Under the pieces are notes generated by a model that was not told where the DNA came from, searched no databases, and worked only from the letters and a program-made list of their open reading frames with translations. DNA of 64,000 nucleotides from Pelotomaculum thermopropionicum SI (lineage in GTDB: Bacteria; Bacillota; Desulfotomaculia; Desulfotomaculales; Pelotomaculaceae). The translations under genes and the position numbers were made by a program. Position 1 is the first letter of the stretch; each line of letters opens with the position of its first letter. The stretch lies in NCBI GenBank assembly GCA_000010565.1, contig AP009389.1:930001-994000 (forward strand), given 5' to 3'. This document shows positions 1-64,000 of this stretch, one piece after another.

Positions 1-126
1 CTGGAAGGCGGCGTGTTTGATGAAGACCTGCTGAATACCTGGATTGAATACAAGCTGGCCAGGGAATGCGACGCCGTCAGGCTCAGGCCGCACCCGTACG
101 AGTTCATGCTTTATTACGACGTCTAA
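1..126 (+). CDS. glnA: Glutamine synthetase, C-terminal fragment (cut by window edge)
   Basis: Only the last 41 codons lie in the window; the reading frame enters at base 1 and stops at TAA 124-126. The tail contains the stretch [16 protein letters not shown], which matches the C-terminus of the clostridial/thermophile type of glutamine synthetase, where this segment closes the ATP-binding catalytic domain. The enzyme makes glutamine from glutamate, ammonia and ATP in the cytoplasm. The assignment rests on this short tail alone, so the family is fairly sure but the subtype is not. A small gene and then a terminator follow. Confidence 0.75.
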
Positions 127-170
127 ACCGGCCGGGCGGTCTTAGGAACCGGAAGTACTTTCTCGAGTTG

Positions 171-437
171 ATGGTTTATTACAGGGTAAACGACTTTTCC
201 AGGGCGTATGCCGATCTGTTCTATTCCGTGCTCGGCAGCATGCGTATATTCTGTCCGGAGTTCTTAAGCTGCCCGGCGGCAGGAGAGGTGGTGTCCTCCG
301 GCGTGCCTGAGGCGGTGCGGCGAAGGGTGGTTGAAGAAGCCTGCAGCCTGGCTGGCAAGGCACTGGGCGAAAAGGACGGCGAAAAAGCCGTTATAATATG
401 GAAATCCCTTTTAGGTGACCGTTTCGGCGCAGGTTAA
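171..437 (+). CDS. Small hypothetical protein after glnA
   Basis: An 88-residue frame begins at ATG 171 (MVYYRVNDFSRAYADLF) 45 bases after the glnA stop and ends just before a strong terminator, so it is probably the last gene of the glnA transcript. I see no clear ribosome site before ATG 171; the same frame stays open upstream into glnA, so the start is uncertain. The protein is mixed helical with two Cys (FCPEFLSCP) and no motif I recognise. It could be a non-conserved frame, although its position up against the terminator argues for a real gene. Confidence 0.4.
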   Translation: MVYYRVNDFSRAYADLFYSVLGSMRIFCPEFLSCPAAGEVVSSGVPEAVRRRVVEEACSLAGKALGEKDGEKAVIIWKSLLGDRFGAG

Positions 438-441
438 AAAG

Positions 442-472
442 CTCCGGGCATGAATTAAGCCCGGAGTTTTTT
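442..472 (+). terminator. Rho-independent terminator of the glnA transcript
   Basis: An 8-bp GC-rich stem (CTCCGGGC 442-449 with GCCCGGAG 459-466), a 9-nt loop and six T residues. Confidence 0.85.
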
Positions 473-585
473 CATACATAAAAAAATTCAGAAAACAAAA
501 CTGAAACAACTTCCTTCAAAGAAGGTTTAGCTTTCTTTTTTGTAGAATCTCCTAAATAGTCAGGAAATTAAGGAGGTTTTTTGTT

Positions 586-984
586 TTGACCGAGATTTTA
601 GACTTTGCAGATGACGTAATTATAACTCTGCTCAAGCTGTATGAGGCTGTTCAGGAAAGCGTGCATGAAACGTGCCGCGGTTATTGCGGCGGGTGCCCGC
701 CTTACCGCAAAATACCCAGGGAGTTTATGAATATCGCGGCAAATTTAGAAAAGGAAGGCTATATCGAGAAATTAAAAGTATACAATCAGGACTGCTATAT
801 TTTCACCTCAGAAGGGGAGCGCCGCCTGAAACTGTTTAACAGCACTTTTGTAAAACCGATAATTACCGAAATGTCGAATCACGCCGACAGGCAGGCCGCA
901 ATTGAGGCGGTCGGGGAGAAGTACAGGATGTTGTCGCCGGTCCTGCTGAGTTATTTCTGGGACAAAGCAAACGGTAAAGATTAG
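586..984 (+). CDS. Hypothetical winged-helix-like protein
   Basis: 132 residues from TTG 586, chosen because AAGGAGG sits about 9 bases upstream. The N-terminal half has a Cys cluster (CRGYCGGCPPY, around residues 31-41). The middle (IAANLEKEGYIEKLKVYNQDCYIFTSEGERRLKLF) has the pattern of a winged-helix recognition helix followed by a beta-wing, as in small MarR/PadR-like regulators. The rest is helical. It is a single gene between the glnA terminator and trmK. A DNA-binding or redox-sensing role is inference; the family is not recognised. Confidence 0.55.
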   Translation: MTEILDFADDVIITLLKLYEAVQESVHETCRGYCGGCPPYRKIPREFMNIAANLEKEGYIEKLKVYNQDCYIFTSEGERRLKLFNSTFVKPIITEMSNHADRQAAIEAVGEKYRMLSPVLLSYFWDKANGKD

Positions 985-1083
985 CGGGCCGGGATTTTGA
1001 TACATAGCCCATTTGCCGGAATTTGAGTTTTCGCGCTAAATGAACTATACTGGACTTAATACAAAGCTGTCCGGAGGGAACCG

Positions 1084-1773
1084 ATGAGCCTGGCAAAGCG
1101 CCTGGCAGCGCTGGCTGAATATGTACCGGCGGGGAGCGTGGCCGCCGATATCGGTACCGACCATGCCGGCCTGCCTGTGTACCTGGTGGAAGAAGGCATC
1201 TGTCCTAAGGTAATTGCCACCGATCTTAACGAAGGTCCGTTCCGGTCGGCCAGGCGCATGGTGGAAATGCACAAACTGGAGGACAGGATTGACCTGCGGC
1301 AGGGTGACGGCTTGAAGCCGCTGAAGCCGGGAGAGGCTGAAGTTTTGATCGTGGCCGGCCTGGGCGGCCGGACTGTTAAAGAAATTTTGGCCGCCTCGCC
1401 CGGCGTTTTAAGGCAAGCTAAAAGGCTGATTTTGCAGCCCATGGGCGGCTGCGGGGAGCTCAGGGCCTGGCTGGCAGAAAACGGCTGGAGAATAAGCGAC
1501 GAGAAGCTGGTCGAGGATGAAGGCATAATTTATAATATTATGGTGGCCGAGCCGGGCCGGGAGGAAGTGCCCGACCCGCTGCTGCTGGAACTTGGCCCGC
1601 GGCTTCTGGAAAAAAAGGACCCTTTAATGCGCAGGTACCTGGAAGAAATATCAGGCAGGTACGAGCGCGCCCTGTCCGCACTGGCCGCCGCAAAAGGCGA
1701 AAAAGGCCGGAAAAGGGCCGATGAGCTGAAGGCAAAACTGGCGCAGATCAGGGAGGTGGCAAAATGCCTGTAA
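1084..1773 (+). CDS. trmK: tRNA (adenine(22)-N1)-methyltransferase TrmK
   Basis: 229 residues, the usual length of the YqfN/TrmK family, which methylates N1 of A22 in bacterial tRNAs using S-adenosylmethionine. The SAM-binding loop is ADIGTDHAGLP (about residues 20-30), followed by VIATDLNEGP and the motif VAGLGGRTVKEIL. The C-terminal third is the family's coiled-coil arm. The ATG start has a GGAGGG site. It overlaps the next gene by 10 bases. The pairing trmK - nif3-like - zinc-ribbon protein is common in Clostridia, so the context agrees with the family call. Confidence 0.9.
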   Translation: MSLAKRLAALAEYVPAGSVAADIGTDHAGLPVYLVEEGICPKVIATDLNEGPFRSARRMVEMHKLEDRIDLRQGDGLKPLKPGEAEVLIVAGLGGRTVKEILAASPGVLRQAKRLILQPMGGCGELRAWLAENGWRISDEKLVEDEGIIYNIMVAEPGREEVPDPLLLELGPRLLEKKDPLMRRYLEEISGRYERALSALAAAKGEKGRKRADELKAKLAQIREVAKCL

Positions 1774-2882
1774 AATGCCGCAACATCTTCAGCATAATTG
1801 AGGAAATGGCGCCCTTGAGCCTGGCGGAAAGCTGGGACAACGCCGGCCTTCAGGTCGGTGATCCGGACGCCGGGGTGGAAAGAATACTGCTTGCCCTTGA
1901 CGTCAGCCTTGACGTTGCCAGGGAGGCTAAAGAAAAGTCGGCCGGCCTGATCGTATGTCATCACCCGCTCCTGTTAAATCCGCTAAAATCGGTTGGTTTT
2001 GACCGCCCCGAAGGAAAGCTGATAGCTTATCTTATTAAAAACGGCATTACCGTGTACGCCGCCCACACCAACCTTGACGCTGCCGCCGGGGGCGTTAGCG
2101 CCGTGCTGGCCGAAAAGCTGGGTTTGGGCAGCACGTCCGTTCTTCACCGGACCGGGCGGGAGCGTTATTACAAGCTGGCTGTATTTGTCCCGGCAGGCTA
2201 CGAGGACGCCGTCCGCAACGCCCTTTCGGAAGCCGGTGCCGGCTGGATCGGCAACTACAGCCACTGCACTTTTATGTGCGCCGGGACGGGAACTTTCAGG
2301 CCCTTGCCCGGTGCCAGGCCGTTTATCGGCAGGACCGGCGAAACCGAGCTGGTAAACGAAATCAGGCTGGAGACCCTGGTGCCCGCAGGTATTTTAAAGA
2401 AGGCGGTTTTGGCCATGCTTGAGGCGCATCCTTACGAAGAAGTGGCTTATGACCTTTATCCCCTGGAAAATGAAGGTCCTGCTTACGGTCCCGGAAGGGT
2501 TGGCGCGCTCGAAGAGCCGCTGCCGCTTATCCGGTTTGCCGAAAAGGTGAAGGCGGCGCTCGGCCTGCCTGCCGTGAGGCTGGGGGGGTTGCCGGGCAGT
2601 ACTGTCCGGACTGTCGCTGTGTGCGGCGGTGCCGGTGCCGGGTTTTGGCCAGACGCCCTGCGGGCCGGGGCGGATACCATCGTCACGGGGGATCTGAAGT
2701 ATCACCAGGCCCAGGAAATGCTGGCAGCCGGTCTGAAGTTTGTGGACGCCGGGCATTACGGTACGGAAGCCGTTATATTGCCGGCTCTGCGCTCCTTCAT
2801 CCAGGACCGCTGCTGCAAGGCAGGAATCGACGTGGAAGTGTTGCTGTCACAAACCATTACCGACCCTTTTGCATATCTTTAG
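1764..2882 (+). CDS. Nif3-like dinuclear metal centre protein (YqfO/DUF34)
   Basis: 372 residues, the long form of the family with a central PII-like insert (about residues 125-230) between two halves of the Nif3 fold. Metal-ligand motifs are visible: CHHPLLL (about residue 65), AAHTNLDAAAGG (about 98) and DAGHYGTEAVILP near the C-terminus. Family members form hexameric toroids binding two metals. Their reaction is unsettled, with GTP cyclohydrolase-like and cofactor-repair roles proposed. The start overlaps trmK and has GGGAGGTGG upstream, so the two are probably translationally coupled. Confidence 0.88.
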   Translation: MPVKCRNIFSIIEEMAPLSLAESWDNAGLQVGDPDAGVERILLALDVSLDVAREAKEKSAGLIVCHHPLLLNPLKSVGFDRPEGKLIAYLIKNGITVYAAHTNLDAAAGGVSAVLAEKLGLGSTSVLHRTGRERYYKLAVFVPAGYEDAVRNALSEAGAGWIGNYSHCTFMCAGTGTFRPLPGARPFIGRTGETELVNEIRLETLVPAGILKKAVLAMLEAHPYEEVAYDLYPLENEGPAYGPGRVGALEEPLPLIRFAEKVKAALGLPAVRLGGLPGSTVRTVAVCGGAGAGFWPDALRAGADTIVTGDLKYHQAQEMLAAGLKFVDAGHYGTEAVILPALRSFIQDRCCKAGIDVEVLLSQTITDPFAYL

Positions 2883-2979
2883 GATAGGGATCAGTTTGCC
2901 TATCCTTATTTAATCGCTGCCTTAAGAAATAGTACGGCCGGCAGCAGCCGCAGGCCATATCATCCAAGGAGAGGTTGTC

Positions 2980-3696
2980 ATGTCCGATTTAAGGCCGCTT
3001 TGGGAGTTGCAGGTGTTGGAAGGGCAGAGAAGGGCCCTGGAACTGAAACTGAGGGAGGGGCAGGCGCCGGCGGAGCTGAAGGCGCTCAGGGATGAGATAG
3101 AGGCAGGGCGGACCGCGTTCAATGAGCTGAAGGAGAGATACGGCTTTTTGAAGAAGAGCCTGAAGATGAAAGAGTTTGATGCTGCAGCGGCAGCCGCGCA
3201 GGCTGAAAATCTCAGGCAGAAGCTGTACAGCGGGCAGATCACCAATGTAAAAGAAGTCAGCACGGGCAATAAAAAATTGGAAAATTTATTAGATATTGTT
3301 AGGCAAACTGAAGACGAAATTTTAAACATTATGGAAGAGCTCGACGTCCTTCGCGAAAAGCTGGAGACAATGAGCGGCGAACTGAATCAGAAAGCCGGCG
3401 AATACCGCAGGCTGCACAATTCGCACCTGGCCGGCCAGCAAAAGGTGAGGCAGCTTCTGGCCCAAATTCCGCTGGCGAGAAAAAAGCTGCTTGATGAAAT
3501 AGACTCGTATCTCTGGCAAAAGTACCGGGAAATGAAGAATAAGTACAGTGAACCGCTGGCTAAAGTCGAAAAGGGCACCTGTATGGGCTGCCGGGTGGCG
3601 ATACCTTTTAACGACCTGCGGCTTTTAAAACAGGGGGAAGGGCTGGTTTTTTGCAGCAACTGCGGCAGGATGCTTTACTGGGAAAGGCAGTTTTAA
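2980..3696 (+). CDS. Coiled-coil C4-type zinc-ribbon protein (DUF164 type)
   Basis: 238 residues. Residues 1-190 are almost continuous charged helix, predicting an antiparallel coiled coil. The C-terminus holds a zinc ribbon with CMGC (about 201-204) and CSNC (about 225-228). This is the architecture of the CT398/DUF164 family, suggested to bind nucleic acids or to work with flagellar or secretion proteins; the role here is unknown. GGAGAGG precedes the ATG. It follows nif3-like by about 100 bases and precedes rnpB, as in many Clostridia. Confidence 0.8.
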   Translation: MSDLRPLWELQVLEGQRRALELKLREGQAPAELKALRDEIEAGRTAFNELKERYGFLKKSLKMKEFDAAAAAAQAENLRQKLYSGQITNVKEVSTGNKKLENLLDIVRQTEDEILNIMEELDVLREKLETMSGELNQKAGEYRRLHNSHLAGQQKVRQLLAQIPLARKKLLDEIDSYLWQKYREMKNKYSEPLAKVEKGTCMGCRVAIPFNDLRLLKQGEGLVFCSNCGRMLYWERQF

Positions 3697-3715
3697 GTTA
3701 GAATAAATCCCCGTA

Positions 3716-3743
3716 TTGCAATTGTTGCTTTATTTGATATAAT
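3716..3743 (+). promoter_or_regulatory. Sigma-A-type promoter for rnpB
   Basis: TTGCAA (3716-3721), a 16-base spacer and TATAAT (3738-3743), placed about 25 bases before the first paired segment of RNase P RNA. Confidence 0.65.
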
Positions 3744-3767
3744 TGTTATGCACAAAAATAAATATAT

Positions 3768-4208
3768 AGTGAGTAAATCAGGTGATCGCGGGTGCCGGTC
3801 AGGACGGCGCCTGAGGAAAGTCCGAGCTCCGCAGGGCAGGGTGCTGGGTAATACCCAGTGGGGGCGACCCCAAGGAAAGTGCCACAGAAATGCAGACCGC
3901 CCGGAACAGAAGCCGGATGCCAAATGCCGGAGGATCTTTGGGCTGAAGGCAACTCCTTCCCCAATTAGATCTGCCGGCTGTCAGGCTCCCTGCTTTTGTT
4001 ACGGGCAAGGGTGGAACGGTGCGGTAAGAGCGCACCAGCGGCCGGGCGACCGGCCGGCTAGGTAAACCCCACCTGGAGCAAGACCGAATAGGGGAGCGTG
4101 TGCGGCGGCCCGTCGTTGCTCCCGGGTCAGGTCGCTAGAGGCGGCTGGCAACAGCCGTCCCAGATAGATGATCACCCACGACAGAACTCGGCTTACGATT
4201 TGCTCACT
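3768..4208 (+). ncRNA. rnpB: RNase P RNA, bacterial type A-like
   Basis: The universally conserved blocks are present in order: GAGGAAAGTCCGAGCTCC near 3813 (CR-I), ACAGAAATGCAGACCGCCC (CR-II region), AGACCGAATAGGGGAGCG (CR-IV region) and ACGACAGAACTCGGCTTA near the 3' end (CR-V). The ends pair as P1: AGTGAGTAAATC at 3768-3779 with GATTTGCTCACT at 4197-4208. It is the catalytic subunit of the ribozyme that trims the 5' leader of tRNA precursors. Exact mature ends are estimated from P1. Confidence 0.97.
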
Positions 4209-4229
4209 ATATGAATATTTATAAATGTC

Positions 4230-4256
4230 GGGCCTGCAGGTAAAGCAGGCCCTTTA
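4230..4256 (+). terminator. Terminator after rnpB
   Basis: GGGCCTGC (4230-4237) pairs with GCAGGCCC (4245-4252), followed by TTTAT. It also lies at the very 3' end of the converging minus-strand gene. Confidence 0.75.
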
Positions 4257-5024
4257 TCCTTCGAATCCCTGCAGCAGGGCCCTGACGTTTTTGCCGAGCA
4301 CCCGGTGGTTGTAACCTCCCTCAAGAACGGCAAAAAAGCGGCCGTTGCATACTTTGCGGGCATGGCCGGAAATCATCCGGCCAATGGTGGTGTAATCTTC
4401 GGTGGAAAGAACACACCCCCAGTCCTGCACGTGCATGTCAAAACCTGCAGAAACGGCAACCAGCTCGCAATCCGTGTTTACCGACAGGCACTGCTCCAGG
4501 CCCTTTAAGTTGTATAAATGATAATAAAAAACGTCGGGATTTTTCTCAAAAATGTTATTCGTGCCGTCCCCGAAATGCAGGTCTATGTCCACTATGAGCA
4601 CTTTTTTAACAAGCCCTTGGGTGCGCAGTTTCTCCACGGCTATGGCAATATTGTTGAACCAGCAAAAACCCCAGCAGGAATCCCTGCTGGCGTGGTGCCC
4701 CGGCGGCCTGATCAGGGCAAAAGCCGGCTCGCCCTGCACGGCCAGTTCCGCCGCCTTAATTGCCCCTCCCGCTGCCAGGAGGGCAATATCATAAAGCAGT
4801 TCCCTGTTTTTTATGTGTTCCAGGTGATCCTTGCTGTGCACCAGTAGAATGTCGCTTTCCGCAGCCGGCCGAGGTTTAACGAATTCGTACAGGCCCTTTA
4901 ATTCATCGACAATGCAGTCTATCCTGCCAGGTGCCGCAGCCGGATCGGTGTCGTACACAATCCGGTACCTGTCGTCAAAAACAACTTTCACGGCTCTCCC
5001 CCCGCTGGTTAAGGTATTTGACAT
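4254..5024 (-). CDS. Histone-deacetylase-family / AcuC-like amidohydrolase
   Basis: 256 residues with the arginase/HDAC fold signatures: RPPGHHASRDSCWGFCWFNN (tandem catalytic His), VLIVDIDLHFGDGT (metal-binding Asp and His) and VSAGFDMH (third metal-ligand Asp). Bacterial members deacetylate acetyl-lysine, acetylpolyamines or acetoin-pathway proteins; the substrate here is not determined. At 256 residues it is shorter than the 300-380 typical of the family, mainly in the N-terminal part. It is monocistronic, convergent with rnpB and divergent from the NUDIX gene. Confidence 0.85.
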   Translation of the reverse strand: MSNTLTSGGRAVKVVFDDRYRIVYDTDPAAAPGRIDCIVDELKGLYEFVKPRPAAESDILLVHSKDHLEHIKNRELLYDIALLAAGGAIKAAELAVQGEPAFALIRPPGHHASRDSCWGFCWFNNIAIAVEKLRTQGLVKKVLIVDIDLHFGDGTNNIFEKNPDVFYYHLYNLKGLEQCLSVNTDCELVAVSAGFDMHVQDWGCVLSTEDYTTIGRMISGHARKVCNGRFFAVLEGGYNHRVLGKNVRALLQGFEG

Positions 5025-5118
5025 TATTTTAAAGCACTTGAAGGATTTATGTATAGCTTAAAAGTAATAATTTTATCTGGCTAGTTAAAGTAGACATTTT
5101 TAAGGAGAGGGGCCCGCG

Positions 5119-5556
5119 ATGGTGTTTAAACATAAGCTTATGGCGGTCATGCAGCATCTGGTCCTGGCCTGCCGGGGAGCGGTCCTGCTGCTGCGCTATT
5201 CCGGTTACCAGGGCAAGGGAGTGGAAGGACTTTGGGGCCTGCCGGGAGGGCATTACGTCTCCGGGCACCCTGAGGAGGACTTGCGCCGGGAGGTACGGGA
5301 AGAAACCGGCCTGGAGCTTAACGGAAAGCTTGAGCTTCTGAGGACCTACGTGGTCATGTTCCCGGACGGGGTGGAAAGGTACGGGGTTTTTTACCTGTGC
5401 GATTTGGGCGATTCCCCCAGACCGGCGGTTACCTTAAGCCACGAGCATACCGCCTATATGTGGGCGGATCTTGGCGCTGCCAGCAGGGTTGCCTTTATTG
5501 GTCCATATCACAAAAAGATAGTCGAGGATGTTCTGGCAAATAATATTTCCAAATAA
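5119..5556 (+). CDS. NUDIX hydrolase
   Basis: 145 residues. The Nudix box is recognisable as GGHYVSGH..EEDL followed by RREVREETGLEL (about residues 38-62). The catalytic REVxEExGL half is intact, but the glutamate that normally follows the first glycine segment is His, and one residue is deleted there. The family cleaves nucleoside diphosphates linked to another moiety. The substrate (for example oxidised dNTP or NADH) cannot be read from the sequence. AAGGAGAGG lies 7 bases before the ATG. The next gene, nadE, is separated by about 80 bases, and a link to NAD metabolism is possible but unproven. Confidence 0.82.
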   Translation: MVFKHKLMAVMQHLVLACRGAVLLLRYSGYQGKGVEGLWGLPGGHYVSGHPEEDLRREVREETGLELNGKLELLRTYVVMFPDGVERYGVFYLCDLGDSPRPAVTLSHEHTAYMWADLGAASRVAFIGPYHKKIVEDVLANNISK

Positions 5557-5640
5557 AAAGATTCGTGCTACTATTTCAATAGCTTTTAGAAGATTTACGG
5601 TAAAAAACGCCTGTAATAATTCTCAACCGAGGTGACGTTC

Positions 5641-7548
5641 TTGCTCAAAATAGCCCTGGGTCAAATGGAAGTCGTGCCCGGTAGGCCGGATATAAATACC
5701 TCGACCATGCTGGATATGATCGCAGAGGCGCGCCGGAAAAAGGCCAAAATGATAATTTTCCCCGAACTGGCGATTCCCGGGTATCTGTTGGGTGACACCT
5801 GGGAACAGCAGGCCTTCCTGCGCGACTGCGAGGAATGTGGCCGCCGGATAATTGAGGCTTCTGAGGACATATGCGTCTTGTTCGGCAACGTCGGGGTGGA
5901 CTGGGGGAAAACCGGCGATGACGGCAGGGTGCGCAGGTACAACGCATTTTTCATCGCCCATAACGGCAGGCTGTGCGGCGGTGAAAACTTCCCGTACCCT
6001 TTCCGGATCAAAACGCTAAACCCCAATTACCGGGAATTTGACGATACCCGCTACTTTTACAGCTTGCGCAAGCTTGCCCCGGAACTGGGGAAAAGTGTGG
6101 AGGATTTATTGCGGCCGGTGTTCCTGAATCTGGACGGGGAAACGGTCAAGCTGGGTTGCATGCTTTGCGAGGACGGCTGGAGCGACGACTACTCCGTCAA
6201 GCCGATGGCCGCCATTAACCGTAACGGCCCGGCCGACCTTTTTATCAATATTTCCTCTTCGCCTTTTACCCTGGGCAAGAACAACAAGCGCAACCGGGTC
6301 TTTTCCAGGCAGGTCAGGGAAACCGGGGTCCCCTTGATTTACGTCAACAATGTCGGCATTCAAAACAACGGAAAGACCGTTTACACCTTTGACGGCTACA
6401 GCACGGTTTACAACGGCAGGGGGGAGGCCGTCGGGTACTGCCACCCGTTTACTGCCGAATTGAAGATTGTCGATTTCGATCTGGCCCAAAAGGGCGAAAA
6501 CCTTCCTCCAGTTTCAATTCCGGATGACAGGGGTATTGACAGCATATACCAGGCGCTGCGCTACGGCCTGAGCAAGTTTTTGCGCTCTATCGGCATGGAC
6601 AGGGTGGTGATCGGCGTTTCTGGCGGCATTGACTCTGCCGTCAGCGCCTGTCTCTACACGCAGGTTCTGGATCCTGAAAATGTGCTTCTGGTAAATATGC
6701 CCAGCATCTTTAACTCTCAGACCACCAGGGATCTGGCCTATAAGCTGTCCAGCAACCTGGGCAGCCTGTACTGCGTTGTTCCCATTCAGTCGGCAGTTGA
6801 CCTTACCGCCAGGCAAATCAGCGAAACGCCGGTGTTAAACCTTAAGGACGGCAGCAAGTTTTACCTTTCTGTAAGTTCCTTCGTGCTGGAAAACATCCAG
6901 GCCCGCGACCGTTCGTCCAGGGTTCTGGCCGGCCTGGCGGCGGCTTTCGGTGGGGGGTTTACCTGCAATGCCAACAAAAGCGAACTGACTGTCGGCTACT
7001 GCACCTTATACGGGGACGAAGCGGGCTTCCTGGCGGCCCTGGCGGATCTCTGGAAACACCAGGTTTACGAGCTGGCAGAATATTTAAATAAATACGTTTA
7101 CGGAACAGATGTGATTCCTCAGGAAATCATCGACCTTGTCCCCAGCGCCGAACTGTCTCCCGACCAGGCGGTCGATGAGGGCAAGGGGGACCCTATTATC
7201 TACCCTTACCACGACTATCTTTTCCGGGCTTTTATGGAGCGCTGGAACAGGGCAACCCCGGAAGATATACTCGACTGGTATCTTAAAGGCACGCTGGAAG
7301 AGGAAATAGGCTGCCGGCCGGGCCTGGTCAAACAGATTTTCCCCGGCCCGCGCCAGTTTATTGAGGACCTCGAGCGGTGGTGGAGGCAGTACACGGGGAT
7401 GGCCGTGGCCAAGAGGATTCAGGCGCCGCCCGTTCTGGCCGTAAGCAGGAGGGCCTATGGCTTTGACCACCGGGAGGCGCAAAACGGGACGCACTATACC
7501 GCCAGATATCTTAAAATGAAAAAAGAACTGCTGGAGTCCGGCAGTTGA
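5641..7548 (+). CDS. nadE: Glutamine-hydrolysing NAD+ synthetase
   Basis: About 635 residues, the two-domain form. The N-terminal nitrilase-like glutaminase domain carries FPELAIPGY (catalytic Glu), the Lys region KTLNPNYREFDD and LGCMLCEDGW (catalytic Cys). The C-terminal NAD synthetase domain begins near residue 300 with the ATP-pyrophosphatase loop GVSGGIDSAVSA. It amidates deamido-NAD to NAD using glutamine nitrogen. I place the start at TTG 5641, 5 bases after GAGGTGA, rather than at the GTG 5632 that lies inside that ribosome site. It is monocistronic. Confidence 0.93.
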   Translation: MLKIALGQMEVVPGRPDINTSTMLDMIAEARRKKAKMIIFPELAIPGYLLGDTWEQQAFLRDCEECGRRIIEASEDICVLFGNVGVDWGKTGDDGRVRRYNAFFIAHNGRLCGGENFPYPFRIKTLNPNYREFDDTRYFYSLRKLAPELGKSVEDLLRPVFLNLDGETVKLGCMLCEDGWSDDYSVKPMAAINRNGPADLFINISSSPFTLGKNNKRNRVFSRQVRETGVPLIYVNNVGIQNNGKTVYTFDGYSTVYNGRGEAVGYCHPFTAELKIVDFDLAQKGENLPPVSIPDDRGIDSIYQALRYGLSKFLRSIGMDRVVIGVSGGIDSAVSACLYTQVLDPENVLLVNMPSIFNSQTTRDLAYKLSSNLGSLYCVVPIQSAVDLTARQISETPVLNLKDGSKFYLSVSSFVLENIQARDRSSRVLAGLAAAFGGGFTCNANKSELTVGYCTLYGDEAGFLAALADLWKHQVYELAEYLNKYVYGTDVIPQEIIDLVPSAELSPDQAVDEGKGDPIIYPYHDYLFRAFMERWNRATPEDILDWYLKGTLEEEIGCRPGLVKQIFPGPRQFIEDLERWWRQYTGMAVAKRIQAPPVLAVSRRAYGFDHREAQNGTHYTARYLKMKKELLESGS

Positions 7549-7662
7549 GCGGCAAAAGCATTCAGAGCCAAACGGTTTCAGCCACCGGGGAACTTTGTCG
7601 ATAAACTGGGGCGCCTGTTTCCGGACGCCTTTAGCTTTAAGAAATAAACGGGCAGTTTAACG

Positions 7663-7737
7663 TCATGCCCAGGACTGACTACAGCATCCTCCCTTGCAGT
7701 GAGCGACCTGGCGCAGCATCCAGCGCTTGCGCAGCAT
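7663..7737 (-). CDS. Cys-rich 24-residue peptide with a near-perfect Shine-Dalgarno
   Basis: ATG at 7737 is preceded 7 bases away by AAGGAGGTG, one of the best ribosome sites in the window, and the frame runs 24 codons to TGA. The peptide is basic at the start (MLRKRW), then RQVAHCKGGCCSQSWA, so it ends in a C-x3-CC cluster. It sits about 90 bases downstream of, and on the same strand as, the AOR - aldolase - unknown operon. It is too short for most gene finders. No family is recognised. It could be a metal-binding or modified peptide, or a fortuitous frame behind a ribosome-like sequence. Confidence 0.5.
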   Translation of the reverse strand: MLRKRWMLRQVAHCKGGCCSQSWA

Positions 7738-7826
7738 ATAGACACCTCCTTGGAGCCGGTAACCAGAGTTTGCTCCTGAGTTTAATTATACTACATTATT
7801 TTAAGATTGTGTTCAGATCCGGGAAA

Positions 7827-8438
7827 TTAAAACAATTTCAGGCTGGGGTGAATTACGATCATTTCCTCTAAAAGCTCCAGCCTGGTAATTTCCAGGTTTC
7901 TTAAAACCAGAAGCCCCAGCTTGTTCTGCAGCATTTTCATAAAGCCCGGCATCTTGTTGAAGTCCAGTGTAACCGTGTCCTCTTTTACGTTCAGGAAGCC
8001 GAGGATGTTGACCAGGCCCTCCGGCGCCCCGGCGCGGCTTGCCGTTTCCGGGTCCGGGCTGGAAAACCTGGCCTGAATGTCAATCCCGTGGATCGAAATT
8101 GCTACCGGGCCGTGCATTTTTAGTTCCAGAAACCTGCTCGTTCTGTTAAACTCAAAGTTGCCCAGGGACAGCGCCAGCCTGATGCTGGCGCTTGAGTTTT
8201 CCCCGGTGCGAATTTCCCCGCTTAAATTGATGAGCCCGCCGGTTATGGAAACGGCAATGCTCTTTATGAACTTGTTGTCCTCAATAGTCTCGGCTAAGAA
8301 TTTATTTAAAAGGTCCTGGTGAATGGCCAGGTTCCCTTGAATGAGGTTGGTTAAAAAGCTCATTTTGGCAAAATTTTCTCCTATCAGCCTGGCGACATTC
8401 TTTATTGATAGTTTATGCTTTTTTATTAATTTTACCAC
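7827..8438 (-). CDS. Hypothetical protein in AOR operon
   Basis: About 203 residues from GTG 8438, which overlaps the stop of the aldolase gene (GTGGTAA arrangement), implying coupled translation. A longer frame exists but runs back inside the aldolase. The N-terminus is basic (VVKLIKKHKL). The body alternates short beta strands (IKSIAVSITGGLINLSGEIRT, LELKMHGPVAISIHGIDIQARF), a pattern resembling lipid-binding beta-barrel proteins such as the DUF2993/LmeA type; that resemblance is weak. No signal peptide or catalytic motif is visible. Function unknown. Confidence 0.6.
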   Translation of the reverse strand: MVKLIKKHKLSIKNVARLIGENFAKMSFLTNLIQGNLAIHQDLLNKFLAETIEDNKFIKSIAVSITGGLINLSGEIRTGENSSASIRLALSLGNFEFNRTSRFLELKMHGPVAISIHGIDIQARFSSPDPETASRAGAPEGLVNILGFLNVKEDTVTLDFNKMPGFMKMLQNKLGLLVLRNLEITRLELLEEMIVIHPSLKLF

Positions 8439-9022
8439 TCTTTGTACCTGACCCAGCGCCTGTCTTTCAGCTCTCCCCCCAGCGTGCGGGTAAGGCAGAT
8501 GATCCGGCAGATGTTTTCCAGAGCCGAGGTCCACTGGTAGGCTTCCTCCAGCATTTGCCCTACCGCAAAGCTGCCGTGCCCGCGAACCACGGCTATTTTA
8601 TACTCGCTTAAGTACCCCGGCAGCTTTTCTTCCAGCTCTCTGGAACCGATGGTGTGCTCCGCTCCGATGACGGGAACCCTGTGCAAAAGGTAGGCTCCTT
8701 CAGAATCAAGAGGGATTATTTCGTCTTCGAGAAGGGAGAGGGCAATGGCGTGAACCGGATGGGCGTGCACAATGGCCAGGGCCGGCGTCCTTTTATAAAT
8801 GGCCCGGTGCACGCCAATTTCCGTGGAGGCCAGGATGATATTGGAGTCGTTTTTTTCCAGCCCCGTTTCGATCAGGTCGCGCTCTTCCAGGTGTCCCAGC
8901 ATCGAGCCGCGCCTGGTAATGACGATGCGGTCCCCGCAGCGCACACTCAAATTCCCGCTGTGGGAGCTGTTCAGCCCGGCCAGAAAAAGGTCTCGCCCAA
9001 TTCTCTGGAATTCGGTTAGCAT
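8432..9022 (-). CDS. Class II aldolase/adducin-family protein (fuculose-phosphate-aldolase-like)
   Basis: About 196 residues from ATG 9022, with GGAGG seven bases upstream; the ATG overlaps the AOR stop. Zinc-ligand motifs of the family are seen: HAHPVHAIAL (His pair) and VVRGHGSFAVG (third His), plus the Gly-Asn substrate loop SSHSGNLSVR. Members cleave sugar phosphates such as fuculose-1-phosphate into dihydroxyacetone phosphate and an aldehyde. Its coupling to an aldehyde oxidoreductase suggests that the aldehyde it releases is oxidised by the neighbour, but this is inference. Confidence 0.87.
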   Translation of the reverse strand: MLTEFQRIGRDLFLAGLNSSHSGNLSVRCGDRIVITRRGSMLGHLEERDLIETGLEKNDSNIILASTEIGVHRAIYKRTPALAIVHAHPVHAIALSLLEDEIIPLDSEGAYLLHRVPVIGAEHTIGSRELEEKLPGYLSEYKIAVVRGHGSFAVGQMLEEAYQWTSALENICRIICLTRTLGGELKDRRWVRYKEW

Positions 9023-10809
9023 GAAAATTCCTCCAGTTGCAGTTCCTGAATTTTTTTCCGGGTGGGCCGTCCGGCCCGATCCCACCCCCTGAACCGGTAA
9101 TATTCTTCCAGCATGGGCTTTAACACGACCGTCTTGCCCCGGGACGGGCCGTCCGGAACGGGTTCCTCCAGTAGCCTGGGCGGCAGGGTATCACAGGAAG
9201 AGTCCAGCCCTGCTTTGAGGTTGTACAGCCTTTCCAGGTTCCAGATCCGCTCGCCGGCCCGGTAAAGGTCCTGCGGCCGGTAGTCCACGCCGGTGGCCGC
9301 GGACAGAATTCTGGCGAAGTATTCCTCCGTTACGGCCAGGTTGATAAAGCGGCAGACTGCCAGGCTGTCGGCGGCCGCCCCGATGTTTTGCTGGTTGATG
9401 GCCAGGCCGGCTTTTCCTTCGGTACTGAACCGGTTTACCATTTTCGGCACGCCAAGAGCCTCCGGGCCGGCCATGTAGGCCCTTAAGTGGCACCCTCCCC
9501 TGTTGGAGGTGGCAAGTGCCAGGCCCATGCCCTGCAGGCCGCGGGGATCGTAGGCGGGCAGTTCCAGTCCCTTTGCCTGCATGGCGTAGCCGGGAGCCAT
9601 GCAGTTGCCGGCCAGGTACCGCGATCCTTCGGCCATCAAATTGCCGGTTCCTTCCCGGAAGGCTATCCGCCTGATGGCGGAGAGCAGGCCCGGCCCGTCG
9701 CCGAAGTTGAGCCCCTCCTTTAAAAACCCTTTTTCTGCAAGCTCCATGGCACAGCCGATGGTTACCCCGGTGGATATGGTGTCCAGGCCGAGGTCGTTGC
9801 AGAGCCGGTTTGCCTCCACTATAACTTCCAGGTCGTCTATGCCGCATTGCGGGCCCAGCGCCCATACGGATTCATATTCGGGCCCGGCAGTGATTCCGGT
9901 GCTGGTTTTGACCAGCATGGCGCACTGAACCGGGCAGCCGTAGCAGCCCCTGCGCCCGGCAAACATGGTTTCGGTAATGGCCTCGCCTGAAATTTTCAGG
10001 GCGCCGGCAAACCGGGAAAACTGGAAGTTGCGGGTTGGGAGCACCCCCATCTCATTAAATAGGTTTACCAGGACCGGGGTGCCGAATTCGGGCAGCCCTT
10101 TGGAGGTGATGGGGTTGGCCTTGATCCATTTGCCGGCCTCGTAATTCATAAAATTCAGTTTGTCCGGGCTGGCCACCCTTACCGTGCCGGTTCCGTGCAG
10201 GGTAATGGCCTTAAGCCGCTTGGCGCCCATTACTGCCCCCAGCCCGCCCCGGCCCAGGGCGCGGTGACCGTCGCACAAGATTGCGGCAAACTTGACCAGG
10301 TTTTCCCCGGCCGGCCCGATGCAGGCCGTGCTTATCACTTTGCCGAGCTTTTCGGCAAGCTTCCGGTTTGTTTCGGCAACGCCGGCGCCCCAGAGTTCGC
10401 CGGCCTCTTCCAGGCGTGCCCGGCCGCCGGTTATTGTCAGGCAAGCCGGCGCATTTGCCTTTCCTTCTATAATGAGCGCGTCATAGCCGCACCTTTTTAG
10501 TTCGACGCCCCACCTTCCTCCGGCGTTCGAATCGAAAATGGTGCCGGTAAGGGGGGATTTGGCCGAGGCGCTGAAGCGCCCGGTGCCGGGCACCTTGGTG
10601 CCGGTAAGGGGCCCGGCGGCAAAAATAATCTTGTTTTCTTCCCCCAGAGGGTCGCACCCGGCGGGCACTTCGGCGGCAACCATCCTGGCGCCCAGCCCGC
10701 GTCCCCCAAGCCAGGTCTTAAGAACCTCTTGCCCGATATTTTCCTCTTTTATAACTCCGCTGCTCAAATTTACCCGGAGGGCCTTGCCGCACCAGCAGAA
10801 AAGTTCCAT
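9016..10809 (-). CDS. aor: Tungsten-type aldehyde:ferredoxin oxidoreductase
   Basis: 597 residues, full length for the AOR family, which oxidises aldehydes to carboxylic acids with ferredoxin through a bis-tungstopterin and one 4Fe-4S cluster. Seen: N-terminal beta domain with GGRGLGA and GTGRFSASAKSP, pterin-binding GRGGLGAVMGAKRLKA, cluster ligands in GCYGCPVQC (C-x2-C-x3-C) and a later Cys in LAVCRF. A GAGGGGG site precedes the ATG. It is the first gene of a minus-strand operon with the aldolase and the unknown protein (7-base overlaps). The long leader upstream may be structured RNA. Confidence 0.93.
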   Translation of the reverse strand: MELFCWCGKALRVNLSSGVIKEENIGQEVLKTWLGGRGLGARMVAAEVPAGCDPLGEENKIIFAAGPLTGTKVPGTGRFSASAKSPLTGTIFDSNAGGRWGVELKRCGYDALIIEGKANAPACLTITGGRARLEEAGELWGAGVAETNRKLAEKLGKVISTACIGPAGENLVKFAAILCDGHRALGRGGLGAVMGAKRLKAITLHGTGTVRVASPDKLNFMNYEAGKWIKANPITSKGLPEFGTPVLVNLFNEMGVLPTRNFQFSRFAGALKISGEAITETMFAGRRGCYGCPVQCAMLVKTSTGITAGPEYESVWALGPQCGIDDLEVIVEANRLCNDLGLDTISTGVTIGCAMELAEKGFLKEGLNFGDGPGLLSAIRRIAFREGTGNLMAEGSRYLAGNCMAPGYAMQAKGLELPAYDPRGLQGMGLALATSNRGGCHLRAYMAGPEALGVPKMVNRFSTEGKAGLAINQQNIGAAADSLAVCRFINLAVTEEYFARILSAATGVDYRPQDLYRAGERIWNLERLYNLKAGLDSSCDTLPPRLLEEPVPDGPSRGKTVVLKPMLEEYYRFRGWDRAGRPTRKKIQELQLEEFSC

Positions 10810-10837
10810 TAGCCGTTAAACCCCCTCAAATCCGGTT

Positions 10838-10955
10838 ATGCCGGAAGTCCACTTTTCAGGTTCGGGAAGAAGCCGGCTTTTTCCTTCCCGGCAGCCATGA
10901 TATTTTGCTGCCGCCAAAAATAAAGCCATGGAATACGGATCTGCGCCTGGCAGGT
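10838..10955 (-). promoter_or_regulatory. Structured leader of the AOR operon, possible Moco/Tuco-type RNA
   Basis: Read on the minus strand, the leader contains GGGAAGGAAAAAGCCGGCTT, then CTTCCCGAACCTGAAAAGTG. This resembles, by memory, the conserved 3' half of the molybdenum-cofactor RNA motif (GAAGGAA hairpin, TCCCG, CTGGAAAG). Further hairpins (CATGGC/GCCATG-type arms and GCCGG repeats) flank it. It ends about 25 bases before the AOR start. The related Tuco variant is associated with tungsten cofactor genes, which would fit. The match is by eye only; 5' half conservation is weak. Confidence 0.35.
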
Positions 10956-11065
10956 GCCTGCAACAATAACCTCAAATTACAGGGAGGGTTTGAGCAGTTG
11001 TTTTAAGCTTAATCTGATATAATTTAAGGTGAACTAAAAGACTAAAGCTTAAACGGGGTGTATTT

Positions 11066-11863
11066 ATGACCGGCCCGGGCCCTATCGGCTTTTTTGATTC
11101 CGGAGTAGGGGGGCTGTCTGTAATGAAAGAGGCCCGTGCCCTGCTTCCTTCGGAGGACTTTATTTATTTTGCAGACTCGGCGTACTGCCCTTACGGGGAT
11201 AAACCGCCGGAGGTGCTGCGGAAAAGGGCTTTTGCAATCTGCGACTTTTTGCTCGAGCGCGGTACCAGGCTGATAGTAATTGCCTGCAATACCATCTCAA
11301 TTGCCGCCCTGGACGACGTCCGCAGGTATGTCAGCGTGCCGGTTGTGGGTATTGAGCCGGCGGTAAAGCCGGCGGTGTCGGCAACGCGTAACGGCAAAAT
11401 CGGGGTGCTGGCAACAGGGGTTACTCTGGCGGGGGAGCGGTTTAATGCGCTTGTCAGGCGGTATGGAAGGGGGATAGAGGTTTATACCCAGCCCTGTCCC
11501 GGCCTGGTCGAACTGGTAGAGTCTGGCAACTGGGAAAGGCCGGAGGCTGAGATTATGCTGGAGCGGTACCTCGGTCCCTTGCTGGCCAGGGGTGTGGACA
11601 CCGTGGTGCTCGGCTGCACCCATTATCCATTTTTAAGGCCGCTGGTGGAAAAACTGGCTGGTGGCGGCGTAACCGTTATCGACACGGGGAGGGCGGTGGC
11701 GCGTCAGATAAAAAATGTGCTGGAGGCAAGCGGCCTGGCCAGCGGCAAAACGGCACCCGGGACGGAGCGGTTCTTTACGAGTGCCCGGCCGGAGGTGGTG
11801 GAACCCGTAGTACGCGCCCTGTGGGGAGATCCCGGCCTGGCGGTGGAGCGGGCAGAAATTTAG
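11066..11863 (+). CDS. murI: Glutamate racemase
   Basis: 265 residues, standard length. Catalytic motifs: FFDSGVGGLSV at the N-terminus, VIACNTIS (first catalytic Cys, about residue 74) and VVLGCTHYPFL (second catalytic Cys, about 187), plus PYGDKP. It supplies D-glutamate for peptidoglycan. A TATAAT lies at 11018-11023, about 45 bases before the ATG, with only a weak -35. GGGGTG precedes the start. It is monocistronic. Confidence 0.95.
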   Translation: MTGPGPIGFFDSGVGGLSVMKEARALLPSEDFIYFADSAYCPYGDKPPEVLRKRAFAICDFLLERGTRLIVIACNTISIAALDDVRRYVSVPVVGIEPAVKPAVSATRNGKIGVLATGVTLAGERFNALVRRYGRGIEVYTQPCPGLVELVESGNWERPEAEIMLERYLGPLLARGVDTVVLGCTHYPFLRPLVEKLAGGGVTVIDTGRAVARQIKNVLEASGLASGKTAPGTERFFTSARPEVVEPVVRALWGDPGLAVERAEI

Positions 11864-11884
11864 GCAATGCTTTTACGCCTTTTG

Positions 11885-12061
11885 CTAATTTTTTTTAATG
11901 ATGTCGCGCTCTGCCACCAGGGCGTAAGTGTTGTTGAACTGAACCAGGTAGTAGTTGTAGTTATCGCTGGGAACTGTTTCGACGATTTTTGCCTTGATTA
12001 AATTGCCGTCCGGCAGGTAAACCGTAACCTTGTCGCCTGCTTTGTATTTGTTCCGGGCCAT
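11885..12061 (-). CDS. 58-residue SH3-like basic hypothetical protein
   Basis: ATG 12061 follows AGGAGGAATTTT. The sequence MARNKYKAGDKVTVYLPDGN and then KAKIVETVPSDNYNYYLVQF has the five-strand rhythm of a small SH3-like barrel (KOW/hypervariable stress-domain type). It ends in a basic DIIKKN tail. It is convergent with murI, with only about 20 bases between the stops. Function unknown. The strong ribosome site and coherent strand pattern support a real gene. Confidence 0.7.
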   Translation of the reverse strand: MARNKYKAGDKVTVYLPDGNLIKAKIVETVPSDNYNYYLVQFNNTYALVAERDIIKKN

Positions 12062-12193
12062 AAAATTCCTCCTGAAGTTTTATGCAAGTGCCGGCTGTCT
12101 CAAACATATATTATTAATTGGTTGTTTCATTTTTTTTAATTCCAGGCTACAATTAAAGTAGCCGCGCGATTAACTTTTTAGGCAGGTGACCCG

Positions 12194-12364
12194 ATGTTCT
12201 GCAAGGACTGTGCGTTTTTCAAACAATGGAAGTCCTTTGGCGCAGCCATGTGCGAAGCCACATCCCAGCCGGTAGAGCCATTGGATAAGGCATGCAAGAA
12301 TTTTGCCCCAAGAGGGCGCTTCACCGAGTGGGGGGAGGATACCTGCGGCGGAAAATGCCGTTAA
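12194..12364 (+). CDS. Cys-rich 56-residue protein
   Basis: ATG 12194 has GCAGGTGA close upstream. Six cysteines are arranged as CKDC near the N-terminus, single Cys at MCEA and ACKNF, and CGGKC at the C-terminus, suggesting one or two metal (Zn or Fe-S) sites. It ends directly before a terminator, forming a complete one-gene transcription unit. No family is recognised with confidence; small proteins of this Cys spacing are common in Clostridia. Confidence 0.7.
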   Translation: MFCKDCAFFKQWKSFGAAMCEATSQPVEPLDKACKNFAPRGRFTEWGEDTCGGKCR

Positions 12365-12400
12365 CGGCCGTAATTGAGCGGCCGCTTTCTTTTTATTTTT
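12365..12400 (+). terminator. Terminator of the Cys-rich small gene
   Basis: CGGCCG (12365-12370) pairs with CGGCCG (12379-12384) over an 8-nt loop, followed by a T-rich run to 12400. Confidence 0.7.
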
Positions 12401-12573
12401 AAAAAAATTAAAATACATAAAAAAATATATCACATTGCCGCAAAAAACGGTAGGGCTGCAGGGAAAAGATATATTTTACAAGTTTAGAGGGAATAAAGTA
12501 AAATAAGCCTGGGGCAGTATTTAAGCCTGCCGCGTTACTAAACGGTTTATGGAAAAATAAGGTGAATTTAAAG

Positions 12574-14424
12574 GTGGACAAAAAGAAAATTTTAGGCCTT
12601 ACCCTGGTGGTAATGTGCTTTTTTGTTGCCCTGCTGGTTTTGACCATACTTCTCCATTTCTCATGGGCTGAACCGGTTCAGACCGTGCAGGCTGGCCTTT
12701 TGTGCGGAAGCGGGCGGCCTGTGCAGGAAAAGGAGAAACTGATCCTGGCTGCTTACGAGCAGGTTTTAACTGAAGAAGGGTTCCCCTACCGGGTGGTTAC
12801 GGAAGGCGAACTGGCCGGTCTAGGTGCGGCCGGGGCAAGGGGGCAGTTTGACGCCTTGATTGTGCCGGAGTACATGAACTCGGCCATGCCGCCGGAGATT
12901 GCGGCTGTAATCGACTCCTACGCCAGGGATGAGGGCGGTTGCGTGCTGCTTTCCCTGGACCCGGCCACCAGAAACCCCGACGGGACGCTCCGCCAGGAAC
13001 CGCTGCTGGCTGCCCTGGCAGGGGTAAGGTATTGCCTGGCGCCTGCCAAGGATCAGGTGCCCATGTATTTCGGTTACTGGTGCTTTGCCTCCCCTGAAGA
13101 AGGGCGGGAATGGGGGATTACGCCGGGCAAGCTGGACCAGGACAATGCCGTCAGCAGCTACTCTTACGGCAGGTTGAAGTTTGAACATGCCAGGGCGATT
13201 AATATGAATGCCAGGGTGGTGGCCTTTGACAACGCGGCCGGGACGGAAACCCCCGTCATTACCGAAAAACAGTACGACGGCGGCGGCACGGTTATTTACG
13301 TCAACATGCCTATCGGCAGGTATAAACTGAGATCGGACGACCTGACCCTCAGGTCCGTCCTGCGCACCTTTCTGATTAAGTATGCCCGTCTTCCCCGCCT
13401 TGTCAACACGCCGGGCGGCAAAGGGGGCATAGTCTTTAACCTGCATATTTGCAGCGGTGCCTATTTTCGCGCCCTGGCCGTAATGATGGCGCAGGGCCTG
13501 TTTCAGAGCGAACTGCCTTTTTCCATCCATATTACGGCCGGGCCGGATACCTACAAACTGGGGGACGGAATGGGTTTTTTTGCCGAGAGCATGCTGAAGG
13601 GCAGGCCGGTCCTGGAGGTGCTGCAAAATTTCGGGAAAATAGGCTCCCACGGCGGCTGGATGCATAACTTTTTTGCCTATAACCTGAAATACCTGCCCCA
13701 GGAAGAGGCATTTGAACTGATCGACTGGAACTTCAGGGTGCTGGAGGCGGTAACGGGGGAAAAGGTGGAGGAATACAGCGCGCCCGGCGGCGAACACCCC
13801 TTCTGGGTGAACCCGCATCTGGAGGAACTGGGGGTTAAGGCCTATTATTATGCAGGAGATTCCGGCTCCAGTCCCACCCACCCCCGTCTTGACGGGAAAT
13901 ACGCCGGCCAGAAAATGTGGGCTTTCCCCATCACGCCGTACCGGCAGTTTGCCTCTCTGGAGGAAATGGAAAGGGGGCATGTGCCCGTCGATGAGGTCAG
14001 GCGGTGGTTTCAAGACTTAATAGACTTTTCTGCTGAGGAAAGGGTTATCAGGATGATTTACACCCATCCCTCCGATACCAGGTTTTGCCTGGAAGCCTTT
14101 CAGGCTTTTGAAGAAAAGGCCCTGCTTGAACAGAGAGAAGGGAAAATCAGGGTGGCGTCCATGAGCGAGTTCGCCGATTTCCTCAGCCGCTACTCCAAAA
14201 CAACCTGGCAGGTAAGAAAGCTGAGGGGCGATAGTTTCGCTGTTGACATGGAAAACCCGGAGGGCCTGAAGGATATAACAGTGGCCCTTTATGTGGGAGA
14301 AGGGGAGAATTATGTTGTTTTGGGCGGGGAGGTAGCAACGGAGCAGGCGGACGGATGGCTCTACCTGACCGTTACCTCGGACAGGCCGAAAAAACATCTG
14401 GAGGTCCACCGCACCGGCTTTTAG
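12574..14424 (+). CDS. Exported/membrane-anchored polysaccharide-deacetylase-like protein
   Basis: About 616 residues. GTG 12574 is preferred because AAGGTGA lies 8 bases upstream; an in-frame GTG exists at 12562. A single N-terminal hydrophobic segment ([20 protein letters not shown]) is a membrane anchor or uncleaved signal. Residues about 40-260 resemble a glutamine-amidotransferase-like domain ([17 protein letters not shown]). Residues about 290-530 resemble a NodB/polysaccharide-deacetylase barrel, with [10 protein letters not shown] (metal His), [11 protein letters not shown] and IYTHPSD. A C-terminal beta domain follows. A role in cell-surface polysaccharide handling is inferred; the exact substrate is unknown. 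Confidence 0.6.
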
Positions 14425-14546
14425 GCGCTGCAACCCTGATTTTAAAGTTGCACTTGCGCCGGGCGGCCGGCGAATCGGTCCGGCGGTGCGAATTTACAGG
14501 CTGCTGTTTCAAGTTTTGTATTTTCAACGAAACGGGGAGGATAACG

Positions 14547-15338
14547 GTGAAAGTTGCTCTGACTATTGCAGGGTCTGACTCCTGCGGCGGGGCCGGGATC
14601 CAGGCCGACCTGAAAACTTTCGGCGCCCTTGGCGTTTACGGAATGAGCGTGATTACGGCCGTCACCGCCCAGAACAGCAAGGCGGTACTGGGCGTAAGGG
14701 AAATGGATGCCGCTTTCGTCAGGGAGCAGATTGACTGCCTGTTTGAAGACATCAGGATCGACGCGGTTAAAATCGGAATGGTTTCAAATATAGAAATTAT
14801 AGATGTTATCGGGGAGTGCCTGAAAAAGAACAGGGCGGCAAACATCGTCGTCGACCCGGTTATGGTTTCAAAAAGCGGCTACCCGCTTTTGCGGCCGGAG
14901 GCCGTGAACGAACTGATCAAGGTGCTCTTCCCCCTGGCCGAGGTAGTTACTCCCAACCTGGCCGAAGCAGAGCTCATTACCGGCGATAAAATTGAAAACA
15001 CCGGGCAGATGGAAAGGGCGGCCGTAAAAATTTACCGGCTCGGAGGAGCAAAGGTGATAGTCAAGGGCGGCCACCTGACGGAGGGAGCGGCCGATGTATA
15101 CTACGACGGCAGGGAATTCAGGCATTTTAAGGGGACCAGGATTGAGAACAAGAACACCCATGGCACCGGCTGCACCTTTTCTTCAGCCATTGCGGCCTTT
15201 TTGGCCCGCGGCTGCCCGCTGGACCAGGCGGTGGGGCGGGCCAAGGAGTACGTTAGCGGAGCCATCAGGAATTCGCTTAAGCTCGGCGGCGGGACCGACC
15301 TGATCAACCACTTTTATCACCTGGGCCAGGTGCCTTGA
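14547..15338 (+). CDS. thiD: Hydroxymethylpyrimidine/phosphomethylpyrimidine kinase
   Basis: 263 residues from GTG 14547, with GGGGAGG 6 bases upstream. Ribokinase-like motifs: [20 protein letters not shown] at the start, [23 protein letters not shown] and the anion-hole/catalytic motif [20 protein letters not shown]. It phosphorylates HMP and HMP-P in thiamine synthesis. No other thi gene is adjacent; the HAD phosphatase follows by about 25 bases in the same direction and may share the transcript. Confidence 0.93.
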
Positions 15339-15362
15339 ATGGCCGGCGGGGGATGAAGAATA

Positions 15363-16004
15363 ATGGAAAAAGTTTTTTTTGTTGATTTTGACGGGACGGT
15401 AACCAAAAAGGATACCTGCGTGGCCATGATCGAGGCCTTTGCCGGCGGCAACTGGAGAGAGATTAACGAGGCGTGGGAAAGAAAAGAAATTTCCACGGAA
15501 GAATGTGCAAACATGATCTTCAGGCTTTTCCGCGCCGGCATTGAAGACATCAGGAAGCTTTTGGACGGTATCGAGATAGACGGCCATTTTAAAGATTTTC
15601 TTTCTTTTTGCCGGGAAAGAGGCTATAAAATATACATCCTCAGCGACGGTTACGACTTTTGCATTGAGACGGTGTTTAAAAAACACGGAATAGAGCTGCC
15701 GTACTATGCCAACAAAATGGTTTACGGCAATGGTTTTAAAATAGAATGCTTCAGGCCCAACCCGGCCTGCGGTATTTGCGGGACCTGCAAGACCAAGCTG
15801 ATTGAGGAGCTTAAAGGGGACGGCAGCCAGGTTATTTACATTGGCGACGGATATTCGGACACATGCCCGGCCATGAAAGCCGATGTGGTTTTTGCCAAGG
15901 GAGTATTGTACAGGCATTGCCGGGAAAACGGCAAAAAGGCTATTTATTATAATAACTTTGGTGATATTATTAATTATTTTTTCCAAATAAAAAAAAGTTT
16001 GTAA
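15363..16004 (+). CDS. HAD-superfamily phosphatase, MtnX-like
   Basis: 213 residues. HAD motif I is FVDFDGTVTKKD (residues about 6-17), motif II is YILSDGYD and motif III is IYIGDGYSDTCPAMKADVVFA. These, with the length, match the HAD-IB MtnX/PSP-like group, which includes 2-hydroxy-3-keto-5-methylthiopentenyl-1-phosphate phosphatase and phosphoserine phosphatase-type enzymes. A Cys cluster (CGICGTCKTK) in the cap region is unusual. With thiD just upstream, it may serve a phosphate ester in thiamine metabolism, but this is speculative. Confidence 0.8.
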   Translation: MEKVFFVDFDGTVTKKDTCVAMIEAFAGGNWREINEAWERKEISTEECANMIFRLFRAGIEDIRKLLDGIEIDGHFKDFLSFCRERGYKIYILSDGYDFCIETVFKKHGIELPYYANKMVYGNGFKIECFRPNPACGICGTCKTKLIEELKGDGSQVIYIGDGYSDTCPAMKADVVFAKGVLYRHCRENGKKAIYYNNFGDIINYFFQIKKSL

Positions 16005-16043
16005 ACGCTCCAAAAGGTGATAAACTACTTAGGGGTGATTACT

Positions 16044-17138
16044 ATGAGTTTAAATTGTGGCCTGATTGGACTGCCAATGGTTGGCAAAACAACTATTTTT
16101 AACCTTCTTACCGGCTCCAGGGCGGAAACATCGTATTTTTATACCGGAAAGGCGGAAACCAACACCGGTGTTGCAAAGGTTCCGGACCGCAGGGTAGATT
16201 ACCTGAGCAGGATGTACAGGCCCCGTAAAACCACCTATGCCCAGATCCAGTTCAGCGACGTGCCCGGCCTGGTCAGAGGGGCGAGCCAGGGCGTGGGAAT
16301 TGGCAACCAGTTTTTAAGTGCCGTCAGGAATGTTGACATGCTTGCCCATATAGTGCGCTCCTTTGTCAGTAAAGACGTGCCCCACCTGGACGGCGGGATA
16401 GACCCCATGAGGGACATAGAAACAATTGACATGGAGCTGCTTTTTGCCGATATGGAAATTATCGAAAAAAGGATTGAACGGATTAAGGGCGGCAAAAAGA
16501 TAAAACAGGAAAATCTTTTAGAACTTGAGGTCCTGGAAAAATGCCTGGAGGCCCTGTCAAGCGAAGTGCCTGTTGCCGGCCTGGATCTCACGCCGGAAGA
16601 AAAGCACGTGTTGCGCAATTTCAGCTTCCTGACCGAAAAGCCGATGATGCTTGTTGTCAACATTGACGAAGAGCAGTTTAAGGCAAAGTCCTATCCGGGT
16701 AAGGACGAGCTGGAGGCCTATGCCGCCGAAAAGGGTTTGCCGGTGCTGGAAATTTGCGGAAAGATTGAGATGGAAATCGGCCAGCTTTCAGACGAGGATA
16801 AGGAGCTGTTTCTGGCGGATCTGGGAATTACCCAGTCGGGGATAGACAGGCTGGCCCGGGCATCTTACGACTATCTGGGTTTAATCTCGTTTTTAACCGT
16901 GGGCGAGGACGAGGTTAAGGCCTGGACCATTCAAAAAGGAACCACCGCCCGCCAGGCGGCAGGCAAGGTTCACTCGGACATGGAGCGGGGCTTCATCAGG
17001 GCGGAGGTGGTAAAGTTCAGCGATCTGGAGAGCGCCGGGAGCATGGCGAAAGTGCGGGAAAAAGGGCTCTTCCGCCTGGAAGGGAAAGATTATATAGTTG
17101 AAGACGGGGATATCATAAATTTCCGGTTTAACGTGTGA
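16044..17138 (+). CDS. ychF: YchF/Obg-family ATPase
   Basis: 364 residues from ATG 16044 (GGGGTGA upstream). P-loop GLPMVGKTTIFNLLTG, switch region DVPGLVRGASQGVGIGNQFL, and NIDEE in place of the usual NKxD, the change that gives YchF its ATP preference. A C-terminal TGS domain covers about residues 280-364 (IQKGTTARQAAGKVHSDMER). YchF binds ribosomes and influences the oxidative stress response. It stands between the HAD phosphatase and the radical SAM gene. Confidence 0.94.
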   Translation: MSLNCGLIGLPMVGKTTIFNLLTGSRAETSYFYTGKAETNTGVAKVPDRRVDYLSRMYRPRKTTYAQIQFSDVPGLVRGASQGVGIGNQFLSAVRNVDMLAHIVRSFVSKDVPHLDGGIDPMRDIETIDMELLFADMEIIEKRIERIKGGKKIKQENLLELEVLEKCLEALSSEVPVAGLDLTPEEKHVLRNFSFLTEKPMMLVVNIDEEQFKAKSYPGKDELEAYAAEKGLPVLEICGKIEMEIGQLSDEDKELFLADLGITQSGIDRLARASYDYLGLISFLTVGEDEVKAWTIQKGTTARQAAGKVHSDMERGFIRAEVVKFSDLESAGSMAKVREKGLFRLEGKDYIVEDGDIINFRFNV

Positions 17139-17209
17139 TGCCGGGAAGAATTTTATTAATAACGTGTTATTAATTTTGATCTGGTCACACCGGTGGGGAT
17201 GTGGACTGT

Positions 17210-18112
17210 ATGAGCGCTTCGTACTTAAAACTTGCTGCCGGGGAACTGGCAAAGAGGGCAGAAAAGGCCCTGGACATGCTGGCCAGGTGTACGGTCTGCG
17301 CCCAGGAGTGCCGCGTTAACCGCCTTGAAGGTCGGCTGGGAGTGTGCCGGGCCGGCCGGAAAGCTGCGGTCAGCGGCTACGGCCCGCATTTCGGTGAAGA
17401 AGCCCCGCTGGTGGGGAGGAGGGGCTCTGGTACCGTTTTTTTTACCCACTGCAATTTAAGCTGCCGGTTCTGCCAGAATTGCGAGATCAGCCAGGAAGGC
17501 GAAGGCAGGGAAGTTTCTGCCGGGGAACTGGCCGGAATGATGCTGGACCTGCAGAAAAGAGGCTGCCACAATGTCAACCTGGTCTCGCCCAGCCATTTTG
17601 TGCCGCAGTTCCTGGAGGCGCTGACAATTGCCGCGGCGGGAGGGCTTAGGATACCCATAGTCTACAACACCGGGGGTTACGACTCTTTGGAAACGCTCGA
17701 CCTGCTGGACGGCGTGATTGACATCTACATGCCGGACATTAAGTTTGCAGACGACGATGCCGGCAAGAAATATGCCGGGGCGGCCGGCTATTTTTCCGTG
17801 GCCAGGCGGGCTGTGAAGAAAATGCACGAACAGGTGGGCGATCTGGTCCTGGACGAAGAGGGGATAGCGGTCCGGGGACTGCTGGTCAGGCACCTGGTTC
17901 TGCCTGGGAACCTGGCCCGCACGGAAAAGGTGATGGAGTTTTTGGCCGGAGAGATTTCAAAAGACACCTTTGTAAATGTAATGGATCAATACCACCCTGC
18001 TTACAGGGCTTTTGAGCACCCCGAGCTAAGCAGGAGAATTACGGCAAAAGAATACCGGGAAGCGTTGGAGGCGGCCAGAAAGGCCGGACTGAGGAGGGTT
18101 TATGTTGACTAA
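17210..18112 (+). CDS. Radical SAM protein, PflA-like (YqeV/AmmeMemo-type)
   Basis: About 300 residues; ATG 17210 is preferred over GTG 17201 because of spacing to GGTGGGG. An N-terminal Cys pair set (CTVCAQECRVNR and GVCRAG) precedes the radical SAM motif CNLSCRFCQNCEIS (C-x3-C-x2-C, about residue 83). Later motifs include YNTGGYDS and DIYMPDIKFADD. This architecture matches the activating-enzyme-like family often annotated as pyruvate-formate-lyase-activating-enzyme homologue. Its glycyl-radical or other partner is not in the window. Its 3' end overlaps the next gene by 11 bases. Confidence 0.85.
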   Translation: MSASYLKLAAGELAKRAEKALDMLARCTVCAQECRVNRLEGRLGVCRAGRKAAVSGYGPHFGEEAPLVGRRGSGTVFFTHCNLSCRFCQNCEISQEGEGREVSAGELAGMMLDLQKRGCHNVNLVSPSHFVPQFLEALTIAAAGGLRIPIVYNTGGYDSLETLDLLDGVIDIYMPDIKFADDDAGKKYAGAAGYFSVARRAVKKMHEQVGDLVLDEEGIAVRGLLVRHLVLPGNLARTEKVMEFLAGEISKDTFVNVMDQYHPAYRAFEHPELSRRITAKEYREALEAARKAGLRRVYVD

Positions 18113-20765
18113 AAAAATTTTAAGAATCATTAAGCCTGACCCGCTGAAGTTGGTTTTGTTTTTTATTTGCCTGCTTTTGCCTTCCTGGGCTTTAGCTTAC
18201 CAGGTGGTAAGCAAAACAGTCAGCGAGGAAACGGTCACCAGAGGGGCTGTGCTGCAGACGGTCAGGATGACAACTAACGAGGGGCCGTTAAATGTTTACA
18301 TTTTAAAGGCCGATTTAAGCGACCCCTATTTGAAAGTTGACACGATTGTGGGGGCAGACGGCACCCTGGCCAAAAACCAGACCGTAACGGCAATGGCCGG
18401 GCGCGCCGGGGCGGTTGCGGCCGTAAACGGCGACTTCTTTCAGATGAAGGAGAGCGGGCGTCCCATCGGGCTGCTCTACCAGGGCGGCCGCCTGATCGAG
18501 AGCCCGGCCCTGCGCAGCGATATGTACGGCTTTGCCGTAACAAAGGACAAGCTGCCCATTCTGGAGGTTTTCCAGTTCTCCGGCCAGGTTACCGCCGGCA
18601 ACGGCAAGAGCTTTCCACTGTCCGGCATAAACAAGCCGGGCTACCTGGTAATGTCGGATGCCTCTTCCGATGTTGACTCCCTTCTTCTTTACAATTCCCT
18701 GTGGGGCCCCGTCAGCAGGGGCAGGCTGGCCGGCTTGACCGGCGTTGTAGAGGCCGTGGTGAAAAACGGCGTGGTACAGCAGGTTTTAACCGATCAGCCG
18801 GGCGTACCCATACCGCCTGACGGCTACGTTCTGAGGGGCCACGGACAGGCGGCCAGGTTTATTCTGGAAAACCTTCCCGCCGGTTCAAAGGTAAGCTACA
18901 CTTACTCGGTAATGCCTCAGGGTGATAAATTGTTTGCCGCCGTTGGCGGACAGGCCCTGCTTGTGGAGGAAGGCCGCCTGCCGGCTTATTTCACCCAGAA
19001 CATTGCCGGCAAACATGCCCGGACGGCCGCCGGAGTTTCTAAGGACGGCAAGACTCTCTACCTTGTTGCGGTGGAAAAGCAGTCCGCTTCCGACGGCACG
19101 GTGGTAAGCAGGGGGATGACCCAGGAAGAGCTGGCCGAGTTTCTAATTTCCATTGGTGTCTGGCGGGCGGTAAACCTGGACGGGGGCGGCTCGACCACGC
19201 TTGCCGCCCGTCACCTGGGCGATTTTAACGTCAGCCTGATCAACCGCCCGCAGGGCAAATCTCAGCGTTCGGTGCCTAATGCCATTGGCATTTTTTCCAC
19301 CGCCCCGCCGGGCAAACTGAAAGGCCTGGCGATAAGCGGCCCTTCGGTCCTGATTGCAGGCACAAAAGGGGAGTTCACGGCAAAGGGATACGACCAGTAC
19401 TACAACCCTGTGCGCATTGAACCGGAGAAAGTCTCCTGGTCGGCAGCGCCCGCAGCAGGAAAATTTGAAGGCAGCGTGTTTTTGCCGGAGCGGGGGGGCA
19501 CCGTTACGGTGCAGGCCGCCCTGGGCAGTGCCACCGGAGCGGCGGCCGTACGGGTCATCGGCCCTGAGATGCTGGCCGGGCTGGTGGTGAGTCCGTCTTC
19601 CATCAGCGTCGAACCGGGCCAGTCGGTCGAGCTGTCCGTGCAGGTAAAAACAAAAGAGGGAGAGACTTTTGCCTTAAAGAGCGAGGACGTGAGGTGGGCG
19701 GTTGACGGCACCGCGGGCGTAATTGCAAACGGGAAGTTTACTGCCGCTGCCGGACCTGCTTCAGGTAAGATAGAAGTGTCGTTCCAGGGGCTTTCTGCTT
19801 CTGTCCCGGTGTCCGTAAGGCTTCCTTCCGTTGAGTTGCAGGCAGAACCCGGCAAGGATTCTGAAGCGGTGCTGGACGGCCGGGTGAGAGTAAGGTTCCC
19901 CGCCGGGAGCGCCAATTACCCCGTTAAAATACAGCTCTCAAACGCCGGCATCCCTGTGGATTTGCCTGAGGGGTTTGTACCTGTTGAAGCGATCACGGTA
20001 ACCCCGGAAGAAGGGCAGAAAGCCGTTTTGAATGCGCCGTGGCGGCTGAGCTGGAATTACAGTACCGCGGCGGTTAATGCAAGGCCGGCCGTGCTGTTGT
20101 GGGATCCGGTCCAGAATAAATGGCGGGAGCAGCCGGCAAAGGTGGAAGGAGAAGGCCAGGCCAGGATTATTTCCGCGGCGGTTTGGGGATTTGGAAAGCT
20201 GGTGCTGGTTGACGACCGCCGCCCGCCCGCCGTTTTTAAGGACACGGAAGGGCACTGGGCCGCCTCTGCCATCAGCAACCTGGCCGGGCGCGGCGTGATA
20301 AACGGCTTCCCCGACGGAACCTTCGGCCCCGCCCAGACGGTGACCAGGGCGCAGTTTGTTGCCATGCTGGCAGCCGCGCTGCAATGGGCAACGCCGGAGA
20401 GCATGCCCGCCTTTAAGGATGCAGTTCCCGCCTGGGCCATGCCGGCCGTGGCGGCGGCGGTGGCGCGGGGTGTGATTTCGGGTTACCCGGACGGCACTTT
20501 TGCGCCTGACGCGAGGATAACCAGAAGCGAAATGGCCGTCATGATCTGCCGGGCGCTGGCTCTGGAAGGTGCAGGCGGCAGCCTGCAGTACCGGGATTCC
20601 GCAGCCATACCGGATTTTGCCCGGGATGCCGTGGCCAGAGCTTCTGCAGCCGGGCTGCTGCAGGGCAGCGAAGGCTATTTCAGGCCCTGGGACGGCGCCA
20701 CCCGCGCTGAGGCGGCCGTGGTGATAAGCCGCGTTCTGGCCCTGTGGCTGGAGCGGGGAAGCTGA
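18102..20765 (+). CDS. S-layer-anchored phosphodiester glycosidase (NAGPA domain)
   Basis: 887 residues. A signal peptide (LVLFFICLLLPSWALA, cleavage near residue 32) is followed by a phosphodiester glycosidase domain, about 100-400, with GAVAAVNGDFF and VNLDGGGSTTLAARH. Two Ig-like (Big-type) domains lie at about 405-575, then a beta-rich ZU5-like part. Three S-layer-homology repeats (about 710-887) start at FKDTEGHWAASAISNLAGRG and repeat as GVISGYPDGTFAPDARITRS. It is therefore secreted and held on cell-wall polymer, where it may cleave GlcNAc-phosphodiester bonds in wall polysaccharide. That activity is inferred from the family. Confidence 0.88.
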   Translation: MLTKKILRIIKPDPLKLVLFFICLLLPSWALAYQVVSKTVSEETVTRGAVLQTVRMTTNEGPLNVYILKADLSDPYLKVDTIVGADGTLAKNQTVTAMAGRAGAVAAVNGDFFQMKESGRPIGLLYQGGRLIESPALRSDMYGFAVTKDKLPILEVFQFSGQVTAGNGKSFPLSGINKPGYLVMSDASSDVDSLLLYNSLWGPVSRGRLAGLTGVVEAVVKNGVVQQVLTDQPGVPIPPDGYVLRGHGQAARFILENLPAGSKVSYTYSVMPQGDKLFAAVGGQALLVEEGRLPAYFTQNIAGKHARTAAGVSKDGKTLYLVAVEKQSASDGTVVSRGMTQEELAEFLISIGVWRAVNLDGGGSTTLAARHLGDFNVSLINRPQGKSQRSVPNAIGIFSTAPPGKLKGLAISGPSVLIAGTKGEFTAKGYDQYYNPVRIEPEKVSWSAAPAAGKFEGSVFLPERGGTVTVQAALGSATGAAAVRVIGPEMLAGLVVSPSSISVEPGQSVELSVQVKTKEGETFALKSEDVRWAVDGTAGVIANGKFTAAAGPASGKIEVSFQGLSASVPVSVRLPSVELQAEPGKDSEAVLDGRVRVRFPAGSANYPVKIQLSNAGIPVDLPEGFVPVEAITVTPEEGQKAVLNAPWRLSWNYSTAAVNARPAVLLWDPVQNKWREQPAKVEGEGQARIISAAVWGFGKLVLVDDRRPPAVFKDTEGHWAASAISNLAGRGVINGFPDGTFGPAQTVTRAQFVAMLAAALQWATPESMPAFKDAVPAWAMPAVAAAVARGVISGYPDGTFAPDARITRSEMAVMICRALALEGAGGSLQYRDSAAIPDFARDAVARASAAGLLQGSEGYFRPWDGATRAEAAVVISRVLALWLERGS

Positions 20766-20856
20766 TTTTTTTACCGGGAGGTAAATTTTACCGGCCTTTC
20801 AGAAGGAATGTGAAAATAAACGGAGAAGTAAAAAATAAATTAATAAAAAGGTAAAA

Positions 20857-21070
20857 CCGGCAGGTGCCCGCCAGGGAGAATAGGGAATCAGGTGCAAGGC
20901 CTGAGCGGTCCCGCCACTGTATGCGGGAGCGCACCGCAAGTTCAAGCCACTGCCCGGTATTAAGCAGCAGCGGTTTTCTGGGTTGCTTTGGAAGCCTTAT
21001 GTAACCGCTGAAAACGGGCGGGAAGGCAGCGGTGCGGCGATGAACGCGAGCCAGGAGACCTGCCTGCCGG
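20857..21070 (+). promoter_or_regulatory. Cobalamin riboswitch upstream of cobT
   Basis: The outer stem CCGGCAGG (20857-20864) pairs with CCTGCCGG (21063-21070). Conserved cores are present: the AGGGAA region, GGTCCCGCCACTGTATGCGG and the B12 box GCCAGGAGACCTGCC (21050-21064). It binds adenosylcobalamin. The terminator at 21118-21148 is the likely expression platform, giving repression of cobT when B12 is plentiful. Confidence 0.95.
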
Positions 21071-21117
21071 CCGGTGCCCCTGTTTTAGGGGGCAAAAACC
21101 GTTGGATGATGGAAAAG

Positions 21118-21148
21118 TCCACGGCCTTTTCAGGCTGTGGATTTTTTT
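21118..21148 (+). terminator. Expression-platform terminator of the cobT riboswitch
   Basis: TCCACGGCC (21118-21126) pairs with GGCTGTGGA (21133-21141), one G-U, followed by seven T. It lies between the riboswitch and the cobT start. Confidence 0.85.
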
Positions 21149-21181
21149 ATAAAAAAACTCAAGAAGCGAGGGGGAGTTTCA

Positions 21182-22249
21182 ATGCTTCTGGAAATGACTT
21201 TGCGCCGGATCGGCAGCCTGGACGCAGGGGCCATGGAAAAGGCCCAAAGGCGCCTGGACAGCCTGATCAAGCCGCCGGGCAGCCTGGGGGTCCTGGAGGA
21301 AATGGCCGTGCGCCTGGCCGGGATTACCGGGGACCCTAAGCCCCAGGTGAGGAACAAGACGGTGATAGTCATGGCCGGCGATCACGGCGTGGTGGCCGAA
21401 GGCGTGAGCGTCGCCCCGCAGCAGGTTACCGCCCAGATGCTGCCGGCCTTCGTGGGCGGGGTGGCCGGCATCGGAGTGCTGGCAAGGCATGCCGGCGCCA
21501 GGCTGGTGGTGGTCGACGTAGGTGTTGCCGTTCCGGTTGAGTTCCCCGGCGTTTTGCAGCGAAAGGTGAGGGCGGGAACCGGCAACATTGCCGTCGGCCC
21601 GGCCATGTCCCGGGAGGAGGCCGTCAGGGCGCTGGAAACGGGCATAGAGGTGGCGCAGGAGGAAATCGAACGTGGTGCCGGCCTTCTGGCCGTCGGCGAC
21701 ATGGGCATCGGCAACACCACCCCCAGCAGCGCCATCCTGGCCGCCTTCGGCGGTTACACCGCAGAAGAAGTGGCCGGGCGGGGAACAATGGTTAACGACC
21801 AGGTATTGAAGCGAAAGATCGGCGCCATTGCGAGGGCCCTGCAGGTAAACCGCCCCGATCCGCAGGACGCCCTGGACGTTCTGTCCAAGGTGGGCGGCCT
21901 TGAAATAGCCGGGCTGGCAGGTGTGATTCTGGGCGCCGCGGCAGGGCGGGTGCCCGTGCTGATCGACGGGTTCATCACCACCGCGGCGGCCCTGGTGGCC
22001 TATAAGCTCCAGCCTAAGACCCGTGAGTTCATGATTGCCAGCCACCTTTCAGAAGAGCAGGGGCACCGCCTGATGCTGGAGCAGTTGAACCTGACCCCGG
22101 TGATTCACATGAAAATGCGTCTTGGCGAGGGGACCGGGGCGGCATTGACGATGCACCTGGTTGAGGCCGCCACCAGAATAATAAGAGAAATGGCGTCGTT
22201 TGACGAAGCAGGGGTCTCCGCCCTGGAGGAGGACAAAATTCTGAAGTAG
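21182..22249 (+). CDS. cobT: Nicotinate-nucleotide:dimethylbenzimidazole phosphoribosyltransferase
   Basis: 355 residues from ATG 21182 with GGGGGAG upstream. Family motifs: KPPGSLGVLEEMAVRLAGIT, VVMAGDHGVVAEGVS, GDMGIGNTTPSSAI and the catalytic-Glu region SHLSEEQGHRLMLEQL. It makes alpha-ribazole-5-phosphate, activating the lower ligand of cobalamin. It is separated by about 22 kb from the main B12 operon but under its own cobalamin riboswitch, so the two are probably co-regulated. Other nucleotide-loop genes (cobU, cobS, cbiB) are not in the window. Confidence 0.95.
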   Translation: MLLEMTLRRIGSLDAGAMEKAQRRLDSLIKPPGSLGVLEEMAVRLAGITGDPKPQVRNKTVIVMAGDHGVVAEGVSVAPQQVTAQMLPAFVGGVAGIGVLARHAGARLVVVDVGVAVPVEFPGVLQRKVRAGTGNIAVGPAMSREEAVRALETGIEVAQEEIERGAGLLAVGDMGIGNTTPSSAILAAFGGYTAEEVAGRGTMVNDQVLKRKIGAIARALQVNRPDPQDALDVLSKVGGLEIAGLAGVILGAAAGRVPVLIDGFITTAAALVAYKLQPKTREFMIASHLSEEQGHRLMLEQLNLTPVIHMKMRLGEGTGAALTMHLVEAATRIIREMASFDEAGVSALEEDKILK

Positions 22250-22269
22250 AGCCGGGACAAAGAAAATCA

Positions 22270-22292
22270 GGACCTGCCCGTAAGGCAGGTCC
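22270..22292. terminator. Hairpin between convergent cobT and fbp genes
   Basis: GGACCTGCC (22270-22278) and GGCAGGTCC (22284-22292) form a perfect 9-bp stem. T-rich sequence follows on both strands (better on the minus strand), consistent with a bidirectional terminator. Confidence 0.65.
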
Positions 22293-22337
22293 CGGTTTCT
22301 TCAATTCCCTGTGAAAAAGGATGGACTGATTAACTTG

Positions 22338-23432
22338 CTAGCGAAGCTTTTCGAAGCGATCTTTAATGCGCTTGCTGACTTCCGGCATGGTGGTGTACTC
22401 CATTTCTTCCAGGTGCAGGCGGTGCGGCTCAAAGGGCCCCATGCTGCGCATGTAGCTGGCAATCTCGTTGGCCTTTTGCCTGGCCAGGTCGTAGGAGGGA
22501 TCGGCAAAGAAGTCCTGTGGTCCGTGCAGCTTGCCGTCGCTTAGCTGGAAGCCGAGCGCCACCACCCTGGGCGGGCCGTCAAAACGGGTGGGGTTGGACT
22601 GGGCTACGGACACCGGCATCAGCGGGCCGCTGTGGGAACCCCGCATCCAGCCCGACACCAGGTGGGGGTTGGCAAAGGGCTCCAGCGCTTCCCCCACCGC
22701 CGGGAAGCCGCTCTGGCAGCGCACTATTAAAACCGGGTCGTCTTTGCCCACATAGCGCCCGGCCATCAGGTTCAGCCGCTGGGTGCTTGAGGTGGCGGCA
22801 ATTTCACCGGTTTCCTTGTGGTAAACCGACTTGATGCAATATCGGCCGGGGGCGCCGATAAACACGAGCATATCATAAAGCTCTTCGGGGCAGGAAAAGG
22901 TAATTTTTTTGTTTTCAATCAGGTCGTGTACCTCAAATAAAAACCCTTTGTGCATTTTGGGGTCGATAACCAGGCCGATGGTGTTGAAAGGATCGGCAAA
23001 CATTTTATAAAGCGGTAAGTTCCAGGCGCCCGGCTCGGTTTTGTCGGCCATGAAGACGATTATCGGCTCGCTATTGCGCTCCTCAAACTCCATTTCGGCC
23101 AGGCCGGGCCCGAGGCCCTTGATATTTCCGGAAAAAGCGTCGGCCAGCAGATCCTGTCCCGCGCCGTATAATTTCATCTTTTTGGCAATTTTGGTGCAGG
23201 ATGAGAAGGTTTCCCAGGCTAACTGGTGTATTTCGCCGTTGTCCTTGCCTCCGTCGTGTGTCATGATCAGGTTGATGTCGTCGCCGACGTGGGTGACGTG
23301 GAAGTCTATGAGAAGCGGACTTCCGGCTAAAATACCCCTGGCGGTTTCCAGCAGCTCCGGGTGAACGCTGGAATGGCCTACAAACCCGCCAATGTCGGCT
23401 TTAATGACTGATACTGTTACTTTACTGCCCAT
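22338..23432 (-). CDS. fbp: Bifunctional fructose-1,6-bisphosphate aldolase/phosphatase (class V)
   Basis: 364 residues from ATG 23432 with GGGGAGG 6 bases upstream. Family-specific motifs: SVIKADIGGFVGHSSVHPEL at the N-terminus, HVGDDINLIMTHDGGKDN, DPKMHKGFLFEVHD and YDMLVFIGAPGRYCIKSVY (Schiff-base Lys/Tyr region). This heat-stable enzyme carries out both aldol condensation of triose phosphates and the phosphatase step, and marks gluconeogenesis in archaea and deep-branching or thermophilic bacteria. It is monocistronic and convergent with cobT. Confidence 0.93.
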   Translation of the reverse strand: MGSKVTVSVIKADIGGFVGHSSVHPELLETARGILAGSPLLIDFHVTHVGDDINLIMTHDGGKDNGEIHQLAWETFSSCTKIAKKMKLYGAGQDLLADAFSGNIKGLGPGLAEMEFEERNSEPIIVFMADKTEPGAWNLPLYKMFADPFNTIGLVIDPKMHKGFLFEVHDLIENKKITFSCPEELYDMLVFIGAPGRYCIKSVYHKETGEIAATSSTQRLNLMAGRYVGKDDPVLIVRCQSGFPAVGEALEPFANPHLVSGWMRGSHSGPLMPVSVAQSNPTRFDGPPRVVALGFQLSDGKLHGPQDFFADPSYDLARQKANEIASYMRSMGPFEPHRLHLEEMEYTTMPEVSKRIKDRFEKLR

Positions 23433-23808
23433 GATTTTCCTCCCCAAAATAAATTTACTATAATATTCTATACTATGCCTTAATTCCCTTCATATTCTTA
23501 TTTAAATTTTTTTTCTCCGGATTAAAAACATGATATAAGATTTAGTTTATTTTACAATTAAATGTTATACTATTTTTGTTTTAATATCAATATATAATAT
23601 CTCATTAGAAATATTTTTATATTTTCGTTAAATTATGGATTCATTTATCAGGCTTAATAATCCCCGGGGTATCCTTTTCCCTGCAATATAATGGTTTTCT
23701 CCCGGGCGGATTGTTTTTAGAGGCAAGGAAATCCGGTAATTGCAGCGAAAGAAAAATATGGCAGGATTATCCGGTCCGGCCTAAAATGAAAGAATTTGAG
23801 GTGAGAGT
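23433..23808. other. AT-rich divergent intergenic region
   Basis: About 375 bases between the divergent fbp and phosphodiester glycosidase genes. Bases about 23450-23660 are strikingly AT-rich with many A/T runs. No frame with a ribosome site, no DnaA-box-like TTATNCACA sequences and no conserved riboswitch core were seen. It presumably carries the promoters of both genes, but I could not fix a convincing -35/-10 pair. Confidence 0.5.
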
Positions 23809-25266
23809 GTGGGTAAAAAGGTTTGTTGCAAATTGCTGCTTGCGGCAGCAATGACTTTGTTGCTGTCATTGCTGTCCCTGCCGGCACTTGCCGGTGACGG
23901 TCACCAGGCTGTATTTGTCATCGGCCAGAACACTTACTTTTCAGACGGACGGACGGCTGCAATGGACGTTGCCCCATACGTCGAAAACGGCCGTACCTTT
24001 GTGCCGGTTCGCTATCTGGCCCTCTCTTTGGGCGTGGCGGAGGATAAAATAATCTGGAACCCCTCGGATCAGACCGTAACGCTTGTCAAGGACGGTACAA
24101 GCATCATGCTGGCCGTGGGCGAAAACATTATTTACATCAACGGCCGGCCGGAAGAAATTGACGCCGTTCCGGCGTTAAAAGACGGGCGCGTTTTCCTGCC
24201 TGCCCGGCGCGTGGCGGAGGCCCTGGGCTATGAAGTGGCCTGGAACGGTGCAGTTCAGGCTGTGCTGGTCGGGTCTCCCGGCAACCTTCCAGAGCTGCCC
24301 CCCGCCTTTTCCTGGAAGACCAGGTACGAGCAGAGGGAAGTAGAAACCTCCGCGGGAATTAAAACGGCGAACCTGGTATACGTTAACATGAACAATCCCG
24401 CTGTGGAACTCAGGCCCGTAATGGCGGAAGACAGGGTAGGCAGGGTGGAGGAACTTGCTTCCATGGCCGCCAGGACGGGGGCGGTGGCGGCCATCAACGG
24501 CACTTTTTTCAACGCCTACGACGCGAACGACCTCATGCCGCACGGCACTCTGGGAGCGAACTACAGTTATTACCACCTGGGCAGCAATGCTACCCTCGGT
24601 GTGGACGACCGGAACAGGGTTTATATCGGCCAGCTTACCCCATACGTTGAGGGCGGCACAGACGGTTCATGGGAATGGCCCAACTGGTGGTACGCCTGGG
24701 GTATCAACCATTACTATTCACCGGACGGCATCGTGGTTTTCACGCCCGAGTACAAGTATGACACCACCCCGCCCGGCAGGACGGCGGTAGTGGTAAGGAA
24801 CGGCATTGTCACCGGAATAAGGTCTGGTCAGGTTGAAATACCGGAAGACGGCTATGTTATCTGGTACGGGGAAAACAATTACGAAAGGGACGACCAGTTT
24901 TCGGCAGGGAGGCAGGTTGATTACAGGGTAACATTTAAAGAAAACCAGCAGGCCAGGTTCAAGGCCACCATCAGCAATTATCCGCTTCTTTTGTCTAACG
25001 GTGCAATCGCTTTGGGCGACATCACCGAGCCCAAGCTAACCATCGGGGCGCCTAGAAGCTTTGTGGGGGTAACCTGGGACAACATCCTGGTGATGGGCAC
25101 CGTAGATTCTGCAAACGTGTGGGAACTGGCCGAGGTCACGAAAAACCTGGGGTTAAAGGATGCGCTCAACCTGGACGGCGGGGCATCCTGCGGTTTGTAC
25201 TATGACGGGGCATATATAAGACAGCCGGGGCGCCTGCTTTCAAACTGCCTGGTTGTTATTCAGTGA
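23809..25266 (+). CDS. Secreted phosphodiester glycosidase with copper-amine-oxidase-type stalk domain
   Basis: 485 residues from GTG 23809 (GAGGTGAGA upstream). A signal peptide (LLLAAAMTLLLSLLSLPALA, cleavage near residue 28) is followed by a copper-amine-oxidase N-terminal-like domain (about 35-150: GRTFVPVRYLALSLGV and DGRVFLPARRVAEALGYEV), a wall-associated module of Firmicutes. A NAGPA phosphodiester glycosidase domain covers about 185-485 (TGAVAAINGTFFNAYD, LNLDGGASCGLYYDG). It shares the catalytic domain type with the SLH protein at 18.1 kb but uses a different surface module. Confidence 0.87.
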   Translation: MGKKVCCKLLLAAAMTLLLSLLSLPALAGDGHQAVFVIGQNTYFSDGRTAAMDVAPYVENGRTFVPVRYLALSLGVAEDKIIWNPSDQTVTLVKDGTSIMLAVGENIIYINGRPEEIDAVPALKDGRVFLPARRVAEALGYEVAWNGAVQAVLVGSPGNLPELPPAFSWKTRYEQREVETSAGIKTANLVYVNMNNPAVELRPVMAEDRVGRVEELASMAARTGAVAAINGTFFNAYDANDLMPHGTLGANYSYYHLGSNATLGVDDRNRVYIGQLTPYVEGGTDGSWEWPNWWYAWGINHYYSPDGIVVFTPEYKYDTTPPGRTAVVVRNGIVTGIRSGQVEIPEDGYVIWYGENNYERDDQFSAGRQVDYRVTFKENQQARFKATISNYPLLLSNGAIALGDITEPKLTIGAPRSFVGVTWDNILVMGTVDSANVWELAEVTKNLGLKDALNLDGGASCGLYYDGAYIRQPGRLLSNCLVVIQ

Positions 25267-25330
25267 GGCGGGGACGGAATAAGGCCCTGCTGATATGCCG
25301 GTAAACGGCGCAAAAAAAGAAGGTGGTATT

Positions 25331-26890
25331 TTGGCTGTTGTCCTGACCGTTTACGACGGAGCCAGCTGCATCGGCGGCAGCAAGATAATCCTCAATGACG
25401 GCGGGGCGGCCCTGCTTCTGGACTTCGGCATCAACTTCAAGTCCGAGGGCGCCTTCTTTGACGAATTCCTTCAGCCCCGCAGCACCTTCGGTTTCTCCGA
25501 CCTGCTGGCCCTTGGGCTTTTGCCGCCGCTGAAGGGGCTTTACCGGCCTGACCTGGAGTATCCGGGCATCTGGGACAGATACTCCGGCCACCCGCTCTTC
25601 CGGGAGGTGGAAGTGCAGGGTGTCCTCCTTTCCCACGCCCATTTCGATCACTGCGGGCACTTCACCTACCTGCACCAGGACATCCCCGTATACGCCAGCC
25701 TGACGGGGGCGGCCGTCTGCAAGGCCCTGCAGGACACGGCGGGCGGAGAAATCTGCTACATTACGCCAAGGGAGCTCAAAGACGGGCTCATCCGGGCAAC
25801 CGGCTACCGCCAGGTGCCGTATGAGCAGAAAATTTATCATGCGTTCAACTGCGAGTCCGTTCCCCCCGGGATGGCTTCCTTCTGGAGGCAGTGCGACTCT
25901 GCACGGGGGCTGAATTGCAAACCCCTTAAGGCATGCGGGAACGAAACCAGCATTGCGGATCTCCCCGTCCGTTTCTGGCCGGTAGACCACTCCATCCCGG
26001 GCGCGGGAGCGTACGCCCTTAAAACGTCGGCAGGGTGGGTGGTGTATACGGGCGACCTGCGGCTGCACGGGAAGCAGGGCGCTTTAACCCGTCAGTTTAT
26101 CAACGAGGCGGCAAGCCTTAAGCCCGCCGTGCTCGTCTGCGAAGGCACGCATCCTGAGGTGAAAAGGCCGGTGACCGAAAACGAGGTGGCCGCCAACAGC
26201 TTCGAGGCCGTCAAAAAGGAAAAAGGCCTGGTGGTGGCCGACTTCGGCCCACGCAACATAGAACGGCTTCTCTCCTTCCTGGAGATAGCGGGCGGGACGG
26301 ACCGCCTGCTGGTGCTCACCTCAAAGGACGTCTACCTGCTGGAGGCCCTGCGCGCCGCGGGCGAAACGGGCGTGCCCGATCCCTGCGCAGACGGCAGGAT
26401 TGCCCTGTATGTCCGCCCCCGGGCCGTGCGCCAGAAGTGGGAGGACTCCCTGCTGGCCAGGTTCGGCGAACGCGCCCCGGAAAGGCTGGTGGATGCGGTC
26501 AGGGTTAGGGCCGCCCCGGGCGGGTACATTCTGTGCTTTTCCTACTACGATTTTCACGCCTTCCTGGATATTGAGCCGCAAGGCGGAACATACATTTACT
26601 CTTCCAGCGAGGCCTTCAGCGAGGAAATGCTGCTCGACCATGAAAGGGTGCGGAACTGGATCGGCCTGTTTGGCTTTAAGCTGTACGGCAGCCTGGGGCG
26701 CGACAGGGAAAGCTCCGGTTTTCACGCCAGCGGCCATATCCACGGGCCGGGGATAGAAGAGATGGTGGAGACAATAAGGCCGTCCGTACTTGTTCCGGTG
26801 CACACCGAAAACAGGGAGTTCTTCCGGCGTTTTGAAGGGATTTGCCGGGTGGTTTATCTGCAAAACGGGGAAAGCTTTACAATTGGATGA
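25331..26890 (+). CDS. Metallo-beta-lactamase-fold hydrolase, RNase J/beta-CASP-like
   Basis: About 520 residues. TTG 25331 is preferred because AAGGTGG lies just upstream; an in-frame ATG at 25295 has no ribosome site. The fold signature is LLSHAHFDHCGHFTYLH (HxHxDH), with WPVDHSIPGAGAY, YTGDLRLHGK and the C-terminal SGHIHGPGIEEMVETI and LVPVHTENREFF motifs, which resemble beta-CASP nucleases (the SGHxH and VPxHxE pattern). A long 100-residue insertion follows the first strands. A nuclease role is plausible but unproven. It follows the glycosidase gene by 28-64 bases. Confidence 0.8.
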   Translation: MAVVLTVYDGASCIGGSKIILNDGGAALLLDFGINFKSEGAFFDEFLQPRSTFGFSDLLALGLLPPLKGLYRPDLEYPGIWDRYSGHPLFREVEVQGVLLSHAHFDHCGHFTYLHQDIPVYASLTGAAVCKALQDTAGGEICYITPRELKDGLIRATGYRQVPYEQKIYHAFNCESVPPGMASFWRQCDSARGLNCKPLKACGNETSIADLPVRFWPVDHSIPGAGAYALKTSAGWVVYTGDLRLHGKQGALTRQFINEAASLKPAVLVCEGTHPEVKRPVTENEVAANSFEAVKKEKGLVVADFGPRNIERLLSFLEIAGGTDRLLVLTSKDVYLLEALRAAGETGVPDPCADGRIALYVRPRAVRQKWEDSLLARFGERAPERLVDAVRVRAAPGGYILCFSYYDFHAFLDIEPQGGTYIYSSSEAFSEEMLLDHERVRNWIGLFGFKLYGSLGRDRESSGFHASGHIHGPGIEEMVETIRPSVLVPVHTENREFFRRFEGICRVVYLQNGESFTIG

Positions 26891-27059
26891 TCGGCAGGAC
26901 ACCCCCGCAATTTTTATTCTTGGACCCGGCAAAGGAATGGGCTGTACTGCTAAGCTGGCTATAGCGTTCCGGGGCGTGAGGTGCTGTTTGAAGATTTGTG
27001 CCGCCTGATGAGAAAACGTATTCTCAGCCTGGTGATAAAATTGGCGTAAAAATCCTGCT

Positions 27060-27102
27060 CAAAAGCACGAAGCCGGGTAGCCTGCCCGGTTTCGTGCTTT
27101 AG
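27060..27102 (-). terminator. Terminator of the first hicAB module
   Basis: A long interrupted palindrome: AAAGCACGAA and GCCGGG arms pair with CCCGGT and TTCGTGCTTT. It overlaps the hicB stop codon. Reading on the minus strand, a T-run follows shortly after. Confidence 0.7.
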
Positions 27103-27506
27103 TGGTTTTCGCGGATGTGAAGCTTTTCCTTAATTGCCGTCTGGAGTAACTGGGAGAAATTTACTTTTTCCTTCTCTGCTAAATCGTTAAGCCATTTAGG
27201 CAGAGTGACCGTTTTTTTCACTGCTTTTTTAGCCATTCTGTCCCGGATCAATGGCATCCTAGCTTCGACGATGGCGACGAACCCTTTTTCAGGGACATCA
27301 ACTCTTTCGGGCGGGGTTGGAGAAGGGATTTCATCTTCATCTTCTTCCATGCCGTACAAGTGGAGTTCCAGCGCTTCCCTGGCCATCTGCAGCGCTTCTT
27401 CTAAGGTATTTCCCTCCGTAATGCAACCGGGTAAATCTGGAAAAGTGACGCAGTAACCTTTTATTTCGCCGACTTCGAAAATGGCCGGGAAAATGTATTT
27501 GTCCAT
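27099..27506 (-). CDS. hicB: HicB-family antitoxin (module 1)
   Basis: 135 residues. The N-terminal half is a degraded RNase-H-like HicB fold (YIFPAIFEVGEIKGYCVTFP, then DLPGCITEGNTLEEALQMAR and EALELHLYGMEEDE). The C-terminal half is a ribbon-helix-helix-like DNA-binding segment (KKTVTLPKWLNDLAEKEKVN). It would neutralise the adjacent HicA and repress the operon. It starts 6 bases after hicA ends, on the same transcript. A close paralogue lies at 62.7-63.1 kb. Confidence 0.9.
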   Translation of the reverse strand: MDKYIFPAIFEVGEIKGYCVTFPDLPGCITEGNTLEEALQMAREALELHLYGMEEDEDEIPSPTPPERVDVPEKGFVAIVEARMPLIRDRMAKKAVKKTVTLPKWLNDLAEKEKVNFSQLLQTAIKEKLHIRENH

Positions 27507-27512
27507 GCATAC

Positions 27513-27722
27513 TCACTCCTTCATTAAAATGCCGGCCTGTTTAAAGATGCTCCGCACGGTTTTCGGGTCAAGGTCTTTCCGCGGGTGGGGTACGGTGACC
27601 TTACCAGATTTAACCGGATGTGTCAGTTGAGCATGCGAACCTTCCTGGTTTTTTATTGTCCACCCGTTTTTTTTGAGGATTCGCAGAATTTCTGTGGAGG
27701 AATAGGTTTTCACCGTTTTCAC
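27513..27722 (-). CDS. hicA: HicA-family mRNA interferase toxin (module 1)
   Basis: 69 residues with the double-stranded-RNA-binding-like HicA fold: TYSSTEILRILKKNGWTIKN, catalytic-His motif EGSHAQLTHP and VPHPRKDLDPKTVRSIFKQA. HicA toxins cleave mRNA when freed from HicB. Toxin-first order is typical. It is expressed from a near-consensus promoter that contains a palindrome. Confidence 0.9.
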   Translation of the reverse strand: MKTVKTYSSTEILRILKKNGWTIKNQEGSHAQLTHPVKSGKVTVPHPRKDLDPKTVRSIFKQAGILMKE

Positions 27723-27729
27723 CGGTTTT

Positions 27730-27759
27730 ATTATAAGACGTGTTATTCACACGTGTCAA
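27730..27759 (-). promoter_or_regulatory. hicAB-1 promoter with palindromic operator
   Basis: On the minus strand TTGACA (27759-27754) and TATAAT (27735-27730) are 18 bases apart. The spacer region contains ACACGT/ACGTGT half-sites (27736-27756) arranged as an inverted repeat, the likely HicB operator. A similar arrangement is found at the second hicAB module. Confidence 0.75.
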
Positions 27760-28043
27760 CAAGGAGAGTGATTCCCTATCAAATTCCCTGCCTTGGCTGT
27801 CGCAGACAACCTCATATTCACGAAAACCTCGGCATTCGCCCTTTGGCGGCTGAACGGCGTGTCGTATCACCACTTGGCCGGCGGTTGCGGAAAAAATCTA
27901 GGCGGCGCTTTTGGAAAAGAAAAAAGCCGGAAGCTGATTCCGGCAGCACGCGCGTTAGCATAGCGTTAGTATGGGTTGTAGTACGGTTGTAATATTTTAT
28001 TTTATTGTTGTAAAGCCCGGAACCCCGGAAGCCTTGATTTTCC
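27760..28043. other. Intergenic region between hicAB-1 and tRNA-Ala
   Basis: About 280 bases without a convincing gene. It holds a minus-strand terminator (GCCGGAA/TTCCGGC stem, 27926-27944, followed on the minus strand by TTTTTT) that would end the tRNA-Ala transcript. There is also a degenerate GCGTTAG/GGTTGTAG repeat at about 27952-27995. I see no integrase remnant, although the position beside a tRNA gene would suit one. Confidence 0.5.
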
Positions 28044-28119
28044 TGGTGGACCTAAGGGGATTCGAACCCCTGACCTCCTGAATGCGAACCAGGCGCTCTC
28101 CCGGCTGAGCTATAGGCCC
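28044..28119 (-). tRNA. tRNA-Ala(CGC)
   Basis: Minus-strand cloverleaf GGGCCTATAGCTCAG..., anticodon loop TTCGCAT (anticodon CGC, codon GCG), T-loop GGTTCGAATCC, and encoded CCA at the 3' end (28044-28046). Confidence 0.95.
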
Positions 28120-28307
28120 GTTTTTAGTTTTTTATCCGTGAGCATTATTTATATTACCACAACGGTGCCGGGGACGCAAGGCCAAAAGCTTGTAAAGCCC
28201 TTTTAAGTAGGCGGGAAAGGAAAAGCTGCCGCCGGGTGGGCATGGCCCGGGTAGGAATTTGACCCCGCCGCGGTGAAATAATCCTGGGTAAGGAAAAGGC
28301 GGGGGAA

Positions 28308-28952
28308 GTGAGGCGCGTGCTGTTCAACCCTTTTGACCATGTGAACAAAGAAGATGTGAAAAAACGGGTGGCCAGGCTCAAGAAGAAAAACCCACAATTG
28401 GGCAGGGAAGAAATTTGCCTTTTAATTTTAAGAAGCAAATGCAGGTGGTGCGCAGCGGCCGGGGCGGTAACGGCCCTGCCTGGTGTGGTTCCGGTGCTGG
28501 GCACGCTGGTTGCGGCGGTCGGCGGGACCGCCCTGGATATGGTTGCCGTCGGCTTTTTCTTAAGCGAAATGATTCTGGAAATGGCGGCGGTGTACAACCG
28601 CAACCTGGATATACCCGGCACCTCCAGGGAAGCGGTGTGGGTTTTGGCCTCTTCGGTGGGGGCCGGGATTGCCGGAAGGGGGCTGACCAGGGCGGCCGTG
28701 TCGCAACTGTCCGGCCATGCTTTTATGCGCCTCTGCCAGCAGGTGCTGCTGTCACTGGGAATCAGGGCCGCCCAGCGGACCATTTTGCGGATCATACCTG
28801 TTTTGGGAACCTTTATAGCCGCGGCCGTTAACTATTATACTTGCAAGAAAGTCGGCGAGTTTGTGAAAAACTATTACGCCCGCAACGCCTACGACGATCT
28901 CTGGGACGGGAAAACAATCGACGCCAGCGCGGAGGTAATGGAAGACGAGTAA
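28308..28952 (+). CDS. Hypothetical membrane-associated protein, EcsC/DUF697-like
   Basis: About 214 residues from GTG 28308 (another in-frame GTG at 28317 fits the GGGGGAAG site equally well). A basic N-terminus (EDVKKRVARLKKKNP) is followed by glycine-rich hydrophobic stretches: AAAGAVTALPGVVPVLGTLV, VAVGFFLSEMILEMAAVYN and IIPVLGTFIAAAVNYYT. The repeated GxxPVLGT motif and overall pattern resemble EcsC/DUF697-type proteins. It is a single gene between tRNA-Ala and the converging RND gene. Function unknown. Confidence 0.65.
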   Translation: MRRVLFNPFDHVNKEDVKKRVARLKKKNPQLGREEICLLILRSKCRWCAAAGAVTALPGVVPVLGTLVAAVGGTALDMVAVGFFLSEMILEMAAVYNRNLDIPGTSREAVWVLASSVGAGIAGRGLTRAAVSQLSGHAFMRLCQQVLLSLGIRAAQRTILRIIPVLGTFIAAAVNYYTCKKVGEFVKNYYARNAYDDLWDGKTIDASAEVMEDE

Positions 28953-28998
28953 GCGACAGGCAAAAAGCGGCTTGCAATATTTTTATACATAAAAAATT

Positions 28999-31900
28999 TT
29001 AGGCGCCGGTTCCGGTGTCCCGGTCTGGTTTGCGGACTTTTTTTTGCAAAAACCGCTCTTTTTTAAGGTGCCACTTGCGGCCCAGCCACCCTTTAAAATC
29101 CTCCAGCAAGGTATAGGCAACGGGAATCAGGACGGGGGTGAGCAGGGTGGTGGTAACCAGGCCGCCTATGATTACTATGGCCATGCTCTTGCGATACTCG
29201 CTGCCCTCGGCAAGGGCCAGGGCTGTGGGCAGCATGCCGCCGACCATGGTGGCGGCCGTCATTACTATCGGCCGCAGGCGGGTGGTACCGGCCTCCAGCA
29301 GCGCTTCCCGCAGGGTCAGGCCCCTTTTCATCAGGGTGTTGGTGTAGTCGATCAGCAACGTGCCGCTTTTGGCGGCCAGGCCGTCCAGCATTACCAGGCC
29401 GATCAGGGACATCATGTTAAAGGTGTTACCGGTGATAAAAAGCGCCCAGAGTGCTCCTATAGCGCCGCAGGGAAGCGAGAGCATCCTCACCAGCGGGGTC
29501 AGGAAGGACTCGTAAAGGATCACCAGAATCATGTAAACCAGCGTTACAGCCAGAATGAGCGCCTTGATCAGGTCGCTGAACGTTTCTTCCATGTCTTTTT
29601 GCGTGCCGTAGAATTGAACCCGGTACCCCTCCGGTATTTTGAGGCCGGCCAGGGCAGCGTTGATGTCGCCGGCGATGTCGCCGAGCGGCCGGTCCTTGGT
29701 GTTTGCCGATATGACGATTAACCTCTGGCGGTTCAAGTGGCTGATCGTTGTCGGGCCGCTGCCCAGTTCGATTTTGGCTACCTGGTTTAAGGGCACCAGC
29801 CTGCCGGCGGCATTGCCGATCTTGATTTCACCCACATCGGCCATGCTGGTCAAGTTGACCCGGTCCAGGCGCACACGTATGTCGTACTCCTTACCCTCTT
29901 CGCGGTAGCGGGCGGCTATGTCGCCGTCAACGCTGGCGCGCATGGCCCGGGCAATTTCGGCGGCAGACAGGCCGTACGAAGCAGCGCGCAGGCGGTCCAC
30001 CGTCACCTGCACCTCCGGCTGGCCCGTGGCTTTCCAGGAGGACCTGACATCAACGGCGCCAGGGGTCTTCTCCACGATTTCCTGAACTTTTGCCGCCAGG
30101 GCGGCCAGTTTTTCTTCGTCCGGGCCAACAACTTCCAGTTGGATGGGCGAGCCGAGCTGGTCCGTGCCGACCATCACGGCTTCAAAAACTGTCAGCTTCA
30201 GGCCGGGAAAATCGTGCTTCCAGCCCCTGACTTCATCGGCCACCTGCCAGACCGTCCGGCTGCGCATGTTTTTGGGATGAAGGGTTACTTCTATTTGGGC
30301 GTTGTTTGTGCCCCTGGCGAAAAGGTCGCTGCTTTTGCCCGGCATGCTCAGGTAATACTTTACCTCCGGCATGTTTTTGAGCCTTTCCTCGAACCGCCTG
30401 ACCACCTCGTCAGTTTTGTTTAGGGGCGTGCCGGCCGGCAGCTCAAGGTTTATGGTGAATTTGGACTGGTCCGGGTTGGCCATGAATTCCGAGCCTATTG
30501 CACCTGTAAAGATCAGGCCGAGGGACACAACCAGGGCCCCTGCCACGGCGGCGGCCACCGCCCGGCGGTGGCCGAGGGACCAGAGCAAAAGCCTCCTGTA
30601 TGCCGCCACGGAGCGCCGGCCAAAGGCCGAAAAACGCCCGGCAAAATTACTTAAACGAGGGATTGAGTCCGGCAGGCCGGCCCGGCCGCCATTCCCGCCC
30701 AGCCTGGCCGAAAGCATGGGCGTCAGAGTAAAGGACACGAACAGGGAAAAAAGGGTGGCAAATACCACCGTCAGGCCGAACTGGCGGAAAAACTGGCCGA
30801 CCAGCCCGGACATAAATGCTATGGGCATGAACACAACAACGTCCTGCATGGTGATTGCCACCGCCGCCATGCCGATCTCCAGGCGGCCGTCTATGGCCGC
30901 CCTCTCGGGCTCCTTGCCCATCGTGCGGTGCCTGTGGATGTTTTCCAGGACAACGATGGAGTCGTCGACCAGAATGCCGACGCACAGGGTCAGGCCCATC
31001 AGGGACAGCAGGTTGAAGCTGAACCCGGCAAAGTACATCATCAGGAAGGTGGAAATGATTGAAGTTGGGATGGCCAGCATGACGGTGAACACGGAGCGCC
31101 ACTCGCGCAGGAAAAACATGAGAACGACGCCGGTCATCAGCACGCCTTCCAGCAGGCTGCGCTTGGTGTCGTCGAGGGCGCCCTTAATGAAATCGGCATT
31201 GTTTTGGGTTACGACCAGTTCCATGTCCTTCGGCAGTTGTTTCTTTATCTGTTCAAGCTGTCTGAGCACGGCTTCTGACGTATCGACAATGCTGGCGTCA
31301 TTTTGCTTTTGAATAATAACGGCTATTGCCTGCCGTCCGTTCAGGCGGGCGTACTGGGTTGCCTCGGCCAGGCCGTCTTTGACGGTGGCAATTTCTTTTA
31401 AGGCCACCGAACCGCCGGGGAAGGGGATGCGGATCTCCTCCAGCTCGGAAAGGCTCCTGTACTCTCCCAAAAGGCGCACCGTAAAGTCGGTGGAGGGCTG
31501 CTTCAATTCGCCGGCCGGCATGTTGATGTTTTCGAGGCTCAGACGGTTAACAACCTGGTTGATGGAAAGGCCGTACCCTTCCATTTTGGCCCGGTTGACC
31601 AGAACCTGGATTTCTCTTTCCTGCCCGCCCACCAGGGTAACTTTGCCTACCCCCGGGGTGGTTTCAAGCTGCTGTTTTACGATATCTTTTGCCGCACTGT
31701 AAATGGAGGGGAGGGGGCGATTGCCCGACAGGACGATGGTCATGATGGGCTGGGCGTTCATGTTGTATTTCTGGACAATCGGTTTGTCCGCATCTTTAGG
31801 GAGCCTGTAAAGGACGGAGTCTATGGCCTTCTGGGCGTCAATGGCCGCAATGTCGGAATCAGTACTCATGGTGAATTCCAGGATGGTAATGGCCATTCCT

Positions 31901-32157
31901 TCCGAGGCGGTGGTGGTGGTGCGCTTTAAGCCGGGTATGGACGAAACCGCCTCCTCGATGGGGTCAACCACCTGGCTTTCTACCTCTCTGGCCCCTGCGC
32001 CGGGGTAGGTGGTGACGATGGTTACGAAGGGGATGTTTGTTTTGGGAAAAAGGTCGGAACTCAGACGCGAGTACCCCACCAGGCCCAGAACAATGAAAAA
32101 CATGATGACCATGGTCATGGCTGCCGGTCTTTTAATTGCCAGCTCGGTTACTCTCAA
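28999..32157 (-). CDS. RND-family efflux transporter (AcrB/HAE1-like)
   Basis: 1052 residues, full length for HAE1 pumps with 12 membrane segments and two large extracytoplasmic loops. Seen: N-terminal MRVTELAIKRPAAMTMV, the proton-relay motif GILVDDSIVVLENIHRHR (Asp pair) and the TM10-12 region LPTALALAEGSEYRKSMAIV. It would export drugs or other amphiphiles by proton antiport. TTG start with only a weak ribosome site. No membrane-fusion or outer-membrane partner is adjacent, so it is an orphan pump here. Confidence 0.92.
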   Translation of the reverse strand: MRVTELAIKRPAAMTMVIMFFIVLGLVGYSRLSSDLFPKTNIPFVTIVTTYPGAGAREVESQVVDPIEEAVSSIPGLKRTTTTASEGMAITILEFTMSTDSDIAAIDAQKAIDSVLYRLPKDADKPIVQKYNMNAQPIMTIVLSGNRPLPSIYSAAKDIVKQQLETTPGVGKVTLVGGQEREIQVLVNRAKMEGYGLSINQVVNRLSLENINMPAGELKQPSTDFTVRLLGEYRSLSELEEIRIPFPGGSVALKEIATVKDGLAEATQYARLNGRQAIAVIIQKQNDASIVDTSEAVLRQLEQIKKQLPKDMELVVTQNNADFIKGALDDTKRSLLEGVLMTGVVLMFFLREWRSVFTVMLAIPTSIISTFLMMYFAGFSFNLLSLMGLTLCVGILVDDSIVVLENIHRHRTMGKEPERAAIDGRLEIGMAAVAITMQDVVVFMPIAFMSGLVGQFFRQFGLTVVFATLFSLFVSFTLTPMLSARLGGNGGRAGLPDSIPRLSNFAGRFSAFGRRSVAAYRRLLLWSLGHRRAVAAAVAGALVVSLGLIFTGAIGSEFMANPDQSKFTINLELPAGTPLNKTDEVVRRFEERLKNMPEVKYYLSMPGKSSDLFARGTNNAQIEVTLHPKNMRSRTVWQVADEVRGWKHDFPGLKLTVFEAVMVGTDQLGSPIQLEVVGPDEEKLAALAAKVQEIVEKTPGAVDVRSSWKATGQPEVQVTVDRLRAASYGLSAAEIARAMRASVDGDIAARYREEGKEYDIRVRLDRVNLTSMADVGEIKIGNAAGRLVPLNQVAKIELGSGPTTISHLNRQRLIVISANTKDRPLGDIAGDINAALAGLKIPEGYRVQFYGTQKDMEETFSDLIKALILAVTLVYMILVILYESFLTPLVRMLSLPCGAIGALWALFITGNTFNMMSLIGLVMLDGLAAKSGTLLIDYTNTLMKRGLTLREALLEAGTTRLRPIVMTAATMVGGMLPTALALAEGSEYRKSMAIVIIGGLVTTTLLTPVLIPVAYTLLEDFKGWLGRKWHLKKERFLQKKVRKPDRDTGTGA

Positions 32158-32245
32158 GGTTAAAAGGCCCCCGTTCCGTCATTGCCTGTTGTATCGCCTT
32201 TAGCCCGGCTGGTTAACCGGTGAATTGCCTTGTGCGTTTCCCGAA

Positions 32246-32274
32246 ATGTTAGCATAAATTTAATATATTGTCAA
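32246..32274 (-). promoter_or_regulatory. Sigma-A-type promoter for the RND gene
   Basis: On the minus strand TTGACA (32274-32269), a 17-base spacer and TAACAT (32251-32246), about 90 bases before the start codon. Confidence 0.65.
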
Positions 32275-32303
32275 AAAAAATAACCCCGCAAACAAAAGCG
32301 GGG
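32273..32303 (-). terminator. Terminator of the small gene at 32.3 kb
   Basis: On the minus strand CCCCGC (32303-32298) pairs with GCGGGG (32289-32284), followed by TTA and eight T. It partly overlaps the RND promoter. Confidence 0.8.
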
Positions 32304-32311
32304 CGGCCGAT

Positions 32312-32551
32312 TCACGATATTTTTTGCAGTTCCTGCAGCTTGTGTTTTTTCCCGGCAATCTCTTCGGCGTAATCAGATGAGATGAGGTAGAGATTTACCC
32401 AAAGCTCGTGTTCGTTGGGCTTGCCCTCCAGTTCTTTTGCCAGTTCCTTGAACTTCTTTATGACCCTGTCTTTAAAGGCGGAAAACTCACCCAACAGTTC
32501 CACCACATCGCGCTGAGTGTAGGACGCACCCTCCCTTAAAATTTTGGCCAA
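32312..32551 (-). CDS. Small helical hypothetical protein
   Basis: 79 residues from TTG 32551, chosen because GGGGGG lies about 7 bases upstream; an ATG 18 bases further up has no ribosome site. The sequence is highly charged helix (LGEFSAFKDRVIKKFKELAK) with DYAEEIAGKKHKLQELQKIS at the end. It is a complete one-gene unit with its own terminator. No family recognised. Confidence 0.6.
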   Translation of the reverse strand: MAKILREGASYTQRDVVELLGEFSAFKDRVIKKFKELAKELEGKPNEHELWVNLYLISSDYAEEIAGKKHKLQELQKIS

Positions 32552-32703
32552 AATAAAACCCCCCAACATTGAAGCTTTTAAGTTAATTATAGTATTTAAT
32601 GGTAAATAATGTTAAGAGGTTTTAAATGTCGGATTGCCGGTCAAATGATCGATTTTCAGGAAAACAAGGGAGGCCCGGCGGGCCCCCTGGTGCGCGGTTA
32701 ATT

Positions 32704-33468
32704 TTAGAAGTTGCTGTACTGCCCGATATTTTGAGCGCCGGCCATGCTGGACTGGCCGAAAAGGCCGGAGGTCGGCTGTTGAGCGCTGGCCCACTGAGCT
32801 GTTCCGTAGGTCGGGATGTACTGGCTGCTGGTAAACCCGGTTGTTCCGAACTGGCCGGTCTGTACCGGGTAGGCCGGCTGCGCGGCAAAGCCCGTTTGCC
32901 TTACGGCTGTAAAACTGCCGGGCGTGGTTGCGCCGATGCTGCCTTGTGAGCTGAGAGCCCCTTGGTTGACCAGGTTGCTGATGTGCTGGTTGTAGGTCTG
33001 ATCAGGGGTGGCCCATCCCAGACCGTAGCGGTTGGCCGCCATAGAGCTCAAGTACTGGTTCCTGGAAAATTCGTCGCTGCGAGCAGCTCCGAACTGGGCA
33101 CCGAAAGCTCCGTAGGCCGGAGTTTGGACGGCGGTGCTGATTGGCGGAGTGTAGGCGCCGAACTGTCCTGTGACGGGCTGGGCCCAGGCGGGCGCGCCAA
33201 ACTGGCCGCTGGTAAAGGGTCTGGCCATTTGAGCGGTCACCTGCTGGGCAACGTTGCTGATGGTATTGACGTCCTGGCTGAGGCGGTTGCAGAGCTGCTG
33301 GATGGCCTGAAGCTGCTGGGTAGCCATGCTTTCATTTTGCTGCAGCCGCTGAAGCTGTGCTGCGTTATTGGCTTCCGAACGCTGCAACTGGCTTGCGACC
33401 TGGCTTATGGCGTTCACTTCCTGCCGCAGGTCCTGAATTTGTCTCTGAAGCTGATAAATCTGGTCCAT
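32704..33468 (-). CDS. Coiled-coil protein with FG-rich low-complexity tail
   Basis: 254 residues; ATG 33468 follows AGGGGGAA. Residues 1-80 form a Gln-rich coiled coil (DQIYQLQRQIQDLRQEVNAI and LQRSEANNAAQLQRLQQNES). Residues about 85-254 are a disordered Gly/Gln/Ala/Phe/Thr tail with repeated QFGA/QFGT/AFGA/LFGQ units. Spore-coat and surface proteins of Clostridia can have such composition, but I recognise no family. Monocistronic. See the separate finding. Confidence 0.7.
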   Translation of the reverse strand: MDQIYQLQRQIQDLRQEVNAISQVASQLQRSEANNAAQLQRLQQNESMATQQLQAIQQLCNRLSQDVNTISNVAQQVTAQMARPFTSGQFGAPAWAQPVTGQFGAYTPPISTAVQTPAYGAFGAQFGAARSDEFSRNQYLSSMAANRYGLGWATPDQTYNQHISNLVNQGALSSQGSIGATTPGSFTAVRQTGFAAQPAYPVQTGQFGTTGFTSSQYIPTYGTAQWASAQQPTSGLFGQSSMAGAQNIGQYSNF

Positions 33469-33587
33469 TATCGTTCCCCCTTGCTAGAATTAGGCTTCTC
33501 GCCTTATGCAAATATATTATTCTACGCATTTTTGCGGCTTATTACCGGGAAATTATGGATATGTAAAATTATCCCTCATAACTGACG

Positions 33588-35180
33588 TTATTTTTTGTTT
33601 TTCCTGGCAAAATTAAGAAGAACACTGCCGTTTGCGTGCGGTTCAAAACCCTCTATTTCCGGCGAAGCGGCGGCAATTCTGAGGCTGTGGTTTAAAAACA
33701 CCCACGGGGTGTCCTGCATGATGGCTTTAACGGCCCTGCGGTACATCTGCTCCCGCAGGACCGGTTCGGTTTCCTGCTGGGCGCTGACCAGCAGGAAATC
33801 CACTTCCCGGTTTTTGTAGCGGGCTGTATTAAGCCCGTTGTCGATCTGGGAGGAGGAAAGCAGGGTGTACAGGAAGTTATCCGGATCGCCGTTATCGTTA
33901 ATCCACCCGTACAAAAAAGAGTTCCCCTCCTCCCTCAGCAGGGCTTCTTTGTACTGATTCCAGGGGTAGGCTTTAATCTCCGCCTCTATGCCTACCCTTG
34001 CCAGGTCCTCCTTCAGGGCAGCCGCTACTTTTTCCCCTCCCGGCGGATTGTACGGCCTGGGATTGGTGTAGGTTATAATGGTTATTTTTAAGCCGTCTGC
34101 GTATCCATTGCGGGCCAGAATCTCTTTGGCCCCTTCGGGGTCGTAGGGGAGGGGACGCGCCTCCGGGTCGTAGCCCAGGACGCCTGGGGGCAGGGGGCCG
34201 TTGGCCGGAAAGGCGAAACCATGCAACACCCCGGAAACAATTTGCTCGCGGTCTATGGCCATGCTGACGGCCTTTCTTATTTCAGGGTTGTTAAAAGGCT
34301 CTTTGTCGGTAAAGAAGCCCAGGTAGTGGATATCCAGGCCCGGCTTTTTCAGCACTTTAAATCCTTTGTGCTCCAGGTAGCGGGCATCTGGCGGCGTTAT
34401 TCCGTCGACGATGTCGGCAAGCCCCAGCTTTAGAGCCAAAGCCCGCAGCCTGCCGTTCTTAATAACCGTAAAGACCAGTTTCTCCTGTTCGGGCCGCCCG
34501 CCCCAGTAATCCCGGTTTGCTTTTAGAGTAATGATTTTTCCTTTTTTCCATTCGCTGAAGCAAAAAGGGCCGGTTCCGACCGGCTTTTGGCCGAATTCTT
34601 CGCCCAGCGCTGTGGCGGCCGCCGGGCTTACAACGGGTGCGGCGGCGGGCATGGCCAGGTTGTGCAGAAAAGGCGCATAGGGGTATTTCAGGACGAACTT
34701 CACGGTATATGGATCCGGCGTTATAATTTTGTCCACCATGCCAAAGGCAAAGGAGGCGTAGGTTGTTTTTCCCGTAAACGGAGGGGACATCTGCCGTTCG
34801 ATGCTGAAGCGCACCGCGCCGGAGTTAAACGGCGTGCCGTCGTGAAATTTGACGTTTTTTCTCAGGTAAAAAGTCCACTCGCGGCCGTCGGGTGAGGCGC
34901 GCCAGGCCTCGGCCAGACAGGGCTCAATCTCTGTTGTGCCCGGCTTGAAGCGGACCAGCCCTTCAAAGACATTTGAAATCACTTTGTTAGATTCCTCGTC
35001 CTGGGCCAGGGCCGGGTCCAGGGTTATTGAATCCTGCCCCCGGGCGTAGATGAGAATGTCGCCATCCCGTCCCATCAGCCTTCCGGCCGCAGGTGCAATG
35101 CTGGAGCGCCCCAGCAGAAAGAACGGCAGCATTAACAGCAATACCGCCGTTATCAGTTTTAGCCTGTGCAAAGTTACCAC
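33588..35180 (-). CDS. ABC transporter substrate-binding protein, family 5 (peptide/nickel type)
   Basis: 530 residues, standard for DppA/OppA/NikA-like proteins. An N-terminal hydrophobic export signal (LITAVLLLMLPFFLLGRSSIAPA) lacks a lipobox Cys. The family signature DEESNKVISNVFEGLVRFKP is followed by CLAEAWRASPDGREWTFYLR and NVKFHDGTPFNSGAVRFSIE. The start is GTG 35180 or possibly TTG 35171. It captures peptides or similar solutes outside the cell. No permease or ATPase genes are next to it, so it is an orphan binding protein in this window. Confidence 0.9.
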   Translation of the reverse strand: MVTLHRLKLITAVLLLMLPFFLLGRSSIAPAAGRLMGRDGDILIYARGQDSITLDPALAQDEESNKVISNVFEGLVRFKPGTTEIEPCLAEAWRASPDGREWTFYLRKNVKFHDGTPFNSGAVRFSIERQMSPPFTGKTTYASFAFGMVDKIITPDPYTVKFVLKYPYAPFLHNLAMPAAAPVVSPAAATALGEEFGQKPVGTGPFCFSEWKKGKIITLKANRDYWGGRPEQEKLVFTVIKNGRLRALALKLGLADIVDGITPPDARYLEHKGFKVLKKPGLDIHYLGFFTDKEPFNNPEIRKAVSMAIDREQIVSGVLHGFAFPANGPLPPGVLGYDPEARPLPYDPEGAKEILARNGYADGLKITIITYTNPRPYNPPGGEKVAAALKEDLARVGIEAEIKAYPWNQYKEALLREEGNSFLYGWINDNGDPDNFLYTLLSSSQIDNGLNTARYKNREVDFLLVSAQQETEPVLREQMYRRAVKAIMQDTPWVFLNHSLRIAAASPEIEGFEPHANGSVLLNFARKNKK

Positions 35181-35340
35181 CCCGTTAGCCGTGCATTTAA
35201 TGATAATTATTAATTTCTGTATAAAATGTTAATTACCTCCATATAAAGAATAAAAAGCTCTAAATTAAATGCCTGTTAACCGGCGGCGCGAATTGGGTTA
35301 TTATATAACTTAATGAAAAAAAATTGACGGAGGATGTTAC

Positions 35341-36198
35341 ATGGTTATCCATTTCGGTCCGGCAGGGGCCTCCGATTCGTTTTACGCCGGGGGGCACAGG
35401 TCGTCCCTGGAGATGCCGGAGTGGCTGGCAAAAAGAGGGTTGAATGCTTTTGAGTACCAGTGCGGCAGGGGTGTAAACATCGGGGAGGAGACGGCCGCGC
35501 GCCTGGGCGGGCTTGCCGCTGCCCGGGGAATAGAGATGAGCCTGCACGCTCCCTACTACATTAATCTCAGCACCGCCGACCCGGCTATCCGGGAAAAGAC
35601 CAGGGGACACCTGTTAAAGGCAGTGGCGGCGGCGCGGGCGATGAAGGCCAGGACGGTGGTATTTCACCCGGGGGCGGGAAGCGGCGACCGGAGGGCGGCT
35701 TTTGCCCGGGCTAAGGCCTTATTAAAAGAAATATTACTAGAAATGGAAGAAAAAGGAATAACGGACGTTAACCTGGCTCCCGAGACCATGGGCAAAAAAA
35801 ATCAGCTTGGCACCCTGGAGGAAATCCTTGAGCTGTGCGAACTGGGCAGGCAGGTGGTGCCCGCTGTGGATTTCGGGCACATGCACGCGCTGACAGGCGG
35901 CGGTTTTTCAAAAAAAAGTTCTTTTGCGGCGGCCCTGGACCTGATCGAGCGGAGGCTGGGAAGGGAGTGCCTGCAGAACCTGCATATCCACTTCAGCCCC
36001 ATCGAGTACACCGCCGCCGGCGAGAAGAGGCACTGGACAACCCTGGAAACCCGCTTCGGGCCCGATTTTACCCCGCTGGCGGAACTGATTGCCGAGAGGG
36101 GCCTGACTCCTACGGTAATTTGTGAGTCGGCCGGGCGGCAGGCTGAAGACGCCATGGTTTACAGGGACATATATTTAAAGGTTAAAGGCGGGAAGTGA
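35341..36198 (+). CDS. nfo: Endonuclease IV-family AP endonuclease (TIM barrel)
   Basis: 285 residues, the usual length. Zinc-ligand motifs of endonuclease IV: SLHAPYYINL (His), VVFHPGAGSGD (His), LAPETMGKKNQLGTLEEI (Glu), VPAVDFGHMHAL (Asp, His) and LHIHFSPIEYT (His). It cuts DNA 5' to abasic sites in base-excision repair. ATG 35341 follows GGAGGATGTTAC. Monocistronic, converging with the stress-type gene. Confidence 0.88.
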   Translation: MVIHFGPAGASDSFYAGGHRSSLEMPEWLAKRGLNAFEYQCGRGVNIGEETAARLGGLAAARGIEMSLHAPYYINLSTADPAIREKTRGHLLKAVAAARAMKARTVVFHPGAGSGDRRAAFARAKALLKEILLEMEEKGITDVNLAPETMGKKNQLGTLEEILELCELGRQVVPAVDFGHMHALTGGGFSKKSSFAAALDLIERRLGRECLQNLHIHFSPIEYTAAGEKRHWTTLETRFGPDFTPLAELIAERGLTPTVICESAGRQAEDAMVYRDIYLKVKGGK

Positions 36199-36259
36199 GA
36201 CGCGGGCAAGCCTGACGCCGTCCCCGCGTCCCGGTGCAACCGCCTTTTGGGCGCCCGGT

Positions 36260-36754
36260 TCAGTGCACTTCCACGTCCCGGGCGCCGTTCTGGCGGAGAA
36301 TGCTGGCCGCCTGGTCTACCTTCTTTTCATCGGTGCGAATGGAGGCCAGGATTTTGCCTTCGCGCACCTTTTCCTCGTAGAACTTGCCCCGCTCGGCGGG
36401 GATGCCCCAGTCGATCAGTCCGCCGGCTATGCCGCCTGTGGCGGCACCGGAGATAAGACCTGCAATTGGCCCGGCGGCTATTACCGGCCCGATTCCGGGA
36501 ATGGCCAGGGCACCTGCTCCCATGGCCAGGCCGGTCAGCCCGCCCAGCACTCCGCCGGCGGTTGCCCCGGTGGCCACGCTGCCTTCCCCGGCAGCAGCCG
36601 TACCAGGCCGGCCGGTTTTTTCGGCATTTGCCGCTTTGCCCCTATCGGCGGCCAGTATGGATATTTCTTCGTGGAAACCGCTGCCCCGCAGTGCCGAAAC
36701 CGCTCTTTCAGCCTGTTCCCGGGAGTCAAACAAACCAAGGACTGTTTTAAGCAA
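36260..36754 (-). CDS. YflT/general-stress-type protein with glycine zipper
   Basis: 164 residues. Residues 1-40 (LKTVLGLFDSREQAERAVSA) match the heat-induced stress YflT domain. Residues about 60-115 form a glycine-zipper hydrophobic hairpin (ATAGGVLGGLTGLAMGAGAL and GPIAGLISGAATGGIAGGLI). The C-terminus returns to a ferredoxin-like half (GKILASIRTDEKKVDQAASI). Such proteins are stress-induced in Bacillus and may associate with membranes. The assignment is by pattern. Confidence 0.75.
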   Translation of the reverse strand: MLKTVLGLFDSREQAERAVSALRGSGFHEEISILAADRGKAANAEKTGRPGTAAAGEGSVATGATAGGVLGGLTGLAMGAGALAIPGIGPVIAAGPIAGLISGAATGGIAGGLIDWGIPAERGKFYEEKVREGKILASIRTDEKKVDQAASILRQNGARDVEVH

Positions 36755-36949
36755 TTGTTGCGTCCCTCCTGTAATGAAATTGATTTTTTCTTATAGTGTC
36801 ACAAGTGCGCTTATCCTATGCTTATACTTTTATTAGGGAGGGAAATTATTTTTTCGGAAGGCCAGGCCACACGGTTTATTTTTATTTTTGTTCTGATATA
36901 ATATTGTGTGTTTGCAAGTTGACCAGTAAATTTGGAGGAGGGTTAGAAC

Positions 36950-37408
36950 ATGCTGCCGACCCCTAAGAAATTTTTTGTTACAGCAGGCAGTGCGGAGGGT
37001 AAAAATCACTTAAATGCCTTTGACAACGCCCTTTTGAAAGGGAGAATAGGCAATTTGAATCTGATGCGGGTGACCAGCATTCTGCCGCCCGGCGTCCAGT
37101 ATTGCCCGGACCTGGAGATACCGCCCGGGTCGCTGGTGCCCACGGCCTACGGATACATTATAAGCGATGTTCCCGGCGAGTTGATTGCGGCGGCCGTCGG
37201 GGTGGGCTTTTCAAAAGACTCCTTTGGGGTAATTATGGAGTTTTCCGGGAAATGCGGCAAAGAAGAAGCGGAAAAGGCAATCGAAAACATGCTCAAAGAA
37301 GCCTTTGAAACCAGGGGGATGGAGTTGGTGGGCACCAAAATCGCATCCGCCGAGCACCGCGTGGAAAAGATAGGCTGCGCCCTGGCTGCCGTGCCTCTGT
37401 GGTACTGA
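36950..37408 (+). CDS. pdaD: Pyruvoyl-dependent arginine decarboxylase
   Basis: 152 residues, the size of the proenzyme. It self-cleaves in the segment [15 protein letters not shown]; the Ser of TS would become the pyruvoyl group (typical family sequence SS, here TS). Other motifs: [20 protein letters not shown] and [19 protein letters not shown]. It converts arginine to agmatine. A TATAAT lies at 36897-36902; GGAGGAGGG precedes the ATG. It is first in pdaD-speE-speB. Confidence 0.93.
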
Positions 37409-37433
37409 TATTATTTTTTATGGAGGTGCTGAA

Positions 37434-38285
37434 ATGGACCAAAAACTGCAGTTATGGTTTACGGAATTGCAGACGGACGACATGGCCCTGTCGTGCCGGG
37501 TGAAGAAAACCCTTCATCAGGAGGAGACTCCGTTTCAAAGCCTGGCCGTTTTGGATACGGAGCAGTTCGGGCGGATGCTTGTTCTGGACAACGTGATCCA
37601 GACCACCGTCAGGGACGAATTCGTGTACCACGAGATGATGGCCCACGTTGCCCTGAATACCCATGCCCTGCCGAAAAAGGTGCTTGTTATCGGCGGCGGC
37701 GACGGCGGAGTGGTGAGAGAGGTGGTTAAGCACCGGTCTGTTGAAAAGGTCGTCCACTGCGAGATTGACGGGGCGGTAATAGAAGCCTCGCGGAAATACC
37801 TGCCGGAAATAAGCTGTGCCCTGGACGACCCCAGGGTGGATATTGTAATAGACGACGGCATCAAGCATGTCAGGGAACATAAAAAGACTTACGATGTAAT
37901 CATAGTCGATTCGACCGACCCGGTAGGGCCGGCCGAGGGCCTTTTCAGCGCTTCGTTCTACAGGAGCATTTACGAAGCCTTGAATGAAGACGGCCTGTTT
38001 GTGGCGCAGACGGAATCGCCCTTTTTCAACCGCGACCTGATCCCGCGGCTGTATAAGGACATATCCGCAGTCTTTCCCGTTACCAGGCTGTTTTTGGCCT
38101 GCGTTCCGACCTATCCCGGCGGGCTGTGGACCTTTACCATGGGCTCCAAGCGATATGACCCGCTGGAAGTTGACATAGCCGGGATACCTCAAATGGATAC
38201 GAAATATTACAGCCCCGCCGTGCACCGGTCCTGCTTCGTGCTGCCGCCGTTTGTTGAAGAACTGCTGGTCCAGGGCGGCAGGTAA
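37434..38285 (+). CDS. speE: Spermidine synthase (polyamine aminopropyltransferase)
   Basis: 283 residues, canonical length. Motifs: [20 protein letters not shown], the decarboxy-SAM binding loop [18 protein letters not shown] and [19 protein letters not shown] with the catalytic Asp. It transfers aminopropyl from decarboxylated SAM to putrescine or a related amine. It starts 25 bases after pdaD with GGAGGTG. SAM decarboxylase (speD) is not in the window. Confidence 0.94.
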
Positions 38286-38323
38286 ACCGGGAGATACCGC
38301 AATTATTTCTGGGGGGAAGGCAG

Positions 38324-39196
38324 TTGCTCGACTTCGTTGTAAAGTATGCCGGGTTCATGGGCAGCGCCGGCGATTACGAACAGGCAGATGTGGTTTTGGT
38401 TGGAGCACCTATGGATTTTACGGTCAGCTTCCGGCCGGGCGCCCGGCAGGGCCCCCGCCAGGTGCGCCAGGTATCGTACGGGCTGGAGGAGTACAGCGTT
38501 GACCTCGAACGGGACCTGGCCGATTACAGCTTTTTCGACGCCGGGGACATTGAGCTGCCTTTTGGCTCGGTGCAGGAGAGCCTGCGCCGGATCGGCCTTG
38601 TTGCAGCAGAAATAATTGCTGCCGGCAAATTCCCCCTCTTTCTCGGCGGCGAGCACCTGATCAGTTTTGCGGTGATAAAGCAGGCGGCAAAATCATATCC
38701 GGGGCTGGCGGTAATCCATCTGGATGCCCATGCGGACCTCAGGGAGGAGTACATGGGGGAGTTTTTCTCCCACGCCACGGTTATGCGCAGGGTGGCAGAC
38801 CTGATCGGCGGGAAAAACCTCTACCAGTTCGGCATTCGCTCAGGCGCCAGGGAAGAGATCGAATTTGCCCGCCGGAACACAAACCTGTTCACCAATGAGG
38901 TTGTAAAACCCCTGCGTGAGAACATTCAGTATCTTAAAGGAAGGCCGGTATACGTGTCCCTGGACATCGATGTGGTGGACCCGTCCTTCGCTCCAGGGAC
39001 GGGGACGGCGGAGCCCGGTGGGTGCACGGCAAGAGAAATCTTGCAGGCTGTCCACCTGATGGGCGGGTTAAACGTAGTTGGCTTTGACCTGGTGGAGGTG
39101 AGCCCCCTTTACGACCCGTCCGAAAGGACGGCCCTGCTGGCGGCAAAGCTGGTGCGGGAGGCCATTTTAACTTTCGGCCGCCCCCGCCTGAAATGA
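38324..39196 (+). CDS. speB: Agmatinase / ureohydrolase
   Basis: 290 residues from TTG 38324, directly after GGGGGGAAG. Manganese-site motifs: GGEHLISF, VIHLDAHADLREEYMGEFFSH (Asp and His ligands) and SLDIDVVDPSFAPGTGTAEP. It releases urea from agmatine to give putrescine, or from aminopropylagmatine to give spermidine. It ends the polyamine operon. Confidence 0.92.
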   Translation: MLDFVVKYAGFMGSAGDYEQADVVLVGAPMDFTVSFRPGARQGPRQVRQVSYGLEEYSVDLERDLADYSFFDAGDIELPFGSVQESLRRIGLVAAEIIAAGKFPLFLGGEHLISFAVIKQAAKSYPGLAVIHLDAHADLREEYMGEFFSHATVMRRVADLIGGKNLYQFGIRSGAREEIEFARRNTNLFTNEVVKPLRENIQYLKGRPVYVSLDIDVVDPSFAPGTGTAEPGGCTAREILQAVHLMGGLNVVGFDLVEVSPLYDPSERTALLAAKLVREAILTFGRPRLK

Positions 39197-39284
39197 GGTT
39201 TTCTTTTCTTTAGTACGGCCTAAAAGACCTGTAAAAAGCGCCCGAACGGCCCGTAAAAAATGAGGTTGCCGTTAAAAATACCAT

Positions 39285-39313
39285 TTGACTTCAGGCGCTG
39301 GATTAGGTATACT
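39285..39313 (+). promoter_or_regulatory. Promoter of the tRNA cluster
   Basis: TTGACT (39285-39290), a 17-base spacer and TATACT (39308-39313), about 55 bases before tRNA-Asp. Confidence 0.75.
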
Positions 39314-39368
39314 TATCATTGTCAGCGATGCAGCCCTTCTGTTAAAAGGCGGTATCGCAAGCCAGAAC

Positions 39369-39445
39369 GGAGCTGTGGTGTAGTGGCCTAACATGCCTGC
39401 CTGTCACGCAGGAGATCGCGGGTTCGACTCCCGTCAGCTCCGCCA
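39369..39445 (+). tRNA. tRNA-Asp(GTC)
   Basis: Cloverleaf GGAGCTG...CAGCTCC with anticodon loop CTGTCAC, T-loop GGTTCGACTCC, discriminator G and encoded CCA. Confidence 0.97.
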
Positions 39446-39452
39446 CTTTTAT

Positions 39453-39528
<76 letters not shown>

Positions 39529-39531
39529 TTC

Positions 39532-39559
39532 TTGACAACAAGCCAAAATGTGGTATCAT
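39532..39559 (+). promoter_or_regulatory. Internal promoter before tRNA-Gly
   Basis: TTGACA (39532-39537), a 16-base spacer and TATCAT (39554-39559), in the 55-base gap between tRNA-Phe and tRNA-Gly. Confidence 0.6.
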
Positions 39560-39583
39560 AATGTTAAGTTATTAATTTAGCGT

Positions 39584-39658
39584 GCGGAAGTGGCTCAGTG
39601 GTAGAGCATCGCCTTGCCAAGGCGAGGGTCGCGGGTTCGAATCCCGTCTTCCGCTCCA
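39584..39658 (+). tRNA. tRNA-Gly(GCC)
   Basis: Cloverleaf GCGGAAG...CTTCCGC with anticodon loop TTGCCAA, T-loop GGTTCGAATCC, encoded TCCA end. Confidence 0.97.
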
Positions 39659-39666
39659 TTTTGTCC

Positions 39667-39741
39667 GGCGACATAGCCAAGTGGTAAGGCAGAGGACTGC
39701 AAATCCTCCATTCCCCGGTTCAAATCCGGGTGTCGCCTCCA
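39667..39741 (+). tRNA. tRNA-Cys(GCA)
   Basis: Cloverleaf GGCGACA...TGTCGCC with anticodon loop CTGCAAA, T-loop GGTTCAAATCC, encoded TCCA end. Last tRNA of the cluster. Confidence 0.97.
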
Positions 39742-39752
39742 TTTGATATGCT

Positions 39753-39790
39753 AACTGGCGATCTTTTGAGATTGCCAGTTTTTATTTTTG
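39753..39790 (+). terminator. Terminator of the tRNA cluster
   Basis: AACTGGC...ATCT and AGAT...GCCAGTT arms (39753-39780) around a TTTG loop, followed by TTTATTTTT. Confidence 0.85.
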
Positions 39791-40072
39791 TTGCCCTGAA
39801 CGGCCGATTCGTTAAATTAATAAAAAAAACCCGCTGTCATTTGTGATGTTCTTAGAGGCCTCTTCGTCCATTGGAGCGCCGTCAAAGTAATACGCCGGCG
39901 AGGTCCGCAACAATTACGAAAAAATAGAATCTCTATATGTCCGGCGGTAAAAGGTGCCGGAATAATCAGGGCCGCCATGCTTCAATTGAAATAGGGGCAC
40001 GTTAAAAAAATTTGTTGGTTCTTAGTTATGAATTTATGGCGGTTGGGATAACCTTTAGGAGAGGTGGATTTT
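39791..40072. other. Intergenic region before the cis-prenyltransferase gene
   Basis: About 280 bases with no supported gene. A short minus-strand frame (about 39815-39910) reads SPAYYFDGAPMDEEASKN and could be the debris of a lost gene. Composition shifts from GC-rich to AT-rich here, marking the edge of the accessory stretch. Confidence 0.4.
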
Positions 40073-40750
40073 ATGACCCAAAAGAAGTTTCAGAGAATCC
40101 CGGGGCATATAGGTGTAATCCCTGACGGAAACAGAAGATGGGCTGTAAAGAACGGACTATCAAAAGAAGCAGGATACGAAAGAGGGTTGGAACCCGGTCT
40201 AAGACTATATGAAATGTGTGTAGAACTGGGAATAAAAGAGTTAACTTTTTATGGCTTTACCCAGGATAATACAAAGCGGCCTTCAGTTCAGCGAAAGGCT
40301 TTTCAAAAAGCATGTATTGATGCTGTGAGGATGCTTGCAAATAGAGATGCGTCTCTACTTGTTGTTGGAGATTATAATTCGCCATTATTCCCTCCGGAAC
40401 TAATTCCGTATACTAAAAAAAGACATACGTTTGGGAGAGATCTAATTCGCGTAAATTTTTTAGTTAATTACGGGTGGAAATGGGATTTAAACTATGCAAA
40501 AGATCAAATTATTTCAGGCAACGGTACTTCAACGATAAATCTTTTTGAATCAATAGCCTCATCTGAAATATCTCGAATAGATTTGATTATCAGGTGGGGA
40601 GGCAGGAGTAGACTTAGTGGGTTTCTACCAATTCAATCAATATATTCAGACTTTTTCATAATTGATGAATTATGGCCCGACTTCAAACCAGAGCATTTTT
40701 ACAAGGCACTTAGCTGGTATGAAACACAGGAAATCACTTTAGGTGGTTAA
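40073..40750 (+). CDS. Divergent undecaprenyl-diphosphate-synthase-family cis-prenyltransferase
   Basis: 225 residues from ATG 40073 with AGGAGAGGTGG upstream. The first family signature is intact (HIGVIPDGNRRWA, catalytic Asp). The C-terminal signature is altered: where UppS has RTSGExRLSNFLLWQ, this protein has IIRWGGRSRLSGFLPIQSIY. The middle is shorter than in housekeeping UppS. The gene is AT-rich in codon use compared with its neighbours, which suggests transfer. It may make a different polyprenyl chain or prenylate another substrate. The housekeeping uppS is expected elsewhere. Confidence 0.75.
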   Translation: MTQKKFQRIPGHIGVIPDGNRRWAVKNGLSKEAGYERGLEPGLRLYEMCVELGIKELTFYGFTQDNTKRPSVQRKAFQKACIDAVRMLANRDASLLVVGDYNSPLFPPELIPYTKKRHTFGRDLIRVNFLVNYGWKWDLNYAKDQIISGNGTSTINLFESIASSEISRIDLIIRWGGRSRLSGFLPIQSIYSDFFIIDELWPDFKPEHFYKALSWYETQEITLGG

Positions 40751-41450
40751 AAACTACGAATTTTCAGCAGGATCACCTGAATACCGGAAAACCGTTGAGG
40801 CTTATCAGTGCAGCGGCGGAGCCTGGGGCTGGACGGCTGCCTGGCTCCAGCGGGCGATATGCAGGTGTCCTGGTAGTAGCCGGCCTGTTCTGCCGGGGAA
40901 ACACCGGCGCAGGCCACGTTTAAGGCCCGGGCCAGCCAGGGGCCCAGGCAGCACAGGTCTTCGGTGCTTAGCTGGCTTGTCGCCGTTTTGCCAATTGCAT
41001 ACATTGCGGCCGTCATTTCCTGCACCGCAACTTTAAGGAAGTTAACCAGGGAGGCTGCTCCCAGGGCGGGGTCGAACTGTTCCCGCAGCCGTCCGGTTTG
41101 CAGCAGCAACTGAAATGACGGCTCGCCGGGGGAGGCCAGGAGCGTTTGTTGAGAAACCATTGCCATTACGGCAGCAGTGCCTATGTAGACGGCGTCCGCC
41201 CCCAGGGCAAGGGCCTTCAGGAACTGGCCGGGGGTGAACAATCCCCCGTCAGCCAGGAGAGAAACCTTCCCCTTTTGTCCCTGGCCGTCCAGGAAACGCC
41301 GGGCGCGGGCAATGGCGTATATGGTGGGGAAGCCCAGGTCGTCTTCCAGGGTCGGTGAGGCGCCGTGGGTGGCGCTAAACATCATGTCATCTGCTGCTTC
41401 GTTCAGTACCCCGCGCACAAGGCTGTTTAATCCAGTGCCAGGCCATGTTC
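40747..41450 (-). pseudogene. Truncated FMN-binding glutamate-synthase-like gene
   Basis: The minus-strand frame retains only the C-terminal part of a GltB-like FMN domain. It has DDMMFSATHGASPTLEDDLG, then ARARRFLDG...KVSLLADGGL and FLKALALGADAVYIGTAAVM, the last two being the FMN-phosphate region. The N-terminal two thirds of the family (about 500 residues) is missing and a stop closes the frame just upstream. The last 60 codons look non-conserved and run into the end of the prenyltransferase gene. It is probably a relic left by rearrangement. Confidence 0.7.
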
Positions 41451-41578
41451 AAATACCTCCTGCGGAATGGAAAGAAAGAAATCACCCTTATTAGTATGTC
41501 TGGAGGTCTGAATAACATTCTTAAAGCGGGAAAATCCGGCCTTTAAGGCGCAGCTGCTGCAAGGCGCTGCCCTAGCCT

Positions 41579-41607
41579 TTGTTAATTGTGCTTAAATGTG
41601 ATAAAAT
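41579..41607 (+). promoter_or_regulatory. Promoter of the YitT leader
   Basis: TTGTTA (41579-41584), a 17-base spacer and TAAAAT (41602-41607). Transcription would start close to the first stem of the putative leader RNA. Confidence 0.55.
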
Positions 41608-41614
41608 AAAAAAA

Positions 41615-41712
41615 GGCAATCACTCGTGTTGGGAAAACCCGTGCGACAAGCCGGGGACGCAAAACCTCCCTGGTAGCAAGGCTTTTTTAAAGGGACATAA
41701 TTGCCGGGGCCC
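41615..41712 (+). promoter_or_regulatory. Candidate GEMM / c-di-GMP-I-like riboswitch
   Basis: The outer stem GGCAAT (41615-41620) pairs with ATTGCC (41700-41705). Inside are GGGAAAACC and, 14 bases later, GGGGACGCAAAACC. These resemble the conserved GGGCAAACC ... GGGACGCAAAGCC core of the GEMM motif. TCCC/GGGA arms can form the third helix. The 3' receptor part is poorly conserved. A terminator-like hairpin follows. Assignment is by eye. Confidence 0.45.
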
Positions 41713-41729
41713 AAGGAATGCGACTGTAC

Positions 41730-41777
41730 TGGGGGGGGTATAGTCTTATATGACTATAACTGCCCCATTTAAATTTT
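41730..41777 (+). terminator. Terminator-like hairpin before the YitT gene
   Basis: TGGGG/CCCCA outer and TATAGTC/GACTATA inner arms (41730-41767), then TTTAAATTTT. A plausible expression platform for the leader RNA. Confidence 0.65.
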
Positions 41778-41961
41778 ACAGAAAGGGGGCGCAATACAAT
41801 AATATTCCACATAAAAATGATGCAAGACTGCCGCCGTATCTGGCAGAAAAAGAAAAAATCCTTCATCTGTGAAAAAGACTTCAGGCAGAGCGTTTATACA
41901 ATCAAACTAAGACGTTATTTGGATTATGGTCTTTCTAAATTTATCGGGAAAGGAGTAACAA

Positions 41962-42852
41962 ATGAAGGGAATCAAAAAGATAATCATTAAAGTCATTAAA
42001 AGAGGCATTTTCTTGTCAATCGGTTCATTGCTGGCTGCCATCGGATTGGAGCTTTTCTTAATTCCCAACAATATAATTGATGGCGGCGTTATTGGCATTT
42101 CTATTATGAGCAGCTATCTGACTAATCTCCCAATCGGTTTATTCATCCTGGGCCTTAATATTCCGTTCCTGCTTCTGGCCTACAATTATATCGGCCTTAC
42201 CTTCGTCATTTCAACCCTTTATTCAGTATCAACTCTCGCTTTATTTACCACGCTCCTTCACCCTGTTCCTGGTATAACCGGGGACCTTCTGCTTGCTTCC
42301 ATTTTTGGAGGTATCGTGCTGGGAATAGGAGTAGGCACCGTTTTGCGCTTTGCCGGTTCTTTAGACGGTACCGAAATATTGGCCTTAATTTACGGTCCAA
42401 GGTTTGGTTTCTCTGTTGGCGAAGTTGTCATGTTTTTTAATATCTTTATTATGGGCAGTGCCGGGGTGGTATTCGGCTGGGACAGGGCAATGTACTCGAT
42501 GTTGACTTATTTTGTAGCTTATAAAGCCATTGACATTGTGGTTGAAGGTTTAAAGGAGTCCAAGTCGGCAATGATTATTTCGGAAAAATCGGGAGAAATA
42601 TCGACTTCCATTATTTATAGACTGGGCCGGCCGGTTACTCATCTCTACGGTAAGGGCGGCTACAATCAGGAGGACAAGGAAATACTTTACTGTGTTGTTA
42701 ACAGGCTGGAACTTGCTAAACTTAAGAATATTGTTTTGGAAATAGACCCAAATGCGTTTCTGGCAATTGAGGAAGTTCATGATGTGCTGGGGGGCAGGTT
42801 TAGTAAGCGTGCTATTCACCAGAGGTTAAAAAAATTTTCTGCCGCAAATTAA
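41962..42852 (+). CDS. YitT-family membrane protein (DUF161/DUF2179)
   Basis: 296 residues. Five to six hydrophobic segments fill residues about 15-190 (for example GSLLAAIGLELFLIPNNIID, with the family motif GGVIGIS, and IFGGIVLGIGVGTVLRFAGS). A cytoplasmic DUF2179 domain covers about 205-296 (RPVTHLYGKGGYNQEDKEIL). GGAAAGGAG precedes the ATG. Function of the family is unknown. It is more AT-rich than the flanking B12 operon. The long leader (about 350 bases) suggests RNA-level control. Confidence 0.88.
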   Translation: MKGIKKIIIKVIKRGIFLSIGSLLAAIGLELFLIPNNIIDGGVIGISIMSSYLTNLPIGLFILGLNIPFLLLAYNYIGLTFVISTLYSVSTLALFTTLLHPVPGITGDLLLASIFGGIVLGIGVGTVLRFAGSLDGTEILALIYGPRFGFSVGEVVMFFNIFIMGSAGVVFGWDRAMYSMLTYFVAYKAIDIVVEGLKESKSAMIISEKSGEISTSIIYRLGRPVTHLYGKGGYNQEDKEILYCVVNRLELAKLKNIVLEIDPNAFLAIEEVHDVLGGRFSKRAIHQRLKKFSAAN

Positions 42853-42978
42853 CCTTAATTATTCAGGCGGGCCGGTGGGGCCTGAGGGGAAACGACGAAA
42901 TTTTTAGGCCTCCGGCAGGAGAACTTTCCAGGAGAGAGAATATTTTTAATATTGAATTTTATTTATCATAATACGGGG

Positions 42979-43266
42979 AACAGGTGCCCTTACACGGGTT
43001 AAAAGGGAAGTCCGGACCCCCGCCACCCACCCAGCGCCCGTTTTTTTGCCGTGTCCGGCGGTGCATTTAGGGCTGCGGTGGGGCGGGGGGAAAGGCGCGG
43101 TCCCGCCACTGTGAGGGGGAGCCTCTCTGCGTAGAACCACTGCCCTGCGCCTGACGGTGCGGCAGGCGCGCGGCCACCGGCAGTCGCCGGCAGCCCGGAG
43201 ATTTTTGCAGGGTGGGAAGGGGTGGAGCAGGCTATGAACCCGAGCCAGGAAACCTGCCTGTTTCCG
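42979..43266 (+). promoter_or_regulatory. Cobalamin riboswitch of the cbi operon
   Basis: Conserved parts are ACAGGTGCCC, GGTCCCGCCACTGTGAGGG and the B12 box GCCAGGAAACCTGCC (43244-43258). About 290 bases long, it is larger than the first riboswitch owing to long GC-rich insertions near the 5' side (about 43000-43085) and the peripheral arm at 43150-43200. It should shut off cobalt uptake and corrin synthesis when adenosylcobalamin is abundant. Confidence 0.94.
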
Positions 43267-43276
43267 CACACCAAAA

Positions 43277-43348
43277 CCCTACGTGCGATAGGGAGGTGGG
43301 CAGGGTGCTTTAGTCAAGCTGCCTCAGTCCGTAGGGCTGGGGCTTTTT
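43277..43348 (+). terminator. Putative expression platform of the cbi riboswitch
   Basis: CCCTACG (43277-43283) can pair with CGTAGGG (43330-43336) across an internally folded 46-base segment; a T-run follows at 43344-43348. Confidence 0.45.
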
Positions 43349-43404
43349 GATTTCTGTGCTGTGACCTGGTTGAAGGTTTAAACCCGCGTAAAGGAGGTTT
43401 GTCA

Positions 43405-44115
43405 ATGCATATTGCCGAGGGAATGCTTCCCCTCGGCTGGGCGGCGGCATATACGGGGATCGCGACGCCGTTTCTGGCCAGGGGAATTTGGGATTATAAA
43501 CGCCTCGCGGCGCGTGAGCCGTCCGTCAGGCAACTGGTGGGGGCGCTTACGGCGGCGGTTTTTGTCATTTCCCTCCTGCCCGTGCCCGTTCCCGTCACCG
43601 GAACCTGCTCGCATCCCGGGGGAACTCCCCTTGCTGCTGTTCTGGCCGGCCCCTGGCTGGCGATGGTAATGGCCCTCATTGCCCTGCTCTTTCAGGCTCT
43701 CTTTCTCGCCCATGGCGGCCTTACCACTCTGGGGGCGAATACCCTGACCATGGGTATCTTCGGGGGGCTGACTGGCTACCTGGTCTACCGGCTGCTGCGG
43801 CGGTTTGGCCTTGACCTGGCCTGGGCGGCGGGGTGTGCAGGTTTTCTGGGAGATCTGAGCATCTATTTGGGAAGCTCCCTGCAGCTTGCCCTTGCCATTC
43901 ACGGCACCACACCCTGGCACCAGGTCTGGAAAGTTGTTTTTGCAGCTTACCTTCCCACTCAGCTTCCCCTTGCCTTGCTGGAGGGAATCTTAACGGGACT
44001 GGCGGTAGGCTATGTGGCGGCCCGCCGCCCGGATCTGCTGGCCAGGCTTGGCTATGCCCTGGCGCAGAAGGGACCGCCGGTTCCGGAAGGGGGAGTGCTT
44101 CGTGAGGAAAAATAG
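43405..44115 (+). CDS. cbiM: Cobalt ECF transporter, substrate-binding membrane subunit CbiM
   Basis: 236 residues from ATG 43405 with AAGGAGG 7 bases upstream. It begins MHIAEGMLP, the conserved N-terminus whose His and amine bind the metal. Several membrane helices follow, with GTCSHPGGTPLAAVLAGPW and HGGLTTLGANTLTMGIFGG. It captures Co2+ as part of the CbiMNQO importer. First gene of the B12 operon; its end overlaps cbiN. Confidence 0.95.
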   Translation: MHIAEGMLPLGWAAAYTGIATPFLARGIWDYKRLAAREPSVRQLVGALTAAVFVISLLPVPVPVTGTCSHPGGTPLAAVLAGPWLAMVMALIALLFQALFLAHGGLTTLGANTLTMGIFGGLTGYLVYRLLRRFGLDLAWAAGCAGFLGDLSIYLGSSLQLALAIHGTTPWHQVWKVVFAAYLPTQLPLALLEGILTGLAVGYVAARRPDLLARLGYALAQKGPPVPEGGVLREEK

Positions 44116-44413
44116 AGTATTCCTGGCCTTACTGGCAGGGTTAGCGATGTTGTTCCTTTCTGCCCCTTTTTTCGGCGGCCGCGAGTTTACAGGGATGGAT
44201 GAACGGACCGGTTTGGTTGTGGAGAGATATGCGCAAGAGGTAGGGGTTGGAGAGCGCCCTCCCCTCATCAACACCGACCGGGGCGACCTGCTCCTTTTCC
44301 TCTTTGCCCTTTCCGGGCTCGCGGCGGGGTTTTATCTGGGTCACCAATGGCGGGATCTTTTCGGCAGTGGAAAGGGCGGTTTTTCTGATAATCCTGGTCC
44401 GGAAAGGGATTAG
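44102..44413 (+). CDS. cbiN: Cobalt ECF transporter subunit CbiN
   Basis: 103 residues from GTG 44102. Two membrane helices (VFLALLAGLAMLFLSAPFFG and LLLFLFALSGLAAGFYLGH) flank an external loop with GMDERTGLVVE, the CbiN topology. It assists metal loading of CbiM. It overlaps cbiM by 14 bases and its stop overlaps the cbiQ start. Confidence 0.88.
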   Translation: MRKNRVFLALLAGLAMLFLSAPFFGGREFTGMDERTGLVVERYAQEVGVGERPPLINTDRGDLLLFLFALSGLAAGFYLGHQWRDLFGSGKGGFSDNPGPERD

Positions 44414-45192
44414 TGATGATGGAAGAATTTTTGGGGGATGAGGAGAAGAGCCGTTTTTGGGAGAGGGTAGACGCCCGGGCGAAGCTTTTCCTGGTCTTGC
44501 TTCTTTTGGGGATCGCGGTGGCGGCAGAAAACATATGGGCGCCTGCAGCCTGCTTCCTTTTCACGGTCCTGCTTCTTTCATTTCAGGACGGACGGTTTCT
44601 CCTGCGGTTTTTCCCAGTTCTCCTTATGGCCCTGTTTGTCTTCGCAAGCCAGGTTTTCTGGTACGGTACAACCCCGCTCTTCCACCTGGGCCGGGGAGGG
44701 CTGGCGCTTACCGGCTACCAGGAGGGAGTTTTCCGGGGAGCACTCCTGGCGGCACGCCTCCTTGGAGGTTTTTCCCTGCTCCTCTTTTTGAGCGTGACCA
44801 CCCAGGTGAAAGAGCTTCTGGCAGCGGCCCGGTGGTTCCGGATGCCTGCCCCTTGCCTGGAAATTGCACTTTCCGCTTACCGGGCGGTGCACCTCCTGGC
44901 CGAGGAAATCCTCCTGGTCTATCGCGCCCAGCGTCTGAGGTTAAACTACGCCGGCTGGCGGCAGGGTCTGCACAGCGCCGGGATGCTGGGAGGGATTGTT
45001 CTCGCCCGTGCCCTCGACCGGGGCGAAACGCTGGCCCGTGCCCTGAATTGCAGGGGTACCGGGTGTCTGGCCGGGAGGGCCGGGGGAAAGAAGGGGGACT
45101 GCCGGGGCGACCTGCTCTTTTTAGGGCTGGGGGGCTGCCTGGCTTTTGGCCTGGCCTTGCTTGGGTTTTGCCTGCCGGGTTCCGGGTTTTAA
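44413..45192 (+). CDS. cbiQ: Cobalt ECF transporter T-component CbiQ
   Basis: About 259 residues; start GTG 44413 or ATG 44416, GGAAAGGGA upstream. Membrane helices at about 25-140 and near the C-terminus. Coupling-helix motifs AARWFRMPAPCLEIALSAYR and ALDRGETLARALNCRGTG contain the short Ala-Arg-Gly patterns that contact the ATPase. It links CbiM to CbiO. About 35 bases separate it from the CbiO-CbiD gene. Confidence 0.92.
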   Translation: MMMEEFLGDEEKSRFWERVDARAKLFLVLLLLGIAVAAENIWAPAACFLFTVLLLSFQDGRFLLRFFPVLLMALFVFASQVFWYGTTPLFHLGRGGLALTGYQEGVFRGALLAARLLGGFSLLLFLSVTTQVKELLAAARWFRMPAPCLEIALSAYRAVHLLAEEILLVYRAQRLRLNYAGWRQGLHSAGMLGGIVLARALDRGETLARALNCRGTGCLAGRAGGKKGDCRGDLLFLGLGGCLAFGLALLGFCLPGSGF

Positions 45193-45226
45193 ATTTTGGG
45201 AAAAACAGGAAACAGGGTGAAGGACC

Positions 45227-47182
45227 TTGGAGATTCAGGAGCATACCTTTTTGGAAGCCCGGGATGCGTGGTACCGCTACCCTAACGGCCGGACCGCACT
45301 GCAGGGGATCAGCCTGGAGTTGCACCGGGGGGAACTGGTGGTACTGCTGGGCGCCAACGGCTCGGGGAAAACAACCCTTTTATTGCTCCTTCAGGGGCTG
45401 CTGGCTCCAAACCGGGGGCAAGTCTGCCTGGAGGGCCGGCCTCTCCGGAAGCTTCCCGAAAAAGTGCGCTTCCGGAGGATCGGACTGGTTTTCCAGGACC
45501 CCCGTGACCAGCTTTTTGCCCCTACCGTTTATGAAGATGTGGCTATGGGGCCGGCCAATCTCGGCCTTTCGCCTGATGCCGTCAGGGAGAGGGTGCGCCG
45601 GGCCCTGGAGGCGGTGGAGATCTGGAGCCTCCGGCAGGCTGCACCACATCAGCTTAGCTTTGGAGAACAAAAACGGGCGGCCCTGGCAGGCATACTTGCC
45701 TTAGGTCCGGAGATTATCCTTTTGGATGAGCCGACTGCAGGCCTCGATCCGGCCGCGGCCAGCAAGATCATGCACCTTTTGCACGGCCTGAACCAGAAGG
45801 AAGGGCTAACCATTCTGATGGCGACCCATGATGTGGATCTCACCCCCCTCTGGGCGGACCGGGTAATCGTCCTGGAAGAGGGGAAGATCCTGGCCGGGGG
45901 AAGCCCTGCCGCCGTCTTCCGGGATCCTGCCCTGGTCCGGTCGGCGCATCTCCGGCTCCCCCGAATCGCCCATCTTTTCGAGATACTTGCCCGGGAGGAC
46001 AGGGTCGCCCTGCCTCATCTTCCCTTGACCATCGGCGAGGCGCGCCGGATGCTGACCGGGTACAGGCGCGCCGGGGGGAAGTTCCTGCGCCGGGGGTATA
46101 CCACCGGCGCCTGCGCGGCCGCCGCGGCGCGCGCTGCTGCCCTTTTCATCCTGGGAGAAAAGCCGGAAAGCATCACCGTTACTCTCCCCGGCGGGAGGGT
46201 GGCCCGTATCCCGGTGGGAGGGGTGGAGCGAACTCCGGAGGGAGTGACTGCCTGGGTGGTGAAGGACGCCGGGGACGATCCGGATGTGACCCACGGCGCG
46301 CGGATCGAGGCTACCGTAAGGCTGCAGCCCGGAAAAATTACGGTCAGGGGCGGGCCGGGAGTGGGCACCGTAACCAAACCGGGTCTTGCCGTTCCGCCAG
46401 GCGGGTTTGCCATCAATCCGGTGCCTTTGCAGATGATCAGAGAAAATGTAGCGGCGGTGCTTCCCCCCGGACAAGGCGCGGAAGTCGTAATCGGCGTTCC
46501 GGATGGTGAAAGGTTGGCACGCCGGACCCTCAACCCCCAGTTGGGGATTGTGGGGGGTATTTCCATCCTGGGTACCACGGGAATAGTTGAACCCATGTCG
46601 GAGGAGGCTTTTAAGCTTGCCCTTGTTCCCCAGATTCAGATCGCCCGGGGCGCGGGCATGGAAACTCTGCTCCTTACCCCGGGGCGCCGGGGGAAAACCC
46701 TGGCTCAGGAGCACGGGATTCCGCCCGAGGCGGTGGTGCTGGTAAGCAACTTTCTTGGCTTTATGCTGGAGGAGTGTGCCCGGCACGGCCTCCGTCAGGT
46801 GGTCCTGTGGGGCTATGCCGGTAAGCTGGCGAAGGTTGCCGCCGGGGTCTTTCACACCCATAACCGGATTGCCGACGGGAGGGGGGAGGTTGTGGCCTCT
46901 CTCGCTGCTGCCCGGGGAGGTGGGGCGGAGCTGGTGCGTTCCCTTCTGGATGCAGCCACAGTGGAGGGGATGGCCGGCCTGCTGGCAGAAGCCGGCCTGG
47001 AAAGGGTCTGGGATGATCTGGCGGAACGTGCCAGCCGGCGTGCTATGGCCTACACCCGGAACGCCCTGCGGGTGGGAACGGTACTTTTCACCTGGCGGGG
47101 GGAAGTGTTGGGCTGGGATGAGAACGCCGCTGCCCTCTTAGCCGGGGCGGGCTGGCGGCTGCCCGGCGTTTTCCATAAGTGA
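45227..47182 (+). CDS. cbiO-cbiD: Fusion: CbiO cobalt-transport ATPase + CbiD C1-methyltransferase
   Basis: 651 residues from TTG 45227 (AGGGTGA upstream). Residues about 1-275 are an ECF ATPase: Walker A LLGANGSGKTTLLLLL, signature LSFGEQKR (Phe where Gly is usual), Walker B IILLDEPTAGLDP and switch ATHDVD. Residues about 280-650 are a complete CbiD, starting RRGYTTGACAAAAARAA, with AGDDPDVTHGARIEA, NPQLGIVGGISILGTTGIVE and the C-terminal HTHNRIADGRGE. CbiD methylates C1 of cobalt-precorrin-5B. The two halves are in one uninterrupted frame with a short linker and no internal start with a good ribosome site that I can see. Confidence 0.92.
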   Translation: MEIQEHTFLEARDAWYRYPNGRTALQGISLELHRGELVVLLGANGSGKTTLLLLLQGLLAPNRGQVCLEGRPLRKLPEKVRFRRIGLVFQDPRDQLFAPTVYEDVAMGPANLGLSPDAVRERVRRALEAVEIWSLRQAAPHQLSFGEQKRAALAGILALGPEIILLDEPTAGLDPAAASKIMHLLHGLNQKEGLTILMATHDVDLTPLWADRVIVLEEGKILAGGSPAAVFRDPALVRSAHLRLPRIAHLFEILAREDRVALPHLPLTIGEARRMLTGYRRAGGKFLRRGYTTGACAAAAARAAALFILGEKPESITVTLPGGRVARIPVGGVERTPEGVTAWVVKDAGDDPDVTHGARIEATVRLQPGKITVRGGPGVGTVTKPGLAVPPGGFAINPVPLQMIRENVAAVLPPGQGAEVVIGVPDGERLARRTLNPQLGIVGGISILGTTGIVEPMSEEAFKLALVPQIQIARGAGMETLLLTPGRRGKTLAQEHGIPPEAVVLVSNFLGFMLEECARHGLRQVVLWGYAGKLAKVAAGVFHTHNRIADGRGEVVASLAAARGGGAELVRSLLDAATVEGMAGLLAEAGLERVWDDLAERASRRAMAYTRNALRVGTVLFTWRGEVLGWDENAAALLAGAGWRLPGVFHK

Positions 47183-47221
47183 TTTGTAAAGGGGCTGGTT
47201 ATCCTGGTTTATCCTGTAACT

Positions 47222-48457
47222 GTGGTGGGAATCGGGCCCGGAAGCAAAGAATATCTTACTCCTGCCGCAGGGACTGCGGTCGCGGAGGCGGAAGTGCTGG
47301 TGGGGGGTAAACATGCCCTCGGTCTCTTCTCGGGCCTGGGAAAGGAGTGCTACCGCATCGGCCGCAGCCTGGAAGAGGCGATTTCCTTCATAGAAGCAGC
47401 GCGGCAAGAGCGGCGGGTGGCCGTGCTTCTTTCCGGGGACCCCGGCTTTTTCAGCCTTCTGCCCCGTCTCCGGGCGCGCCTGGGAGAGGCCGGCCTCAGG
47501 GTAATCCCCGGCATCAGCTCCCTGCAACTGGCCTGTGCCAGGCTAGGTCTAAACTGGGAGGACTTTTGTTTTGTGAGCGTGCACGGCCGCGGCCCGGAAG
47601 GGCTGGAGGCGGCCTGCGCCACCCCGAAAGTGGCGGTGCTCACCGATCCGGCGTTCACCCCGGCATTCGTCTGCAGGTATTTTCTGGAGCGGGGGAAGAA
47701 GTTCCGCCAGGTTTGGGTGCTCACCGATCTGGGGCTGCCGGGCGAGGAAGTGACCGCGGTGAGCCTGGAGGAGGGGGCAATGCTTTCGGGACGGGGAAAC
47801 AGCGTGGTGATTCTGCTCGGGGAGGAAGCAGGGCGGGATTCGGGGCAGGAGGAGTTCGGGGTCCTGACACCGGGCCTGCCGGATGAGCTTTTCGTCCGTG
47901 GGGAGGCGGCGATGTCCCAGGAGGAGATCCGCGTCCTTGTCCTTTGCAAGGCCCGGCTGCGGAAGGGGATGACCGTCTATGAGATCGGGGCGGGTACAGG
48001 GTCCTGGACGGTGGAGGTGGCACGGCTTATCGCCCCGGGGAAAGTTTTTGCTGTGGAAAAAGATTCTGCTGCCCTCGCCCTGGTGCGTGCCAACCTGGAA
48101 AAGTTTCGGATTTCTAACGTCGTGCCGGTGCCCGGGGAGGCCCCCGGAGTGTGTGCCGGTCTTCCCCCGGCGGACCTTGTGCTGATCGGGGGGAGCGGCG
48201 GGAGGCTTCGGGAGATTCTGGTTGCCGCCCGTGGGTGGCTGCGCGGCCGGGGTTTGCTGGTGCTAACGGCCGTTACCCCGGAGACTTTCGGCACCGCCTG
48301 GCAAATTTTGCACGAGGGCGGCTGGCAGGATCAGGAGGCGGTTTTGGCGAACCTGGCGCGAGTTGTCCAACGGGGAAGGACAAAAATCTGGCAGGGGGAA
48401 AACCCCGTTTTCATCTTGCGTGCACGAGTCCAGGGAGGGGGTACGGATGATGACTAG
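47222..48457 (+). CDS. cbiET: Fusion: CbiE C5-methyltransferase + CbiT C15-methyltransferase/decarboxylase
   Basis: 411 residues. Residues 1-205 are CbiE (VVGIGPGSKEYLTPAAGTAV, LLSGDPGFFSLLPRLR, GISSLQLACARLGLNWEDF). Residues about 215-411 are CbiT (YEIGAGTGSWTVEVARLIAP). Together they methylate C5 and C15 and decarboxylate the C12 side chain; this is the CobL-type fusion. The first GTG (47222) has no ribosome site and cuts into the first beta strand. The frame is open further up and a CTG at 47204 sits 9 bases after AAAGGGG, so translation may start there. Confidence 0.92.
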   Translation: MVGIGPGSKEYLTPAAGTAVAEAEVLVGGKHALGLFSGLGKECYRIGRSLEEAISFIEAARQERRVAVLLSGDPGFFSLLPRLRARLGEAGLRVIPGISSLQLACARLGLNWEDFCFVSVHGRGPEGLEAACATPKVAVLTDPAFTPAFVCRYFLERGKKFRQVWVLTDLGLPGEEVTAVSLEEGAMLSGRGNSVVILLGEEAGRDSGQEEFGVLTPGLPDELFVRGEAAMSQEEIRVLVLCKARLRKGMTVYEIGAGTGSWTVEVARLIAPGKVFAVEKDSAALALVRANLEKFRISNVVPVPGEAPGVCAGLPPADLVLIGGSGGRLREILVAARGWLRGRGLLVLTAVTPETFGTAWQILHEGGWQDQEAVLANLARVVQRGRTKIWQGENPVFILRARVQGGGTDDD

Positions 48458-49175
48458 AAAGGGAAAGCTCTACGGCGTTGGGGTGGGTCCCGGGGAACCG
48501 GAACTGCTCACCCTTAAAGCTGCCCGGATCTTGCAGGAGGTTGCCGTGGTCTTCTTCCCCCGGGGAGATAAGGGGGAGCAGAGCCTGGCCCTCCAGATTG
48601 TCCGCCCCCTGCTGCATCCGGATCAGGAACTGCGGGAAGTTACCTTCCCCATGACCACTTCCCGCCGGGCGCTGGAAGGCGCCTGGCGGGAAGTGGCACA
48701 GACCGTCACGGCGGTGCTGGACGCAGGCCGGGACGCCGCCTTCATCACCATGGGTGACAGCACCCTTTACAGCACTTTTTTTTACCTTAAGCGCGCCCTC
48801 CGGGAGGCAAGACCCGACCTGGAGGTGGAGACCGTACCCGGTATCCCGTCCTTCAGCGCGGCGGCCGCCCTTTTAAGCCGTCCCCTGGCCTGCGGCCGGG
48901 AGGGGCTGGCGGTGGTCCCTGCCACGAGGGGACGCGCCTTTCTCCGTCAGGTGCTGGCCACCTTCGAGAACGTGGTGATCCTTAAAGCAGGGCCGGTACT
49001 GGAGGAAATGCGAAATCTCCTGGCGGAAGCGGGCCGGCTGGAAGAGGCCGCCTATGTCTGCCGGTGCGGTATGCCCGGACAGCTCCTTGAGGAGAACCTG
49101 GCCGCCGCCGGGGAGTTGCCGGGGGACTATTTTTCCCTGATCCTGGTAGGAAATTTTTCAAGAAGCAAATTCTGA
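48447..49175 (+). CDS. cbiL: Cobalt-precorrin-2 C20-methyltransferase CbiL
   Basis: 242 residues from ATG 48447 (GGGAGGGGG upstream), overlapping the CbiET end. Tetrapyrrole methylase motifs: GVGVGPGEPELLTLKAARIL, ITMGDSTLYSTFFYL and VETVPGIPSFSAAAALLSRP. The MGDSTLYST form is specific to the C20 enzyme. It methylates C20, the carbon later lost in ring contraction. Confidence 0.94.
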   Translation: MMTRKGKLYGVGVGPGEPELLTLKAARILQEVAVVFFPRGDKGEQSLALQIVRPLLHPDQELREVTFPMTTSRRALEGAWREVAQTVTAVLDAGRDAAFITMGDSTLYSTFFYLKRALREARPDLEVETVPGIPSFSAAAALLSRPLACGREGLAVVPATRGRAFLRQVLATFENVVILKAGPVLEEMRNLLAEAGRLEEAAYVCRCGMPGQLLEENLAAAGELPGDYFSLILVGNFSRSKF

Positions 49176-49258
49176 GCCGGCGCCCCGCGACAGAGGCCCT
49201 GGCGGGCAGGGTGCGCTTCGCCCGGTCGGCAGGGCGCAGGACATGAGGAGGATAGATT

Positions 49259-50038
49259 GTGGCCGAACAGGGACGTAAGGGGATTGTCTATTTTGTGGGG
49301 GCGGGACCCGGGGACCCCGAACTGATCACGGTGAAGGGCCTGCGCCTCCTTCAGGAGGCGGAACTGGTGCTTTATGCGGGTTCCCTGGTCAACCCGGTGC
49401 TGCTCCGGCATGTGCGGGCAGGGGTTCCCTGCTGCGATACGGCGGCCCTGACTCTTGAAGAGATGGTTGATTTGATGGAGGAGGCGGCTGCTGCAGGAAA
49501 AGTGGTGGTACGTCTCCACTCAGGGGATCCGGCCCTGTACGGTGCCCTGCAGGAGCAACTGGACGCCCTTGCGGAGCGGGGAATCCCTTTTGAGATCGTG
49601 CCGGGAGTAAGTTCCTTCCTGGCGGCGGCGGCCCTTTTGGGGCGGGAGCTTACGGTGCCCGGTGGAACCCAGACGGTGATCCTGACCCGCCAGGGGGGGA
49701 GGACTCCTGTTCCCCCGTCTGAGTCGCTAAGGGAGCTGTCCCGGCACCGGTCCACCATCTGCCTTTTTTTGAGCGTGCATCTACTTGCCCAAGCGGTGGA
49801 GGATTTGAGGGTGCACTTTCCTCCAGATACGCCGGCCGCCGTTGTGGCGCGGGCATCCTGGCCCGACGCCCGGGTAATCAGGGCAACTCTGGGGGACCTG
49901 GAGGCCAGGGTACGTGAAGCCGGAATTTCCAAAACGGCATTGGTTTTCGTAGGGGACTTCCTGGCGGCGCGGGGGAGGCGCTCCTTCCTCTACGACCCCG
50001 GTTTTGAACACGGCTGCCGCGGCCGGGAGCGGGGGTAG
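49259..50038 (+). CDS. cbiF: Cobalt-precorrin-4 C11-methyltransferase CbiF
   Basis: 259 residues from GTG 49259 with GAGGAGG about 7 bases upstream. Motifs: VYFVGAGPGDPELITVKGLR, LYAGSLVNPVLL, LHSGDPALYGALQEQ and ILTRQGGRTPVP. It methylates C11. An 83-base gap separates it from cbiL, the largest in this part of the operon; cbiG follows 4 bases after its stop. Confidence 0.95.
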   Translation: MAEQGRKGIVYFVGAGPGDPELITVKGLRLLQEAELVLYAGSLVNPVLLRHVRAGVPCCDTAALTLEEMVDLMEEAAAAGKVVVRLHSGDPALYGALQEQLDALAERGIPFEIVPGVSSFLAAAALLGRELTVPGGTQTVILTRQGGRTPVPPSESLRELSRHRSTICLFLSVHLLAQAVEDLRVHFPPDTPAAVVARASWPDARVIRATLGDLEARVREAGISKTALVFVGDFLAARGRRSFLYDPGFEHGCRGRERG

Positions 50039-50042
50039 AAAG

Positions 50043-51158
50043 ATGGCGTGGCAGGTTTGGCGGCAGGAAAAAACGGATGAGTCCGGAGGTCTTGCCGTAA
50101 TAGCTCTGACCCCGGCGGGGAAGAACCTTGCGGATAGGCTGGCCGGGGCCTGGAACGAAACCGGTGGAGCCGCCTGCGTCTACCATCCCACATCTTCTTT
50201 AAGCGGCCTGGTGCGCTCCTTGTGGAACCGGCATCAGAGCTTTGTCTTTATTATGGCCGTGGGGATTGTGGTGCGGGTGATTGCTCCTCTGATCCGGGAC
50301 AAATGGTGTGACCCTGCGGTGGTGGTTGTGGATGAAGGGGGAAAGTTTGCCGTCAGCCTGCTCGGCGGGCATTGGGCAGGGGCCAACAGCCTTGCCCGGC
50401 GGGTGGCCGCCCTGCTGGGGGCGGTACCTGTGGTTACCACGGCTACCGACGTGCAAGGCACGGCCGCGGTAGACCTCCTGGCCCGGCAGTGGAGCTTTCT
50501 GCCCGTCCCCCGGGAGGGGGTAAAAGGGGTGAGCCGGGCCCTGCTGGAGGGGAAGAGGCTTGTTTTCTATACTGAATGGCAGCTTCCCGGGATAGAGGAG
50601 ATTCCTTCCGTTGGCGCGGTGCGCCCCTTCCCGGGGGAACCGGGGGATGTCCCGGAGGAACCGGGGGAGGTGCCTGTTTTCGTGACCAGCAGAATGGTTT
50701 GCTCCTTTGCTCCGGACGCTTGTACCCTCTGTCCGCCCAGCCTCGCGGCGGGGATCGGCTGCAGGCGGGGGGTTCCCGCCGGTGAGATCGAGGCCGCCCT
50801 GACCGAGGCTTTCCGGCGGGCGGGAAGGCACCTGGAGAGCCTGAAGGTAATTGCTACCCACAGGGCAAAAGCGGACGAGGAAGGCCTGCGGGAGGCGGCC
50901 CGGACACTGGGAGTTCCCCTTGTCTTTTTTACCTCCCAGTCTCTTCGGGGAGTCCTGGAGCGGTATCCCGGCCTCCGGGAGGGGGATTTTGTGCGAAGGC
51001 AGATGGGGGTGGGAAATGTATGCGAAACGGCGGCCCTGGCGTCGGTCCCGGAGGGGACACTGGTTTTCCCCAAGTTGAGGCTGGGGAGGGTTACCGTTGC
51101 TCTTGCCGAGGCCGGCTTGCTGTTGTCGGCATCGGGCCGGGAGATGCGGCGGATTTGA
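50043..51158 (+). CDS. cbiG: Cobalt-precorrin-5A hydrolase CbiG
   Basis: About 371 residues from ATG 50043. N-terminal CbiG domain, central motif FIMAVGIVVRVIAPLIRDKW followed by DEGGKFAVSLLGGHWAGANS, and C-terminal domain with AAGIGCRRGVPAGEIEAALT. It opens the delta-lactone and releases the two-carbon C20 fragment as acetaldehyde. Its last 139 bases overlap the start of the next gene in a different frame. Confidence 0.93.
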   Translation: MAWQVWRQEKTDESGGLAVIALTPAGKNLADRLAGAWNETGGAACVYHPTSSLSGLVRSLWNRHQSFVFIMAVGIVVRVIAPLIRDKWCDPAVVVVDEGGKFAVSLLGGHWAGANSLARRVAALLGAVPVVTTATDVQGTAAVDLLARQWSFLPVPREGVKGVSRALLEGKRLVFYTEWQLPGIEEIPSVGAVRPFPGEPGDVPEEPGEVPVFVTSRMVCSFAPDACTLCPPSLAAGIGCRRGVPAGEIEAALTEAFRRAGRHLESLKVIATHRAKADEEGLREAARTLGVPLVFFTSQSLRGVLERYPGLREGDFVRRQMGVGNVCETAALASVPEGTLVFPKLRLGRVTVALAEAGLLLSASGREMRRI

Positions 51159-52702
51159 GCCGGCGTGCCCGGGAATTATTGCAAGAGGCTGAGGTGGTGG
51201 TGGGATACCGCTCCTATCTCCGCCTCCTGGAAGGTATTCTCCATCCCTGGCAGGAACGAGTGGAGAGCAGAATGCGGGAGGAGGTAGACCGTGCCAGGCG
51301 CGCCGTGGCGCTTGCCCTTTCCGGGCGGAAAGTGGCGGTGGTGAGCAGCGGGGACCCGGGCATTTACGGAATGGCCGGCCTTGTTCTGGAGGTGCTCCTG
51401 AGCACGGGGAGGCAGGATCAGGTGGACTTCCAGGTGGTGCCTGGAATTACCGCCGCTTCCTCCGCAGCAGCGTTGCTGGGGGCGCCGCTGATGCATGATT
51501 TTGCGGTGATCAGCCTCAGCGATCTCCTGACTCCCTGGGAGGTGATTTTAAAGAGGATTGAAGCCGCGGCGCGAGGTGATTTTGTGGTAGTTTTCTACAA
51601 TCCCAAAAGTAAAAAGCGGGTATATCAGCTCCAAGCGGCAAGGGAGGTGCTGCTCAGGTACAGGAAGCCTGAAACCCCGGTAGGGGTTGTGACAGGCGCG
51701 GGGCGGCCCGGGCAGCAGGTAGTGCTTACCGACCTGGCGCGCCTTCCCCAGGCTGAGGTGAACATGCAATCGGTGGTGATGGTTGGAAACAGTCAGAGTT
51801 ACGTGAAGGACGGATACTTGATCACCCCCCGGGGTTACCCGCTCCCCGGCAGCGGGGCGACCGGGGGAACCATCCTTGTGCTGGCCGGAACGAAAGAAGG
51901 AAGGGAACTGGCGGCGGTCCTCGCGGCCGCGGGCCACAGGGTGGTTGCCAGCGCCGCTACTCCCTACGGGGGCGCGCTGCTCCGGGAAACGGGGCTTGCC
52001 GTCCGGGAGGGGAGGCTGGATGCGGCAGGGTTGCAGAAGCTCATCGAGGAGGAGGGGGTGAAGGGGATCCTGGACGCCACCCACCCCTTTGCCGGGGAGA
52101 TCACCCGCTTAGCCCGGGAAGCTGCCCGCGCCTCGGGCATTTCTTACTTGCGCTGGGAACGGCCCCCTGCTTCCCTTCCGGCGGACGACCCCCTTATCCG
52201 CCGGGTGCGGGACTGGGAGGAGGCGGCGGAATGTCTTGCCGCCTTGGGTAAGGAAAGGGTGTTTCTTGCAGTAGGGATAAAGCCTCTCCCCTTTTTCCTG
52301 AACCACCCCGCCCTCCGGCGCTGCCGCTTTCTGGTGCGGGTGCTTCCCGTGCCCGGTTCCCTTCGGGCCTGCATCCAGCTCGGCCTGCAGCCGGAGCAGA
52401 TTGTCGCCCTTCAGGGGCCCGGGACGCAGAAATTCAACGAGGCCCTGCTGGAGGAGTACCGGGCAGAGATCCTGGTGACCAAGGAAAGCGGGGAGACCGG
52501 GGGAGTGGGGGAGAAGATTGCGGCTGCCCGCGCCCGGAAAATTCCGGTGATAGTGGTGGAGCGGCCGCCCGATCCCGGGGGTGAAGGGGAGCGTTCCACC
52601 GTTTCCTCCCGGGAGGAGGTGCTCCGCTGGGCGGACGGCATCGCTGCTACGAATGAGAACTTCGTTCGGTTTCTGCAGGACCAAAGGGGGAATGGAAATT
52701 GA
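51020..52702 (+). CDS. cbiH-cbiJ: Fusion: CbiH C17-methyltransferase + CbiJ precorrin-6A reductase
   Basis: 560 residues from ATG 51020 (GGGGGTGGG upstream). No ATG/GTG/TTG lies nearer the conserved CbiH start LAVVGIGPGDAADLSRRA, so a 40-residue extension is translated across the cbiG end. CbiH spans about 42-285 (VSSGDPGIYGMAGLVLEVL, VPGITAASSAAALLGAPL, VVFYNPKSKKR). CbiJ spans about 290-555 (ILVLAGTKEGRELAAVLAAA, ILDATHPFAGEITRLA, VTKESGETGGVGEKI). CbiH drives ring contraction with C17 methylation; CbiJ reduces cobalt-precorrin-6A. Confidence 0.93.
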   Translation: MRNGGPGVGPGGDTGFPQVEAGEGYRCSCRGRLAVVGIGPGDAADLSRRARELLQEAEVVVGYRSYLRLLEGILHPWQERVESRMREEVDRARRAVALALSGRKVAVVSSGDPGIYGMAGLVLEVLLSTGRQDQVDFQVVPGITAASSAAALLGAPLMHDFAVISLSDLLTPWEVILKRIEAAARGDFVVVFYNPKSKKRVYQLQAAREVLLRYRKPETPVGVVTGAGRPGQQVVLTDLARLPQAEVNMQSVVMVGNSQSYVKDGYLITPRGYPLPGSGATGGTILVLAGTKEGRELAAVLAAAGHRVVASAATPYGGALLRETGLAVREGRLDAAGLQKLIEEEGVKGILDATHPFAGEITRLAREAARASGISYLRWERPPASLPADDPLIRRVRDWEEAAECLAALGKERVFLAVGIKPLPFFLNHPALRRCRFLVRVLPVPGSLRACIQLGLQPEQIVALQGPGTQKFNEALLEEYRAEILVTKESGETGGVGEKIAAARARKIPVIVVERPPDPGGEGERSTVSSREEVLRWADGIAATNENFVRFLQDQRGNGN

Positions 52703-53748
52703 AAAAGGGGATTCTGCTCCTCGGTCACGGCAGCCGGCGCCCTGCCGCCAATGCCGGTTTGGAGGCGCTGGGGGGGATTGTGCAGGAGAGCCTGGGGCTT
52801 CCGACTCTTCCGGTTTTTTTTCAGTTTGGCAGGCCCACCCTGGCCGAGGGAGTTGCCCGTTTTGCCTCCCAGGGAATTCATGAGATTATTATTGTTCCCG
52901 TTTTTCTTTTTCCCGGGGTGCACCTGGAAAAGGACGTTCCGGAGGCGGTGGCCGGCCTGGCAGCGCGCTACGGGGAGGGCCTCAAGCTTGTACTCACCTC
53001 CGGCCTGGGCCCCGACCCGCGCCTCGCGGAGATCGTCGTGGAGCGGGTTAGGGCGGCAGGTGCCCTTCTGCCCGGCGGAGACGGTACAAAGGCACCGGTG
53101 GGGGCACAAGACCTGAATGACCCAGGGGCTATTGCGGCCCGGAGCCGCGACCTGATCGAGGAATACTTGGGAATGGAGTTTTTTCAGAGGAAGTTTCCCG
53201 GCCTTGCAGGGGAAGTGGTGCGAAGGGTGGTCCACGCTACCGGAAACCCTCAGGTTGCCTCTTTGCTGCGCTTTCACCCCGGGGCGGTGGAGGCGGGAAT
53301 TGCCGCCCTGCGGCGGGGCGCTCTGATCTTTGCCGATGTGCGAATGGTGAAAGCGGGGATTAACGGGAGGGCGCTGCGGGAACTGGGGGGAAGGGTCATC
53401 TGTCCCATCCACCACCCCCGGGTGCACTCCTTTGCTGAGGAACGGGGGATAACCCGTGCTGCCGCGGCGGTGTACCTCTTCCGGGAGCAGCTCAGGGACT
53501 GCGTAGCGGTGGTGGGAAATGCCCCGACGGCACTGGCCGAGGTGATCCGGCAGACCGGGCAAGGGTTCCGGCCGGCCTTGATCATCGGCACGCCTGTTGG
53601 CTTTGTAGGGGCGGCCGAGGTTAAGGCGCGCCTGCAGTCCCAGCAGGTGCCTTATCTTACGCTGATCGGTTCCCAGGGAGGGAGTGCCGTTGCCGCCGCG
53701 GCGGTCAATGCTTTGATTTCTCTCGCCCAGGGCCGGGCGGGGCTTTAG
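52699..53748 (+). CDS. cbiX-cbiC: Fusion: CbiX cobaltochelatase + CbiC methylmutase
   Basis: 349 residues from TTG 52699, overlapping the previous stop by 4 bases. Residues 1-125 form a short CbiX (ILLLGHGSRRPAANAGLEAL, VPVFLFPGVHLEKDVPEAV; both His conserved) that inserts cobalt into sirohydrochlorin. Residues about 140-349 are CbiC (VRRVVHATGNPQVASLLRFH, GALIFADVRMVKAGI, VVGNAPTALAEVI), the methyl migration from C11 to C12 that makes cobyrinate. First and late pathway steps are thus in one chain. Confidence 0.93.
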   Translation: MKKGILLLGHGSRRPAANAGLEALGGIVQESLGLPTLPVFFQFGRPTLAEGVARFASQGIHEIIIVPVFLFPGVHLEKDVPEAVAGLAARYGEGLKLVLTSGLGPDPRLAEIVVERVRAAGALLPGGDGTKAPVGAQDLNDPGAIAARSRDLIEEYLGMEFFQRKFPGLAGEVVRRVVHATGNPQVASLLRFHPGAVEAGIAALRRGALIFADVRMVKAGINGRALRELGGRVICPIHHPRVHSFAEERGITRAAAAVYLFREQLRDCVAVVGNAPTALAEVIRQTGQGFRPALIIGTPVGFVGAAEVKARLQSQQVPYLTLIGSQGGSAVAAAAVNALISLAQGRAGL

Positions 53749-53768
53749 AAAGGAATGGAGGAAGGCCA

Positions 53769-55346
53769 ATGGCAAAAGCAATTATGGTCCAGGGGACGGC
53801 ATCCCATGTGGGAAAGAGCATCCTGGTCACTGCCCTCTGCCGCATCTTCCGCCAGGACGGCTACCGGGTTGTCCCCTTCAAGGCTCAAAACATGGCCCTG
53901 AACTCCTTTGTTACGGCAGACGGGGGAGAGATGGGGCGCGCCCAGGTCCTTCAGGCCCAGGCGGCAGGGCTTGAGCCCGCCGTGGAGATGAACCCCGTCC
54001 TGCTTAAGCCTACCGGCAATGCCGCCTCCCAGGTCATCGTGCTGGGTAAGCCGGTGGGAAACATGAGTGCCCGCGACTACCATCTGGGGAAGAATCAAGA
54101 TCTTCTGGGGATAATTGAAGAAACCCTGAGGCGGCTTCACAGGGAATACGAGATCATCGTCATTGAGGGTGCCGGAAGCCCTGCCGAGGTGAACCTTAAG
54201 GAGCGCGACCTGGCCAACATGCGCGTCTCCAGGCTGGCAGGGGCGCCGGTGCTGCTGGTGGCAGATATAGACCGGGGGGGTGCCCTCGCTGCGGTTGTGG
54301 GAACCCTGGCCCTCCTGGAGCCTGAGGAGGCGGAACAGGTGCGGGGAATTGTAATCAACAAGTTTAGGGGGGACCGCTCCCTGCTGGATCCAGCCCTGGA
54401 GTTTCTGGAGGCCAGGACCGGGAAGCCGGTGCTGGGGGTTCTCCCGTACCTCCAGGGGCTTCGCCTTCCCGCGGAGGATTCGGTCTGCCTGGAAGAGGCA
54501 GATACCGCGGCGGAAGGTGAGCTGGAGATCGCGGTGCTTTACCTTCCCCGCATATCCAACTTCACCGATTTTGACTCCCTTGCCCTCGAGCCCGGTGTCC
54601 GTCTCCGCTATGTAAAGGACGGAGAGCCGCTGGGAAGTCCAGATTTGGTGATCATTCCGGGAACAAAGAACACCACCGAAGACCTGCTCTATCTCTACGA
54701 AACCGGCTATGCCGCCGCGGTGCGGAGGGCTGCGGCCCAGGGGATCCCGGTTTGCGGGATCTGCGGCGGCTACCAGATGTTGGGCCGGGAGCTGCGGGAC
54801 GTTGAACACAGCGAGTCCTTCCGGGATGAGCTCCCCGGTTTGGGGCTTCTGGATGTGGTGACCACCTTCGTCGGGGAGAAGATTCTCGCCCGGGCGCGCG
54901 GAGAGGTCTGCGGCGGCGGGCCCCTCTTCCAGGAGATTGCCGGGCTTCCGGTGGCGGGCTACGAGATCCACATGGGCCGCACGGTGCTGGGGGAAGGAAC
55001 ACGTCCCCTTTTGCGGGTGGTCGAACGTGAAGGGGGCGGCGGGGGGGATTTCGACGGAGCGGTTGCCCCCTCGGGCCTGGTGTGGGGGACCTACTTTCAC
55101 GGCATCTTCGACAACGACCTCCTGCGTGCTCACCTGCTCGGCTGGCTCCGGAGGCGCCGGGGGCTTTCGCAGGGGACCCTGGAGGAGAAGGCCGGGGGAG
55201 GCAGGGGAAGTACTTGCCTGGAACGTGAACTGGACAGGCTGGCCGGAGCCTACCGCGCCCACCTGAATCTAGAAAAAATTTACGCCCTGCTGGGGCTGCC
55301 GGGCCCGCGCCTCCCCCGGCCGGGTGCAGGGGGCGGGCCGAAATGA
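53769..55346 (+). CDS. cbiP: Cobyric acid synthase (amidates b, d, e, g side chains)
   Basis: 525 residues from ATG 53769 after GGAATGGAGGAAGG. N-terminal P-loop domain MVQGTASHVGKSILVTALCR and FKAQNMALNSFVTADGGEMG; C-terminal class I glutaminase with catalytic Cys in VCGICGGYQMLGREL and His in WGTYFHGIFDND. It uses glutamine and ATP for four amidations. It overlaps cbiA by 4 bases (ATGA). Confidence 0.95.
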   Translation: MAKAIMVQGTASHVGKSILVTALCRIFRQDGYRVVPFKAQNMALNSFVTADGGEMGRAQVLQAQAAGLEPAVEMNPVLLKPTGNAASQVIVLGKPVGNMSARDYHLGKNQDLLGIIEETLRRLHREYEIIVIEGAGSPAEVNLKERDLANMRVSRLAGAPVLLVADIDRGGALAAVVGTLALLEPEEAEQVRGIVINKFRGDRSLLDPALEFLEARTGKPVLGVLPYLQGLRLPAEDSVCLEEADTAAEGELEIAVLYLPRISNFTDFDSLALEPGVRLRYVKDGEPLGSPDLVIIPGTKNTTEDLLYLYETGYAAAVRRAAAQGIPVCGICGGYQMLGRELRDVEHSESFRDELPGLGLLDVVTTFVGEKILARARGEVCGGGPLFQEIAGLPVAGYEIHMGRTVLGEGTRPLLRVVEREGGGGGDFDGAVAPSGLVWGTYFHGIFDNDLLRAHLLGWLRRRRGLSQGTLEEKAGGGRGSTCLERELDRLAGAYRAHLNLEKIYALLGLPGPRLPRPGAGGGPK

Positions 55347-56767
55347 AAGAGGTGCCCCGGTTGATGATCGCCGCCGTCCGGAGCGGCGCCGGCAAGACCA
55401 GCATTGCGACCGGAATCATGGGCGCCCTTGCCGGGAAGGGGTTGCGTGTCCAGGGTTTCAAGGTAGGTCCCGATTTTATTGATCCCGGTTACCATACGGC
55501 GGCCACCGGCCGCTGGGCGCGCAACCTGGACACCTGGCTTCTTGCCCCGCAGCGGGTAAAAGAGCTATTCCGGGCGGCGGCGGCGGATGCCGAAGTAGCT
55601 GTGGTGGAGGGTGTGATGGGCCTTTTCGACGGGGTGCGGGGGAGAGGAGAAGAGGCGAGCAGTGCGGAGGTTGCCAAACTGCTGGGCTGCCCCGTGGTCC
55701 TGGTGGTGGACGCGCGTGCCCGGGCGCGCAGTGTCCTCGTAGAGTTTCTGGGCTGCCGTGCCCTCGACCCGGCGCTTTCTTTTGCTGGGGTAATCCTCAA
55801 CCGCGTCCAGGGCCCCCGGCACCTGGAGATGCTCCAGGAAGCTTTTGAGGAAAATAGCATTCCGGTTCTAGGTGCGGTTCAAGAGGGGAGTCTGCCCCGC
55901 TTCACGGAGCGCCATCTCGGCCTTGTGCCCACTCCGGAGCAGCGGGGAGTGGAAGGGGTGCTTTCCAGGTTGGCGGATGCGGTAGCGCGGCAGGTCGACC
56001 TGGAGGGTATCCTTAGCGCTGCCCGTGCCGCCGGAAGTTTGCCTGGGGGAATGGAGCAGGAAGAGGGGACTTTTGCTCCGGAGGGTAACACCACGCGGGG
56101 CGGAGCGGGGCGGGGCGCACCTGTGCGGGTTGCCTACGCCTGGGACGAGGCCTTCAACTTTTATTACCGGGATGGGCTGGAGACCCTGGCGGGGTTTGGG
56201 GTCGAGCTTGTTCCCTTCAGCCCCTTGAGCGATCCTGCCCTTCCTCCCGGAGTTGGGGGCGTCATTATCGGGGGGGGCTTTCCGGAACTTTTTGCAAAAG
56301 ATCTTGCTGCTAACGCGGGAATGCTGGAGAGCCTGCGGCTTGCCCACAGAAAGGGGCTTCCCATTTACGCTGAGTGCGGGGGATTCATGTACCTCTGCGA
56401 AAGGCTCGTTGATCAGGAGGGCCGCTCTCACGCCCTGGCCGGGCTCGTGCCGGGCGTCTGCCGGATGGAACGGCGTCTCGCGGGTATGGGCTACGTTACG
56501 GCGCGCGCCCTGGCCCCCAGCATCCTCTGTGAAACCGGGGAAACCCTGCGGGGGCACGTATTCCACTATTCTTCCTTTGCGCCCCTGGCTGCGGCCTTTC
56601 CCTGGGCCTTTTCTTTCATCAAAGAAGGGCGGGAGGAGAGACCTGACGGCTACGTTCGGGGAAACCTCCTGGCCTCTTACCTTCACCTTCACTTTGCCGC
56701 CTCCCCGCAGGCGGCGGCCCGCTTTGCCTCCGCCTGTCAGGCCGGTGCCCGGCACGGTTTTGTTTAG
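55343..56767 (+). CDS. cbiA: Cobyrinate a,c-diamide synthase
   Basis: 474 residues. P-loop AAVRSGAGKTSIATGIMGAL, VVEGVMGLFDGVRGRGEEAS and the glutaminase motif GLPIYAECGGFMYLCERLVD (catalytic Cys). It amidates the a and c side chains before adenosylation. It is the last gene of the B12 operon. The adenosyltransferase, CbiB and the nucleotide-loop enzymes other than cobT are not in the window. Confidence 0.95.
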   Translation: MKEVPRLMIAAVRSGAGKTSIATGIMGALAGKGLRVQGFKVGPDFIDPGYHTAATGRWARNLDTWLLAPQRVKELFRAAAADAEVAVVEGVMGLFDGVRGRGEEASSAEVAKLLGCPVVLVVDARARARSVLVEFLGCRALDPALSFAGVILNRVQGPRHLEMLQEAFEENSIPVLGAVQEGSLPRFTERHLGLVPTPEQRGVEGVLSRLADAVARQVDLEGILSAARAAGSLPGGMEQEEGTFAPEGNTTRGGAGRGAPVRVAYAWDEAFNFYYRDGLETLAGFGVELVPFSPLSDPALPPGVGGVIIGGGFPELFAKDLAANAGMLESLRLAHRKGLPIYAECGGFMYLCERLVDQEGRSHALAGLVPGVCRMERRLAGMGYVTARALAPSILCETGETLRGHVFHYSSFAPLAAAFPWAFSFIKEGREERPDGYVRGNLLASYLHLHFAASPQAAARFASACQAGARHGFV

Positions 56768-56800
56768 GCCTTCCTTTTGATTTTTCTCCTCCGGCCGGTA

Positions 56801-56829
56801 TTGACACCACATTTGAGGGGGGATATACT
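56801..56829 (+). promoter_or_regulatory. Near-consensus promoter for hisG
   Basis: TTGACA (56801-56806), a 17-base spacer and TATACT (56824-56829), about 50 bases before the start codon. Confidence 0.8.
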
Positions 56830-56877
56830 TTTTAATTATAGTGTGACCCAGCAAATTGCCAGAGGAGGAGTATTAAT

Positions 56878-57747
56878 TTGAAGTTGCGCTTGGGTTTGCC
56901 CAAAGGCAGTCTCCAGGAGGCCACCTTTCAACTTTTTAAACAGGCCGGTTTTGAGCTTACCGTGCGGAGCCGCTCCTACTTTCCTTCGGTTAACGACCCC
57001 GAACTGGAAGTTGTGCTGATGAGGGCGCAGGAAATCCCCCGCTACGTGCATGAGGGGGTGCTAGATGCCGGTTTAAGCGGCCTGGACTGGATCCTGGAAA
57101 ACGAGGCGGATGTTGTGGAAGTGGCCGACCTGGTTTACGCCAAAAGCACGCCAAACCCCATCCGACTGGTGATTGCCGTTGCCAACGACAGCAACATAAA
57201 GAGCGTGTCCGACCTGAACGGCAAGAGGATAGCCACCGAACTGGTGCGGGTAACCCAGAAGTTTCTGAGGGAGAACGGCGTAAACGCCTATGTGGAGTAC
57301 TCTTACGGGGCCACCGAAGTAAAGGTGCCGCACCTGGTCGATGCCATTGCCGACATTACTGAAACGGGAAGCTCGTTAAAGGCCAACAACCTGCGGGTTA
57401 TTGCCACCATTTTGGAATCCACCACCAAGCTCCACGCCAATAAGGAGTCCTGGAACGACCCGTGGAAAAGGGAGAAACTGCAAAACCTGGCCGTTCTGCT
57501 GCAAGGGGCGCTCCGGGCCAGGGCCCGGGTCGGCCTCAAGATGAACGTGCCGGGCGACCGGCTGGATACCATCCTGGCTATTTTACCAGCTATGAAGCAG
57601 CCTACCATCTCGCAACTGGTCAACAGCGACTGGGTGGCGGTGGAGGTTATTCTGGAGGAAAGGCAGGTGCGCGACCTCATCCCGGCGCTGAAAAGGGCGG
57701 GAGCGCATGATATAATTGAGTATCCCCTGACGAAGGTGATCCCTTGA
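56878..57747 (+). CDS. hisG: ATP phosphoribosyltransferase, long form
   Basis: 289 residues from TTG 56878 with AGGAGG 9 bases upstream. N-terminal [24 protein letters not shown]-loop region [20 protein letters not shown], and a C-terminal regulatory ACT-like domain (about 210-289, [20 protein letters not shown]) that marks the HisZ-independent form feedback-inhibited by histidine. It commits ATP and PRPP to histidine synthesis. It has its own promoter and no other his gene nearby. Confidence 0.93.
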
Positions 57748-57752
57748 TTGGA

Positions 57753-57778
57753 GAAGCCGGCGGTTTTCCGCCGGCTTC
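57753..57778 (+). terminator. Perfect hairpin after hisG
   Basis: An 11-bp stem GAAGCCGGCGG/CCGCCGGCTTC with a TTTT loop. There is no T-run on either strand, but its place between convergent genes suggests transcription stopping or 3' end protection. Confidence 0.55.
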
Positions 57779-57791
57779 CCTGTCTTGCGGG

Positions 57792-58343
57792 TTAAAATTC
57801 CCTGGGCTTGCAGATAATTTCTTTTATCTTTGTGTCGAAGAAGTTCTGGGAATGGGCCGGCTGGATGACAAGCGCCGTATCCAGCCCTTCGGCCGTGCCT
57901 CCCAGGGACACTATTTCGGTGCCGTAGGGTATTGCCCCGGCATCCAGGGCCATTACGGCAATCTCAACGCATACCTTTACTCCCTGTCCCAGGATGCGCA
58001 GGGCGCTGGCCACTATTTCGGACGGGTAGACCCCGCCGAATTTGTTCCTGCAGGCCCTGTCGAGACCGGCCATAAGGTGGGTGGCGGTCAGGACCCTGAT
58101 GCCGCCGTCGGTAAGCTTTTTCCTGGCTTCGGCCGGCATCTCGTCTTCGCCCGGGTTATAAAAGCCCACCTGATGGGTGACGCATGTAATATTGAAGTCA
58201 CCGGCGCGGCCTAATAACAGCTCCGCCGACTTACCCGAACAGGAGGCCACGACGATATGTTTTAAGCCCAGCTCGCCGGCCCTTTTGAGCGCCGCCTCGA
58301 CGGTAGCCCTGGTGTTTGCTGCACCTTTTGTCTGCCAGTACAA
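57792..58343 (-). CDS. Pyruvate kinase C-terminal (PK_C)-like domain protein
   Basis: About 183 residues from TTG 58343, which lies 8 bases after AAAGGAG; the frame is open much further up without a ribosome site. It resembles the stand-alone alpha/beta domain of pyruvate kinase: ATVEAALKRAGELGLKHIVV and ASCSGKSAELLLG, then CVTHQVGFYNPGEDEMPAEA and CVEIAVMALDAGAIPYGTEI, EIVSLGGTAEGLDTALVIQP. In pyruvate kinase this domain is regulatory; free-standing members have unknown function in Clostridia. Single gene, convergent with hisG. Confidence 0.75.
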   Translation of the reverse strand: MYWQTKGAANTRATVEAALKRAGELGLKHIVVASCSGKSAELLLGRAGDFNITCVTHQVGFYNPGEDEMPAEARKKLTDGGIRVLTATHLMAGLDRACRNKFGGVYPSEIVASALRILGQGVKVCVEIAVMALDAGAIPYGTEIVSLGGTAEGLDTALVIQPAHSQNFFDTKIKEIICKPREF

Positions 58344-58500
58344 GATATCAACTCCTTTTACCCTTTTTCTCCAACATTTTACCTGAAGAACAGGCATATT
58401 GCAATTTGCCCGGCAAATTATGAGCCGCCTGTTCTGTTTGTAAAGTAAAATAGGAGCGGCTTGCGGCGGGAATACTGGTAAGAAAAAAGAAGGGCTGAAC

Positions 58501-59370
58501 ATGGAAGGCGAAAGATGGGACATAGCCGTTGTCGGCTGCGGGCCGGCGGGCCTTTCTGCCGCTGTCAACGCTGCCGTAAGGGGCAGGAAGGCCGTGGTTT
58601 TTGGGGGAGAATTTTGTTCCCCGAAGCTGCAAAAGTCTCCTGTGGTGAACAATTACCTGGGGCTGCCGGGAATTTCCGGCGAAAACCTGAGGAAAAAGTT
58701 TCTGGAACACGTCCGCCGCCTGAATATACCCGTCCGGCGGCTGAAGGTAGATTCGGTCTGCCGGGCAGGGGACGGCATGTTTTTGGTTGCGGCCGGGGAC
58801 CGGTCATTTCAGGCCCGGGCAGTCGTAATCGCAACCGGTGTGACCGTTTCCAGGTTAATTGAAGGTGAGCGGGAGTTTACCGGGAAAGGAGTAAGCTACT
58901 GCGCTACCTGTGACGGCCTGCTGTTCGGGGGCAGGGACGTGGCGGTAATTGCCCATACGCCTGAAGGGGTTGAGGAGGCGAATTTCCTGGCTGGCGCCTG
59001 CCGCAGGGTTTATTTCATTCCTGGCGCTAAGACGGCCGTCAGTGGCCTTAAGCCAGAAGTTGAGGTAGTAAGAGGCGAGGTTGAAGCCATTACCGGAAAC
59101 GGCTTCGTTTCCGGGATCAGGCTTAGGGACCGGGAACTGGCGGTTGACGGGGTTTTTATCTACAGGGAGACCTTTCTCCCGGACCGTCTGGTGCCAGGCC
59201 TGGCCTTAAACGGCAACCACATTAAGGTTGGCCGAAGTTTCAACACAAATATTAAAGGGATCTTTGCCGCCGGCGACTGCACCGGCAAGCCCTATCAACT
59301 GGCCAAGGCGGTTGGGGAGGGCCAGGTGGCGGCTTTAAGCGCCGTGCAGTATCTCGACCGGGTTGAATAA
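58501..59370 (+). CDS. Thioredoxin-reductase-like flavoprotein lacking the NADPH motif
   Basis: 289 residues. FAD motif IAVVGCGPAGLSAAVNAAVR, second FAD motif ARAVVIATGV, redox-active pair CATC (GVSYCATCDGLLF) and the C-terminal FAD motif NIKGIFAAGDCTGKPYQLAK all fit thioredoxin reductase. However, the NADPH-binding GGGxSA loop is replaced by VIAHTPEGVEEANFLAG, and the basic residues that bind the NADPH phosphate are absent. Ferredoxin-dependent flavin thioredoxin reductases of clostridia are known with this kind of loss; a similar electron source is likely here but not shown. Confidence 0.82.
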   Translation: MEGERWDIAVVGCGPAGLSAAVNAAVRGRKAVVFGGEFCSPKLQKSPVVNNYLGLPGISGENLRKKFLEHVRRLNIPVRRLKVDSVCRAGDGMFLVAAGDRSFQARAVVIATGVTVSRLIEGEREFTGKGVSYCATCDGLLFGGRDVAVIAHTPEGVEEANFLAGACRRVYFIPGAKTAVSGLKPEVEVVRGEVEAITGNGFVSGIRLRDRELAVDGVFIYRETFLPDRLVPGLALNGNHIKVGRSFNTNIKGIFAAGDCTGKPYQLAKAVGEGQVAALSAVQYLDRVE

Positions 59371-59439
59371 GGCAAAGCCATGTGCGGTGATAAATTAAAA
59401 GGGGCCGGTTTTAAGAAGCCGCCCCCCTGTGTTTTTTAG

Positions 59440-59562
59440 CTATATGATCCAGCCGAACAAGACTATTAAGATGATGATGAAGAAGAAAAAGGTAAAGAAG
59501 AAAGAAAAGCTGAAAGAGCCGGAGATGCCGCCGCCTATACCGCCGCCGGTTCCAAAAGCCAT
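59440..59562 (-). CDS. YjcZ-like 40-residue Gly-rich membrane peptide
   Basis: ATG 59562 (GGGAGG upstream, spacing somewhat long). It begins MAFGTGGGIGGGISGS and continues as an unbroken Phe/Ile-rich hydrophobic segment to GWII. The glycine-rich start plus a single membrane helix resembles YjcZ-family sporulation proteins. The hydrophobic part is rich in Phe, which is unusual. Terminator-like GGGGCGG/CCGGCCCC with T-run follows at about 59395-59420. Confidence 0.6.
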   Translation of the reverse strand: MAFGTGGGIGGGISGSFSFSFFFTFFFFIIILIVLFGWII

Positions 59563-59669
59563 TTGATGCCTGACCTCCCTTTAAAGTGCGTTTTTTGTAT
59601 AATATGTGATTTGGTAGCAGGGTGTTACAGGCGGGGCCGGAAAAAGGCGGCGGGCCGGCGCCGGCCAGA

Positions 59670-59900
59670 CTATTTAAGAGATTTTTGAATGTACTCCAGG
59701 GTGTTTCCAACCTGGGCGTTGAGCTGCAGGAGGCGGGAGCACTGCTGGGAGATGTCAGGATGTGCCGCATCTGCAATTTGCTGGAGCAGCTTGCCCATTT
59801 CCATCATGCTGTTCTGGGCGTCGCGGACGAAGAAAGAGATCTGCTCCCTTGCCAGCAGGTCGCTGCCTCTGTGTTCCAGTAAGCCTGAAAATAAGGACAT
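59670..59900 (-). CDS. Small helical hypothetical protein
   Basis: 76 residues from ATG 59900 with GAGGTGATATC just upstream. Two or three amphipathic helices (LLAREQISFFVRDAQNSMME, QCSRLLQLNAQVGNTLEYIQ). It lies with the YjcZ-like gene, lgt and the DUF1540 gene on the minus strand. No family recognised; it could be one of the small spore proteins of Clostridia. Confidence 0.6.
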   Translation of the reverse strand: MSLFSGLLEHRGSDLLAREQISFFVRDAQNSMMEMGKLLQQIADAAHPDISQQCSRLLQLNAQVGNTLEYIQKSLK

Positions 59901-59956
59901 GATATCACCTCATTATTAATTTTTTTAAAGTATGCGCCGCCTTAAGAAAATTATGT

Positions 59957-60718
59957 TCAGGCCTGTTTTCTGGCCCTGGCCAGGTAGAGGGCGGCGGAGA
60001 CGGCAATTAAAATGAGGCTGGCCAGTTGGGCCATCCTGATCGGGCCCAGCATCAGGCTGTCCGTGCGTATCCCTTCGATAAAAAAGCGCCCTACGGAGTA
60101 CAGGGCCAGGTACAGGAGCAGGACCTGGCCGGTGAATCGCCTGCGCCCCAGACAGAACATTAGAATGAAAAAGACGAGCAGGTTCCAGGCCGACTCGTAT
60201 AAAAAGGCCGGATGGTGGTACTGGCCGTCGATGAACATTTGCCGCTGGATAAAGCCGGGAAAGCGGCCGATAAATTGGCTGCTGACCGGAACCCCGTAGG
60301 CTTCCTGGTTGATGAAGTTGCCCCAGCGGCCAATGGCCTGGCCGAGGATAATGCTGGGCGCAAAAATGTCGCCCATCTTCCAGAAGTCCAGGCGGTGCCT
60401 TTTTACATAAAAGTAGCCGGCGAGAAAACCACCGGTCAGGCCCCCGTGGATGGCCAGGCCGCCGTGCCAGGTAGCGAATATTTCCAGCTGGTTCAGCCTG
60501 TAGGTTTCCCAGTTGAAGATCACGTAGTAAAGCCTGGCTCCGATTATTGAGGCGGGTATGATCAGAACCAGGATGTTGATGACGTGGTCGGGGTTAAGCC
60601 CGTATTTTCTGGCGTTGTAGCACGCCAGCAGGGTGCCGGCGATAAAGGCTGCGGTCATTATTATCCCGTACCAGTAAATAGATACCGGGCCTATCTGCAC
60701 TGCCACCGGATTTATCAT
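59957..60718 (-). CDS. lgt: Prolipoprotein diacylglyceryl transferase
   Basis: 253 residues from ATG 60718 (GGGAGG 7 bases upstream). About seven membrane segments and the signature GQAIGRWGNFINQEAYG, plus WHGGLAIHGGLTGGFLAGYF and a conserved Arg near the C-terminus (LYSVGRFFIEGIRTD). It adds diacylglycerol to the lipobox Cys of prolipoproteins. It stands alone. Confidence 0.95.
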   Translation of the reverse strand: MINPVAVQIGPVSIYWYGIIMTAAFIAGTLLACYNARKYGLNPDHVINILVLIIPASIIGARLYYVIFNWETYRLNQLEIFATWHGGLAIHGGLTGGFLAGYFYVKRHRLDFWKMGDIFAPSIILGQAIGRWGNFINQEAYGVPVSSQFIGRFPGFIQRQMFIDGQYHHPAFLYESAWNLLVFFILMFCLGRRRFTGQVLLLYLALYSVGRFFIEGIRTDSLMLGPIRMAQLASLILIAVSAALYLARARKQA

Positions 60719-60767
60719 TGTTCTGCCTCCCGAAACAGCTTTGTTGCTTTTTTTATGATAGTAAAGA

Positions 60768-60795
60768 AAGACTGGTTTTACAACCAGTCTTTTTC
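60768..60795 (-). terminator. Terminator of the DUF1540 gene
   Basis: A perfect stem AAGACTGGTT/AACCAGTCTT with a 4-base loop, T-rich on both sides, directly after the DUF1540 stop. Confidence 0.8.
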
Positions 60796-60797
60796 TG

Positions 60798-60947
60798 CTA
60801 CATTTTCATTTTGAATGTCTCGCATTTGGTCTGGTCTGAACTATCTGCTTTGCTGGCACCGTTCCGGTCCACCTGAATCATCGGGGCGTGGCACTCAACG
60901 GCGTTGTTCCATTTGCATTCGGTAACTGAACACTTAATTGCGGGCAA
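60798..60947 (-). CDS. DUF1540 small Cys protein
   Basis: 49 residues from TTG 60947, preceded by GGGGGAGGTG. It matches the DUF1540 pattern: CSVTECKWNNAVECHAP, a central acidic/polar loop, then TKCETFK, with four cysteines likely to bind a metal. The function is unknown. It is a one-gene unit with its own terminator. Confidence 0.85.
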   Translation of the reverse strand: MPAIKCSVTECKWNNAVECHAPMIQVDRNGASKADSSDQTKCETFKMKM

Positions 60948-61041
60948 TAAAATCACCTCCCCCGTGAAAACTAGTTATATTTTTTCACGAAGCATAAATA
61001 TTATTCATTAAATTTCCAACATAAAGGGGGCGGCGGACAAG

Positions 61042-61836
61042 TTGGGCGAAGGCCGCAAGACAAAAGTTTTAAATATGGCCCACAGGGGAGGCGCGGGGCT
61101 GTCTCCGGAAAATACCGTTTATGCTTTCACCCGTGCCGTAAAATGCTTTGGCGCAGATGTTATAGAGCTTGACGTGTGGTCAAGCAGGGAGGGGTGCCCG
61201 GTGGTGATTCACGACTGCACCGTGGATCGGACCACAAACGGGAGAGGCAGAATAAACAGAATGACCCTGGATGAGATAAAAAGGCTGGATGCGGCGTTCC
61301 GCTTCACCACGGACGGAGGCGCCACCTACCCGCTGCGCGGCCGGGGAATAACCATACCTACGCTGAGGGAAGTCTTCGAGGCCCTGCCGGGGGTGAGGAT
61401 GAACATAGAAATCCAGCAGGCAGCGCCGCCAATAGAAAAGGCCGTGTGCGATCTCTTAGTGGAATACGGCATGCAGGACAGGGTCGTGGTTGCCGCCAAA
61501 AGCACCCTGGTGCAGCGCCGGTTTAGAGCCGTCAGCAAGGAGAGTATTGCCGTTTCCGCCTCTATTTCCCAGGGTCTTATTTTTTCGGCTTTCAGCAGAC
61601 TCGGCCTGAGCAGCCTTATCAGGCCGGGCGTGCAGGCTCTGCAGTTTCCCGAAAGGGTGGGGCTGTTTCGGGTGATCACGCCGAAACTGGTCAGGGACGC
61701 CCACAGGCAGAAGATGGAGGTTCACGCCTGGATCATAAACGATGTAAAAACCATGAAGAGCCTGATTAGAATGGATGTGGACGGGATCATCACCGATTAT
61801 CCAGACCGTTTGCAGAGGCTGCTTGAGAATCGTTAA
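61042..61836 (+). CDS. Glycerophosphodiester phosphodiesterase
   Basis: 264 residues from TTG 61042 after AAGGGGGCGG. GDPD motifs: MAHRGGAGLSPENTVYAF (catalytic His), VIELDVWSSREGCPVVIHDC (metal Glu-Asp and second His), VRMNIEIQ and VHAWIINDVKTM. No signal peptide, so it acts in the cytoplasm on glycerophosphodiesters from lipid turnover. It converges with the next gene with a 4-base overlap of stops. Confidence 0.92.
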   Translation: MGEGRKTKVLNMAHRGGAGLSPENTVYAFTRAVKCFGADVIELDVWSSREGCPVVIHDCTVDRTTNGRGRINRMTLDEIKRLDAAFRFTTDGGATYPLRGRGITIPTLREVFEALPGVRMNIEIQQAAPPIEKAVCDLLVEYGMQDRVVVAAKSTLVQRRFRAVSKESIAVSASISQGLIFSAFSRLGLSSLIRPGVQALQFPERVGLFRVITPKLVRDAHRQKMEVHAWIINDVKTMKSLIRMDVDGIITDYPDRLQRLLENR

Positions 61837-62645
61837 CCTTTATCTGTTTTCGGTATTTTAGATTCACAGGGCACGCCCACCTGGCATTTACCGCAACCGT
61901 ATCTGGGCTTGAACTTTTCCGCTGTTACGTCCAGAAAGTTGGAGCATATGGCGTGGTCTTTCCCGTTTTCTACGGATATTGCTTTTACCGGGCAGTTTTT
62001 TGAACATTTGCCGCACATTGAACAGTATTCGTATACATCTTCGTATTCCCTTTTGTCAGGCGGCAAATACAGTTCTGTGAGGATGCTGCCAAGCCTCCCG
62101 GCCATGCCTTTTGGGGTTATGAGCCCTTTGGAAAGCCCGAATGTTCCGAGTCCGCATATAAACGCAACGTGCCGTTCGGACCAGTTACTTGTAAATGATG
62201 TTTTGGTATCGGTCCGGAATCTTTTGTCTAAACCGGGCACGAGGCTGTTGTATCCCGCATTTGTCAGTACGGACTGCAAATGCGAGCACAGCTTGTTTAC
62301 CAGTACCTGGCCTTCGATGCGCCCGTACAGCCATTCTTCCGAAGGCCATCGCAAATCTTTTCTGTTTCCCTTTTTTACGGCTTCACTAAACGGTAGAAAA
62401 AAGGATATTACCGTCTTCGCCTGCGGCAGCCATTCGTTTGGAAGCAGGAAATGCTTTCCTATTACTGACGGTTGTTTCATTATTGAAAAGTACTCATCGT
62501 CCGCGGCGCCAAAAGCAAAGACAGGTTTTTCGAAAATTTTTACCCCTGCAACATTTTCCGAAATGGCTACTTGCCTTGTTATATAATTATCTTCTGAATT
62601 CTCTATAAAGTCCACCGCAGCTTTTATTAAATCCTCTTTGTTCAT
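61833..62645 (-). CDS. Epoxyqueuosine-reductase-like 4Fe-4S protein
   Basis: 270 residues. The N-terminal two thirds resembles the QueG-type cobalamin-binding fold (LLPNEWLPQAKTVISFFLPF, HVAFICGLGTFGLSKGLITP with the GLG(T)FG motif). The C-terminus has one 2x4Fe-4S-type ligand set: CSMCGKCSKNCPVKAI, a lone Cys in AICSNF, and CGKCQVGVPC. It is shorter than true QueG and lacks its HEAT tail, so it belongs to the broader reductive-dehalogenase-like group. Composition is more AT-rich than neighbours, suggesting transfer. Confidence 0.8.
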   Translation of the reverse strand: MNKEDLIKAAVDFIENSEDNYITRQVAISENVAGVKIFEKPVFAFGAADDEYFSIMKQPSVIGKHFLLPNEWLPQAKTVISFFLPFSEAVKKGNRKDLRWPSEEWLYGRIEGQVLVNKLCSHLQSVLTNAGYNSLVPGLDKRFRTDTKTSFTSNWSERHVAFICGLGTFGLSKGLITPKGMAGRLGSILTELYLPPDKREYEDVYEYCSMCGKCSKNCPVKAISVENGKDHAICSNFLDVTAEKFKPRYGCGKCQVGVPCESKIPKTDKG

Positions 62646-62731
62646 TTATTTCATTTCTCCTTGTAAAATTATGTTCATGCCAGATACTTGCTGACTAAGT
62701 AATGTACCATCGCCAGGTGAAAGGTGTCCGG

Positions 62732-63145
62732 CTACGTCTGTTTTTCGCTGACCCCCAGATATTTTTTAAGGGCATTTTGCAACAGGTGAGAAAAGTTTAC
62801 GTTATGTTCCCGGGCCAGGTCGTCAAGCCATTTAGGTATGGTCAGCGTCTTCTTAACGGCCCGATGCTCCATTTCATCCCGGAAGGGCGGCATCCACACT
62901 TCAACGAGAACGACAACCTGGTTGGGCTCCACCTTTATTCTGCTTGCAGGGCTGGGCTCGGGAATGGGAAAGCCATCTTCTTCCAAGCCGTAGAGGTGAA
63001 GGGCTAGCGCTTCTTTAGCCATGCGCAGCGCTTCTTCGTCATTGTCACCGCAGGTGTAGCATCCGGGTAAGTCGGGAAATTCAACCGAAATACCGTCTTC
63101 TGCGTAATCAAAGATGGCAGGGTAGATATATCTGTCTTTAGTCAT
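62732..63145 (-). CDS. hicB: HicB-family antitoxin (module 2)
   Basis: 137 residues from ATG 63145 (AAAGGAGG upstream). RNase-H-like N-terminal part (YIYPAIFDYAEDGISVEFPD, LPGCYTCGDNDEEALRMAKE) and a ribbon-helix-helix-like C-terminus (VKKTLTIPKWLDDLAREHNV). Strongly similar in pattern to the module at 27 kb (shared LPGC, EALELHLYG/EALALHLYG and KWLNDLA/KWLDDLA), so the two are paralogues. Confidence 0.9.
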   Translation of the reverse strand: MTKDRYIYPAIFDYAEDGISVEFPDLPGCYTCGDNDEEALRMAKEALALHLYGLEEDGFPIPEPSPASRIKVEPNQVVVLVEVWMPPFRDEMEHRAVKKTLTIPKWLDDLAREHNVNFSHLLQNALKKYLGVSEKQT

Positions 63146-63163
63146 AACTAGGGCCTCCTTTCT

Positions 63164-63364
63164 TTAACCCAAACCTGCTTGCTTCAGTATGTTCTTCACC
63201 GTCTTAACAGGCAGGTTTTTTCTTGGGTGAGGAATAGTAACCAGTCCTGGTTTCGACTGGTGCTTGAATTGGTGGTGGCTGCCACTGACCCTCTCAAGTA
63301 CCCAACCGGCTTCTTGCACCATGCGGATTAGGTCTTTGGATGAATATGTTTTCAATCTCCTCAC
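63164..63364 (-). CDS. hicA: HicA-family mRNA interferase toxin (module 2)
   Basis: 66 residues from GTG 63364. KTYSSKDLIRMVQEAGWVLE, catalytic His in SGSHHQFKHQ and VTIPHPRKNLPVKTVKNILK. It forms an operon with the downstream hicB and is driven by a consensus promoter with a palindromic operator. Confidence 0.9.
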   Translation of the reverse strand: MRRLKTYSSKDLIRMVQEAGWVLERVSGSHHQFKHQSKPGLVTIPHPRKNLPVKTVKNILKQAGLG

Positions 63365-63375
63365 CCCGCAAGTAA

Positions 63376-63404
63376 ATTATAACACGTATAAATATACGTG
63401 TCAA
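63376..63404 (-). promoter_or_regulatory. hicAB-2 consensus promoter with embedded palindrome
   Basis: On the minus strand TTGACA (63404-63399), a 17-base spacer and TATAAT (63381-63376), both perfect. The spacer is filled by an inverted repeat with 9-base arms ACACGTATA/TATACGTGT (63382-63401), the likely HicB operator. Confidence 0.88.
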
Positions 63405-63417
63405 TGGGTTGGTACCA

Positions 63418-63775
63418 GTGCCCAGCAAATGGACTGAAGAACAGAAGATAAAGGCACTCACTATTGCCCAGGCTGTCAGCATCACCGAAGCGGCCAGGCA
63501 GACAGGAATCCCGGCGGGAACCATCAAACGGTGGCGTTCGGAAGCGAACCGAACCGAACCAAGCGAACCGAACGAACCGAACCACGAAAAAGTTAGATGC
63601 TTTGGCCGGGCAGGCTGCCCAAGAGGCCGTAATTGAGGTCAAGGATTAATTATATTATTGAGCGACTTAAGGTTCTGGCCGACGAGCTTTACTTACTAGC
63701 CGAAGAGGGTGTGCGAGAGACCAGGACGTTCATTTCAGAAGAACAAAAACTAAAATGTTGGATGGAAAGTTGGAT
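63418..63775 (+). pseudogene. Frameshifted HTH gene (terminase-small-subunit or transposase-like)
   Basis: Three consecutive frames together look like one protein. Frame 1 from GTG 63418 gives an HTH segment (KWTEEQKIKALTIAQAVSIT, then EAARQTGIPAGTIKRWRSEA). Frame 2 gives KKLDALAGQAAQEAVIEVKD after the CGAAC repeat. Frame 3 gives INYIIERLKVLADELYLLAE and EEGVRETRTFIS. Two +1-type shifts are needed, one at the repeat and one near 63645. The HTH resembles small phage terminase subunits or IS-type regulators. It is probably a decayed mobile-element gene. Confidence 0.55.
63545..63582 (+). repeat. CGAAC short tandem repeat
   Basis: About seven imperfect copies of CGAAC(C) in 38 bases, inside the HTH gene; encoded as alternating Asn/Glu/Pro/Arg residues (RTEPSEPNEPN). 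Confidence 0.85.
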
Positions 63776-63800
63776 GAATTACTGTCCGGCACAAAACGAA

Positions 63801-63833
63801 AAGGCTTCCGGGATTCCGGAAGCCTTAATTTTT
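63801..63833. terminator. Hairpin downstream of selC
   Basis: A perfect 11-bp stem AAGGCTTCCGG/CCGGAAGCCTT with a GATT loop, followed by AATTTTT on the plus strand and CCTTTTCGTTTT-like sequence on the minus strand. Likely ends the selC transcript and may act in both directions. Confidence 0.7.
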
Positions 63834-63834
63834 C

Positions 63835-63932
63835 TGGCGGGAGTGTGTGGGAATCGAACCCACCACGGACAGGAGCGCTGCCCGACGACTGGTTTTGAAG
63901 ACCAGGAGCACCACCAGGCACCATCCACTCCC
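63835..63932 (-). tRNA. selC: Selenocysteine tRNA (TCA anticodon)
   Basis: 98 bases on the minus strand with CCA encoded. It begins GGGAGTGGATGGTGCCTGG, the anticodon loop CTTCAAA gives anticodon TCA (reads UGA), and a long variable arm (TCGTCGGGCAGCGCTCCTG region) precedes the T-loop GGTTCGATTCC. The acceptor pairs GGGAGTG with CACTCCC. These are the hallmarks of tRNA-Sec. It implies that SelA, SelB and SelD are encoded, probably nearby beyond the window end. Confidence 0.93.
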
Positions 63933-63967
63933 GTTGGGAAGAAAAGGTCGACGCCGTTGCAAACATC

Positions 63968-63996
63968 ATTATAGCACTTCGCCGGGTTCCAGGCAA
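63968..63996 (-). promoter_or_regulatory. selC promoter
   Basis: On the minus strand TTGCCT (63996-63991), a 17-base spacer and TATAAT (63973-63968), about 35 bases before the tRNA. Confidence 0.7.
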
Positions 63997-64000
63997 GGAA

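Follow-up and report, generated by a model that had tools for sequence, protein, structure and literature searches.

This locus raises the question of how two paralogous hicAB toxin-antitoxin modules in one window (the whole 64,000-nucleotide stretch of Pelotomaculum thermopropionicum SI DNA that was analysed) are controlled, and whether the antitoxin of one module might also act on the other. A first-pass annotation had placed a palindromic operator inside the promoter of each module. It proposed that each HicB represses its own promoter by excluding polymerase and that the two systems may cross-regulate. On re-reading of the sequence its coordinates, promoter elements and repeats proved correct at both modules, and the -35 and -10 elements that it had called near-consensus are in fact perfect, 12-of-12 matches to the sigma-70 consensus (TTGACA/TATAAT) in both. 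The features are as follows, all on the minus strand.

27730..27759, minus strand: module 1 promoter, -35 TTGACA at 27754-27759, -10 TATAAT at 27730-27735, 18-bp spacer CGTGTGAATAACACGTCT
27749..27756, minus strand: module 1 box L, ACACGTGT, with ACA common to box and -35
27736..27743, minus strand: module 1 box R, ACACGTCT, adjoining the -10
27513..27722, minus strand: module 1 hicA, putative toxin gene, GTG start at 27722, alternative GTG at 27713; PF07927, E=2.8e-22
27099..27506, minus strand: module 1 hicB, antitoxin gene; PF15919, E=2.3e-17; C-terminal ribbon-helix-helix (RHH) domain
27198..27218, minus strand: HicB-1 codons 97-103, KKTVTLP, predicted DNA-reading ribbon, position from the reading frame
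63376..63404, minus strand: module 2 promoter, -35 TTGACA at 63399-63404, -10 TATAAT at 63376-63381, 17-bp spacer CGTATATTTATACGTGT
63394..63401, minus strand: module 2 box L, ACACGTAT, with ACA common to box and -35
63382..63389, minus strand: module 2 box R, ATACGTGT, adjoining the -10
63164..63364, minus strand: module 2 hicA, putative toxin gene; PF07927, E=8.6e-22
62732..63145, minus strand: module 2 hicB, antitoxin gene; PF15919, E=9.7e-17; C-terminal RHH domain
62834..62854, minus strand: HicB-2 codons 98-104, KKTLTIP, predicted DNA-reading ribbon, position from the reading frame

Within the window only these two hicAB promoters matched the consensus at 12 of 12 positions with spacers of 16-18 bp. 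Read on the minus strand, module 1 is laid out as TTG-ACACGTGT-gaata-ACACGTCT-TATAAT and module 2 as TTG-ACACGTAT-attt-ATACGTGT-TATAAT, that is, two 8-bp boxes of consensus ANACGTNT with centres 13 bp apart in module 1 and 12 bp apart in module 2. The perfect 9-base inverted repeat that had been reported for module 2 is present at 63382-63401 with a 2-bp loop. Exact arms in module 1 span just 6 bp (ACGTGT-N5-ACACGT, 27738-27754), and in the register of module 2 the module 1 repeat reads ACACGT-N9-ACGTCT with one mismatch. The repeats and their place inside the promoter are real, and a pair of ANACGTNT boxes describes the operator better than the single palindrome originally proposed. Inverted repeats by themselves are unremarkable in this DNA, the weight resting on place and recurrence: perfect 9-bp repeats of this kind with a loop of 0-10 numbered 21 in the window against a Markov mean of 3.85, and those of 6 bp with a loop of 5 numbered 26 against a Markov mean of 19.4.

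In both modules hicA precedes hicB, and the PF07927 and PF15919 matches exceed the curated cut-offs; assignment to the HicA family suggests that both HicA proteins are RNase toxins that HicB would neutralise. Identity between modules is 56% for HicB and 49% for HicA, and ribbon residues K97, K98, T99 and T101 (module-1 numbering) are identical in HicB-1 and HicB-2. A HicB profile matched the RHH HicB of S. pneumoniae (5yrz) over positions 7-130, covering the ribbon, and matched PDB 9svk, the closest HicB by sequence, with a better E-value. A structure model of HicB-2 built from 29 sequences (mean pLDDT 88.8, pTM 0.66) had as its best full-length fold matches the RHH HicB structures 5yrz, 4p7d and 6g26, at large rmsd (9-16 A), and the HTH-type HicB of E. 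coli (6hpb) matched over about 75 columns only. In the monomer model residues 91-100 were of low confidence (mean pLDDT 67) and the ribbon had no assigned strand. The order hicA-hicB, the C-terminal RHH domain of HicB and the palindromic operator in the promoter are the features of class 4 hicAB, a group with S. pneumoniae HicBA (5yrz), Y. pestis HicAB3 and B. pseudomallei HicAB, which are described as likewise having the toxin gene first, an RHH antitoxin and palindromic operators over promoter elements. The present operator differs from these in being made of two ANACGTNT boxes placed between -35 and -10.

Across the whole 3.03-Mb genome the two-box pattern ACACGTNTN{3,5}ANACGTNT occurred solely at the two hicAB promoters. 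A reversed control of the same exact pattern had one match on each strand; the number of matches is therefore no enrichment in itself, and it is the place that is informative. Allowing one mismatch, a gap of 4 returned module 2 only and a gap of 5 returned module 1 with two weak one-mismatch matches elsewhere, with reversed controls at 13 and 9 per strand. A HicB regulon reaching past hicAB was considered and set aside, those two weak matches being the sole further sites from the exact and one-mismatch searches of this genome. The genome has seven HicA matches, six of them above cut-off, and the strict TTGACACGT...TATAAT pattern was found at only two of the seven loci, both in the window. Inspected by eye, the five others comprise three hicBA loci with a small HicB, one hicAB locus in which HicB is short and has no RHH, and one HicA match below cut-off followed by another RHH-like HicB.

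Recurrence was assessed in relatives. With a two-sequence HicB profile, relatives were found in 119 of the 398 phylum genomes searched and in 56 of 113 genomes of the order, with up to 30 loci listed per genome search, and named loci were taken from a profile search of contigs as the best 80 of 532 relatives. The first set held 114 HicB matches among those listed, 100 of them with hicA upstream. The pooled set held 223 HicB matches in 218 loci, of which 182 had a recognised upstream hicA and satisfied length rules, leaving 155 distinct loci with the rest dropped; ten phage and plasmid loci brought the total to 165. Among 98 hicA upstream regions scored for two boxes at gaps of 0-7 (duplicates omitted, some with a misplaced hicA start retained), 41 scored 12 of 12 and 21 scored 11 of 12. 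These scores were thus attained in 62/98 regions and in 0.5% of dinucleotide shuffles, a score of 12 being reached by no shuffle. A promoter score of at least 8 was found in 160 of the 165 loci, with five lacking one. In these 160, ACACGT began at the ACA of the -35 in 95, ACGT[GA][TC] stood immediately before the -10 in 107, both held in 71, and 44 promoters were 12 of 12. The distance between ACGT centres was 12 bp in 56 loci with a 17-bp spacer and 13 bp in 33 loci with an 18-bp spacer, so that in these main classes the operator stretches with the spacer while each box keeps its promoter element; 11 loci were at 17/13 and a few others ranged from 9 to 17 bp. A strict pattern, TTGACACGTNTN{3,5}ANACGTGTTATAAT, had 11 matches in 10 of the 398 genomes, with none for the reversed control, and, judged by its coordinates, each of the 11 is situated shortly upstream of a listed HicB relative, on the same strand. 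Alignment of relatives had been named in the first-pass annotation as a way to check its claim, and most relatives examined retain the repeats. By eye, a second, upstream pair of similar boxes seemed to be present in five loci, and the upstream pair of Paenibacillus phage Lilo reads ACACGTGT-aaaa-ACATATGT.

Covariation of the two boxes was analysed in the 126 of 155 loci with a box score of at least 10 and a gap of 3-5; clustering at 75% identity left 63 representatives. Positions L7 and R2, which lie outside the promoter hexamers and were not among the letters by which boxes were selected, were complementary in 46 of 63 representatives (mean of shuffles 35.2, p=0.0006). Weaker signals in the same direction came from other dyad pairs: L2-R7 in 41/63 (p=0.036), L8-R1 (p=0.05), and L3-R6 and L6-R3 (p~0.01), the last three pairs including letters that selected the boxes. 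Within a box, matches were above shuffles for L3-L6 (62/63, p=0.0002, selecting letters) and R2-R7 (33/63, p=0.013), and not above shuffles for L2-L7 (p=0.19) or R3-R6 (p=0.14) in the same 63 representatives. One control pair, L7-R7, was nominally above shuffles (4/63 vs 1.9, p=0.04) and the other, L2-R2, was not in these 63. The boxes mirror each other and are each partly palindromic, as would be expected if one symmetric dimer occupied each box.

The letters of the boxes were associated with ribbon residues of the operon's own HicB. Of the 119 loci with K-K-T ribbons, 100 carried two ACGT cores between the promoter elements, with cores of other types absent there. Asn99 was accompanied by a GCGT, ACGC or GCGC core in 10/12 loci, compared with 6/148 for other residues (p=2e-10), and Asn or Ser at 97, in loci without Asn99, by an ACATGT, ATATGT or ACATAT core in 13/21 compared with 1/127 (p=2e-12); the core lists were drawn up after the loci had been viewed, so these p-values are descriptive and not a test. 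Removal of the ten phage and plasmid loci left 10/11 vs 6/139 for Asn99 and 11/19 vs 1/120 for Asn/Ser97, and when each combination of 65% cluster and state was counted once, the p-values were 0.0017 for residue 99 and 4e-5 for residue 97. The ribbon contexts of Asn99 vary (V/T-R/K-K-N, V-K-T-N, I-S-K-N), and a tree of the N-terminal part of HicB requires at least 5 changes at residue 99 and at least 7 at residue 97; this tree is poorly supported, with one independent contrast per residue on well-supported branches. There were exceptions. Of the 21 Asn/Ser97 loci, 8 had no ATG-type core, six of them keeping ACGT; a GCG-type core occurred in the 6/148 loci without Asn99; and 2/12 Asn99 loci had none in the count, one of which, L107, was later found to have one. 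The operator of L110 (N99) was not located. Five K98T loci that form one clade have ACACGTCT/AGACGTGT, one locus showing TCACGTCT; as a single clade they prove little. A purine/pyrimidine-neutral box rule, by which G3/C6 accompanied N99 in 10/10 vs 23/144 and a non-CG centre accompanied N/S97 in 15/22 vs 25/132, with 3 supported contrasts per residue on the tree, put alternating sequences in the wrong register and gave way to the register-free core counts given above.

The sole real test of the core lists is provided by loci obtained after the first reading. These came from 16 later regions, with three possible orphan hicB and three loci of the YpHicB3 branch excluded from counts, and 7 further regions, of which Javan226, truncated by the end of its record, and phiFN37, in which no hicA was recognised, were not read for operators. 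ACGT cores lay between -35 and -10 in 9 of 9 later K97/T99 loci (AP45, phi105, Bacillus carboniphilus, Ilyobacter, Alicyclobacillus, Staphylospora, Lactiplantibacillus, Javan200 and Javan293). Both later N97 loci, Lilo and Likha, had ACATGT, a form of the N97 rule that was read from the first loci and written down only later; these are Paenibacillus phages, as two loci of the first set are Paenibacillus. A GCG-type core was present in 2/4 later N99 loci (Sitara and Javan75) and absent in Cetobacterium and Enterococcus faecium, where the boxes are ATGTGTAT and, on a post hoc reading, G is kept at box position 3. Ten of the later loci, namely the seven K97/T99 loci up to Lactiplantibacillus together with Lilo, Likha and Cetobacterium, also stand in the main residue counts. 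The correspondence was found on chromosomes, on phages (phi105, AP45, Lilo, Likha, Sitara) and on plasmids. It did not extend to YpHicB3-like HicB of Klebsiella, Pantoea and Azotobacter with an Asn aligned by eye, in which the upstream repeats differ; three such plasmid loci have another promoter repeat, e.g. GGTGGGTATAATACCCAC in Klebsiella with a -10-like TATAAT. The residue-base correspondence is thus limited to the present branch. The three hicB excluded as orphans, on Bacillus phage FADO, a B. velezensis plasmid and an Aneurinibacillus plasmid, have no annotated hicA directly upstream and are possibly orphan antitoxins; the B. velezensis gene adjoins a gene of the AimR family.

From the place, conservation and covariation of the site, its restriction to hicAB in the searches made and its association with HicB residues, we infer a mechanism of repression. 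Each hicAB operon would have one consensus sigma-70 promoter whose spacer is filled by the two-box ANACGTNT operator, and each box would take one RHH dimer of HicB, the two dimers, 12 or 13 bp apart, presumably forming one HicB tetramer. Lys97 of the ribbon would read the central CG of the box and Thr99 the flanking A/T, and if these residues do read the box letters then the boxes would be expected to change when the residues change. Since box L shares three bases with the -35 and box R adjoins the -10, bound HicB and RNA polymerase should be mutually exclusive, and hicA-hicB would be repressed by HicB. That RHH HicB dimers bind the boxes, exclude RNA polymerase and repress their own operon appears very probable. 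In the original proposal of self-repression by polymerase exclusion, the autorepression is now strongly supported by comparison (place, covariation, residue-base match), and the exclusion follows by inference from the overlap and contact with -35 and -10.

The simplest alternative is that the dyads are strong promoters plus chance, their common letters being due to TTGACA and TATAAT. The ACA of the half-site does belong to TTGACA, and inverted repeats of such size arise by chance in the window, but CGT and ACG belong to neither hexamer and are found again in relatives, the L7-R2 covariation concerns letters beyond the hexamers, and strict matches are at hicAB in 11/11 cases; we regard this explanation as exceedingly improbable. 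The sites could instead be bound by some other regulator with a similar RHH ribbon, an idea that gains from the similarity of ANACGTNT to the MetJ box. The box letters, however, follow the residues of the HicB of the same operon, phages and plasmids included, which ties HicB itself to the site and makes another regulator very unlikely. A variant of HicB autorepression is that the physiological repressor is the HicA-HicB complex rather than free HicB, with excess HicA relieving repression. In B. pseudomallei and E. coli, HicB is reported to bind DNA less well when HicA is in excess (PMC11594946, PMC10865869), while the sequence is neutral between the complex and free HicB; we entertain this variant tentatively, at somewhat less than an even chance.

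Compatible with autorepression by HicB is the further suggestion of a single cross-regulated unit made up of both modules, in which each HicB would repress both promoters. The identical K97/K98/T99/T101, together with the 56% identity of the HicB proteins, the position of both operators within the letter range of K97/T99 relatives and the absence of a third exact site from the genome all favour it. Against it, box spacing (13 vs 12 bp) and inner letters differ, so that the geometry of a HicB tetramer could discriminate between the operators, and paralogues in the set differ in their reading residues in seven of the 16 genomes with at least two modules, being the same in nine including the present one. 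Shared reading residues, a shared box language and no other exact site make mutual repression plausible and the different spacing calls for caution; judged on sequence, a cross-regulated unit seems only just short of an even prospect. The seven of 16 genomes in which paralogues differ suggest that insulation may be common elsewhere. More generally, there may be a readable DNA code in this branch of RHH HicB, in which Lys97 would determine the CG at the centre of an 8-bp box and Thr99 the A/T on either side of it, a single T99N or K97N substitution retargets HicB to GCGT/ACGC or ATG-type boxes, and paralogues either share a language and co-repress, as in the present genome, or are insulated by a ribbon change, as in those seven genomes; we consider the arguments for and against such a code evenly balanced. 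If it is true, a module resident in the cell could silence or derepress one brought in by a phage.

Several known systems bear on this reading. In a 2024 review (PMC11594946), RHH HicB proteins are described as tetramers with two RHH units that repress their own operon, YpHicB3 as having two repeats of 15 bp, with the one named BS2 overlapping the -10, BpsHicB as having one palindrome over the -10, and the binding sites of StpHicB are called unknown; that review and a second paper give RHH hicAB in general as having the toxin gene first, palindromic operators over promoter elements and autorepression (PMC10865869, PMC11594946). By analogy, the two boxes would fit the two RHH units of a HicB tetramer. 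The HicB of satellite phage Javan200 is 75% identical to a stretch of StpHicB, and its locus has ATACGTGT-t-ACACGTAT between -35 and -10. The met box, AGACGTCT, has an ACGT centre and is read by MetJ K23 and T25. An alignment of HicB-1 with MetJ puts K97 on K23 and T99 on T25, and that of HicB-2 did not line up the ribbons. The association of box letters with residues 97 and 99 fits a MetJ-type reading by Lys and Thr of the ribbon, which may apply to HicB. No exact ANACGTNT was found in the metJ-metB intergenic region. MetJ itself uses 8-bp metboxes that are adjacent, with S-adenosylmethionine as co-repressor (PMC2775130). HicB boxes are instead 12-13 bp apart, most two-core loci having centres at 12 bp (56 loci) or 13 bp (33 loci) and not at the adjacent 8-bp spacing of MetJ. 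The YefM-YoeB operator has two palindromes at 12-bp centre spacing, one over the -10, with core TGTACA (PMC4803016). This arrangement resembles that of the HicB boxes and the core differs. YefM is not known to be an RHH protein.

Palindromic autoregulatory operators and autorepression of RHH hicAB were already known, and the open-access literature that was searched gave no description of the box, of such a site built into the promoter spacer, or of a correspondence between residues and bases. The main gain is a testable recognition code. A likely operator is also supplied for a widespread toxin-antitoxin branch, with a prediction for S. pneumoniae-type HicB, and the question of cross-talk between paralogous modules, or between phage and host modules, comes down to two residues and two box letters.

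Some observations concern the starts and surroundings of the genes. The GTG of module 1 hicA at 27722 lies 7 bases past the -10, which gives a near-absent leader, and by eye the region 27713-27735 contains a repeated GGTGAAAAC and no clear Shine-Dalgarno site; translation of HicA-1 may be weak or from a near-leaderless mRNA. A leaderless hicA mRNA was considered for module 1, as GTG 27722 is about at the expected transcription start, and was set aside because relatives start further in, behind Shine-Dalgarno-like sites (by eye). GGTGAGG-type sites were seen by eye in module 2 and several relatives, and the more likely start of module 2 hicA, judged by eye from relatives, is TTG 63355 behind GGGGTGAGGAG. 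A few hundred bases upstream of each module, on the same strand, is a tRNA gene: tRNA-Ala (cgc) at 28044-28119 for module 1 and a selenocysteine tRNA (tca) at 63835-63932 for module 2.
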